Source: a virus. From it: a stretch of 32,288 bases of DNA. Under the pieces are notes generated by a model that was not told where the DNA came from, made no database searches, and saw only the letters and a list, made by a program, of their open reading frames with translations. How positions within the stretch are numbered: position 1 is the stretch's first letter; each line of letters opens with the position of its first letter. The stretch is from positions 1-32,288 of the IMG/VR virus record IMGVR_UViG_3300042391_000602, one strand, 5' to 3'. Positions 1-32,288 of this stretch are shown here, in pieces. The translations under genes were made by a program, and so were the position numbers.

Positions 1-798
1 CAAAGTGATAATTTAGCGCAAATAATTGAATCTAATCAACAAACTAAAATTGATGTTGAACAATCAGCTCAATCAGAAATGATAGGCTATTTAACACAAA
101 GATACATCACTAATCAAATCTTTACCGATACAAAGTTATTTGATATTGCCGCTACTTATAACGGTAAACAATTAGTTGAATGGACTGCTCCCGCTTTTAG
201 TGCTACAACTGTTTATACTACTGGTCAATACGTTTTACAAAACGGATATATTTATAATTCAATAGCTGGATCTACTGCTCATGCTTTTTTAGCTACGGAA
301 TGGACACAAATATGTTTAGATAAAACATTATTTTATGCTATTTATCCACAACCAGAATATTCAAATACAACTACTTATACTGTTGGTAATAAAGTTTATT
401 ATAATAACATTGAATATTCATGTATTACATCGTGTGTTGGAATATTACCTACAAATACTCAATTTTGGCTTGCTGGATTACCTTATACAGTAACAGGAGC
501 TTATCCAAATGATACTGATTTTTGGCAACAAGGCGACAATAGAAATCAACAAATAGTAATGTATTTATTAGATATTACTTTATATCATTTACATTCTCGT
601 ATTAATCCACGCAATGTGCCAGACTTACGTAAAGAACGTTACGATGGTAATAGTCCAACTCAAAGCGGTGGCGCCATTGCATTTTTAAAAAGAGTAGCAA
701 GTGGTGATGTAACTGCTGATTTACCGCAAATATTACCACAACAAGGCATGTCAATTAGATATGGTTCTGCTGTTGCTAAACAAACAAACTCCTACTAA
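1..798 (+). CDS. Head-tail connector-like protein (5' partial)
   Basis: The frame is open from base 1, so the start lies upstream; the ATG at 79 is internal. Ending with TAA one base into the portal start, it occupies the place of Mu gp36-type neck proteins that join head to tail. Residues following the ATG at 79 (motif MIGYLTQRY) resemble the N-terminal helices of such proteins. The middle carries two Tyr/Trp/Gly-rich repeats (YTTGQYV, then YTVGNKVYYNNIEY), which look like small carbohydrate-binding-type insertions. The C-terminal part is helical, with conserved-looking NPRNVPDLRKERYDG. The role is inferred from position and general pattern; the repeats are seen directly. Confidence 0.75.
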   Translation, partial: QSDNLAQIIESNQQTKIDVEQSAQSEMIGYLTQRYITNQIFTDTKLFDIAATYNGKQLVEWTAPAFSATTVYTTGQYVLQNGYIYNSIAGSTAHAFLATEWTQICLDKTLFYAIYPQPEYSNTTTYTVGNKVYYNNIEYSCITSCVGILPTNTQFWLAGLPYTVTGAYPNDTDFWQQGDNRNQQIVMYLLDITLYHLHSRINPRNVPDLRKERYDGNSPTQSGGAIAFLKRVASGDVTADLPQILPQQGMSIRYGSAVAKQTNSY

Positions 799-2021
799 TG
801 AAGATATTTGGCTACGACATAAATTTTAATAAAGCTGAAAATGTTTCAGTTAATAGACCAGCAAATAGTGATATTCGTAAACGTATTAACGTACCAACGC
901 AACTATACAGGTCAAGACAAGACATATCACAATGGAGAGCAGCGTTAACCTCTGCTGAATCTATTTATTCACCTCAAAGATATTTACTTTATAGATGTTA
1001 TAATGATATTGTTTTGGATGCACATTTAACTGCTGCAATAAACCAAAGAAAGAATTTAACACTATCTAAGGAATTTGAAGTAAAGGTAAATGATGAAGAA
1101 AATGAGGAGTTATGTAAACTAATTAAAACAAAATGGTTTCGTGATTTCTTAGATTATTCTTTAGATAGTATATTTTATGGTCATTCATTAATACAATTTG
1201 ATTCATTAGTTGAAGATACATTTAAAGCGGTTGAATTAATACCTAGAGAATATGTAAAGCCTGAATTTCATATAGTAACTAATAGCTATGCTGATTTAGA
1301 AGGTGCTGATTATTTAGAAAATCCATATAAAAACTGGTGTATTGGTGTTGGTCGTGAACGTGATTTAGGTTTATTAATGAAAGCAGCGCCATTAGTTATT
1401 TGGAAGAAAAATGCCTTAGGTGCGTGGGCTGAATATGGCGAAGTATTTGGAGTGCCATTAAGAATTGGTAAAACAAATGTTCGTGATGAAGAAACCAGAG
1501 CAAATATGGAAGGTTTCCTTAAAAACTTAGGTACTTCAAGCTATGGTGTTTTTGATACTGACGATTTAATTGAGATAGTTGATAGTGGTAAATCAGATGC
1601 TTACCAAGTATTTGACATGATGATAGCACGTTGCAATAGTGAACTAAGCAAATTGATATTAGGGCAAACTGCAACAATGGATGAGAAATCTTTTGTAGGT
1701 AGTGCTGAAGTTCAAGAACGTGTTTTAAAGAATGTAGCTTATAACGATGAGTTTTTTATTGAAGGTGTTTTAAATTATCAATTAGTACCTATGATGCAAA
1801 GATTAGGTATATTCCCACCGAATACAAAAATCAAAGTTGAAACCGAAGAACAATTATCATTATTAGATCAATCTAAAATTGATATTGAATTGATTAAAAC
1901 AGGTAAATTTACTTTTAGTGCTGAATACTTAGATGAAAAATATGGTAGCGAAGTTATTGAAGTAATGGAAGAAAATACAAGTAAAAATATTAGCAATAGT
2001 CTAAAAGATTTATATAGTTAA
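798..2021 (+). CDS. Portal protein, DUF935 (Mu gp29-like)
   Basis: At 407 residues this is somewhat short for the Mu gp29/DUF935 portal family. Portal proteins form the dodecameric ring at the capsid vertex through which DNA is packaged and ejected. Supporting features are the motif YRCYNDIVLDAHLTAAINQR near residues 65-85, the SLDSIFYGHSLIQF segment, the conserved IGVGRERDLG, the WAEYGEVFGVPLRIG block, and an acidic C-terminal region. It overlaps the preceding stop (TAATG arrangement) and abuts the MuF gene, the usual Mu-like order. Family assignment is confident from the combination of motifs and position. Confidence 0.88.
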   Translation: MKIFGYDINFNKAENVSVNRPANSDIRKRINVPTQLYRSRQDISQWRAALTSAESIYSPQRYLLYRCYNDIVLDAHLTAAINQRKNLTLSKEFEVKVNDEENEELCKLIKTKWFRDFLDYSLDSIFYGHSLIQFDSLVEDTFKAVELIPREYVKPEFHIVTNSYADLEGADYLENPYKNWCIGVGRERDLGLLMKAAPLVIWKKNALGAWAEYGEVFGVPLRIGKTNVRDEETRANMEGFLKNLGTSSYGVFDTDDLIEIVDSGKSDAYQVFDMMIARCNSELSKLILGQTATMDEKSFVGSAEVQERVLKNVAYNDEFFIEGVLNYQLVPMMQRLGIFPPNTKIKVETEEQLSLLDQSKIDIELIKTGKFTFSAEYLDEKYGSEVIEVMEENTSKNISNSLKDLYS

Positions 2022-2461
2022 TGTGTAATTTTTGCGAAATTAAAAACGTGTCAAAAATAGAAATTAATTTACTTTCTGAAAATGAAGTAAATGATTTATT
2101 ATATTGGATAAAAGAAGGTATTATTAATTTAGATAATTTTTATTATCCTTTATATTCAAAAACAGCCGAAGAATTAACTAAATATTTATATAAAGGTTAT
2201 GGAAATAATATAGATGATTTTCAAGTGAATTCTGAAGATTATAATATGTTATTTGATTTAAGAGAAAATTTATATTTATTTTCTTCAGCTAAACAATACC
2301 AATTTTTAAGAGAGGTTATAAATTTAAAAGATTATGATAATGAATCTAAAGCTGTATATTTAAAATACTATGATGATTATTTAGCTATCGAATTAGATTC
2401 AACAGAACAAGTAGCTATTAATGTAAAAAACTGGTTAAAAATAGTTAATAATGGCGAGTAA
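2021..2461 (+). CDS. MuF-like head protein, N-terminal half (split gene)
   Basis: This 146-residue product matches the N-terminal portion of Mu gpF-like minor head proteins of Bacteroidota phages, with helices around LTKYLYKGYG and LRENLYLFSSAKQYQFLREV, followed by WLKIVNN. It stops at TAA (2459-2461), and the C-terminal half begins 11 bp earlier in the +1 frame. The two products together look like one contiguous MuF protein with nothing missing. The CysXXCys pair at the start (MCNFCEI) is unusual. Either the gene has split into two translationally coupled polypeptides, or a frameshift joins them. Confidence 0.8.
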   Translation: MCNFCEIKNVSKIEINLLSENEVNDLLYWIKEGIINLDNFYYPLYSKTAEELTKYLYKGYGNNIDDFQVNSEDYNMLFDLRENLYLFSSAKQYQFLREVINLKDYDNESKAVYLKYYDDYLAIELDSTEQVAINVKNWLKIVNNGE

Positions 2462-2813
2462 GTATAGTGGATATTTAGAATATTTAACTAAAATGGATGC
2501 TAAAGTAAGGCAAGAGCATGCTATATTAAATGCTGTTGTAAAAAAGCAAACAGATAAGTTTTGGGATGAATATTATCCACCAAATGGGTATAATTGTAGA
2601 TGTAGAGTAGTTCCAATATATGGAGAAAATGTAACATCAACTAATACAATAGGTTTAAATTTACATAAAACAGTTCCTGAAATTTGGAGGTTTAATGCAG
2701 CAAAAGAAAAAAAAGTTTTTAATAAAAAGCATCCATATTTTAAGGTTGCATTAAAAGATAAAGAAAAAGCTAAAAAGAATTTCGGTTTACCTTTACCAAA
2801 AAAAAAGCAATAA
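2451..2813 (+). CDS. MuF-like head protein, C-terminal half (split gene)
   Basis: The 120-residue product contains the diagnostic MuF C-terminal motif, YPPNGYNCRCRV at about residues 42-53, preceded by TKMDAKVRQEHAIL, which is the conserved region before it in full-length family members. MuF proteins sit inside the capsid near the portal and are probably ejected or help assembly. ATG 2451 overlaps the end of the N-terminal half by 11 bp and lies in the +1 frame. An in-frame TAG just upstream (about 2442-2444) prevents an earlier start. The C-terminus is strongly basic (PKKKQ). It is translated either by reinitiation or by a +1 frameshift from the upstream frame. Confidence 0.85.
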   Translation: MASKYSGYLEYLTKMDAKVRQEHAILNAVVKKQTDKFWDEYYPPNGYNCRCRVVPIYGENVTSTNTIGLNLHKTVPEIWRFNAAKEKKVFNKKHPYFKVALKDKEKAKKNFGLPLPKKKQ

Positions 2814-2814
2814 A

Positions 2815-3264
2815 ATGGCATTTAATGAAGCTCGTAAAATAACTAAGAAACAACAAGAAATGTATGTTGCGGTTAATGCTATGAGGACTTATATGAAAAA
2901 GGAATCGTTAAACCATTCTAAAAAAGCATTTAATGATGAGGGTTTTACTAATAATACTTTAATAAAATGGAAACCTTTAAAGCGAAAAAGAGAACAGCCA
3001 TATACTAATAATAAAATTTTATATAAAACAGGAAGTTTAAAAAATTCATTGAAAGTTAGAGCTAGAAGTACAAAAACAGATTTTAGCGTAACTGTTTATT
3101 CTAATAAAATATATGCTGATATTCATAATTTCGGAATGAGAGGTAGGGCTTTTGGTAAATATCCATTTAAGATGCCTAAAAGACAATTTATTGGTTATAG
3201 TAAAATTTTAGATAGAAAATTAGAGTCATATTTTAAAAATAAAATAAGTAAAATATTTAAATGA
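2815..3264 (+). CDS. Virion morphogenesis protein, Mu gpG-like
   Basis: At 149 residues it matches the small tail-completion/virion morphogenesis family of Mu gpG. The best markers are the HNFGMRGRAFGKYPFKMP segment followed by RQFIGYS, equivalent to the family's closing P-x-R-x-F-L/I-G-x-S motif, and the earlier LYKTGSLKNSLKV. The protein is very basic. It starts 1 bp after the MuF stop and ends with TGA, sharing ATGA with the next small frame. The neighbour order portal, MuF, gpG supports the assignment. Confidence 0.85.
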   Translation: MAFNEARKITKKQQEMYVAVNAMRTYMKKESLNHSKKAFNDEGFTNNTLIKWKPLKRKREQPYTNNKILYKTGSLKNSLKVRARSTKTDFSVTVYSNKIYADIHNFGMRGRAFGKYPFKMPKRQFIGYSKILDRKLESYFKNKISKIFK

Positions 3265-3398
3265 TTAACAGCTTAATAAATAAAGGTAACATAAACGAGC
3301 AACTAACTAATTCTATACATTATTTTACATATATTTTATTAAACAAAAATAAAGAGGGTTTACGATATTGTCAATTATATTTTTATAGTTTAAATTAA
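3261..3398 (+). CDS. Small hypothetical protein (45 aa)
   Basis: A short frame begins with an ATG that overlaps the TGA of the gpG-like gene (ATGA), an arrangement repeated at several gene junctions in this genome and typical of translational coupling. The product starts MINSLINKGNINEQ and is Asn/Tyr rich with no domain I recognise. It ends 54 bp before the next gene. It may be real because of the coupled start, but it could also be a chance frame in AT-rich spacer. Confidence 0.4.
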   Translation: MINSLINKGNINEQLTNSIHYFTYILLNKNKEGLRYCQLYFYSLN

Positions 3399-3439
3399 AA
3401 ATGGATGTAACAATAAAAAGAATATTCAATAAATAATAT

Positions 3440-3447
3440 TATATTTG
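3440..3447 (+). promoter_or_regulatory. Bacteroidota-type -7 box (TATATTTG)
   Basis: TATATTTG lies only five bases before the ATG of the tail terminator-like gene, so a transcript starting here would be essentially leaderless. No convincing TTTG is present about 20 bp upstream, so this is a single-box match. Confidence 0.4.
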
Positions 3448-3452
3448 CAATA

Positions 3453-3932
3453 ATGTCTAAACTAACCTTATATAATTCATTAAAAACTGATTTAGTTGCT
3501 ATTACAGGCATTAAACATGTTGCTTTATGGAATAACCAGTTAGATCGTGAAAACGAAGAAAATCCTTTCTTATATCCTGCAATATTTATTGAACTATTAC
3601 CATCTACATTTAGAGATAAAGGTAAATTTGCAGTTAGTCAAGAATACGATATGACTGTACGTTTACACGTTTGTTTTGAATCTTATTTAGATGAAGATAC
3701 TACTATATTAACGTTGTTAGATAGTGTTTGGCAAACGGTACACAATAAACAATATAGCACATTCGGTAAATTATTAAGACGTAACGAAGAACAAAATTAT
3801 GACCATCCAAACGTGCAAATCTACATACAAGATTATGCTACTTTAGGCAACGATAATAAAACAACAGATACAACAACAGCAACATTAGCACCAGTAATAA
3901 CTGGCGATATTGTTTTACCAAATCAAATATAA
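3453..3932 (+). CDS. Tail terminator/neck-like protein
   Basis: This 159-residue protein lies between the gpG-like gene and the baseplate J-like gene, where Mu-like phages often have a tail terminator or gp37-like protein. Features are a TGIKHVALWNNQ segment, alternating beta strands (YDMTVRLHVCFESY), and a C-terminal Thr-rich linker, consistent with the alpha/beta tail-terminator fold. The stop TAA overlaps the next ATG by one base. The specific function is inferred from position and overall pattern. Confidence 0.6.
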   Translation: MSKLTLYNSLKTDLVAITGIKHVALWNNQLDRENEENPFLYPAIFIELLPSTFRDKGKFAVSQEYDMTVRLHVCFESYLDEDTTILTLLDSVWQTVHNKQYSTFGKLLRRNEEQNYDHPNVQIYIQDYATLGNDNKTTDTTTATLAPVITGDIVLPNQI

Positions 3933-4813
3933 TGGCAAGGTCAATAGCAACAATTTTAGCTTTACTAGATGCGGAACAAGCCGCACAAACAGGATTAAGT
4001 GGTTTAAATAGCGTTTCAAATTCTGCTATTTATAAACTATGGAAATATATTGTAGCTGCTCAAATGTTTTTACAAGAAACGTTGTGGGATATTTTTAAAA
4101 CTGATATAGAAACACAAGTTAGTTTAGCAACGCCAGGCACGCCAACTTGGTTAAAAGATAAAATATTAAATTATTTTCAATATTCAAGTGTAACACCTCA
4201 AATTTTAGAATTAGTGAATTTTGTTCCAACATATCCAATAGTAGATTCTAATTTAAGAATTATAACTAGATGTGCTATTAGTAATTATGGGTTAAATACT
4301 TGTTTAGTAAAAGTTGCTAAATCTGATCCACCACAAATTTTATTAGCTGCTGAATTAACTGCATTAGATAGTTTTTTAAATAATGGTGGAGATGGTACAA
4401 TAGCTGGTAGCTCAGTTGGTTTAGGTTTTGCTGGTATAAATTATAATGTTCAATCTTATAATTCTGATAAATTATATTTAGTAGCAGAAATTATTTATAA
4501 CGGTCAATATGCAAGTACTATACAAGATAATGTTGAAACTGCAATAAATAACTATTTATCATTATTGCCATTTGATTCTAAAGTAAAAATTACAGCCTTA
4601 ACAGATGCAATACAATTAGTAGAAGGTGTAAGTGATGTCATTATAACTGATTTAGCTATGCGTTCAGATGCTACGGCATTTTCAAATAAAACATATTTAG
4701 TTCAAAACAAGACAACGATACTATCTAGTTATCCAACTTTTGCAGGTTATATTGTAGAAGAAACAACTGCTAGTAATACATTTGCAGATACATTAACTTA
4801 TACAGCTGAATAA
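3932..4813 (+). CDS. Baseplate J-like protein (Mu gp47-like)
   Basis: The 293-residue product opens with a helical segment (SNSAIYKLWKYIVAAQMF) and then LWDIFKTDIE, a pattern of baseplate J-family proteins in Bacteroidota phages. These form the wedge of the contractile tail baseplate. The C-terminal region has the VEGVSDVIITDLAMRSD segment, comparable to the beta-rich end of gp47-like proteins. Its position is odd: it and the following two tail genes are placed upstream of the capsid genes and away from the hub/spike/gp25 cluster at 12949-15560. I regard the family as likely. Confidence 0.65.
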   Translation: MARSIATILALLDAEQAAQTGLSGLNSVSNSAIYKLWKYIVAAQMFLQETLWDIFKTDIETQVSLATPGTPTWLKDKILNYFQYSSVTPQILELVNFVPTYPIVDSNLRIITRCAISNYGLNTCLVKVAKSDPPQILLAAELTALDSFLNNGGDGTIAGSSVGLGFAGINYNVQSYNSDKLYLVAEIIYNGQYASTIQDNVETAINNYLSLLPFDSKVKITALTDAIQLVEGVSDVIITDLAMRSDATAFSNKTYLVQNKTTILSSYPTFAGYIVEETTASNTFADTLTYTAE

Positions 4814-5508
4814 TGGCAATATACGATTATGATAATGAAATAGTAGCGGAACAGTTAACTCCTCCAACGTTAAGAGAATCTAAATTCTTAGCGTGGCTTT
4901 ATGTTATAACTAAACCTATTCAAAATTTTTGGTCTTTAATATTTGAAGATTATAAAATAGGTAGTAATTATACTGATTTTGATGTTTTACCAACTTACAA
5001 CTTTGGCGATAGAGTTAGATGGACAGATAAAGCAATTTATGAAGCAACTTATACTAATTCATTAGGAGTAGCTGAATCATTTAATGGTGTTTATCCTAAT
5101 AATACACTTTTTTGGACAAAAGTAAATGATAATTTTATAGGAGTAGATGAACGTGTAAAATATAATTCTCAATTAATTGTATTAGAATATGCTTTAAATA
5201 AATGGTTTTTAAATTTAACTGCAACAAACCAAATATTTTTAAATACAAATACTCTTACAACTAATTTATTTTTAATGGGACAAACTGGAACTTACTCTAG
5301 CACAATGGTAAATAGTAGCCCTTTTTCAGCTTACTTTATGCCTAATAATGCAACATATCCTGCTCAATATAATTTTACTATAAACGTGCCGGCTGCATTA
5401 TTTGCTACATTAGGAAACAATTTAACAAATAGAGAAAACACTATACGATCATTTGCAGATAAATATGTTTTAGCAGGAATAACTTATAACGTAACAACAT
5501 ACCCATAA
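4813..5508 (+). CDS. Putative baseplate/tail protein with Trp/Tyr-rich module
   Basis: The protein has 231 residues. The N-terminus (TPPTLRESKFLAWLYVITKP) is followed by an IWSLIFEDYK-like helical block and then a Tyr/Trp-rich segment (YNFGDRVRWTDKAIYEATY and YPNNTLFW). That segment resembles the repeats in the first gene of the window, including the shared pattern YPN-D/N-T-x-FW followed by an N-x-Q-hydrophobic helix. Directly downstream of the baseplate J-like gene, it could play a gp48-like role linking baseplate and fibre. That assignment rests on position only. Confidence 0.55.
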   Translation: MAIYDYDNEIVAEQLTPPTLRESKFLAWLYVITKPIQNFWSLIFEDYKIGSNYTDFDVLPTYNFGDRVRWTDKAIYEATYTNSLGVAESFNGVYPNNTLFWTKVNDNFIGVDERVKYNSQLIVLEYALNKWFLNLTATNQIFLNTNTLTTNLFLMGQTGTYSSTMVNSSPFSAYFMPNNATYPAQYNFTINVPAALFATLGNNLTNRENTIRSFADKYVLAGITYNVTTYP

Positions 5509-5512
5509 TAAT

Positions 5513-6376
5513 ATGAAAACTATTAATACATCATTTGTATCAGATCCATCTATACAACAGCCATTAACTACTAAATCTTTAGACTTCTTACAAAGCGGTA
5601 ACAAGCAAGCATTAGCTGTTATTTGTAGAAACATTATAAAAAATCATGGATTGACTTATTCGGCATCAGTGCCGTATCAATTAAGTGGTCCTATGGTTAG
5701 TCCAATTGTTCCATTTACTGGTGATGGTACTATATTTTTTAATGATGAGATTTATATTTTACAGGAAAATACAGCGAGTGCAACATACGCTACTATTGAT
5801 ACAACTCCTGATGGAACTGCTGATCCTTTATTATTTAGCGACTTAGTTAATAGAAATGTGCATAATAATAGATATTTGACATTTACTAATACATTAGCAG
5901 GTTCTTTATTTGCAATTAGTGCTATTGTAGATGTTTCTGTTCCTATAACCTTATTAAAACCGTTAATTGCTTATGCTACAAGTGTTGGACCAACAGCAAT
6001 TAGTTCTTCATTAACGGTTAAATTTAATAACGAAGAAACAGATGCAGGCTCTATAAATAATACAAGTACTGGAGCAATTACGCCTGGTAAATTAGGTAAT
6101 TATTTAATGTCGGTTAATCTTAGTGGAAGCCTTGCCGCAGCTGGTTCTTCAACTGAACCAGTAACTGTATATATTTTTAAAAATGGAGCATCTGGCAAAT
6201 TAGTCGGGCAAATTTCGGCTGATAAATTAGGCGGTAGCTCTGCTGGATTTTTCTCAGGTTCATTTGGTGTAGTTGTAAGTAACGTAACAGATGTGTTTAC
6301 TGTTGTTATTGTTAACTCTTGTACTACTCAAGCATTTAGCACTTATTCTGCTTATGTTGCTTTTAATGAAATTTAA
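5513..6376 (+). CDS. Tail fibre-like protein with C1q-like C-terminus
   Basis: In this 287-residue protein the N-terminal half contains a short beta-rich part (residues about 55-90) with DGTIFFNDEIYIL, often seen in Bacteroidota phage fibre proteins. The C-terminal 130 residues form Gly/Ser-rich strands with a GKLGNYLMSVNLSGSL pattern ending in YSAYVAFNEI, resembling C1q/TNF-like trimeric heads of fibres. It follows the two baseplate-like genes, which fits a receptor-binding or decoration role. The last 14 bp overlap the antisense gene at 6363. Confidence 0.6.
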   Translation: MKTINTSFVSDPSIQQPLTTKSLDFLQSGNKQALAVICRNIIKNHGLTYSASVPYQLSGPMVSPIVPFTGDGTIFFNDEIYILQENTASATYATIDTTPDGTADPLLFSDLVNRNVHNNRYLTFTNTLAGSLFAISAIVDVSVPITLLKPLIAYATSVGPTAISSSLTVKFNNEETDAGSINNTSTGAITPGKLGNYLMSVNLSGSLAAAGSSTEPVTVYIFKNGASGKLVGQISADKLGGSSAGFFSGSFGVVVSNVTDVFTVVIVNSCTTQAFSTYSAYVAFNEI

Positions 6377-6617
6377 TCTTATCAATTAAATACTTTTTCA
6401 ACTCGCTAAATTCCAACTCTTTTAAATAAGGGTTGGTTTCAATTATAGCATAGTGAATATTTATTATTTCACGTGTTAAATCACTTTCGTTAATTCCTTT
6501 TTTAAGCGAGTCAATCATAAATTTATTTTTATCAACTCCACTAATTCGAGTTGTGATTCTTACTTTATAAGACATCATTTTACGTCTTATATCATCTTCA
6601 GAATGTTCTTTTCCCAT
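6363..6617 (-). CDS. Ribbon-helix-helix-like small protein, antisense in the virion operon
   Basis: The 84-residue product has a short basic N-terminus, a strand YKVRITTRISG and a helical stretch ending LTREIINIHYAI. The pattern strand plus two helices, with the signature ESDLTREI, resembles ribbon-helix-helix DNA-binding proteins of the Arc/MobC type. It faces against all neighbouring structural genes and sits between the fibre and capsid modules. Its upstream region is shared with the promoter of the protease gene, so autoregulation or control of the capsid promoter is conceivable. The function is inferred. Confidence 0.65.
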   Translation of the reverse strand: MGKEHSEDDIRRKMMSYKVRITTRISGVDKNKFMIDSLKKGINESDLTREIINIHYAIIETNPYLKELEFSELKKYLIDKIKFH

Positions 6618-6633
6618 ATATAATAGTTACTAT

Positions 6634-6666
6634 ATTGATATACAACAAATTTAATAAATAATTTTG
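6634..6666 (+). promoter_or_regulatory. Promoter for protease/capsid genes
   Basis: ATTG at 6634-6637 and TAATTTTG at 6659-6666 match the Bacteroidota -33/-7 pattern with a spacer of 21 bp. The -7 box ends four bases before the ATG at 6671, implying an almost leaderless transcript. The same intergenic space carries the start of the antisense ribbon-helix-helix gene. Confidence 0.5.
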
Positions 6667-6670
6667 TAAT

Positions 6671-7774
6671 ATGGACTTTAAATACATAAAAAATATTTCT
6701 GAAAACGAAGCCACTATTTTGTTATATAATCAAATAGGTGATTCAGTTGATGAAAATGGAAATTATGTTTATGGAATCTCAGGTTCTGCATTTGCTTATG
6801 AAATGCAATACTTACAAGATAAATGTAAGAAAATCAATGTTAGAATTAACTCAATAGGCGGTAACGTATTAGATGGTTATTCAATCGTTTCTGCTATACT
6901 TAATTCAAAGGTTAAATGTGATACTTACATTGATGGTTTAGCTGCTAGTATTAGCGGTGTTATTGCAATGGCTGGCGAAAAATGTTATATGGCTGATTAT
7001 GGTACTATGATGTTACACAATCCAAGCGGTGGCAATGATGAATCTGTTTTAGCATTAGTTAAAAGTACATTAGTTACTATTTTATCTAAAAGAACAAAAT
7101 TAGATGAAGATACAATTAACAACATGATGGATGCAGAAACTTGGTTAGATGCTAATCAATGTATGGAAATGGGTTTAGTTGATGTAGTTGTTAAGTGTGA
7201 TAAGAAAATTAAAATGAGTACCAATAGCCTAAGTGAAATGGCTTTTATCTATAATAAATTAATAAATAAAAAACCCAAAATGGAAAAAATAACAAACATG
7301 TTAAATTTATCCAATGAAGCAACTGAAGTTGAAATTGTTGCTGCTATTGAAGATAAAGACACAAAAAATGCAGAATTGATTTCTGAAAATGAAACTTTAA
7401 AAGCTCGTTTAAAAGAAATTGAAGATGCTGAATTAGCAAAGGTAGAAGCTGAAGCTAAAGAATTAGAAACTAAATCTATTGAATTAGTTGAAAACGCAAT
7501 CAAAGCTAAAAAGATTGAAGAATCTGCAAAAGATGAAACTATCAAATTGGCAATCGCAAACTTTGGAGCAGTTGAAAACATGTTAAGTAAAATTAACAAT
7601 GTTAAAGATGCTGTTAAAATCTTTGATGCTAAAAACGTTGAAAACAAAGATACAAGAGCTGATTGGACTATTCGTGATTGGGAGAAAAAAGATGTTAAAG
7701 GATTAGAAGTAATTAAAAACGAAACTCCAGCAATCTATACTGAAATGTACAATAAATTTTATAATAAAAAATAA
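6671..7774 (+). CDS. Prohead protease (ClpP-like) fused to scaffold domain
   Basis: The 367-residue product has a ClpP/S49-like serine protease domain at its N-terminus. INSIGGNVLDGYSI at about 60-73 is the oxyanion-hole region, GLAASISG places the nucleophile at Ser93, MMLHNPSG gives His116, and the GLVD motif near residue 171 supplies the likely acid. From about residue 205 a long charged, Ala/Glu/Lys-rich coiled coil follows, typical of scaffold. The protein matures the capsid, then is lost or cleaved. The order protease, major capsid protein agrees with Mu I-Z-T. The in-frame ATG at codon 204 could start a separate scaffold. Confidence 0.88.
   Translation: MDFKYIKNISENEATILLYNQIGDSVDENGNYVYGISGSAFAYEMQYLQDKCKKINVRINSIGGNVLDGYSIVSAILNSKVKCDTYIDGLAASISGVIAMAGEKCYMADYGTMMLHNPSGGNDESVLALVKSTLVTILSKRTKLDEDTINNMMDAETWLDANQCMEMGLVDVVVKCDKKIKMSTNSLSEMAFIYNKLINKKPKMEKITNMLNLSNEATEVEIVAAIEDKDTKNAELISENETLKARLKEIEDAELAKVEAEAKELETKSIELVENAIKAKKIEESAKDETIKLAIANFGAVENMLSKINNVKDAVKIFDAKNVENKDTRADWTIRDWEKKDVKGLEVIKNETPAIYTEMYNKFYNKK
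7280..7774 (+). CDS. Possible nested scaffold protein (internal start)
   Basis: ATG at codon 204 of the protease gene (motif MEKITNML) follows directly on the Lys/Pro linker after the protease domain, and an A-rich stretch precedes it. Translation from here would give a 164-residue scaffold lacking the protease. The arrangement is known in lambda C/Nu3 and Mu I/Z. Only the position of the start and the domain boundary are seen; its use is inferred. Confidence 0.4.
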   Translation: MEKITNMLNLSNEATEVEIVAAIEDKDTKNAELISENETLKARLKEIEDAELAKVEAEAKELETKSIELVENAIKAKKIEESAKDETIKLAIANFGAVENMLSKINNVKDAVKIFDAKNVENKDTRADWTIRDWEKKDVKGLEVIKNETPAIYTEMYNKFYNKK

Positions 7775-7810
7775 ATAAAAAAATAACATAAAAAATAAAA
7801 ACTAAAAATC

Positions 7811-8734
7811 ATGGCATTACAAAAAGAACAATGGTTATCCGATATTCAAGAGAATCTATTTAAGGATAACGCTATTATCGCTCGTGCAACTAATCACGAT
7901 GGTTTCGTAAACTACAAAACAGTTCACGTTCCGCAAGCTGGATCTAATCCAACTATTTCTAAAAACATTACTTCGTTTCCTGCAACTATTACGCAAAGAA
8001 CGGATAGTGAATTAACTTATTCAATGGACACTTACTACGTTCAACCAATTCACATTGAAGCTGGTCAAGAAACTGCTTTTTTATCTTATGACAAACGTAT
8101 GTCTATTTTAAATCAACATATTTCTACGTTAGAAGATGTATTAGTTAATAACGCTTTATACAAGTGGGCGCCAAGTGGTGCAACTCGCCAAGTAAGAACT
8201 ACTGGTTCTGCTGTTGGAACTGCTTTAGCACCTTCTGCAACTGGTACTCGTAACGCTATCACTTTAGCTGACATTTTAAAAGCAAAATCTATTTTAGATT
8301 CTGAAAATGTGCCGGCTGCTGGTCGTGTATTATTATTGCCTTCAGATATGTATAACGCTCAATTATTAGCTATTGCTGATGTTTATCAAGCTCAATCTTA
8401 TGGAACTTCTGCATTACCTTCAGGTGTTGTAACTCGTATTCATGGATTTGACGTTATGATTCGTTCAACAGTTGTTGTTTATGATAACACTGCAACTCCA
8501 GTTATTAAAGCTGTTGCTGATAGTGGTACTCCATCTTCACCTGCTGCAACTGATAACTTAGCTGCATTAGCTTACCATCCTAATTTCGTTGCAAAAGCAA
8601 TGGGTTCTACTGATGTATTTATTACTGAGCAAGTAGCTGAATACTATGGTTCAATCGTATCTGCAATGCAGTTATTTGGAGCTTCTAAAATGCGCACATC
8701 TCAAACAGGTGTTGTTGCAATCGTACAAGCATAA
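7811..8734 (+). CDS. Major capsid protein
   Basis: This 307-residue protein sits directly downstream of the protease/scaffold gene. It begins MALQKEQWLSDIQENLFKD and has the pattern DGFVNYKTVHVPQAG, then AGQETAFLSYDKRMSIL, that is found in Bacteroidota phage major capsid proteins with an HK97-like fold. The C-terminal part contains VFITEQVAEYYGSIVSAMQ. Codons are more uniform and less AT-rich than in neighbouring genes, as expected for the most expressed protein. A very A-rich leader precedes the ATG, and a strong hairpin follows the stop. Confidence 0.85.
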   Translation: MALQKEQWLSDIQENLFKDNAIIARATNHDGFVNYKTVHVPQAGSNPTISKNITSFPATITQRTDSELTYSMDTYYVQPIHIEAGQETAFLSYDKRMSILNQHISTLEDVLVNNALYKWAPSGATRQVRTTGSAVGTALAPSATGTRNAITLADILKAKSILDSENVPAAGRVLLLPSDMYNAQLLAIADVYQAQSYGTSALPSGVVTRIHGFDVMIRSTVVVYDNTATPVIKAVADSGTPSSPAATDNLAALAYHPNFVAKAMGSTDVFITEQVAEYYGSIVSAMQLFGASKMRTSQTGVVAIVQA

Positions 8735-8746
8735 TTATAAAATTAC

Positions 8747-8772
8747 AAGGGAGTTATTGATTTAACTCCCTT
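8747..8772 (+). terminator. Hairpin after major capsid gene
   Basis: A perfect 9-bp stem (AAGGGAGTT with AACTCCCTT) encloses an eight-base loop, starting 12 bases after the capsid stop. Only weak T content follows (TTCTATAAA), so it is probably a partial terminator or an RNA-stabilising 3' end that sets capsid mRNA levels against the downstream genes. Confidence 0.55.
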
Positions 8773-8789
8773 CTATAAAAAATATTAAA

Positions 8790-8996
8790 ATGACTTTAGA
8801 AACAGCAAAAGAATTAGCAAAAAACTCAATAGACAAATCAAACATTGTTGTTGTAACAAGCGATAGTGCTATTTATTTATTAAGTGATAATGCTGAAATT
8901 GAAGTTATAAAAAATCATGCTGATTTAAACAAATTAGAAATGTTTGTTGTAAAATCGGAAGAAGTGATTGAAGAAAAACCAAAAAAGAAAAAATAA
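8790..8996 (+). CDS. Small hypothetical head-module protein
   Basis: The 68-residue product begins MTLETAKELAKNSIDKS and ends in a Lys-rich tail (EEKPKKKK). Small acidic/basic proteins are common between capsid and sheath genes in Bacteroidota phages; this one could be a head-completion or capsid accessory protein. No catalytic motif is seen. It begins 17 bp after the capsid hairpin and ends 17 bp before the sheath gene, in a clear operon position. Confidence 0.65.
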   Translation: MTLETAKELAKNSIDKSNIVVVTSDSAIYLLSDNAEIEVIKNHADLNKLEMFVVKSEEVIEEKPKKKK

Positions 8997-9013
8997 CCTT
9001 TAAAAAATTATAA

Positions 9014-10561
9014 ATGGCAAACGACGTTATATTTAACAAAGGGCAAGGCGGATTAGGTAGACCTTTAGCTGGCACTGATTATATTTCAGGCTTACTATTT
9101 TATACAGCGGCTTTACCAAGTGGTTTTACAGCTACTAACAGAATTAAAACCGTTTTTTCAGTTGAAGATGCAGTAGCATTAGGTATTACAAATACATCAA
9201 TCGGAGAAACAAAATCAACTGCAACTTACTTAGTAACTAATAAAGGAGCTGTTGGTAATACTCACAAATTAACATGTGCAACTATTAATAGTGTTAATCC
9301 AACTGCAAGTAAAGCTGCTGCTGGTTTAGTAACATTATGTGATTATACGCAAGTAGCTGCTGATGTTGTAACAGTTGATACTGCTGCTACTAGATTAGCT
9401 GCTGAAATTAACTTAGGAACTCCAACACATGGATTTACTGCTGTTGCTGCAACTGCAACTGTAACAATTACTGCTGCTGCTGGTCAAGGTTTATTTTTAA
9501 ACACAGGCACTCCTTATGTTTCAACTGTTGTTGGTACATTAGCCGGTACATTAACTCAAAATGTTGTTGTTGGTGTTCCATCTGAAATTGATATTTTATA
9601 TTACCACGTTTCTGAATTTTTCAGAATACAGCCAAAAGGTAAATTGTATATCGGTGTTTATGGAACTGCTGATGCAACTACTTTTGATAGCGTAACTTTA
9701 ATGCAAAACTTTGCTCAAGGTGAAATTGTACAATTAGGAGTTTATCAAAAAACAACTGCTTTTGCAACTACACAAGTAACTACTTTACAAGCTGTATTAA
9801 ATCTTTTAGAAACTAATCACAAAGCTATTTCATCGGTAATTTATCAAGCTGATTTAACTGCTGTAACTGATTTAACTACATTAACAAATCTTAAATTATT
9901 AAGTGCTAAAAATGTAACTGTTAGTTTAGGACAAGATGGTGATAATAACGGTTTTAAATTATTTAAAGCTACTAACAAAAGTATTGGCTGCATGGGTACT
10001 ACACTTGGTGCTGTTGCCTTAGCAAAAGTAAACGAGAGTATTAGATGGATTGCTAAATTTAATGTAGCAGCCGCTGAATTTGACACTCTAGCATTTGCTA
10101 ATGGTACTTTATATACAACTGTATCTGATGGTACTATTGTTAATTTAGATTCATTTGGTTACAACTTTGTAAAGAAAGAAATCGGATTAGTAGGATCATA
10201 TTTTAGTAGACCAAATACATGTATAGCATCAACAAGTGATTATACATTTATCTATAACAATAGAGTAATTGACAAAGCAATCAAAGGTTTAAGAAGTTTC
10301 TTATTACCATCTTTAGCAAGTCCATTAGTAGTAAATGCTGATGGTACTTTAAGTGAAGATACAATAGGTTTCTTTAATTCTTTATGTGAAAGAGCTTTAG
10401 AAGTAATGCAGCGTGATTTTGAACTATCAGCATTTGATGTAATAATAGATCCAAGTCAAGATGTATTAACTGACAATGAATTAACTATTGCAGTTAAATT
10501 AGTTCCAGTTGGTGTTGCTGATACAATTACAGTTAACATAGGTTTCGCATTATCAATTTAA
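9014..10561 (+). CDS. Tail sheath protein (DUF2586-like)
   Basis: The 515-residue protein begins MANDVIFNKGQGGLGRPLAG, a typical opening of DUF2586-type sheath proteins of Bacteroidota myophages. The sheath contracts around the tube to drive infection. Residues about 80-175 are an Ala/Thr-rich beta insertion that is probably surface exposed. The central part (LYIGVYGTADATTFD) and C-terminal part (DVLTDNELTIAVKLVPVGVADTI) match the conserved core, with the final strand NIGFALSI for subunit linkage. The next gene encodes the tube, the standard order. This gene is the main evidence that the tail is contractile. Confidence 0.82.
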   Translation: MANDVIFNKGQGGLGRPLAGTDYISGLLFYTAALPSGFTATNRIKTVFSVEDAVALGITNTSIGETKSTATYLVTNKGAVGNTHKLTCATINSVNPTASKAAAGLVTLCDYTQVAADVVTVDTAATRLAAEINLGTPTHGFTAVAATATVTITAAAGQGLFLNTGTPYVSTVVGTLAGTLTQNVVVGVPSEIDILYYHVSEFFRIQPKGKLYIGVYGTADATTFDSVTLMQNFAQGEIVQLGVYQKTTAFATTQVTTLQAVLNLLETNHKAISSVIYQADLTAVTDLTTLTNLKLLSAKNVTVSLGQDGDNNGFKLFKATNKSIGCMGTTLGAVALAKVNESIRWIAKFNVAAAEFDTLAFANGTLYTTVSDGTIVNLDSFGYNFVKKEIGLVGSYFSRPNTCIASTSDYTFIYNNRVIDKAIKGLRSFLLPSLASPLVVNADGTLSEDTIGFFNSLCERALEVMQRDFELSAFDVIIDPSQDVLTDNELTIAVKLVPVGVADTITVNIGFALSI

Positions 10562-10574
10562 AAAATAAAAAGAC

Positions 10575-11003
10575 ATGGCATATCCAATAGCACCGTTAAT
10601 AAACGGAAAATCATATGAGTGGGCTGATATAGTTGTAAACGTTTTAGGAACGCCAATTATCGGAATCACTAACATTGAATACGAAGAAAAACAAGGAATG
10701 GAAAATATTTACGGAGCTGGTCGTATGCCAGTTAGTCGTGGATATGGTAAAATAGAACCAACAGCTAAAATGACTGTTTTAATGGAGGAGTTAGAGAATA
10801 TTCAACTTGTTGCGCCATTAGGTCGCATTCAAGATATTCCTGAATTTGACATTATTGTTATTTATTTAGATGCTGCATTAATTACTCGTAAACATGTATT
10901 GAAAAATTGCAGATTTATGAATAATAAAAGAGGTTCATCAAGCGGAGATACTTCAATACCTGTTGATTTAGAATTAATTTTGTCACACGTTCAATATTTA
11001 TAA
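10575..11003 (+). CDS. Tail tube protein
   Basis: The protein is 142 residues, close to the usual tube size. The segment ITNIEYEEKQGMENIYGAG, then MPVSRGYGKIEP, and the C-terminal SSSGDTSIPVDLELILSHV are typical of Mu gpM-like tube proteins. It would polymerise as hexameric rings inside the sheath. It lies 13 bp after the sheath gene and directly before the frameshifted chaperone pair. Confidence 0.82.
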   Translation: MAYPIAPLINGKSYEWADIVVNVLGTPIIGITNIEYEEKQGMENIYGAGRMPVSRGYGKIEPTAKMTVLMEELENIQLVAPLGRIQDIPEFDIIVIYLDAALITRKHVLKNCRFMNNKRGSSSGDTSIPVDLELILSHVQYL

Positions 11004-11012
11004 TTTATTTGT

Positions 11013-11020
11013 TATATTTG
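11013..11020 (+). promoter_or_regulatory. Bacteroidota-type -7 box (TATATTTG)
   Basis: TATATTTG lies 15 bases before the tail chaperone start. The position for a -33 box reads GTTC, so the match is partial. It may give extra transcription of the chaperone/tape measure region. Confidence 0.35.
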
Positions 11021-11035
11021 TAAAAAAATACAAAT

Positions 11036-11365
11036 ATGAAAACGCAAAATGAATTAGAATTAGAATTAGTTAAATTAAAACAAACTCATAAAGTAGTAAG
11101 AACTTTAGAAGTATTTTTAGATACTGATACTGAAGAAACTGCTACTTTATTTTTAAAAAAGCCCGATAAAACAACACGTTCTTTAGTTAGTAAATTAGTT
11201 AATCAAGACAAATTTAGTAATGCAGTTGTAGCTTGTTTAAATGCTCTTTACATTGGTGGAGATGAATTAAAATTAGTTACTGAAAATGACGATGCTGTTG
11301 AAAGTGCTGGAATGGGAGTTGTTGATTTATTAACTGTTCAAAAAGCAATTTTAAAAAAAAATTAG
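11036..11365 (+). CDS. Tail assembly chaperone, short form
   Basis: The 109-residue product lies between tube and tape measure, the invariable site of the tail assembly chaperone. It begins with a long charged helix (NELELELVKLKQTHK). Toward the end is the slippery heptamer T TTA AAA at 11350-11356, followed by a run of A, and then the TAG stop at 11363-11365. It would bind the tape measure protein during tail assembly, with the longer frameshifted form. Confidence 0.82.
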   Translation: MKTQNELELELVKLKQTHKVVRTLEVFLDTDTEETATLFLKKPDKTTRSLVSKLVNQDKFSNAVVACLNALYIGGDELKLVTENDDAVESAGMGVVDLLTVQKAILKKN

Positions 11366-11541
11366 ATTATTATAAAAAGCAAATAGAAACGGATGAGATA
11401 GCAAGAAACAATGCACTTATCCGTTTTTTTTATAGAGAAAATCCCGAAAGTTTATCAGATAGCCAATGGGCTAAAAGAGTATCGGAAATGGATTATTGTT
11501 TAAAATATCAAGGAACTAGAGTAGATAAAATAGATGGCTAA
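11036..11541 (+). CDS. Tail assembly chaperone, long form by -1 frameshift
   Basis: At the canonical slippery heptamer T TTA AAA (11350-11356) a -1 shift avoids the TAG and opens a second frame from 11356 to the TAA at 11539-11541. This would give a product of about 168 residues. The extension reads LDYYKKQIETDEIARNNAL and then RFFYRENPESLSDSQW, a conserved-looking domain that has no start codon of its own, so frameshifting is the natural way to make it. It overlaps the tape measure start by 8 bp. Frameshifted gpG/gpGT-type chaperone pairs are general in long-tailed phages. Confidence 0.85.
11387..11431 (+). terminator. Terminator-like hairpin inside the frameshift extension
   Basis: AAACGGAT (11387-11394) pairs perfectly with ATCCGTTT (11419-11426), followed by a run of eight T from 11424. 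It lies 30 bases downstream of the slippery site, further than most frameshift-stimulating structures, so partial transcription termination ahead of the tape measure gene is the alternative role. Confidence 0.45.
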
Positions 11542-12949
11542 CAATTTAGAATATACATTAAGACTAAAAGATTTATTTAGTAAAACTATGCAGGGTGCTG
11601 CTAATCAAGTAAAAGGATTAGATGGTAAAATGGGGGCTTTGAAAAAAGGCATAAGCGGAGTGGGTTCTATGATAGCAGGTGCTTTTGCAGTTGGTGCTGT
11701 TATATCATTTGGTAAAGCGGTTTTTGCTTCATTGGATAATTTTCAAAAATTTCATGCTAGTATAAAAACAATGCTTCATGGTAACGAATATGCTGCAAAG
11801 GCTTTAGAAAGTCAATTAATTACATTAGCCAAAACAACACCATTTCAATTAACAGAAGTTCAAGATGCTAGTAAGCAATTATTAGCTTATGGATTTAAAG
11901 CAGGGGACGTTGTAGATACCATGCGTACATTAGGAGATGTAAGTAGTGGTATTGGTGCGCCATTAGGAGATATTGCATATTTATACGGTACATTAAAAAC
12001 TAGTGGACGTGTAACATTAATGGATTTAAAACAGTTTGCTGGTCGTGGTATTCCTATTTATGAAGTATTAGCTAAACGATTAAATACTACTACTGAAAAT
12101 ATCAATAAAATGGTATCTAGTGGTAAAATTGGATTTAAAGATATTGAAGGTGCTTTTAAAGATATGACTAAAGAAGGCGGTCAATTCTTTAATTTAATGG
12201 CTGATCAATCTAAAACAGTAGGCGGTCAATTATCAAATATGGAAGATAGTTGGGAACAATTAAAAGTAAATATTGGTAAATCTCAAACTGGTATTATATC
12301 AGGAACTTTAAACATGGCTAATTCGTTTGTTTCATCATTAACAGATATGATGGTTGCCGCAAACGGATTAGATGAAGCGTTAAATAAAACAAATGTAAGT
12401 GGTGCAAGTTGGATGTCTAAAGCGCTTGGAAGATTAGGTTATCAAACACAGGGTAGAAAACAAGAGGGTGAAGCGTTTGCTTATCAGCAAATGGTTAGTG
12501 AATCTAAAACACTTAAAGACGTACAACTTAACTTAAAAGTATTAGAAGTATTAAAAAAAGAAAATGAAGATAGATTAGAACTAGCTAAATCGTCAAATGA
12601 TATAGATAAGAGATTAAGAGGTATTTCAGATTATAATGTAAGTATGAGTTTAATTCTTGAAGCATCAAAACAATTAGGTGGAGTTGCACAATTACTAAAT
12701 CCAAAGAAGGATATTCCTGTAACTGGAGCAGGCGGTGTTGATGATGGCAAAGGTGTTAAATCATTAGGAACTGGAACTGAAGTAACGGGACAACGACCAC
12801 AAGCTATAAATATAAATATTAATGAATTAGTACACGAATTAAACATTCAAACAAATAACATGCTTGAGGGAGCTGGTCGTATGAAAGAGTTAGTTTCTAA
12901 GGCATTATTAGAAGCGGTAAATGATATTAATTTAATTGCAATGGCATAA
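11534..12949 (+). CDS. Tape measure protein
   Basis: The 471-residue protein has the tape-measure domain seen in many phages, with ESQLITLAKTTPFQLTEVQD, QLLAYGFKAGDVVDTMRTLG, LKQFAGRGIPIYEVLA and KIGFKDIEGAFKDMT over residues about 80-215. A hydrophobic Ala/Gly segment lies at about 37-60. The C-terminal third is Gly/Lys linker and helices. Its length would predict a fairly short tail, roughly 70 nm at 1.5 angstrom per residue (an inference). The start overlaps the end of the chaperone extension frame. Confidence 0.88.
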   Translation: MANNLEYTLRLKDLFSKTMQGAANQVKGLDGKMGALKKGISGVGSMIAGAFAVGAVISFGKAVFASLDNFQKFHASIKTMLHGNEYAAKALESQLITLAKTTPFQLTEVQDASKQLLAYGFKAGDVVDTMRTLGDVSSGIGAPLGDIAYLYGTLKTSGRVTLMDLKQFAGRGIPIYEVLAKRLNTTTENINKMVSSGKIGFKDIEGAFKDMTKEGGQFFNLMADQSKTVGGQLSNMEDSWEQLKVNIGKSQTGIISGTLNMANSFVSSLTDMMVAANGLDEALNKTNVSGASWMSKALGRLGYQTQGRKQEGEAFAYQQMVSESKTLKDVQLNLKVLEVLKKENEDRLELAKSSNDIDKRLRGISDYNVSMSLILEASKQLGGVAQLLNPKKDIPVTGAGGVDDGKGVKSLGTGTEVTGQRPQAINININELVHELNIQTNNMLEGAGRMKELVSKALLEAVNDINLIAMA

Positions 12950-13653
12950 TGAATAGTTTTAAACCAAATACAAAAGGACAAGCTGAATTAATATTAAAAA
13001 CGTCTGGCGGTGCTGCTGCAAAAACAGCAATACACGCTGCTTTTGTTAATTATAAAGAGATTGCAAAAGAACAAGGGTTGTTTGATGTTACATCTATACT
13101 TACTGCTAAACGTGGTAAATTTGGTCAACAAATATTTGATGAATTTAGTTTTTTAGCTGACGAAGTAAATAAATTAACTTATGAAATGCCAAATGAATAT
13201 GGTAAATCAAATGTTGTTTTAAATACTCCATTTACTTTTGAAACCGCTTTAATTGAAATAAATCAAACTAAAAATATAGTTAAAACTTCAATTAGTGGAA
13301 TGAATGGTACTGTTAAAGAATATATGAGTAATGGCGATTATATTGTTAATCTAAAAGGTGTTATTGTTGGCGATATTGCTAATCAACGACCTGACAGAAA
13401 CGATTTAAATGCTTTAGTTGCTTTTTTAAACGCTCCTTTAACCTTACCTATTAGCTGTTCTTTTTGCGAAGAATTTAAGATAAATAGCGTAGTTGTTGAA
13501 TCTTATAAATTTGGTCAAAGAGAAGGAGCAAGGAATATTATTGATATTGAAATAAATATGATTTCAGATAGTGCTATTGAATTAAGCACAAGTTTAGAAC
13601 AAAAAGATATATTTTCAACTAGAGTTCCATACGTTCAAAAATCAATGTTTTAA
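12949..13653 (+). CDS. Baseplate/tail protein (DUF6046-like, position of Mu gpN)
   Basis: This 234-residue protein lies between tape measure and hub. A central beta-rich domain contains FETALIEINQTKNIVKTSISG and NGDYIVNLKGVIVG, followed by RPDRNDLNALVAFLNAPLTL and the C-terminal EINMISDSAIELST. This combination resembles a family of Bacteroidota phage baseplate proteins placed where Mu has gpN. It probably forms part of the distal tail ring to which tube and hub attach. It overlaps its neighbours by one base each. Confidence 0.65.
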   Translation: MNSFKPNTKGQAELILKTSGGAAAKTAIHAAFVNYKEIAKEQGLFDVTSILTAKRGKFGQQIFDEFSFLADEVNKLTYEMPNEYGKSNVVLNTPFTFETALIEINQTKNIVKTSISGMNGTVKEYMSNGDYIVNLKGVIVGDIANQRPDRNDLNALVAFLNAPLTLPISCSFCEEFKINSVVVESYKFGQREGARNIIDIEINMISDSAIELSTSLEQKDIFSTRVPYVQKSMF

Positions 13654-14756
13654 TGTTCCAATGCAACTGTAAAATAACTATAACGTCAAAAGGTACTAAT
13701 CGAAATGTTAGTTTTAACTTTGTTCATTCGATTGAGATTGAAAGTAGTTATGAGAATTTAACCGATACTTGTAAAATTACTATACCTAGAAAACTTAGTT
13801 TTGAAGGTAAAAATTTATTTGAAGGTAGCGATCCAATATTTAAGAGAGGTGATAGTATTGAAGTTTCAATTGGTTATGTGCCAAATTTAACAACTGTATT
13901 TACTGGTTACATTAAAAATGTAGGAACAAATGTACCAACGGTTTTGGAGTGCGAAGATGAAATGTATTTGTTAAAACAATGGACTGTTAATTACCCATCA
14001 AAAGTTGGATTAATTGAACGTTCAAAAAAAGGTAAATTATTAAAACATCCTAAAATTATTCCATTTAGCGTTAAATTAGATGAATTATTAGATTATTGTT
14101 TAACCGACCACGATATTGAATATGATATAATAGATAATATTGATTTAGGACAATTTAGAATGATTAATGCAACTCCTGCTGCTGCTTTAGACAAACTTAA
14201 ATCGGAATACGGTTTGTACTCTTATTTTGTGGATAAGGTAAATAAAACAACTGGCAAAGTAGTAATAGACATTAAAACTAATAAACCAGTTAGAGTTTTA
14301 CACGTTGGCTTTGCAAATGATGCTGCTATTACTCACGAATCTACTTTTAAAATGGAGGAGGTGATAATTAATAGCGACACTTTAGAGTGGTCAAGGGCTG
14401 AAGATGTAAGAATACAATGTTCTGCAATTTCGATGTTTCCTGACAACACTAAAAGTGATCCTATTATTGTTGGTGATCCAGATGGTAACCAAATTACTAT
14501 ACATAAGTACAATATGAGTGCATCAGCTTTAAAATTAGCTGCTGAAGAATGGATTAAGGAAAATAAATATACAGGTTATAGAGGTGATGTTGAAACGTTT
14601 GGAGAACCAGTTATGAAACATGGCGATAGGGTAAAAATTATAAGTACAAAATTACCTGAGCGTGATGGTACATTTTTAATTAAGAAAGTAAAAAGAATTT
14701 ATAGTGTCGATGCTGGCAATCATCAAATATTTACATTAGGAGCAAAAGTAGGATAA
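13653..14756 (+). CDS. Baseplate hub protein, gpD/gpP-like
   Basis: At 367 residues the length suits the Mu gpP/P2 gpD hub family. An N-terminal beta domain with HSIEIESSYENLTDTCKITI and FKRGDSIEVSIGYVP is the oligonucleotide/beta-barrel part of the hub. The C-terminal half has SASALKLAAEEWIKENKYTG and GEPVMKHGDRVKI, typical of the hub's tail-tube-like domain. The protein forms the trimeric base beneath the tube and holds the spike. It directly precedes the spike-like gene. Confidence 0.78.
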   Translation: MFQCNCKITITSKGTNRNVSFNFVHSIEIESSYENLTDTCKITIPRKLSFEGKNLFEGSDPIFKRGDSIEVSIGYVPNLTTVFTGYIKNVGTNVPTVLECEDEMYLLKQWTVNYPSKVGLIERSKKGKLLKHPKIIPFSVKLDELLDYCLTDHDIEYDIIDNIDLGQFRMINATPAAALDKLKSEYGLYSYFVDKVNKTTGKVVIDIKTNKPVRVLHVGFANDAAITHESTFKMEEVIINSDTLEWSRAEDVRIQCSAISMFPDNTKSDPIIVGDPDGNQITIHKYNMSASALKLAAEEWIKENKYTGYRGDVETFGEPVMKHGDRVKIISTKLPERDGTFLIKKVKRIYSVDAGNHQIFTLGAKVG

Positions 14757-15265
14757 TGAGCAAAGATTTAAGAGATGCGTTAAGAAGTTTAGTAAAGCCA
14801 AATAACGATGGTTTTAGTAAAGTATGTACTATTGATAGTGTTGATTTAATAAAGTTAACATGTTATTGCGTTCCGTTAAATGATGATGCTGATATTATTA
14901 ATGTACGTTTAATAGCTAATATTGATAATGGTTTCTTATTGATTCCAGAGGTTAATAGTATAGTAGTTGTATCTTTTTTAAGTGATGATTCTGCTTATGT
15001 ATCTTTGGTTTCAAAGGTTAGCGAAGTACAGTTAAACGGTAAAAACTTTGATGGTTTAGTTAAAGTTCAAGAATTAACTGATAAATTAAACGCTTTAGAA
15101 AATAAGGTAAATGATTTAATAACTGCATGCAGTAGTCAAGTTGTTACTTTAGCACCAAGTGGAACGTTTCCTTTAGCTTCATTCTTTACATCAGTAACTC
15201 CATTAATACCAACACAACAATTAGAAATAGAAAATATAACAATATTACAAGGCGATGGCAGTTAA
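14756..15265 (+). CDS. Baseplate spike/gp45-like protein
   Basis: The protein has 169 residues. The central region (FSKVCTIDSVDLIKLTCYC, then VRLIANIDNGFLLIPEVNS and VVVSFLSDDSAYV) has the strand pattern of the OB-fold in phage spike proteins of the gpV/gp45 family. It is followed by a short coiled coil (LTDKLNALENKVNDLI), which could trimerise. It would form the membrane-piercing tip below the hub. The role follows from fold-like pattern and the hub-spike-gp25 gene order. Confidence 0.65.
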   Translation: MSKDLRDALRSLVKPNNDGFSKVCTIDSVDLIKLTCYCVPLNDDADIINVRLIANIDNGFLLIPEVNSIVVVSFLSDDSAYVSLVSKVSEVQLNGKNFDGLVKVQELTDKLNALENKVNDLITACSSQVVTLAPSGTFPLASFFTSVTPLIPTQQLEIENITILQGDGS

Positions 15266-15560
15266 AGATATAACATTAGATGATAATTTTGATTTGATTA
15301 TTGAGAACGGAGATTTTAAGGTTTCCGATTCAGATATGCAACACATTCAATTAATATGTATAACTAATTTAGGACATTGGAAACAGTTTCCTTTAGTTGG
15401 TGTTGGTATTGAACAATACATAGCTTCAAGCGGTCAAACAGATGCTTTAAAACGTGCAATTAATATACAATTAGCTGCTGATGGTTATAAAGTAAATGAT
15501 ATATTAGTACAAGGTACAAACGAGAATTTTACTTATTCAATAGATGCAGAAAGAAGTTAA
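15255..15560 (+). CDS. Baseplate wedge protein, gp25/gp46-like
   Basis: The 101-residue protein matches the small GPW/gp25 lysozyme-like wedge family: an N-terminal strand LDDNFDLIIENGDFKVSD, a central helix with QHIQLICITNLGHWKQFP, and GVGIEQYI before the final helix and strand. It nucleates sheath assembly at the baseplate. It overlaps the spike gene by 11 bp and the next gene by 17 bp. Confidence 0.78.
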   Translation: MAVKDITLDDNFDLIIENGDFKVSDSDMQHIQLICITNLGHWKQFPLVGVGIEQYIASSGQTDALKRAINIQLAADGYKVNDILVQGTNENFTYSIDAERS

Positions 15561-16056
15561 GGTTTTAAACGGTCAAAGTATTTTTGATATAGCATTATAC
15601 TGCTATAACGATGCTACATTGGTTTATAATTTAATTAATGAGAATAGTATCATTACGGATATAAATATGAATTTAACAGGCTTAAATTTGGTTTATACTC
15701 CTATTGAAATCATAAAATATGAAGCCAAAGAAAATCCAAATAAAGTAAATAAAGTAGTAACAATAAAAAAAGAACAAAGCCTATTTGACTTATCTTTACA
15801 GTATTACGGTGATGTTGCAAATGTTTATGATTTAATACAAAGTAATAGTTATTTAGATAGCATTTTAACTGATAATTTTAACGCTAATGTGTTAAATTAT
15901 ACAAGTGAAGTAAACTATGTAAATAGCTATTTTAGTAAAAATTTAATAGATATTGCAACAAAACCAAATATAATAATAATAGAAGGTAGTAATTATCTAT
16001 TACAAGAAGATGGTAGTTATTTATTACAAGAAAATGGATTTAAAATAATATTATAA
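15544..16056 (+). CDS. Tail protein with two LysM-like repeats (tail protein X type)
   Basis: Two related segments, VKVLNGQSIFDIALYCYND (near residues 4-22) and VVTIKKEQSLFDLSLQYYGD (near 71-90), each followed by a VYDLIQxN-type helix, are LysM-like modules as in phage tail protein X. Such proteins often join the baseplate or bind cell-wall glycan. The C-terminus holds a short tandem repeat (NYLLQEDG then YLLQENG), a motif frequent at the ends of Bacteroidota phage tail proteins. The gene overlaps both neighbours. Confidence 0.68.
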   Translation: MQKEVKVLNGQSIFDIALYCYNDATLVYNLINENSIITDINMNLTGLNLVYTPIEIIKYEAKENPNKVNKVVTIKKEQSLFDLSLQYYGDVANVYDLIQSNSYLDSILTDNFNANVLNYTSEVNYVNSYFSKNLIDIATKPNIIIIEGSNYLLQEDGSYLLQENGFKIIL

Positions 16057-17249
16057 TGCCAGATAAAAAAATAAGTGATTTAACAAGTGCCGGAGCATTA
16101 AGTGGTAGTGAAGTATTACCAATAGTTCAATCTGGATCAACTGTTAAAACTATTTTAAGTTCTATTAAAACTTTTATATTAAGCGGATTAAAAACATCTG
16201 ACTTAATAAATGACGGTGACGATGGTACAAGTCATTTTATATCTTTAGAAGATTTACCAAGTACACTTGCACTTTATGCTACAAATGCAGCAAGTGATAT
16301 TAGTGGTTACTTTAAATTAGTAAGTAGCATAACAGACCCTAGTTATAACACAACGGCTGTTAATATACCAACTGGCACTATTACAACTACTAATCAACTT
16401 ATATCAAGTTTAGCGACAGCACCAAATATTATAGTTGGTAATCCTGGAGTATTTAATATTACTACAATTGGAAATATTAGAAGGACATCAGGAACAGGAG
16501 ATGCTGAATTTTATTTTGAAGTTTATAAAAGAGATAGTGCAGGAACTGAAACTTTAATTACTACTTCGGGAAGTACTCCTCCTGTTTTTAATGGTGTTTA
16601 TGCTCAATTTTCTGCTAGTGCTTTATGGAACGATGGAACATTTTTATCAACCGATAGAATCGTTTTAAAGTTTTACGGAAGTAGAGTAGCTGGTGGTTCT
16701 AATCCAAGTTATCAATTTCAATTTGGTGGGTTAAGCCCAGTTCGCTCTTTAGTACCAATACCTTTAACTGTATCGCCTAGCAATTCAATTCAAATTGTAT
16801 CAAAAGATATTACTGATAGCACTGCTTTAACAGGAACGACTGCTATTACTTTAATGAAGTCTATATTAATATCTGCAAACACTTACACAACTGGTGATGT
16901 AGTTAAGATATTAAGTAGAGCAATTAGAAGCACAGCAACGGGAACGGCAATAAATTATTTTTATATAAATACAACTAATAGTTTAACAGGTGCTACGCTT
17001 GTGTCCACTCAAAATGGCGCTTTTAGATTTTATGCAATGGAACGTAATTTATATATTAAGTCAACAATTATAAGTGAAACTATTGATGTTGCTACTTCAA
17101 TTAGTAGTGATGCAAATGTAGCTTTAACATCTGCAAACAGTAATTTAAACATTGATTGGTCAGTTAATCAATATATCATTGCAGCTTTTCAAAATGCAGC
17201 GGTGGGTAATAGTACGGTAATGAGTTCACTAATTATACAGAAATTTTAA
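16056..17249 (+). CDS. Tail fibre/receptor-binding protein
   Basis: In this 397-residue protein the N-terminus MPDKKISDLTSAGALSGSEV, then LPIVQSGSTVKTI, is the widely shared attachment motif of phage fibre proteins. The rest is Ser/Thr/Gly-rich beta structure, including a region with YFYINTTNSLTGATLVS. It is the likely distal adhesin. It is followed by small and medium accessory genes that vary between phages. Host receptor and ligand cannot be told from sequence. Confidence 0.7.
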   Translation: MPDKKISDLTSAGALSGSEVLPIVQSGSTVKTILSSIKTFILSGLKTSDLINDGDDGTSHFISLEDLPSTLALYATNAASDISGYFKLVSSITDPSYNTTAVNIPTGTITTTNQLISSLATAPNIIVGNPGVFNITTIGNIRRTSGTGDAEFYFEVYKRDSAGTETLITTSGSTPPVFNGVYAQFSASALWNDGTFLSTDRIVLKFYGSRVAGGSNPSYQFQFGGLSPVRSLVPIPLTVSPSNSIQIVSKDITDSTALTGTTAITLMKSILISANTYTTGDVVKILSRAIRSTATGTAINYFYINTTNSLTGATLVSTQNGAFRFYAMERNLYIKSTIISETIDVATSISSDANVALTSANSNLNIDWSVNQYIIAAFQNAAVGNSTVMSSLIIQKF

Positions 17250-17458
17250 TGGAAAATTTAATTAAAAAAGATAATACAATTAATTGGCGAAATATTGAAA
17301 ACGCTGAGATAATTGATGTACAAAAATTAGATGAAATGGCACTACATTTAACATTAGCAGATTATGGTACTTACTATTTTGATTATCCAAATACTAGCGT
17401 AAACGGAATAAAATATAAAACAATTGACGAATTAATATTAATACTAAAAACAAAATAA
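17249..17458 (+). CDS. Small tail-module protein (69 aa)
   Basis: The short protein MENLIKKDNTINWRNIENAE is followed by a LTLADYGTYYFDYP strand region and a final helix. Conserved small proteins of this shape occur among fibre genes of Bacteroidota phages. It starts one base into the previous stop and ends 1 bp before the next gene. I cannot assign a function; a fibre chaperone or connector is possible. Confidence 0.6.
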   Translation: MENLIKKDNTINWRNIENAEIIDVQKLDEMALHLTLADYGTYYFDYPNTSVNGIKYKTIDELILILKTK

Positions 17459-17459
17459 A

Positions 17460-17735
17460 ATGGCACAGGAATTAGAAAAAATAGCTGGTAATAACGGAAG
17501 TAAATTAATTACTGGAACATCAGCAAATACAATTAACCATACAGCATTTTCAGTTAGAGAAGATACAGTTATAAGTGTTTTAACAGGCATTAACGATTTA
17601 GGGGTTGCAACTGATTATAAAGTTTCTTTAGGATTAAGTGGCGCTACTTTAAAAGCTGGTGATTATTATTGTGTACCTATGAATAATAAACTAACAGCTT
17701 TAACTTTAACAAGTGGCTCAGTAATTTTATACTAA
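17460..17735 (+). CDS. Small tail-associated protein (91 aa)
   Basis: The sequence MAQELEKIAGNNGSKLITGT leads into strands with TAFSVREDTVISVLTGIND and ends in TLTSGSVILY, a small beta-rich protein often present beside the fibre genes in Bacteroidota phages and prophages. It may be a trimeric capping or linking domain. No catalytic residues are evident. Confidence 0.65.
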   Translation: MAQELEKIAGNNGSKLITGTSANTINHTAFSVREDTVISVLTGINDLGVATDYKVSLGLSGATLKAGDYYCVPMNNKLTALTLTSGSVILY

Positions 17736-17736
17736 A

Positions 17737-18576
17737 ATGATAATAGGCAAAGCAATAAGTCCGTTTGCTATTAAGCGTAGAAATGGCGGTGGTGGCGGTG
17801 GCACGGATGCCGATGCCCAAGCGTTTATAACTGCTAGTGGTATTAGTGGCACAGAAGCGACTGCAACTAATCAGTTAGTAATTGATTTAAAGGCTGCTAA
17901 CATTTGGACTAAAATGAAAGCGGTTTATCCAATGGTAGGTGGTACTGCTACAAGTTGTAAATGGAATTTAAAAAATCCCGTTGATAGCAATGCAGCATAT
18001 AGATTAGTATTCAGCGGTGGAGGTACGTTTAGTGCAAATGGGTATCAGCCAAACGGAACTAATGCTTATGCAAATACTTTTTTTATTCCTGCAACGAATG
18101 GACTTTTAAATAGCTCACATATTTCTTTTTATTCAAGAACTAATATAGATGCTTTAAGTATAGACATGGGTGCAGCTAATTTACTAGGTGGAGCAAGTGG
18201 AGGAACTATTTTATATACAAGGTCTAGTAATTTTTTATATGGTGTTATTGATTTATATGCAACTATAACAGGGGATTATATACAAGCAGCTAATACTGAT
18301 TCAAGAGGTTTTTATTCTTTAAGCAGAACTGCAAGTAATTTATCAAAATCATACAAAAACGGAAATTTTTTATCAAGTAAAACTAATACTGGTAATAGAA
18401 GTACTAAATCAATAGTATTGTCTGCATTAAATAAAGATAGCCCTGATCAAATAACTTCATTTTCAAATAGACAATGTGCCTTTGCATCAATAGGAGATGG
18501 TTTAACAGATGCTGAAGCTTTAGCATTTTACAATGCCGTACAAACTTTTAACACAACTTTAGGTAGACAAGTATGA
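17737..18576 (+). CDS. Tail adhesin-like protein with Gly hinge and LamG-like region
   Basis: The protein has 279 residues. After a short N-terminal attachment segment there is a six-Gly hinge (about residues 18-23), then helical DADAQAFITASGI. From about residue 90 there is a beta-rich region (YQPNGTNAYANTFFIPATN, then SSHISFYSRTNI) resembling concanavalin-like/LamG carbohydrate-binding folds. The end, FASIGDGLTDAEALAFYNAV, is a motif seen repeatedly in Bacteroidota phage adhesins. Likely a host-range protein; the fold is an inference. The stop TGA overlaps the next ATG. Confidence 0.65.
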   Translation: MIIGKAISPFAIKRRNGGGGGGTDADAQAFITASGISGTEATATNQLVIDLKAANIWTKMKAVYPMVGGTATSCKWNLKNPVDSNAAYRLVFSGGGTFSANGYQPNGTNAYANTFFIPATNGLLNSSHISFYSRTNIDALSIDMGAANLLGGASGGTILYTRSSNFLYGVIDLYATITGDYIQAANTDSRGFYSLSRTASNLSKSYKNGNFLSSKTNTGNRSTKSIVLSALNKDSPDQITSFSNRQCAFASIGDGLTDAEALAFYNAVQTFNTTLGRQV

Positions 18577-18827
18577 TAACTTTAAAAGATATAAAACAAG
18601 CACAATGGGACTTATACGTTGGCTTATTAACAGTAGAACAAAAAGATAGTTTATTAGTGCAATGGTATGCGCCCGACTGCTATTTTAACCCGATTCAAGA
18701 CTTAAACGATAATTGGGTTATATCAGTAGAGGAGATGGCTAATTGCACAAATGAAGAATTTATTTGGGTAAAAGATTTACCATTAATTATTTACGAACCA
18801 AAACCAAGCCCACCACCATTTAATTAG
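18573..18827 (+). CDS. Small hypothetical protein (84 aa)
   Basis: The ATG shares ATGA with the previous stop. The product has MITLKDIKQAQWDLYVGLLT, several Trp residues (WVISVEEM, FIWVKDLP), and a Pro-rich C-terminus (PKPSPPPFN). This composition suggests a protein interacting with the adjacent adhesin, for example as an assembly factor. No family is recognised. Confidence 0.6.
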   Translation: MITLKDIKQAQWDLYVGLLTVEQKDSLLVQWYAPDCYFNPIQDLNDNWVISVEEMANCTNEEFIWVKDLPLIIYEPKPSPPPFN

Positions 18828-18829
18828 TT

Positions 18830-19087
18830 ATGAAAGAACTTGCGTCCTTAGAGAATAAAATTAAATTAGTAACTTTTGCGGCTGGCTTAATGTCGATGTA
18901 CTTTGCTATCAAATCAGATATTAGAGAACTTTATACTGAGAAACGTTATGAAGTTGAACATTTACAATATCAGATTGAAGAGATTAAAGCCGATTGTTGC
19001 GACGAAAAAAGCAAAAGTAAAAAGATAGTTTACAAAGAACAAATGGCTGTAATACCAAGTGAAACTAAGATTGAAGCTATATTTTAA
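18830..19087 (+). CDS. Small membrane-associated coiled-coil protein
   Basis: The 85-residue protein has one moderately hydrophobic segment (KLVTFAAGLMSMYFAIK, about residues 12-28), then a charged helix (EKRYEVEHLQYQIEEIKADC) with a CC pair. It lies between fibre genes and the DUF5675/holin-like pair. The layout suggests a lysis-module component such as a holin regulator or spanin subunit. This is inferred only from position and topology. Confidence 0.55.
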   Translation: MKELASLENKIKLVTFAAGLMSMYFAIKSDIRELYTEKRYEVEHLQYQIEEIKADCCDEKSKSKKIVYKEQMAVIPSETKIEAIF

Positions 19088-19089
19088 TT

Positions 19090-19524
19090 ATGGAATTACA
19101 ATTAAAGCGTGAAACATTTACAGAACAAAGCACTATTGGTACTTTAACTATTGATGGTGTATTTGAATGCTTTATATTAGAGGATAAGGATAGGGGTTTG
19201 AATGACACACTAACTTTAGAGCAAATATCGAAAGTAAAGGTTTACGGTAAAACTTGCATACCTTATGGTCGTTATGAGATTGATTGGACCATGAGTGCTA
19301 GGTTTAAAGTGTTTATGCCTATTTTATTAAATGTCAAAGGATATGCCGGCATAAGAATACATAAAGGTAATACTGAGATAGATAGTTTGGGGTGTTTACT
19401 TTGTGGTACTCGTAAAAAAAGCAACATGATCACTGAAAGTACACTTGCAACTAGAAACCTTTACGCAAAGATTGAAGCCGCTAAAAAGCAAGGGCAAAGA
19501 ATATTCATAACAATAGTACGATGA
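19090..19524 (+). CDS. DUF5675-family protein, probable lysis-module enzyme
   Basis: The 144-residue protein shows the DUF5675 pattern: LKRETFTEQSTIGTLTIDG, FECFILEDKDRG, then CIPYGRYEIDW and the core YAGIRIHKGNTEIDSLGCLL with His and Cys residues. The family is found almost only in phages and Bacteroidota. Its His/Asp/Cys-containing core recalls L,D-transpeptidase-like folds, so a cell-wall role has been suspected, but activity is not established. It precedes a holin-like gene with ATGA overlap, which supports a lysis function. Confidence 0.78.
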   Translation: MELQLKRETFTEQSTIGTLTIDGVFECFILEDKDRGLNDTLTLEQISKVKVYGKTCIPYGRYEIDWTMSARFKVFMPILLNVKGYAGIRIHKGNTEIDSLGCLLCGTRKKSNMITESTLATRNLYAKIEAAKKQGQRIFITIVR

Positions 19525-19739
19525 AAAATATAATTGATTCTTTTAAAATGGGTAACGCTGGCTTTTCTAGTCGCAAATTAACAGCCTTTATAATTATTGC
19601 ATGTATTGTTGCAGCACACGTTAAATGGCTTAGTATGGGTGATTTAAGTATGTTGGGCGAAGTCTTTATTATTGATTATGGCTTTGTAGCTGCTCTTTTT
19701 GGAATGACTACTTATAGCGGTTTGAAATCTAAAGATTAG
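19521..19739 (+). CDS. Holin-like small membrane protein
   Basis: This 72-residue protein has two predicted membrane segments (about KLTAFIIIACIVAAHVKWL and VFIIDYGFVAALFGMTTYSG) and a basic N-terminus (SFKMGNAGFSSRK). Size and topology fit a class II holin. It is the last gene of the virion operon and is coupled by ATGA to the DUF5675 gene. The 3' end overlaps by 11 bp with an opposing early gene. Confidence 0.65.
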   Translation: MKNIIDSFKMGNAGFSSRKLTAFIIIACIVAAHVKWLSMGDLSMLGEVFIIDYGFVAALFGMTTYSGLKSKD

Positions 19740-19947
19740 TTAATTCGGTTTTAACATCAATCCAATATTTTATTTCATACAATTCAACAACTACATTTAA
19801 TATTTCATCAACTGCTATTAAAGCACATTGTTTAGCTTCCTTCCATCTTATGCTTGTAGAGTTAATACCTGAATCTGACAATCCATTATTTGGTAATGCA
19901 AAGTAAAAATTACATATTAAATCGTGTGCTTTTTCTTTTGGATTCAT
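19729..19947 (-). CDS. Conserved small hypothetical protein
   Basis: The 72-residue product contains MNPKEKAHDLICNFYFAL and the motif WKEAKQCALIAVDEILNVV, which recurs in small proteins of Bacteroidota phages (typically ending with a helix of unknown function). It is the last gene of the minus-strand operon and converges with the holin-like gene. It is separated from the next upstream gene by a strong hairpin at 19980-20008. Confidence 0.65.
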   Translation of the reverse strand: MNPKEKAHDLICNFYFALPNNGLSDSGINSTSIRWKEAKQCALIAVDEILNVVVELYEIKYWIDVKTELTNL

Positions 19948-19979
19948 ATTTTTATTATATTTACACGTTTGTTTAAATT

Positions 19980-20008
19980 AGGTAGGTTTCATGTCCTACC
20001 TTTTTTTT
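19980..20008 (+). terminator. Intrinsic terminator for the plus-strand virion operon
   Basis: AGGTAGG pairs with CCTACCT around an eight-base loop, followed by a run of eight T (20001-20008). The T-run makes it a plus-strand terminator. It lies about 240 bp beyond the last plus-strand gene, after an opposing gene, so late transcripts would carry an antisense tail over that gene. Confidence 0.75.
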
Positions 20009-20552
20009 ATCTAATCAACAACCCTCCAACAAAACCCAAACCAAAAGCTGCAATACCTACCTTGCGAGTTCGTTTCAATTTCTTATCTAACTTATTAATT
20101 AACAAACTATCTTTAGTATGCCTTAAAACGTACATATTTGACTGCTCAGACATAGTTCCAACAAGTTCGCTATAACTTATTAATTGAGTTTCTTGTCTTG
20201 TTATAATGCCCAAATTAAAACTATCCATTTTTAAACATTCAGCGTTTAATTCTGCTAAATAACTTTTGCAAGTGTCAGGTGCATCTTTGTATATTGTATC
20301 GTATTTAGTTTTATACTTTATAACAACCTTTGGACGCAGTTTCATTAAGCTATCAATTATTAAACTATCTTTATTGATACTCGTTTTAACGCTATCAATC
20401 TTATTGTCTAATACGCTAGGCGGTATTTGTGGCGGTTGCTCTTTACCTTTACAAGTCATTAATAATGCCTGACAAACCAACGCTATTATAATAGTTGGTA
20501 ATATTAGCTTATAGGCTATCTTTTTTAGTATTTGTTTATCTTCGTTTGTCAT
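20007..20552 (-). CDS. Membrane protein with coiled coil (spanin-like shape)
   Basis: The 181-residue product has an N-terminal transmembrane segment (LILPTIIIALVCQALLM, about 16-32) and a Pro-rich part (PPQIPPS). It continues with a long helical region rich in Asp/Lys/Ser (KDSLIIDSLMKL) and ends in a hydrophobic segment with Gly (GIAAFGLGFVGGLLIR). Two membrane anchors around a coiled-coil domain recall spanins, but no family is recognised. Its start overlaps the upstream stop (ATGA). It sits with early genes, so a membrane-sensing or exclusion role is also possible. Confidence 0.6.
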   Translation of the reverse strand: MTNEDKQILKKIAYKLILPTIIIALVCQALLMTCKGKEQPPQIPPSVLDNKIDSVKTSINKDSLIIDSLMKLRPKVVIKYKTKYDTIYKDAPDTCKSYLAELNAECLKMDSFNLGIITRQETQLISYSELVGTMSEQSNMYVLRHTKDSLLINKLDKKLKRTRKVGIAAFGLGFVGGLLIR

Positions 20553-20722
20553 TGTATTAGGTTATCAATATTAATATTATATTTTTCACACATCTCGTTT
20601 ATGTCTTGTTTGTTATGTAAGCACTCAAATATAACTAAAGCCATTTCTAACGATGTAACACATCTTAAATGTGCCATTTTATCATCGGGATTGTCTAAAT
20701 CAAATTCTAAAATTGCTGTCAT
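20549..20722 (-). CDS. Small hypothetical protein (57 aa)
   Basis: I chose ATG at 20722 because it overlaps the upstream TGA (ATGA) and gives MTAILEFDLDNPDDKMAHLR. A TTG start at 20743 would add seven residues, MYYLSKK, of low quality. The protein is acidic at the start and helical, with CLHNKQDINEMCEKYNIN. The pattern DLDNPDDKxxHLRxV is a recurring signature of small Bacteroidota phage proteins. Function unknown. Confidence 0.6.
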   Translation of the reverse strand: MTAILEFDLDNPDDKMAHLRCVTSLEMALVIFECLHNKQDINEMCEKYNINIDNLIQ

Positions 20723-20901
20723 TTTTTTTGACAAATAGTACAACTATTAGTTAATTCCTTAGCCATATCTTCTTGACATTGAGTGTAAGCATTTATATAA
20801 GTGATTTTACTATGTTCTATCTCTTTCCAATTATCAAAATTATATTTATTTTTTTGTAAATATTGTTCAGCTAACTGTTCTATTTCTTCTTTAGTTTTCA
20901 T
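20719..20901 (-). CDS. Small hypothetical protein (60 aa)
   Basis: A single, mostly helical protein, MKTKEEIEQLAEQYLQKNKY, then NAYTQCQEDMA and a C-terminal CTICQKK, which may be half of a metal-binding motif. It is coupled at both ends by ATGA overlaps to neighbours, showing that it is translated as part of the small-gene chain. The function is unknown; similar short proteins with QCQEDMA-type helices are common in Bacteroidota phages. Confidence 0.6.
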   Translation of the reverse strand: MKTKEEIEQLAEQYLQKNKYNFDNWKEIEHSKITYINAYTQCQEDMAKELTNSCTICQKK

Positions 20902-21032
20902 TTTTTACACATTTTACAAGTTAATTTATGCCATTTATTTTGCAGATAAATTCCTAACATAATTACTGCAACTATGGGCAGCCCTAAAGCCACCCACATT
21001 GCTATCCAAATGTAATATAATATTCTACTCAT
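20898..21032 (-). CDS. Small single-pass membrane protein (44 aa)
   Basis: The frame begins ATG at 21032 and ends TGA at 20898-20900, overlapping the next gene. The product, MSRILYYIWIAMWVALG, has a long hydrophobic stretch with Trp and ends HKLTCKMCKK. It is a one-segment membrane peptide. Overlapping start and stop codons with both neighbours support its reality. Function unknown. Confidence 0.5.
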   Translation of the reverse strand: MSRILYYIWIAMWVALGLPIVAVIMLGIYLQNKWHKLTCKMCKK

Positions 21033-21201
21033 TTTCGTTCAAATAATTTAATATTGATTGCTTTCTTAGTTTCAATTTATCTAATTTAGATTTATTTATC
21101 TCTAAAATGTTTGCTTGCTGCATAATTAAGTTATCTAAATTATGTATCTCATAATCTAACTCCTGTATTATTTCGGTGGGGTGTTTGTCTTTGTTTGTCA
21201 T
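21025..21201 (-). CDS. Small coiled-coil protein (58 aa)
   Basis: The product begins MTNKDKHPTEIIQELDYEI and consists of one charged amphipathic helix (LDNLIMQQANILEINKSKLD), typical of a coiled coil. It starts inside the upstream stop (ATGA) and overlaps the next frame by 8 bp. No known domain. Confidence 0.5.
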   Translation of the reverse strand: MTNKDKHPTEIIQELDYEIHNLDNLIMQQANILEINKSKLDKLKLRKQSILNYLNENE

Positions 21202-21533
21202 AATGTTAGTTTTGTTACATTTAATTCATTTCCAGTTAAAGCAAAGTAAAAGTTTTGTACTTGGTGTAGTGAGTTAATTTCTATTATAATATTAGTATAT
21301 TTATAATTTGCATAATTATTTCCTAAAAATATTCCACCAGGAATTCCAATATGTTTAAAATATTTTTTATTTATCTGTTTACCATTACTAAAACCACATT
21401 TTAAAAGTATATCTTCAGTTAGTTTTATTGGGTTATAAATATCAGAAAACTCTAATCTTGCGTTTTTACCAATTTCTACTATTCCAATACTATCAGTTAC
21501 TAAATTACCTATTCTTAATTCGTTTGCTTTCAT
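21198..21533 (-). CDS. Conserved hypothetical protein of Bacteroidota phages (111 aa)
   Basis: The sequence begins MKANELRIGNLVTDSIGIV, has PIKLTEDILLKCGFSNG, and ends LHQVQNFYFALTGNELNV. This pattern is highly recurrent in Bacteroidota phages and mobile elements, although no function is known. It probably has a small beta-barrel N-terminus. Coupled (ATGA) to the next gene downstream and three bases from the Gp157-like gene upstream. Confidence 0.72.
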   Translation of the reverse strand: MKANELRIGNLVTDSIGIVEIGKNARLEFSDIYNPIKLTEDILLKCGFSNGKQINKKYFKHIGIPGGIFLGNNYANYKYTNIIIEINSLHQVQNFYFALTGNELNVTKLTL

Positions 21534-21536
21534 AAC

Positions 21537-22025
21537 CTAACGTATTTGTAAATTTTTATTATAACTAATTGTAGCACCGCAAACTAACTGCCCGCTTTTA
21601 ATAGCATCCTTAATAGCTTTCTTATCGGGAGTTGTTACCGTTTTGGTAACTATAAAGCAAGCGTCAAGTTGTTGCTCATTCGTAATCTCAACGCTTTCAC
21701 TATTCCTAAATGATAGCTTAATTAGTGGAGTTTCAATTTTCTCAACTTCGTATAATTGCATAGCTGAAGATACGGTATTTTTTAATCGGTCAGTTAAATT
21801 AGCACGTACTTTCTTTAACTTGTTAAGTCTTGCAATCTCGTTATCTATTTGCTCACAATCATAGTCAAGCTGTTTTATAACGTAGCAGTAATCAATAGCT
21901 TTGCTTTGTAGCTGTTGCTCATTAATCTCAAGGGCTTGTTGAATTTCGTAAGTCATTTCACCCTCTGCTTCAATTATTTGATTGATTAATAATTGGTATT
22001 CGTTTTGGATTTTGTAGATGTTCAT
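21537..22025 (-). CDS. Siphovirus Gp157-like protein
   Basis: The length of 162 residues matches the Gp157 family. Markers are a long helical N-terminus with IIEAEGEMTYEIQQALEINE, the central coiled coil, and a C-terminal part with IKLSFRNSESVEI followed by DKKAIKDAIKSGQLVCGATI. Gp157-family proteins lie near phage recombination genes and were linked to phage resistance and replication; biochemistry is poor. It is in the same operon as the ERF gene, as usual. Confidence 0.85.
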   Translation of the reverse strand: MNIYKIQNEYQLLINQIIEAEGEMTYEIQQALEINEQQLQSKAIDYCYVIKQLDYDCEQIDNEIARLNKLKKVRANLTDRLKNTVSSAMQLYEVEKIETPLIKLSFRNSESVEITNEQQLDACFIVTKTVTTPDKKAIKDAIKSGQLVCGATISYNKNLQIR

Positions 22026-22030
22026 TTTAT

Positions 22031-22261
22031 TTATTTTTTAAATCGGTTAATATAATCAGTAAATGTAAAGTATTTAGGCTCTTGGCTGCCCCTTAAGTAG
22101 TTTAGTTCGTCACCAGCTCTAGCTTCTTTAAAACAATATTCCATGTCATTAATGCAATATTTAAACTCGTTACGGTATTCCTCAAACTCTTTTTCTAGTT
22201 GTATGTATCGGTTTGCCAATTCCAACAACTCTTTTTCGGTTATGATTTCTTTGTTTGCCAT
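22031..22261 (-). CDS. Small hypothetical protein (76 aa)
   Basis: The charged helical protein MANKEIITEKELLELANRYI continues with EFEEYRNEFKYC and ends FTFTDYINRFKK. It lies between the Gp157-like gene and a small gene with which it overlaps by 22 bp. It may act with the recombination proteins; no domain is recognised. Confidence 0.6.
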   Translation of the reverse strand: MANKEIITEKELLELANRYIQLEKEFEEYRNEFKYCINDMEYCFKEARAGDELNYLRGSQEPKYFTFTDYINRFKK

Positions 22262-22419
22262 GTTATTTCATTTTTAATTATTTCTAATTGTGATTGCAAG
22301 TTACCGATTAAACCAGCAAGGTCAAATACTATTTCGTTAAATGGTTTAGCCATTGCAGCATCGTATCTTACTTTATTTTCTGCTTGGTACTCTTCGATTT
22401 TCTTTATTATATTTTCCAT
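22240..22419 (-). CDS. Small hypothetical protein (59 aa)
   Basis: The frame starts ATG at 22419, sharing a base with the ERF stop, and ends 22 bp inside the next gene. The product, MENIIKKIEEYQAENKVRYD, then AAMAKPFNEIVFDLAGLIGN, is a single helical protein. The position directly downstream of ERF suggests a recombination accessory role, inferred from position only. Confidence 0.5.
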   Translation of the reverse strand: MENIIKKIEEYQAENKVRYDAAMAKPFNEIVFDLAGLIGNLQSQLEIIKNEITWQTKKS

Positions 22420-22961
22420 TATTTCAAAGTGGTTTTAAGTTTATTTGCTAATTCAATTACATCCTGAAAGCGTTGCTCAATTGGAGTTAATGCTTTGTAT
22501 TTATTACCCAAATCAATTAGTGAAGTAGCAGTTATTATTTTAGCTTTAGCTATTTCAACTTGTTCGTTTAGATTTGGTTTGTCAGCTGGCTTTTGGCTAT
22601 CTGCATCGCTTTCAGTTTCATCAATTAAGAATAAACCATTTAAAGCATATTTACGACAGTATGAGCTTGCAGTGCCGGTCGCTTGTTCAGCACTCATTCC
22701 TTTATGTTCAGCAAGTTCAGCGTAACCATGTACTATTTTACTTTGTTCACCTATTGATAGTTCAGCTTCGGCACACATAAAGTATTTACTACCTATTGAT
22801 ACAATAGTATCACTTAATGTTAAAGTGGCTTTATACTTTAATAAAATAGGTTTAACAGCCTCTAATATATCTTCAGCACTTCTATATTTATATTTACCAA
22901 ATGCGTTAACGTTTGTCTTTGGTACTTTTAATTCGTTTTGTATTTTTACTAGATTTTCCAT
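22419..22961 (-). CDS. erf: ERF-family single-strand annealing protein
   Basis: This 180-residue protein has the ERF core: KYKYRSAEDILEAVKPILLK, the YFMCAEAELS strand with GEQSKIVHGYAELAEHK, and the motif GMSAEQATGTASSYCRKYAL followed by GLFLIDETESDAD. ERF proteins anneal complementary single strands, circularise phage genomes and promote recombination-dependent replication. It lies beside the Gp157-like gene, a common pairing. Its operon begins at the ncRNA element near 23350. Confidence 0.92.
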   Translation of the reverse strand: MENLVKIQNELKVPKTNVNAFGKYKYRSAEDILEAVKPILLKYKATLTLSDTIVSIGSKYFMCAEAELSIGEQSKIVHGYAELAEHKGMSAEQATGTASSYCRKYALNGLFLIDETESDADSQKPADKPNLNEQVEIAKAKIITATSLIDLGNKYKALTPIEQRFQDVIELANKLKTTLK

Positions 22962-22962
22962 A

Positions 22963-23259
22963 TTATAAATAATTAAGTGTTTTTAAATGAATTTCTGTTA
23001 ACTCGCTTTGGATGTCCGATATAAAACCGCTAACTGTATCGGCTTCATAAATGTTAATCGAGTTTTCGTGGTAACTGTGATCTACTTTCCATTTACTGCT
23101 TAATTCAATTTTGCAAGTGAATTTAACCTCGATGTAATTTTGTTTCTCAATTAGCGTAAATCTTAAATCTTTGTCCCGTTCAATGCGACCATTCTCGATT
23201 TCGTACAATTCAAATGTAGCATCTAATATGCCCTGAATGTAATGTTTGTTGATTATCAT
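22963..23259 (-). CDS. Hypothetical protein upstream of ERF (98 aa)
   Basis: The product (MIINKHYIQGILDATFELYE) has alternating strands and charged segments, such as LRFTLIEKQNYIEVKFTCK, and a C-terminal helix (ISDIQSELTEIHLKTL). It could be a recombination accessory protein, given its place between the ncRNA terminator and ERF. The start is three bases after the U-run of the ncRNA, so translation needs read-through of that terminator. Confidence 0.6.
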   Translation of the reverse strand: MIINKHYIQGILDATFELYEIENGRIERDKDLRFTLIEKQNYIEVKFTCKIELSSKWKVDHSYHENSINIYEADTVSGFISDIQSELTEIHLKTLNYL

Positions 23260-23261
23260 GT

Positions 23262-23350
23262 TTAAAAAAAAAGACCGCCATGAGGGATGACAGTCTAGTT
23301 TTAATAGATTAACCGGTATCTAAAAATTCCCTCAAATTCTTAGCGGCTTA
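23262..23350 (-). ncRNA. Two-hairpin kissing-loop RNA (type shared with 27944-28029)
   Basis: A -7 box TATATTTG on the minus strand (23351-23358) would start an RNA of about 90 nt. Its first hairpin has arms 23335-23343 and 23320-23328 (nine pairs, one G-U) around loop TGAGGG. The second is a terminator: arms 23287-23296 and 23272-23281 (ten pairs, two G-U), loop CCCTC, then a run of nine U ending three bases before the next ATG. The terminator loop is complementary to GAGGG in the first loop. I infer a kissing complex. Function unknown; it may be an sRNA or a leader controlling read-through into the ERF operon. Confidence 0.65.
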
Positions 23351-23382
23351 CAAATATATAATTAATTATTTAGATAAAAAAA
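23351..23382 (-). promoter_or_regulatory. Promoter of the minus-strand ncRNA/ERF operon
   Basis: The minus strand carries TATATTTG (23351-23358), a full -7 match. Twenty bases upstream (23379-23382) is TTTT rather than TTTG. The -7 box follows directly after the stop of the preceding gene (23389). Confidence 0.6.
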
Positions 23383-23388
23383 TTTATT

Positions 23389-23727
23389 TTACGGATTTAA
23401 ACCTAATTCGTGAATTTCACAATGGCTTTTACAATATTCAAAGGCTTCTTCATAAGTTTCTTCTTCAAATAAATAATAGTTTTTATTTGGTATAGAATAT
23501 CTAAAAAAATCTTGAACTTTCAAATAACTATCAGTTATATAATAATCATTTGTATCTTCTCCTACCATAGCAATAAATATTACTTTTTTCATTTTACCAC
23601 AATATTCATTATCAATAAAATGTTGTAAGTAATCTATGTTTATTTTAGCATTAAAGTTAATACATTTAACATCCAATCCTTGTTTGCGTTCTTCAATTGT
23701 TGCGTGATATAGTTTCATATTTTCCAT
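23389..23727 (-). CDS. Hypothetical protein (112 aa)
   Basis: The product begins MENMKLYHATIEERKQGLDV and contains FIAMVGEDTNDYYITDSYL and EEETYEEAFEYCKSHCEI. It is aromatic and acidic. I do not recognise a domain; the YHATI opening recalls short phage proteins with alpha/beta folds. It lies between the ERF operon promoter and the SSB-tail-like gene, within the early operon. Confidence 0.6.
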   Translation of the reverse strand: MENMKLYHATIEERKQGLDVKCINFNAKINIDYLQHFIDNEYCGKMKKVIFIAMVGEDTNDYYITDSYLKVQDFFRYSIPNKNYYLFEEETYEEAFEYCKSHCEIHELGLNP

Positions 23728-23729
23728 AA

Positions 23730-23969
23730 TTAAAAAGGTAAGTCATCAATAATATTATTTATTTTAACATTTGGCTCAGTAGTCGTTGGCTTAACAAATG
23801 GCTCTTGGAACGATGCGCTAAAATACTTTGTGCCTTTAGAAGATTCCTTTACCCACAAAGATATTTCCATTTCTTTGTCATTTACTTTTACAGTGCCACG
23901 ATAATCGGGCTGGCTTTCTTTTGTTTTGTTGTTTTTAAAGATTGCTCCTGAGTTGTTTTTTGTTTCCAT
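23730..23969 (-). CDS. Small protein with SSB-like acidic tail (DUF736-like)
   Basis: The 79-residue protein has NNSGAIFKNNKTKESQPDYR and then GTVKVNDKEMEISLWVK and SSKGTKYFSASFQEPF, the pattern of small DUF736-like proteins. It ends in NIIDDLPF. The DDLPF end closely resembles the C-terminal DDDIPF tip of single-stranded DNA-binding proteins, which recruits host replication and repair proteins. It may therefore act as a mini SSB or as a docking mimic. Its company (ERF, Gp157) fits that role. The fold assignment is moderate. Confidence 0.68.
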   Translation of the reverse strand: METKNNSGAIFKNNKTKESQPDYRGTVKVNDKEMEISLWVKESSKGTKYFSASFQEPFVKPTTTEPNVKINNIIDDLPF

Positions 23970-23972
23970 TTT

Positions 23973-24311
23973 TTATTTGTTTTTTAGTTTATTTATTTTT
24001 CGTTGTTTTCTTGCAGCTTGTATAATATGGTTGTGAGTATCTGTTAATTGCTTTCTAAAGTCGCTAGTGTTTTTACCTATCATTCTGACAGCTGTATCAA
24101 AGATGTAACCACATTCAATGTAGTAAGCTACTAACTCTACTTGTTTATCCAATTCTACTTTAAAAGGGCTAATGTGTAGCTTTTCATTTGGCTTGTTACT
24201 TTCTATCCATTCGCTGGTTTGATGTATTAAAGCGGTAAATAAAAGGCTACTACTACCACAATTTGATGAGTAAATTAACTGGTCCTCGAGTGATTGAATT
24301 TCTTTTAGCAT
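23973..24311 (-). CDS. Hypothetical helical protein (112 aa)
   Basis: The product is MLKEIQSLEDQLIYSSNCG followed by SSSLLFTALIHQTSEWIESN, then helix-rich and basic at the C-terminus (ARKQRKINKLKNK). The Lys/Arg-rich end could bind nucleic acid. No known family. It is one base from the upstream ribbon-helix-helix-like gene. Confidence 0.6.
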   Translation of the reverse strand: MLKEIQSLEDQLIYSSNCGSSSLLFTALIHQTSEWIESNKPNEKLHISPFKVELDKQVELVAYYIECGYIFDTAVRMIGKNTSDFRKQLTDTHNHIIQAARKQRKINKLKNK

Positions 24312-24312
24312 A

Positions 24313-24495
24313 TTAAAAAGGGCATTTAGTTTTTAGTTTATTTTCTTTAATTGTTTTCCAGTCTTTTTTTAGTTTTTCTTTTACTGCCAAACGGATAAAA
24401 TGGTTAACATTTATACCATAATCTTCTAAGGTTTCAAAGGCTTTTTTTTGAGTTTCTGTAAAACCTATAACCTTTTTATATTTAAGTAGTTGCAT
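24313..24495 (-). CDS. Small ribbon-helix-helix-like protein (60 aa)
   Basis: In MQLLKYKKVIGFTETQKKAF, the strand-like start is followed by a helix with LEDYGINVNHFIRLAVKEK, a pattern close to the second helix of ribbon-helix-helix DNA-binding proteins (NxFIRxAxxEK). It is Lys-rich. It is the first non-cassette gene downstream of the cassette array. A regulatory role is inferred. Confidence 0.55.
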   Translation of the reverse strand: MQLLKYKKVIGFTETQKKAFETLEDYGINVNHFIRLAVKEKLKKDWKTIKENKLKTKCPF

Positions 24496-24530
24496 TGTTA
24501 TTGATATTAGTTTGTTAGTTTTAGCGAGTT

Positions 24531-24759
24531 GTTAGTGGCAATGTTACAGCATCGACAAATGTGGGTAATTGACACAATACTCAAAGTCTTCTATACACCA
24601 AATTCCATCATCACCATCTAAAGCAAAAGCTCTTTGACTACCAAAATTTGGTAAGTCTTTAGAAATAGTTTTTTCTTTCCCAGCGTTGAATAAATAGTCT
24701 TTTGTATTATTTTTGATTTTAACTTTCATTCCTACTTGAAGAAAAACACTGCCACTAAC
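24531..24759 (-). mobile_element. Integron-type gene cassette D
   Basis: On the plus strand GTTAGTGGCA (24531-24540) and TGCCACTAAC (24750-24759) are exact reverse complements that bound one minus-strand gene. In cassette orientation the unit starts with GTTAGTGGCA and ends with TGCCACTAAC, as integron cassettes start with GTTRRRY and end in the complementary core site. The attC beyond this end appears truncated: no further GTT core follows it. Confidence 0.65.
24544..24729 (-). CDS. Cassette gene D, hypothetical (61 aa)
   Basis: I prefer ATG at 24729 (MKVKIKNNTKDYLFNAGKEK). A longer frame from 24810 would add 27 residues (including PPLQQTAVSGS) that are just a translation of the attC-like site. 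The protein is a small beta-rich acidic domain with ALDGDDGIWCIEDFEYC. It lies inside a 10-bp inverted-repeat cassette. Function unknown, as is usual for cassette proteins. Confidence 0.6.
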   Translation of the reverse strand: MKVKIKNNTKDYLFNAGKEKTISKDLPNFGSQRAFALDGDDGIWCIEDFEYCVNYPHLSML

Positions 24760-24888
24760 AGCCGTTTGCTGCAATGGCGGGTTCTGTGGTAAATTGTTAG
24801 TTTCTTGCATTTTATTAAATTTTGTGGTTAATGAAAAGTCAGTGCATTTAAGCCACCACTGACAGCAAGTGGCAAAGCGTTATAGGTA
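24750..24888 (-). repeat. attC-like site between cassettes C and D
   Basis: In cassette orientation it runs from TACCTATAAC (24888-24879) to GTTAGTGGCA (24759-24750). Near the ends TAAC pairs with GTTA, and TTGCTG with CAGCAA, like R and L boxes of a long attC with a large variable loop. It also contains a hairpin with seven pairs (arms GTCAGTG and CACTGAC, followed by TTTT). The left core is complementary to the start of its own cassette (C), not to the right core, as in real integron sites. Confidence 0.6.
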
Positions 24889-25176
24889 AGTTGCGTATCA
24901 TTTAGAAACATTTTTTATATCCATAATTAATTTTTTATAGTTATCTGAAAAGCAAGTGTCAGATATGTTTCCACTATATTTCCCTAACCTAAAAAACTCA
25001 TGTGCAACACAATATAATAATTCATCATTTTTACCTATTAATTCTAATAAGTTTTCATATTTCTTTTTAGGTGTATTACCTTCTAATTTTTCTAAAATAT
25101 CATTTTCGTAATTTGTCATATTATTTATTTTTTAAATTGTGTATTAATTAAACATTCATTACAACCTACCTATAAC
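24879..25176 (-). mobile_element. Integron-type gene cassette C
   Basis: Exact 10-bp inverted repeats GTTATAGGTA (24879-24888) and TACCTATAAC (25167-25176) on the plus strand enclose a single minus-strand gene. The repeats differ from those of cassettes B and D, so each cassette carries its own matched pair. This is expected if each unit once existed as a circle with one attC. Confidence 0.7.
24898..25119 (-). CDS. Cassette gene C, hypothetical (73 aa)
   Basis: The product MTNYENDILEKLEGNTPKKK, then YENLLELIGKNDELLYCVAH and FFRLGKYSGN, is a small helical protein without recognised domain. The start lies about 50 bp inside the cassette and the stop (TGA) is ten bases before the downstream core site. 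The compact one-gene unit is typical of integron cassettes. It is probably transcribed from the phage early promoter near 26000. Confidence 0.65.
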   Translation of the reverse strand: MTNYENDILEKLEGNTPKKKYENLLELIGKNDELLYCVAHEFFRLGKYSGNISDTCFSDNYKKLIMDIKNVSK

Positions 25177-25227
25177 AGCACCTAATAAACAGCAAGCCGA
25201 TTTATTAGCTGCAAAACGTTATGTGCC
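25167..25227 (-). repeat. attC-like site between cassettes B and C (best preserved)
   Basis: The site is 61 bp. In cassette orientation the R box ATAAC/GTTAT forms the outer stem, an unpaired spacer follows (GTTTTGCAG opposite GTGCT), then an eight-pair L box (CTAATAAA with TTTATTAG), and a short loop TCGGCTTGCTG. This is the layout of integron attC sites (R, unpaired central spacer, L, variable terminal structure), with length close to the short attC class. Confidence 0.7.
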
Positions 25228-25380
25228 ATTTTAGGACACCCTTGCAATCTCATACACTTCATCAATTAAATGGTAGTGAGTTGCAAATTTCACCATTGCA
25301 TAATTTAAACTACTTGCTTCAATATGTACCATTAAATCTTTATCCATACTTCTGTATTGGAATAAAAAACGGCACATAAC
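25218..25380 (-). mobile_element. Integron-type gene cassette B
   Basis: Exact 10-bp inverted repeats GTTATGTGCC (25218-25227) and GGCACATAAC (25371-25380) on the plus strand enclose one minus-strand gene. At 163 bp it is the smallest unit, with its reading frame starting at, or just after, the core site. Confidence 0.68.
25231..25377 (-). CDS. Cassette gene B, hypothetical (48 aa)
   Basis: The ATG at 25377 lies in the cassette's core site; a second ATG at 25347 would give 38 residues beginning MDKDLMVHIEASSLNY. An upstream start at 25437 would add residues encoded by the attC-like site, which is less plausible. The product ends HLIDEVYEIARVS and is a small alpha/beta protein without known domain. 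Stop TAA lies three bases from the downstream core site. Confidence 0.5.
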   Translation of the reverse strand: MCRFLFQYRSMDKDLMVHIEASSLNYAMVKFATHYHLIDEVYEIARVS

Positions 25381-25508
25381 AGCACCTAAAAAAGATGGCT
25401 TGCTTTGTTCTTCTAATAAACTTTTGTCTGTGTTCATAATTTTGTTCTTTTAATTAAGTTTCGAGGTATTAATCAGCCACCTCGTTTAGCTGCAAAACGT
25501 TATATTTT
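25371..25508 (-). repeat. attC-like site between cassette A and B
   Basis: In cassette orientation it begins with ATATAAC and GTTTTGCAG, shared over 18 bases with the site at 25167-25227, and ends with TTTAG, GTGCT, GTTATGTGCC. The R box ATAAC/GTTAT and the spacers GTTTTGCAG and GTGCT are the same as in that site. The L box (CTAAA with TTTAG) differs but is still complementary. An inner hairpin (arms CGAGGT and ACCTCG) fills the loop. Confidence 0.65.
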
Positions 25509-25592
25509 ACTTTTAGCTTTTAAATATTTAATATAAAGTTCAAAGTTAAAATTATCCCACCACTGGGCCTTTATTATTGTTGCGATTTCCAT
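25500..25592 (-). CDS. Small hypothetical protein (30 aa), possible remnant of cassette A
   Basis: The frame MEIATIIKAQWWDNFNFELY ends with TAA that is part of the attC core ATATAAC, as is common for cassette genes. It overlaps the upstream frame by 19 bp. The matching cassette start (GTTATATTTT in gene orientation) is not found upstream, so the 5' end of this cassette has been lost or has been joined to phage sequence. Very short, so moderate confidence only. Confidence 0.45.
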   Translation of the reverse strand: MEIATIIKAQWWDNFNFELYIKYLKAKSKI

Positions 25593-25651
25593 TCTCTATA
25601 CATTACGTTAATAATTGATATGCAGGCTATTAGTAGTATTAAAGGTATCAT
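25574..25651 (-). CDS. Membrane peptide (25 aa)
   Basis: The frame MIPLILLIACISIINVMYRE starts within the previous stop (ATGA) and is almost wholly one membrane segment. It is coupled to the gene before and overlaps the following one. Such tiny membrane peptides are frequent in early phage regions. No function can be assigned. Confidence 0.4.
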   Translation of the reverse strand: MIPLILLIACISIINVMYREWKSQQ

Positions 25652-25794
25652 TTTATTGTTTTTAAGTAGTTATTAATTTTCTTTTTAATTCTCAGTCTTA
25701 ATTCTGATGGCTCAATTACTTCGTGGGCCAGGTTTAACAATTCCGTTTCTAAACGGATCGGATAAACTTTTGTTTTGGGTTGTTTGATTTTCAT
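25648..25794 (-). CDS. Small basic protein, ribbon-helix-helix-like (48 aa)
   Basis: The product MKIKQPKTKVYPIRLETELL has a strand with alternating residues followed by two helices (ELLNLAHEV and ELRLRIKKKINNYL). This is the size and pattern of a minimal ribbon-helix-helix DNA-binding protein. It begins two bases before the stop of the upstream gene. Inferred regulator. Confidence 0.5.
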   Translation of the reverse strand: MKIKQPKTKVYPIRLETELLNLAHEVIEPSELRLRIKKKINNYLKTIK

Positions 25795-25795
25795 A

Positions 25796-25963
25796 TTATG
25801 AGTTTTTATATTGAATTAAATAGTTAGCAGCTAATTTTAAATATTCAGAATAATAATCGTTTCTTTCTTTTGTGCTTAATGTTTTGTCTTTAACACAATT
25901 TAATAAATGATTCATTAATTCTTTAGTGTTTAATAAGTCTGTGTTGTTTGCTATAATTGTCAT
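25796..25963 (-). CDS. Small hypothetical protein, first gene of the minus operon (55 aa)
   Basis: The product MTIIANNTDLLNTKELMNHL is helical and continues with KTLSTKERNDYYSEYLKLAA. It is the promoter-proximal gene of the long minus-strand operon, with its start about 28 bases after the predicted transcription start. No domain is recognised; its position would suit an early host-takeover or regulatory protein. Confidence 0.55.
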   Translation of the reverse strand: MTIIANNTDLLNTKELMNHLLNCVKDKTLSTKERNDYYSEYLKLAANYLIQYKNS

Positions 25964-25992
25964 GTTGTTAGTTTTTAAAGTTATTGTTATCT

Positions 25993-26029
25993 GTGTACAA
26001 ATGTATACACTATTTAATTAATAACCAAA
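25993..26029 (-). promoter_or_regulatory. Early promoter of minus operon with symmetric operator
   Basis: The minus strand has TTTG (26026-26029), a 20-bp spacer, and TACATTTG (25998-26005): a full match to the Bacteroidota housekeeping promoter. The -7 box is exactly flanked by inverted repeats GTGTA (25993-25997) and TACAC (26006-26010), a likely repressor site. Another inverted repeat, TTGAT/ATCAA, lies at 26057-26067 between this promoter and the divergent plus gene. Confidence 0.75.
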
Positions 26030-26056
26030 TATATTTTTAATTATTTACTTAACTGC

Positions 26057-26067
26057 TTGATTATCAA
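26057..26067. promoter_or_regulatory. Inverted repeat TTGAT-T-ATCAA, possible operator
   Basis: A perfect 5-bp inverted repeat with a one-base centre lies between the two divergent promoters. Such a site suits a dimeric repressor; in AT-rich DNA it could also occur by chance. Confidence 0.3.
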
Positions 26068-26138
26068 TAAGTTTAATTCCATCATGTACAAAAAACAACA
26101 TAATTTAAACATTATCCGCAAATATGCGTTAATTATTT

Positions 26139-26146
26139 TATATTTG
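26139..26146 (+). promoter_or_regulatory. Bacteroidota-type -7 box (TATATTTG)
   Basis: TATATTTG lies four bases before the ATG of the next gene, predicting a leaderless transcript. The expected -33 position reads TCCG, so only one box matches. Confidence 0.45.
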
Positions 26147-26150
26147 CTTT

Positions 26151-26384
26151 ATGGAAAAACACGAAGTAAAAGCTATTGCAATGATTAAAGAAATTGATCG
26201 TATAATTTGCGCTAATTGTACTAACGACAAAACAGTTATTCACCTGGCAATCATGCAGTGTAAAGAGCAAAACAATACACTTTACAGACATAATTTAATA
26301 CATGGTAAAAGTAATGAGTTTGAGCAATTAGAGCAAGTTGTTTTTTGGGATAAGGTTAAGGAGTACCTGAAATCACTTTTATAG
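26151..26384 (+). CDS. Hypothetical protein divergent from the early operon (77 aa)
   Basis: The product MEKHEVKAIAMIKEIDRIIC is helical and acidic and ends with FWDKVKEYLKSLL. It is the only plus-strand gene in the region, divergent from the minus operon and overlapping the opposing gene downstream by 29 bp. Its position facing the operator-bearing promoter suggests a regulator such as an antirepressor, but no DNA-binding fold is recognised. Confidence 0.6.
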   Translation: MEKHEVKAIAMIKEIDRIICANCTNDKTVIHLAIMQCKEQNNTLYRHNLIHGKSNEFEQLEQVVFWDKVKEYLKSLL

Positions 26385-26661
26385 TTTCCAGATAAGCTAA
26401 AAAGTTTTTATCAAATGTATCGTATTTAAGAACAGCATAAACATAAGTTCCATCACTTAAATAAACCTTTGTACATTCGGTAGGGTTTTGGTCTATATCA
26501 AATAGGGTATATTCTCTATATGATGTTATCCATAAATAATCAGTTGCTAGGGTTATATTAAATTTATGCCAGTAACTAAACACTTTTACAATTAAAGTAT
26601 TGTCAGAATCAAACGATTGAACTTCGTGTGTGTCGTATATTTTAAACTCAAATAGATTCAT
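26356..26661 (-). CDS. Hypothetical protein (101 aa)
   Basis: The product MNLFEFKIYDTHEVQSFDSD contains several beta strands with Tyr/Trp (LATDYLWITSYREYTLF, then TYVYAVLKYDTFD). It lies one base downstream of the metallophosphoesterase gene and probably shares its promoter. No family is recognised. It converges with the plus-strand gene. Confidence 0.6.
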   Translation of the reverse strand: MNLFEFKIYDTHEVQSFDSDNTLIVKVFSYWHKFNITLATDYLWITSYREYTLFDIDQNPTECTKVYLSDGTYVYAVLKYDTFDKNFLAYLETIKVISGTP

Positions 26662-26662
26662 T

Positions 26663-27658
26663 TTAATAAACTTTGCCTTTAATTATTTTCTTATTTTCTA
26701 AAATATATTCGCCTGTTTTTATATTTAATTCACAATAAGCAAAACCTAAATTATGCCTATTAATTGGCATATAAGCGGGGTTTAAATCACATAAGCAACC
26801 AACACTATTAACGCTAATTATATCGCCTGATAGAGTAGCTTCTGTGTGTTGTGATGTTTTATGGTAATGGCCCACAATAACATTGTCCATTGTTTTTAAA
26901 AATGTAGCACGACTTGGATTAACACCACCAGCACCACCGCCAGCGAGTTCGTGGCCATGTAATGCTATCAATTTACCTATTTTAATAGGTCGTTTATTTT
27001 TTACAATTTCAATCTTTAATTCACCTAATCTTAATAATATTTCTAACTGAAAATCTTTAACATCAAATATCTCTGGTGCTTTAGCATATAAAAACTTTTC
27101 CCATCGTTCATCGTGGTTTCCTAGCTTAAATACTATTTTTGTTTTAGGAAAATGCAAACGTAATGATTGTAAAAACATTCTAACTGAATCAAATTCCTCT
27201 GCAATACTTCTCGCTCTAAAATCACGCTCATGCCGGCTTATATTTGCAAAATCAATTAAATCCCCGTTTATCAAAATACAGTCAACTTTTTTTTCTTTGC
27301 CATAATCTAAAGCTAAAATAATAGCTTCATTGTTTTGATAGGGAAAATGTAAATCACTTATAATTAAAATTCGGCTTTGTTTAATTTCATAGTTAGAAAA
27401 ATCATTTGCATAACCTTCGGGTAAATCGTAATGGCTAGGTCTTTTTTCTCCAAATAAACTTTTATCCTTAGATTTTGTTTGGCTATTCCCACCTTTGCCA
27501 GTTATGTATCTTATAATTGACCTTATCGATTCAGCGTCAATAAACGATTCTTTGTTTTCTTTATAGATTTTCCTAGACAAAGATGCGTAATTTGACTCAG
27601 GAAACTTTTTTAAATATTCCCGAACGATGCTATTTTTTAAAGTAGGTTTTTGTGTCAT
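26663..27658 (-). CDS. Calcineurin-like metallophosphoesterase with N-terminal helical domain
   Basis: All five metal-binding motifs are present: SDLHFPYQ (Asp102, His104), NGDLIDF (Asp133), GNHDERW (Asn181, His182), ALHGHEL (His234, His236) and VGHYHKT (His264, His266). Residues 1-55 are helical (SNYASLSRKIYKENKES, IRSIIRYITGKGG) like a DNA-binding region. Phage enzymes of this kind may act as nucleases or phosphatases in DNA metabolism (compare the lambda phosphatase and SbcD families). Length 331. It is divergent from the primase-helicase across the putative origin. Confidence 0.88.
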   Translation of the reverse strand: MTQKPTLKNSIVREYLKKFPESNYASLSRKIYKENKESFIDAESIRSIIRYITGKGGNSQTKSKDKSLFGEKRPSHYDLPEGYANDFSNYEIKQSRILIISDLHFPYQNNEAIILALDYGKEKKVDCILINGDLIDFANISRHERDFRARSIAEEFDSVRMFLQSLRLHFPKTKIVFKLGNHDERWEKFLYAKAPEIFDVKDFQLEILLRLGELKIEIVKNKRPIKIGKLIALHGHELAGGGAGGVNPSRATFLKTMDNVIVGHYHKTSQHTEATLSGDIISVNSVGCLCDLNPAYMPINRHNLGFAYCELNIKTGEYILENKKIIKGKVY

Positions 27659-27664
27659 ATTTTA

Positions 27665-27672
27665 CAAATGTA
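27665..27672 (-). promoter_or_regulatory. Promoter -7 box for metallophosphoesterase gene
   Basis: The minus strand reads TACATTTG, a full match to the -7 consensus; it ends six bases before the gene's ATG. The -33 position (TGTT-like) is weak. Confidence 0.5.
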
Positions 27673-27717
27673 GTGAATTGTTGTTTATTATGAACATTAT
27701 GGTAATATTTGATGATT

Positions 27718-27740
27718 ATATAACACATAACACATAACAG
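27718..27740 (+). repeat. Short tandem repeat of ATAACAC
   Basis: ATAACAC is repeated (ATAACACATAACACATAAC) just upstream of a run of six C. It may be part of the origin region. Confidence 0.4.
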
Positions 27741-27810
27741 TTTACTACCCCCCTATTACCCTTATAGCGTTTTTTTACTAAGTGTGTTTTTTTTCTCGTT
27801 TTTACCGAAG

Positions 27811-27896
27811 TCAATCCGTTATTCCGTTGTAAGTGTTGGTATCAGTACAAAGCAATCCGTTGTTAAAGCGTTATTAATCCGTTATAAGCGTTATTT
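27811..27896 (+). repeat. Iteron-like repeats, putative origin of replication
   Basis: CCGTT occurs four times (27816, 27824, 27857, 27879) in related contexts: AATCCGTTAT, ATTCCGTTGTAAGTGTT, AATCCGTTGTTAAAGCGTT and AATCCGTTATAAGCGTT. The last three units end in AGYGTT and are spaced by about 2-3 helical turns. AGCGTT also occurs at 27767-27772. Direct repeats next to a primase-helicase gene are typical of phage or plasmid origins, so this is a candidate initiator-binding array. Confidence 0.55.
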
Positions 27897-27905
27897 AAAA
27901 ATAAA

Positions 27906-27937
27906 TTTGTTTATATTAAAAATGTTTTATATATTTG
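27906..27937 (+). promoter_or_regulatory. Promoter of the primase-helicase leader RNA
   Basis: TTTG (27906-27909), a 20-bp spacer, and TATATTTG (27930-27937) give a full Bacteroidota promoter. Transcription would start near 27942-27945, immediately before the structured RNA. Confidence 0.78.
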
Positions 27938-27943
27938 CAAAAG

Positions 27944-28029
27944 TTAAGGCATTGGTGGATGCTATCTAAATTAACTAAAGTATTAACCCATTGCTGAAGG
28001 AGCCACCACTCCAACGGCATGGGTTTTTT
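27944..28029 (+). ncRNA. Two-hairpin kissing-loop RNA (type shared with 23262-23350)
   Basis: Four bases after the likely start is a hairpin: GGCAT (27948-27952) with ATGCT (27959-27963), loop TGGTGG. A second, long hairpin spans 27985-28025: a seven-pair base (AACCCAT with ATGGGTT), a second stem, a 2x2 internal loop, then GGAG with CTCC, loop CCACCA (28003-28008), and six T. Loops TGGTGG and CCACCA are exactly complementary, so a kissing interaction is likely. The end lies six bases before the primase-helicase ATG. It may be a small RNA, a leader controlling primase-helicase expression, or a replication-control RNA. Confidence 0.68.
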
Positions 28030-28035
28030 AATTAT

Positions 28036-30372
28036 ATGAATGTAACAATATTTAAAAACTTACACAATACCAATACCCCTTTTATTAAGGATATTGATTT
28101 TATTTTAAATAGAATTAAAGTTGGTAAATCTAAATTGATAGTTGATGAAATTAGAAAGCAGCCAACTAAAGAATTAGCAGATGAAATAAAGGCAACTCTT
28201 CCGGCAATTTGTTTTTGTGGAATATTTATAAAAAGAGCAGATAGTTCCATTACGGAACATAGTGGGTTAGTTTGCCTTGACTTTGATAAATACGAATCAG
28301 TAAAATTATTAGATGCTGATTTAAAAATATTAAAAAAAGATAAATATACCTTTGCTATGTTTATTAGTCCAAGTGGAATAGGTATAAAGCTACTTGTTAA
28401 AATTCCTAAGGATATTGAGAATCATAAAAAGTATTTTGATGCTTTAGAGAAATATTATGATAATACTCACTTTGATACTACTTCTAAAAATATAAGCAGA
28501 ATTTGTTTTGAAAGCTACGATCCAAATATTTATATTAATAAAGATAGTGAATTATGGACTGAAAAGATTGAGGATGAACAATTTGATTATAGGTATCATG
28601 CGCCAACTATTAAATTAGAGAATGAAAGCGAAATTATAAAGCGTTTATGGTCCTGGTTTAATAAATCTTATTCAATGGCGAAAGGTAGCAGAAACCATAA
28701 CTTATTTATATTGGTATCGGCATTTAGTGATTATGGAATTAGTGAATCGGAAACTAACCGATTTTGTCACCAATTTATTACAAATGATTTTACTGCTAAC
28801 GAAATTGATAAAGTTATACGCTCAGCTTATTCAAAATGTAAAGCTAATTTTGGAATGAAGTTTTTTGAAGATAGTGAAACTTTAAAACAAATATCTATTA
28901 AATTAAAGGCAGGAACTACGATTAAAGAAATTAAGGAATCAATGCCAAATGTGGATGAAAGGGTATTGAATGAAATTAAAGAAAATGTAACTATAAATGA
29001 TTTTTGGGTACATACTAAAAAAGGTATTAAGATTGAGAATTATCTTTATAAGCTATGGTTAGAATCAAATGGTTTTTATAAATATTACCCTGAGAACTCT
29101 GAATCATTTATATTTGTTAAGGTTACTAATAATTTAATTGATAACACAAACGAAGTTAAGATTAAAGATTATGTATTAAATGAATTGTTAAAGCAAGGTG
29201 AGGATAAAGTTTATGAGTACATGGCAGGAACTCAAAAGTATTTTAAAGATGACTACCTTAATATATTAAGCGAATCAAATATATTTTTTAAAGAAGATAC
29301 TATTGATACTGGTTATATTTATTTTAGGAATGCTGCTGTAAAGGTTACAAATGATAATATTGAATTAATTGATTATTTAGAATTGGATGGTTTTGTATGG
29401 AAAAAGCACATTATTGATTTTGATTTTAAGATTACTGATAATATTAATTGTGACTTTAGTAAATTTATAGAATTAATATCAAATAAGAATACTGACAAAG
29501 TAAACTCAATTACTTCAACTATTGGTTATTTAATGCACTCTTTTAAAACTTCAGCAAATAATAAAGCTATTATATTAAACGATGAAACGATTAGCGAGAA
29601 TCCAAATGGCGGCAGCGGTAAGGGTATTTTTTGGAATGCACTAAGCAAAGTAAAAAGGGTTTCAGATATTAATGGTAAATCATTTAGTTTTGAAAAATCA
29701 TTCCCTTATCAAACAGTTTCAGCAGATACTCAGATATTAGTATTTGACGATGTACAAAAAAACTTTAAATTTGAAAATCTATTTAGCGTAATTACTGAGG
29801 GTATAACTTTAGAGAAAAAGAATAAGGATGCAATTAAGATACCAGTTAGCCGAAGTCCTAAAATAATTATAACAACTAATTATACTGTTGGTGGGGTTGG
29901 TGGATCATTTGAACGTAGAAAGTGGGAAATTGAGTTTAGTAGTTATTTTAGTCACAAACACACTCCCCTTAATGAGTTTGGTAGAATGTTCTTTGATGAA
30001 TGGAATAATAACGAATGGCTTAACTTTTATAATTACATGGTTAAATGCATGCAGATGTATTTAGTTAATGGATTGGTAAGTTATGAGTATGTGAACTTAG
30101 AAATAAGAAAGTACATTAAAGAAACTTCATTTGAATTTTATGAGTGGGCTAATAAAGATACTTTAAAAGAAAATGAAAGATTAAATAAAAATATGATCTA
30201 TAATATATTTATTGATGAATATCCTGACTTTAAAAAATATAACCTATCAACTAAGCGGTTTTGGGGGTGGGTTGAGAAATATTGTATATTTAACAAAATT
30301 GAATTAACTAAGGGCCAGGATAGTATGGGACAAAGATATATTGAATTAATAACTGATAATAATACATTTTAA
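28036..30372 (+). CDS. Primase-helicase (PrimPol-like N-terminus, SF3-type ATPase)
   Basis: The 778-residue start at ATG 28036 follows the terminator-like leader; an upstream in-frame TTG would read through the hairpin. Residues 75-165 carry the archaeo-eukaryotic primase-type signature of the BT4734/VirE-N family (VCLDFDKYE, SPSGIGIK, SRICFESYDP). A helical primase C-terminal region follows (about 215-275). Residues 525-530 (GGSGKG) are Walker A, 567-572 (ILVFDD) Walker B, and TTNY at 613 a sensor. RRKW at 627-630 suits the arginine finger. It should unwind the origin and synthesise primers. Confidence 0.9.
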   Translation: MNVTIFKNLHNTNTPFIKDIDFILNRIKVGKSKLIVDEIRKQPTKELADEIKATLPAICFCGIFIKRADSSITEHSGLVCLDFDKYESVKLLDADLKILKKDKYTFAMFISPSGIGIKLLVKIPKDIENHKKYFDALEKYYDNTHFDTTSKNISRICFESYDPNIYINKDSELWTEKIEDEQFDYRYHAPTIKLENESEIIKRLWSWFNKSYSMAKGSRNHNLFILVSAFSDYGISESETNRFCHQFITNDFTANEIDKVIRSAYSKCKANFGMKFFEDSETLKQISIKLKAGTTIKEIKESMPNVDERVLNEIKENVTINDFWVHTKKGIKIENYLYKLWLESNGFYKYYPENSESFIFVKVTNNLIDNTNEVKIKDYVLNELLKQGEDKVYEYMAGTQKYFKDDYLNILSESNIFFKEDTIDTGYIYFRNAAVKVTNDNIELIDYLELDGFVWKKHIIDFDFKITDNINCDFSKFIELISNKNTDKVNSITSTIGYLMHSFKTSANNKAIILNDETISENPNGGSGKGIFWNALSKVKRVSDINGKSFSFEKSFPYQTVSADTQILVFDDVQKNFKFENLFSVITEGITLEKKNKDAIKIPVSRSPKIIITTNYTVGGVGGSFERRKWEIEFSSYFSHKHTPLNEFGRMFFDEWNNNEWLNFYNYMVKCMQMYLVNGLVSYEYVNLEIRKYIKETSFEFYEWANKDTLKENERLNKNMIYNIFIDEYPDFKKYNLSTKRFWGWVEKYCIFNKIELTKGQDSMGQRYIELITDNNTF

Positions 30373-30373
30373 T

Positions 30374-30484
30374 ATGAAAATAATTAACATCTATACTAGC
30401 GAGGGAGTTAAGTTGATTGACTTTGAATTTAACGGACATTTTAATACAATGCCTTATAAAATATTTAAAAAAAAATACAAATGA
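30374..30484 (+). CDS. Small hypothetical protein (36 aa)
   Basis: The frame MKIINIYTSEGVKLIDFEFN starts one base after the primase-helicase stop and ends in TGA that overlaps the next ATG (ATGA). Both couplings suggest that it is translated. It ends in a basic run (KIFKKKYK). No domain is recognised. Confidence 0.45.
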   Translation: MKIINIYTSEGVKLIDFEFNGHFNTMPYKIFKKKYK

Positions 30485-30717
30485 AAAAAGTAATATTAAC
30501 AATTGCGGTTGCAGCTTTAATTAGCTCCTGCAAGAAAAAAGAAAGTAATGAGCCATGTAATTGCGGAATCGTGCAAAGTGATAACGTGCAAAATTATTCC
30601 GTAGTTATTCAAAATGAATGCAGCGGTAACAATAAAGAATTTGTATTAAGTTCGGGGGATTGGATGAATGCTCATGTAGGTACTAGATATTGTATAACAA
30701 ATGTAAGTAAATGGTAA
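30481..30717 (+). CDS. Small phage-encoded lipoprotein
   Basis: This 78-residue protein has a signal peptide with a lipobox: MKKVILTIAVAALISSCKKK, with Cys17 as the lipid site. After a Lys/Glu segment it has a Cys-rich part (EPCNCG, ECSG) and ends NVSKW. It would be exported and lipidated at the inner or outer membrane. Phage lipoproteins of this size often act in superinfection exclusion, which is inferred here. It overlaps the next gene by 7 bp. Confidence 0.68.
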   Translation: MKKVILTIAVAALISSCKKKESNEPCNCGIVQSDNVQNYSVVIQNECSGNNKEFVLSSGDWMNAHVGTRYCITNVSKW

Positions 30718-31172
30718 AGGCTTCTTTAAAAATGCTTTCAGACCTCCAACATGCTTACGCTTGCGAACGTACTCGTATGCCGGCTAACTATGTAGTTAGA
30801 ACTAAATACAACGATACAACTGCAAACGGATTAACTAAGTGTGTAACTGATTACATTAACTTTATAGGCGGTCAAGCTGAAAGAATATCTAATACAGGTC
30901 GCTATATTGATGACAGCAAAATAGTAACCGATATACTCGGAAACCAAAAAAAGATAGGTTCTGGCAAATATATTAAGGGGCAAGGAACCAACGGAACTGC
31001 TGATATATCGGCAACTTTTAAAGGTAAATCTATAAAGATTGAAATTAAAATGAAGGATAAACAGTCCGAAGTGCAAAAGGAATATCAACAAGCTATTGAA
31101 CGTGCTGGCGGCATTTATTTTATTTGTCACAATTTTGATGAGTTTTTAGAGAAATTTAATCAGATCACTTGA
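30711..31172 (+). CDS. VRR-NUC-like nuclease
   Basis: The 153-residue protein shows a PD-(D/E)xK core: GTADISATF gives the Asp, IKIEIKMKDKQSEVQKEYQQ supplies the E-x-K, the KxKQS and QKEYQQ segments, and AIERAGGIYFICHNFDEF closes the fold. This is the VRR-NUC family pattern, found with phage replication genes and thought to cut branched DNA such as Holliday junctions. It lies between lipoprotein and terminase genes. The stop is TGA, followed directly by a second TGA. Confidence 0.8.
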   Translation: MVKASLKMLSDLQHAYACERTRMPANYVVRTKYNDTTANGLTKCVTDYINFIGGQAERISNTGRYIDDSKIVTDILGNQKKIGSGKYIKGQGTNGTADISATFKGKSIKIEIKMKDKQSEVQKEYQQAIERAGGIYFICHNFDEFLEKFNQIT

Positions 31173-31184
31173 TGAATTTAAGTT

Positions 31185-31214
31185 ATTGACTTTAAAAAAT
31201 ATTTAATACATTTG
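31185..31214 (+). promoter_or_regulatory. Promoter of the terminase/virion operon
   Basis: ATTG (31185-31188) and TACATTTG (31207-31214), spaced by 18 bp, approximate the Bacteroidota promoter. A 27-base A/T-rich leader follows before the small terminase ATG. It is the best candidate for the start of late transcription. Confidence 0.5.
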
Positions 31215-31241
31215 TATTTAATTAAATAATTTATTTTAATT

Positions 31242-31526
31242 ATGGATAATAGAAAAAATAACGGAGCTGCAAAAGGTGAAGATAGGGGACAAGGTCGCAA
31301 ACCTAAATCGGATGAAATAGCAATGATTGAAAAAATGGATGCTACATTAGCTCCAATAACTGTATGGCAGTCATTAGCTGCTAAAGTTGAAATAGGCGAT
31401 ACAATGGCAATTAAATGTTGGTTAGAGTACAGATATGGCAAACCTAAACAATTAATCGGCTTAGTAACTGAAAATGAAACACTTGAACAAGTATTTAAAA
31501 TTGGTGGTGTAGAAATTAAATTATAA
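31242..31526 (+). CDS. terS: Terminase small subunit-like protein
   Basis: In this 94-residue protein the N-terminus is Arg/Gly/Lys-rich (GRKPKSDEIAMIEKMDATL) and is followed by LAAKVEIGDTMAIKCWLEY and RYGKPKQL. The pattern GR-P-K-x-DE then GD-x-x-AIK-x-x-x-EYRYGKPK is typical of small terminase-like proteins in Bacteroidota phages. They recognise phage DNA for packaging. It ends one base before the large subunit gene. Confidence 0.75.
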   Translation: MDNRKNNGAAKGEDRGQGRKPKSDEIAMIEKMDATLAPITVWQSLAAKVEIGDTMAIKCWLEYRYGKPKQLIGLVTENETLEQVFKIGGVEIKL

Positions 31527-31527
31527 T

Positions 31528-32288
31528 ATGTCAAATAAACAAATCTTATTCGAATCGTTCCCCAAACAAGATGAGTTCCTTGAGGCTATTTTCAGCAACA
31601 AGTTTAACTTCATTATGTATGGTGGTGCGATTCGCTGACGTGGCGGTAAAACTTTTGCTGGATTAGGTGCTTTATTACTTTTATGTAAAATGTACCCTAA
31701 ATCAAAGTGGTGTGTTGTTCGTGAAAGTTATAAGAAACTTGAACTTAATACTATTCCATCTTTTAAGAAAATATGCCCTACTTCATTTATAAAGCATTTT
31801 AACCAAAGAACACAAACGGTTACTTTACAGAATGATAGTCAAATAATATTCCTATCTGAAAACTACTCTGATGACAAAGAATTGGACACGTTTAAAGGAT
31901 TAGAAGTAAATGGTTTTTTGCTTGAAGAGATAAACGAAATTCAATATAAAACATTTAATAAATGTATTGAGCGTGCCGGATCTAATTTTATTGAAAATAG
32001 ACCTAAACCGATTATATTAGCTACTTGCAATCCAAGTAATAACTGGGTTAAAGAAGTAGTTTATAATAAATGGAAAACTAATACTTTGCCTGATAATTGG
32101 CTTTATATTCCATCCAAAATAACTGATAATCCTTATGTTGATGTTGATTATTTGGAATCGTTAAAATCAATGCCACGATATGAATATGAGGTGTTTGTTG
32201 AAGGTAATTGGGATTTACAAGAACGTACTGGAGCTGAATTTTATAAGTACTTTAGTTTAGATAAACATGTCAAAGAATGCCATTATGA
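31528..32288 (+). pseudogene. terL: Terminase large subunit, 3' partial, in-frame TGA in Walker A
   Basis: From ATG 31528 the product runs to YGGAIR, then TGA (31636-31638), then RGGKTFAGLGALLLLCKMYP in the same frame and open to the window end. Downstream it has the ATPase features of the large terminase: WCVVRESYKKLELNTIPSFK, the Walker B-like GFLLEEINEI, and the coupling motif ILATCNPSNNW. Removing six bases (TGACGT, or equivalently CTGACG) restores YGGAIRGGKT, the usual Walker A of this family. It may be a mutated gene, a sequencing or assembly error, or a recoded site; hence the pseudogene label is provisional. The nuclease half lies beyond the window. Confidence 0.8.

Follow-up and report, generated by a model that had tools for sequence, protein, structure and literature searches.

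A probable integron-type cassette array in a Bacteroidota-type phage, with cassette genes antisense to their attC sites

Comparison of the genome of a Bacteroidota-type phage with its relatives indicates that one of its regions is very probably an integron-type cassette array, in which three single-gene cassettes, strung together by attC sites, are docked at an attI-like site at position 24531 and moved by site-specific recombination. The region lies in a stretch of 32,288 nucleotides (positions 1 to 32,288 of IMG/VR virus record IMGVR_UViG_3300042391_000602; hereafter the window), which contains portal, terminase, capsid and ERF genes and a BT4734-like primase domain. A first-pass annotation, made from the letters of the window, had proposed an integron-type array in a phage with no integrase in view, a proposal supported by cassette-precise changes at the G/TT boundaries (here and below, the slash marks the crossover point).

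Results

The window array and its attC sites

The genes had been described as bounded by cassette-specific 10-bp inverted repeats, and all six arms proved exact on checking the window sequence. The spacers said to be common to two of the sites, GTTTTGCAG and GTGCT (minus-strand reading), were likewise present. The features of the region are as follows.

24313–24495, minus strand: small conserved phage gene (phrog_25647, 60 aa) that comes immediately after the attI-like site when read in the direction of the genes; it anchors the dock in relatives
24515–24534, plus strand: attI-like docking site TTAGTTTTAGCGAGTTG/TTA, putative crossover between G 24531 and TT 24532; about 20 phage contexts have it, and the cassettes that follow mostly differ
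24532–24879, plus strand (the attC polarity): cassette 3, 348 bp, from the TT after the attI-like site to the G of its own attC, with G/TT boundaries
24531 and 24750: exact 10-bp R pair of cassette 3, GTTAGTGGCA and TGCCACTAAC
24544–24810, minus strand: cassette 3 gene, 88 aa if started within attC and shorter from an internal ATG (MKVKIKN), antisense to attC, no Pfam family
24750–24888, plus strand: attC of cassette 3, long hairpin class, R'' at 24750–24759 and R' at 24879–24888
24880–25218, plus strand: cassette 2, 339 bp
24879 and 25167: exact 10-bp R pair of cassette 2, GTTATAGGTA and TACCTATAAC
24898–25119, minus strand: cassette 2 gene, 73 aa, antisense to attC, no Pfam family
25167–25227, plus strand: attC of cassette 2, short hairpin composed of R'' TACCTATAAC, AGCAC, L'' CTAATAAA, L' TTTATTAG, CTGCAAAAC and R' GTTATGTGCC; its loop also occurs in other phages
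25219–25499, plus strand: cassette 1, 281 bp
25218 and 25371: exact 10-bp R pair of cassette 1, GTTATGTGCC and GGCACATAAC
25231–25437, minus strand: cassette 1 gene, 68 aa, antisense to attC; the attC hairpin encodes its start codon and its leader, MNTDKSLLEEQSKPSFLGAV
25371–25508, plus strand: attC of cassette 1, long hairpin class, about 121 nt, with the G of R' at 25499
25500–25590, minus strand: right flank, a short gene native to the phage that ends right against the last attC and has homologues in three other phages (L015, L014 and L006)

No tyrosine recombinase was detected in the window even at E ≤ 10. Rfam scans gave no match, and no convincing similarity to cultured phages or plasmids emerged when the attC and cassette sequences were searched with BLAST.

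Sites were sought more widely with a home-made structural attC finder, which was checked against shuffles and against chromosomal IntI arrays. In a 19-kb phage region, one strand carried up to 16 matches and the opposite strand had none, and shuffled sequence yielded about 0.1 matches per 18-kb strand in the same search; at the level of the family, chance is excluded as the origin of the repeats. The proposed rule that each site matches the start of its own cassette was borne out in 214 unique viral cassettes, whose R'' arms agreed with their own cassette start at 4.51 of 6 variable positions versus 2.33 for the start of the next cassette; shuffled starts gave 2.19 (s.d. 0.08, maximum 2.48 in 2000). 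This rule ruled out simple palindromic or terminator repeats. The inner L-box pairs co-varied significantly across the phage family (1.97 of 3 observed versus 0.86 in shuffles).

The predicted fold of R box, unpaired spacer and L box held for the short site of the window. The bottom strand of the short site (25168–25223) folds into R stem, spacer and L stem at −9.4 kcal/mol (z = −3.87), and its top strand forms the inner stem alone, at −5.1 kcal/mol. By contrast, the two long sites of the window fold no better than shuffles. Among 74 unique phage hairpins, the third pair inward of CTAA/TTAG was unpaired in about 82%, the flanking pairs being mostly formed, a conserved mismatch that is reminiscent of the extrahelical bases of attC. 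The phage hairpins proved too diverse for MAFFT alignment when a covariance model was attempted. They showed no excess of the Bacteroidota promoter motif TAnnTTTG, which occurred at 0.31 per kb in the hairpins versus 0.70 in cassette bodies.

The motif TTAGCTGCAAAACGTTA, which comprises the inner L box, spacer and R' box, was found in at least 119 viral contig stretches, mostly within the arrangement R''-AGCAC-CTAA...TTAG-CTGCAAAAC-GTTA. A stricter two-sided pattern, with loops of 8–38 nt, matched only 3 of 84,980 cellular genomes, one of them through a contig whose genes resemble the phage ones. The attC family is thus frequent among phages and, by the stricter pattern, almost missing from cellular genomes.

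Comparison of cassettes between phages

Cassette 1 (25219–25499) recurs with a single mismatch in three other phages (L099, L155 and L191). Identity extends 2 nt past its left end and 3–4 nt past its right end and then stops, the flanks being different. In L099 and L155 the cassette sits exactly at G/TT before a neighbour that in L191 and L136 follows another cassette. Comparison of related phages at the GTT boundaries shows cassettes gained, lost and replaced precisely at G/TT. The suggestion that such a phage serves as a vehicle for cassette spread is also supported, because integrase-bearing phages contain cassette 1 with one mismatch.

The way in which hairpins are shared allowed each attC to be assigned to a cassette. 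When the right-hand cassette was shared and the left-hand one differed, the hairpin differed in all 14 cases (identity 0.14–0.66). When the left body was shared and the right neighbour differed, the hairpin was alike in 9 of 14 pairs (0.78–1.0) and differed in the remaining five (0.43–0.72). From this pattern it follows that attC belongs to the left-hand cassette on the plus strand, with the crossover at the right-hand GTT.

These comparisons leave very little room for the explanation that the repeats are dispersed palindromes or terminators of fortuitous likeness to attC, the mosaicism being produced by homologous recombination. Repeats could indeed act as homologous recombination tracts, and the long sites are not exceptionally stable folds. 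However, R'' pairs with the start of its own cassette rather than with that of its neighbour, breakpoints fall within a few bases of G/TT with dissimilar hairpins on both sides, sites are restricted to one strand and the hairpin travels one-sidedly. The same holds for a generic dispersed REP family, which fails as an explanation in that the repeats are bound to the boundaries of gene units.

Orientation of the cassette genes

The polarity of attC is that of the plus strand, so that the window genes run antisense to their own sites, contrary to the orientation implied by the first-pass annotation. Orientation was scored by the longest ORF in 212 unique two-site phage cassettes, and this ORF was antisense to attC in 202, sense in 6 and missing in 4. 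By contrast, chromosomal controls recovered by the same search gave 42 sense and 5 antisense cassettes, with 15 of 15 sense in arrays beside insert-less recombinases and 27 of 32 beside canonical IntI. Location of attC at the 3' end of the gene, a trait of complete integrons, is thus not the rule in the phage cassettes. That attC polarity might follow the genes was considered and ruled out by the hairpin-sharing test and by the comparison of L099 with L191. Among host arrays, a single IntI-linked chromosomal array (L362) was seen with an antisense longest ORF in several cassettes (four of seven).

The start codon was located within the attC hairpin in 68 cassettes and in the body in 138, and the leader MNTDKSLLEEQSKPSFLGAV of cassette 1 recurs, slightly altered, ahead of other bodies. 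The cultured phage P12002L shows the same backward arrangement: its genes at this place are on the minus strand, and the good attC sites between them, at 30053 and 38933, are on the plus strand.

attI-like docking sites

The sequence TTAGTYTTAGCGAGTWG/TTA lies to the left of the window array and is common to relatives, in which different cassettes follow it. Scanning the collection for this window-type site gave 21 stretches; about 20 of the 24 attI contexts listed look genuine and three look like chance matches. Conservation stays near 2 bits as far as the G and drops sharply beyond TTA, and a weak GCAAT-like motif is present in the cassette starts that follow the site. In integrase-bearing phages a second attI-like type, TACATATARTAG/TTA, separates the start codon of the integrase from the first cassette (the integrase-linked site is also written TACATATAATAG/TTA), and practically the same integrase and site precede three different first cassettes. 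With varying first cassettes behind each of them, the two attI-like sites have the behaviour expected of candidate first-insertion sites. The proposal that the phage captured or carries cassettes needs amending on one point: because the array stands at a conserved attI-like site, this is a dedicated docking place rather than a spot of accidental capture.

Two phages (L230 and L236) carry as the first unit past attI a tiny ORF-less cassette, made of TTATGGCACATTAAAACGATGCCATAAC plus a hairpin. The sequence CATTAAAACGA recurs as the loop of many attC hairpins.

Recombinases linked to the arrays

A PF00589 recombinase was present in 9 of 50 records with these sites or close relatives. The enzymes are mostly 267–289 aa long and are encoded beside or near the array, including in phages of 76, 170 and 310 kb. 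Integrase, attI and attC array occur together in many related phages, one of them of 310 kb. None of the 17 records with the window-type attI had this recombinase, many of these records, like many IMG/VR contigs, being fragments. A search with one phage recombinase retrieved 30 loci, and in more than 20 of them, wherever an array was detectable, the array lay 5' of the integrase gene on the opposite strand.

The catalytic residues R, K, H, R, H and Y are complete and invariant in 17 phage recombinases. In NCBIfam the phage enzymes scored below the cut-off for XerA, XerC/D and IntI; the IntI model TIGR02249 aligned to them only in two pieces, below its cut-off, and its matches in the first MAGs were split and below cut-off as well. 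In a phylogenetic tree they formed one clade (98/85), apart from IntI (100/100), with one chromosomal row inside. The spacing between ArgI and HxxR is 86–94 aa in the phage enzymes versus 133 in IntI1, and the IntI insert (I2, roughly 42 residues) is therefore absent. Their closest solved relatives are XerA-like enzymes (4a8e and 5hxy), and no linked IntI with the IntI-specific insert was found in the window or its relatives. IntI had been expected as the enzyme; the recombinase linked to related arrays is instead XerA/IntI-related and lacks the IntI insert. From its linkage to the arrays, we infer that the phage recombinase acts on attC.

The linked recombinase might instead serve phage integration or dimer resolution, the arrays being driven by host IntI or by another enzyme. 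This seems rather unlikely, although the recombinase lacks the insert held responsible for recognition of attC hairpins, is related to XerA-like enzymes and has similar chromosomal genes without an adjoining array in 34 of 40 loci. Against it, the array is consistently 5' of the gene with a conserved attI-like site in between, an identical enzyme is followed by different first cassettes across records, and the genes adjoin arrays inside large phage genomes.

More improbable is that the region is an ordinary CALIN, that is, host bacterial cassettes captured by a phage and moved by a canonical IntI of the host, with no system proper to phages. Such clusters are known from phages, and IntI1 accepts phage attC sites (PMC9892861). 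Moreover, the window itself has no integrase, and canonical IntI scored above the NCBIfam cut-off in 84 of 297 sampled genomes of the phylum (inferred) of a Flavobacteriales MAG (G001). An ordinary CALIN is at odds with the orientation fixed for each cassette, antisense by 202 to 6 in phages and sense by 42 to 5 in chromosomes, with a site family common in phages and, under the stricter pattern, almost absent from cellular genomes, and with attI-like sites and a recombinase clade apart from IntI that are the phages' own.

Some chromosomal loci deserve mention. The chromosomal recombinase within the phage clade (L317) stands beside the enzyme of the 310-kb phage (L220) and is possibly from a prophage. 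In five other loci (L302, L319, L320, L321 and L322), attC arrays with sense genes lie 3' of an insert-less IntI-like recombinase; three of the chromosomal insert-less enzymes with arrays branch near the base of IntI in the tree. The survey of canonical IntI includes L361, L365, L368 and L369, several of its genomes having attC arrays. With IntegronFinder 2.0, Salinibacter was the sole source of a complete integron reported within Bacteroidetes proper (PMC9024848).

Cassette cargo

The cargo is rich in DNA methyltransferases. N6_N4_Mtase was found in 10 of 59 larger cassette proteins, which also included Dam, MT-A70, Mom, YopX, RNA ligase and MazG-like matches. Among 33 smaller cassette proteins, a set that includes the three window genes, two had a Pfam match, and no Pfam family was found for those three. 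Given the methyltransferase matches, a counter-restriction role is likely for part of the cargo. The largest phage array observed here, in a 170-kb phage (L228 and L224), spans nearly 40 kb, with more than 25 attC sites and many methyltransferase cassettes.

Discussion

Comparison between phage sequences demonstrates the units, their boundaries, their polarity and the attI-like dock, together with a cassette pool that integrase-less and recombinase-bearing phages have in common. Each cassette can be pictured as a unit running from TT through the R'' hairpin to G, which would exit and enter by site-specific recombination between G and TT. Because the window has no integrase, recombination there would have to take place in trans, presumably by a XerA/IntI-like tyrosine recombinase supplied by co-infecting phages or by the host and using the folded bottom strand of attC in single-stranded form. 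Transcription of the backward genes would come from a phage operon reading through the array toward attI; with the genes in this direction, a promoter at the attI end (Pc) would be useless. For about a third of the cassette genes, attC would itself provide the start codon. Phages are likely to benefit through a fast exchange among them of counter-defence genes, above all DNA methyltransferases.

A broader reading, which we favour slightly, is that Bacteroidota phages run an integron class of their own, with a non-IntI, insert-less recombinase and backward cassettes whose attC acts as a 5' leader and sometimes provides the start codon, and with integrase-less phages drawing on the pool in trans. 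Integrons are known mainly as bacterial platforms, and the few phage cases so far have been interpreted as captured fragments (PMC9892861). In the present arrays, a family of cassettes common among phages goes together with docks and a recombinase lineage of their own and a differing gene orientation. If correct, phages would hold a market for counter-defence genes at their own level, which would explain the quick trade of methyltransferases and other small genes among them. In published work, IntI is described as having arrived at single-strand recombination by gaining the I2 helix, and integrons have been suggested, speculatively, to be of viral origin (PMC7790495). If the phage recombinase acts on attC without an I2 helix, this would challenge that route and make a pre-IntI or viral stage directly testable; the phage system might then be a living relative of a pre-IntI stage, with a bearing on the viral origin of integrons.

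Among known systems, phage CALINs, including that of Polaribacter phage P12002L, share with the present arrays the integrase-less attC clusters in lytic phages and the methyltransferase cassettes. Qi et al. (2023) screened 10,705 phage genomes and found 17 CALINs, and 3 complete integrons in temperate phages; they showed that IntI1 recombined phage attC sites, P12002L_attC2 on the bottom strand, and attributed the 'divergent directions' in P12002L to mosaicism (PMC9892861). Unlike the present analysis, that study described no phage attI, phage-specific recombinase lineage or consistent backward orientation (PMC9892861), and no description of a backward-facing phage integron was found in the open-licence PubMed Central literature. 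Xer/XerA recombinases and Xer-exploiting elements resemble the phage system in that XerA-like enzymes are the closest solved relatives and lack the IntI insert; they differ in that the phage genes are not known to act on dif sites and adjoin attI-like sites and attC arrays.

Integrons with IntI, such as class 1 integrons, Vibrio superintegrons and those of Treponema, have in common with the phage arrays attC hairpins with R''/R' and L''/L' boxes, the G/TT crossover, one attC per single-gene cassette and an attI-like site with a tyrosine recombinase beside it; classical arrays beside true IntI in chromosomes were recovered by the same attC finder. Whereas typical integrons diverge from attI, in the phages both the integrase gene, leading away from attI, and the cassette genes, leading toward it, point the same way (int← attI ←genes). 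Treponema integrons, with their atypical integrase direction, differ from this in that int and genes both point away through attI (PMC3607928). Two features set the phage arrays apart from known integrons, namely cassette genes that face against the polarity of attC and a linked recombinase that is not IntI and lacks its insert.

Follow-up and report, generated by a model that had tools for sequence, protein, structure and literature searches.

A structured leader lies immediately ahead of a primase/helicase-like gene in a 32,288-nt viral stretch (IMG/VR record IMGVR_UViG_3300042391_000602, positions 1 to 32,288; hereafter the window), and its two hairpins expose loops of complementary letters. 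The locus raises the question of whether these loops really pair and what such a contact could do between a promoter and a replication gene. It is very likely that the leader is a genuine control element of a kind not listed before. An earlier interpretation, made from the sequence without database searches, is partly supported: it had proposed that the loops kiss and set the dose of the replication gene, possibly as a small RNA acting in trans or as a copy-number RNA.

Two leaders in the window

Direct reading of positions 27900-28040 recovered every part that the sequence-only reading had described. On the plus strand, the sequence at 27906-27937 is presumably a Bacteroidota-type promoter, judged by the consensus TTTG/TAnnTTTG; it consists of TTTG (27906-27909), a 20-bp gap and TATATTTG (27930-27937). 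The outer stem P1 (27942-27976; AGUUAA at 27942-27947 with UUAACU at 27971-27976), a part added here to the earlier description, encloses the 5' hairpin and an A-rich 3' bulge. The 5' hairpin P2 (GGCAU/AUGCU, 27948-27963), identified by reading, folding and covariation, carries the loop L1, UGGUGG, at 27953-27958. After a short linker comes the terminator hairpin P3 (27985-28025), whose helices AACCCAU/AUGGGUU and GCUG/CGGC and AA/AA internal loop were assigned by folding and covariation, and within it P3b (GGAG/CUCC) closes the loop L2, CCACCA, at 28003-28008. L1 and L2 are complementary at six of six positions. A tract of six U (28024-28029) and six further bases lead to the ATG at 28036 of the primase/helicase-like gene (28036-30372, 778 aa; BT4734-like_N; phrog_28855). 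The GC-rich hairpin followed immediately by a U-run is, by sequence, a predicted intrinsic terminator. RNAfold recovers both stems, pairing two bases of the first loop and thus drawing it with 4 nt; the fold beats 200 of 200 shuffles (z -2.99, and z -4.51 for the terminator alone). A leader-peptide attenuator is not indicated, the possible 12-codon open reading frame of the window leader being missing, by eye, in the homologous loci L003 and L008. Upstream of the leader, CCGTTGTTAAAGCGTTATTAATCCGTTATAAGCGTTATT-like repeat units at 27835-27900 are iteron candidates. They are common to L003, where the repeat-rich DNA right upstream of the leader is nearly identical, and by eye they resemble repeats upstream of L008-L012.

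The sister element that had been named at 23262-23350 was confirmed on the minus strand. At 23264-23350 it is built as the element at 27942-28029 with other loops (UGAGGG/CCCUCA), whose complementarity extends to UGAGGGA/UCCCUCA. The promoter regions of the two are 80% identical over 41 nt, and sequence comparison places the -7 box TATATTTG of the second element at 23351-23358. Its 5' hairpin (23320-23343; folding and loop check) presents L1 at 23329-23334, and its terminator hairpin (23264-23296) has an L2 that includes UCCCUCA at 23281-23287 and a U-run at 23264-23272. Fold prediction backs these stems. Behind it, a gene for 98 aa (22963-23259, minus strand) comes first in a leftward series that includes Erf and Gp157 genes.

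Loop-loop pairing among homologues

Within a single sequence, such complementarity is indistinguishable from chance: a loose scan of the window for hairpins with complementary loops and T5 gave 27 matches, against 22-49 per shuffled window (n=30). The pairing is taken as real because of homologues. A primase search returned 17 viral loci, and the upstream DNA was examined for 14. Homologues lacking complementary loops had been named beforehand as evidence against kissing, and the opposite was found. All seven leaders of P1/P2 type (L003, L004, L005, L008, L009, L011, L012) have complementary loops, mostly in other letters than the window and in five letter combinations; the pairs include GUAGAG/CUCUAC, GUGCAG/CUGCAC, CUGGAAG/CUUCCAG and UAGUGG/CCACUA. 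A U-tract of T5-T7 is kept in these homologues, which were found through protein similarity. At the other seven loci, the partner of the long terminator loop is a bare 5' strand (assigned by rule in L006, L010, L015 and L016 and by eye in L007, L014 and L019), and the gene that follows is either the primase or a small one preceding it. The pattern promoter, P1 and T-run matched 10 viral stretches, nine of which are the element, all nine with complementary loops (L106 and L110 judged by eye; four of the nine on contigs already in hand). A covariance model built without the kissing pairs gave one further out-of-sample match, at L006:9226-9318, with the loops UGGAGG/CCUCCA.

Across 13 related leaders, all 78 loop-loop cells of the kissing helix are Watson-Crick paired, with zero G-U, and five of the six pairs vary on both sides. 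Double-change cells number 28, compared with 7.9 in shuffles, and slid and shuffled controls fall far below the helix in both pairing and covariation score. P2 is 100% paired in the same 13 sequences, with both-side changes in its four pairs. Of the 15 non-E2 rows typed, 13 have a P1 of 4 bp or more, L009 and L011 being left with only 2 bp. Because MAFFT misaligned the loops of the 13 full leaders, covariation was counted on pieces cut by hand around the loops; such rows lean towards structure, a bias which the size of the effect makes unimportant for the kissing helix. Fully paired 6-nt loops, together with stems and a loop pairing that covary, are what is expected of a kissing-loop RNA, and the proposal that the loops kiss is strongly supported by complementarity and covariation across homologues.

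Occurrence in phages and downstream genes

A blind pattern that names no loop letter (TATATTTGYA, 50-80 nt, GGGTTTTTT, 3-30 nt, ATG) was run on the viral collection and matched at least 120 stretches; of the 105 distinct hits listed, 101 have a foldable terminator. In 48 of these 101, the terminator loop has a complement of at least 6 nt in the upstream leader, against 4.0 expected (maximum 9) from 200 leader shuffles and 3.0 (maximum 8) for swapped leaders, so that about four of the 48 are expected by chance. The other 53 foldable leaders among the matches listed are mostly simple short-loop terminators. Among ATG leaders at loci found through the primase or the 98-aa protein, 37 of 60 are complementary, against about 3 expected, a count inflated by homologues. 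Altogether, the 2.64 Mb of DNA fetched contains 116 elements, of which 103 are distinct. Their loop strings number 63, including trimmed versions of each other and a few due to chance; L210, L053 and L059 are examples of probable chance entries. The geometry of the 103 is narrow: 10 nt (IQR 9-13) from TTTG to L1, 42 nt (40-45) from the start of L1 to the start of L2 and 16 nt (15-17) from the end of L2 to the T-run. Stems of at least 3 bp occur at P2 in 92% and at P3b in 85% of elements, compared with 35% at random places.

In 347 kb of bacterial DNA, three ATG leaders were found, none complementary, and among 296 genomes from a single bacterial phylum the blind pattern had two matches, both without complementarity. 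Within the scope of these scans, the element, with its conserved pairing, geometry and order of promoter, terminator and gene, is confined to phage DNA. The RNA model R2 gave no match in the 296 genomes, which as an empty result without a control is little proof; it recovered four of 20 supplied virus or phage records, and all four contain the P1/P2 type. An alignment of the primase against genome contigs confirmed no relative, and four matches of the P1/P2 pattern in genome contigs were rejected as the element on inspection. Searches by blastn against named phages yielded chance matches only for the window element and none for two other elements.

The phages that carry the element are of Bacteroidota type, and cultured Flavobacterium phages are among them: 34 records of phages with the hosts LMO6 and LMO9 have a match, and the scanned records of phi46:1, P12024S, part of MW202828 and Leef_1 are without it. 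In elemoF, the element (GTGGAGG) stands just before leftward replication genes. In hattifnatt9-1, it precedes a NUMOD4 endonuclease gene between two early genes; in filifjonk9-1, 10 nt separate the same two genes, and both endonuclease and element are missing. Element and endonuclease therefore behave as one cassette. The insertion (L263:11945-12640 against the empty site of filifjonk9-1, L264:940-1060) comprises the homing endonuclease, the promoter and the kissing leader. A second element, at one locus with similar flanks in the LMO6/LMO9 phages, occurs with the loops GUGAGAC/GUCUCAC, GUGGAAC/GUUCCAC and GUGAGAAG/CUUCUCAC; between hattifnatt and mumin it differs in 10 of 102 letters, four of which are compensating loop letters. 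These phages offer natural loop alleles in one background, on which the effect of the tertiary contact on termination could be tested.

An open reading frame of at least 40 codons follows 77 of 85 elements. The largest downstream clusters, named by domain searches (single members by reading the sequences), are primase/helicase (11), NUMOD4/HNH (11), Lin1244/DUF6291-type (9), 98-aa (6) and GIY-YIG-type (6), and Pfam finds NUMOD4 in nine, HNH_3 in eight, GIY-YIG in six and NUMOD3 in five of 49 representatives. Behind the elements there are thus genes for primase/helicase, replication-type proteins and homing endonucleases.

Proposed docking at the terminator, alternatives and known systems

We consider it somewhat probable that the element is a cis-acting attenuator, in which the 5' end of the leader docks onto the terminator loop as the polymerase reaches the U-tract and locks the terminator. 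Transcription from the host-type promoter would yield some 85-90 nt of leader, closed off by an intrinsic terminator right before the gene, and since promoter, leader, terminator and start codon follow in this order, expression of the gene needs read-through. The apical loop of the terminator would be bound, over 6-13 bp, by the 5' hairpin or, in other lineages, by the bare 5' strand. Lying about 16 nt ahead of the U-tract, this loop should, by the dimensions of the exit channel, clear the polymerase at the moment when the enzyme arrives at the U-tract; the docked helix would stay outside the channel as the base stem of 7-9 bp closes inside. Docking would then lock the terminator so that most transcripts stop, and the replication protein or homing endonuclease would be made from a low share of read-through, or after the lock is opened. 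Termination, a docking that favours the stop, and any regulator are inferences; a control of termination ahead of the replication gene would fit the anatomy and the gene context.

A possible alternative, held more tentatively, is antitermination: L1 would grab the emerging L2 and hinder timely closure of the stem, making read-through the default and loss of docking the off state. The position of the loop would let it emerge during transcription of the U-tract, and a hairpin already strong alone would make a negative modulator sensible. The median hairpin energy is -17.1 kcal/mol for kissing and -12.4 kcal/mol for non-kissing terminators of the same scan, and hairpin strength shows no trade-off with kissing strength (rho 0.02). 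Docking is thus unneeded for hairpin stability, which is why a read-through-promoting role is kept at an appreciable, minor probability. Ordinary antiterminators overlap one arm of the terminator. Here, however, L2 is closed by the covarying P3b and makes its contact beyond the base stem, so that docking and a fully closed terminator look compatible; this favours the locked terminator. The terminator arm, from loop to stem end, is also longer in kissing than in non-kissing leaders of the same scan (17 vs 10 nt, p 3e-12), as expected if docking and a formed terminator coexist, and the loop is larger (8 vs 4).

Control in trans appears unlikely. Released leaders would pair with nascent leaders of like sequence and provide loop-specific copy-number or superinfection control, as the loops of plasmid antisense RNAs do. 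The near-identical L192 and L222 differ in 6 of 14 loop letters and 2 of 70 flank letters, loops differ within all 15 loci that have two or more elements, and L003 has other loops in a leader 63% identical to that of the window, ahead of a primase gene whose DNA is 94-96% identical. Differing loops within one locus are nevertheless expected by chance, in each RNA both loops are satisfied in cis, and over 148 similar pairs the loops diverge by 14.2% against 15.8% for the flanks, although gapped alignment may hide some divergence. The small RNA in trans that had been suggested found no backing, loop strings occurring 34 times elsewhere in the same contigs with 43 expected. Nor did the suggested replication copy-number RNA: many elements precede homing endonucleases, and the search for a Bacteroidota-type promoter on the opposite strand (TAnnTTTG, 27900-28500) found none, which leaves a replication-specific role unsupported.

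A role of the fold in the 5' UTR, in stabilizing the mRNA or in starting translation, with the U-run left open for ribosomes instead of ending a terminator, is quite improbable. The start codon lies 14 nt (median) downstream of the T-run start, and 6 of the 103 elements have a covarying third copy of L1 between U-run and ATG, both in favour of such a role; yet the GC-rich stem abutting U5-U7, which translation would not need, is kept in the P1/P2 homologues. Counts in ribosome-site windows (7 vs 3.1; 10 vs 3.2) were discarded, as those windows may contain the element itself. A DNA-level inverted repeat acting as a protein site, with half sites about 42 bp apart and so near four helical turns, is extremely improbable, since both half sites lie in hairpin loops with covarying stems and 63 loop strings cannot be the site of a single protein.

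To return to the cis-acting attenuator, several known systems resemble it in part. At gathering score, none of 4227 Rfam families matched the window and none matched 10 further loci; relaxed thresholds gave chance matches only, and the open-licence literature searched held no description of such an element. The nearest in its working is the cobalamin riboswitch (env8), where an upstream loop docks onto the loop of an expression-platform hairpin through the L5-L13 contact, and whose kissing loops are described as typically having five to seven Watson-Crick pairs (PMC10907184). The phage leader differs in its fully paired 6-nt loops without a bulge, in having no visible ligand core (the Rfam search found no cobalamin-binding core in the window) and in its decision hairpin, an intrinsic terminator instead of a hairpin bearing the ribosome-binding site. 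In pT181-type antisense attenuation, a terminator just before the replication gene is controlled by loop-loop contact. The phage leader shares both traits, but its contact lies within one RNA and no host-type opposite-strand promoter was found at 27900-28500. The HK022 put RNA is a two-hairpin phage leader acting on early operons, which lies upstream of terminators and includes none; compared by description, the present leader is alike in its two hairpins but contains the terminator. The C4 RNA immunity of P4 and P1 relies on pairing between RNAs to halt transcription ahead of replication genes. C4 RNA is listed as RF01695 (PMC2864571); pairing and position are alike, but the phage leader has no Rfam match and no trans-target signal. 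As a group, the elements appear to make up an extensive, hitherto unlisted class of phage regulatory RNA in which a tertiary contact covaries with unusual clarity. They stand ahead of mobile homing endonucleases and replication genes, and little is known of how transcription is controlled in the phylum to which these phages belong as parasites. Orthogonal parts for RNA-based control could be drawn from them.

Terminator interior and upstream leader pair over at least 7 nt in 27 of 72 primase homologues (L043, L062, L063, L064 and L075 being doubtful), against 8.05 (maximum 12) in shuffles. These pairings occur in several folds (L031 ACGAGCCATG, L050 AGTCCCATT, L053 AGTACCATT, L084 AACTACGACA, L099 AACTCCTACA). 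A stricter loop rule retains 8 of 78 primase leaders, and by the same rule 66 of the 78 are without a terminator leader. The sequences suggest that in primase leaders the contact, rather than any single fold, is kept. It is a rather doubtful extension that a leader whose 5' end pairs with its own terminator loop is a general phage principle, realized in several unrelated folds with variable loops as a private address; if true, homing-endonuclease cassettes and replication genes would carry self-contained dosage control free of cross-talk with relatives.

Three minor observations concern variant leaders. The third copy of L1 (AGGCAG, GAGCAG, CTTCGAC) is found in L085, L124, L145, L150, L209 and L220, an extra listed case resembling chance, and its place at the ribosome site is a hint that in those six elements control may extend to translation. 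A second phage leader family, with promoter, TTTCATAATTGATAGGTTAATTGTTAACGAG-like leader, UUCG-loop terminator and an ATG about 30 nt on, has no loop complement and was seen in L128, L133, L136, L157, L161, L170, L179, L185, L199 and others. Finally, the bare-strand primase leaders L006:4999, L007, L031 and L014-L016 contain a short open reading frame, often beginning MK, that starts from or just after the 5' pairing strand and whose end overlaps the primase ATG in L007 and L031; these leaders are a possible ribosome-sensing variant.
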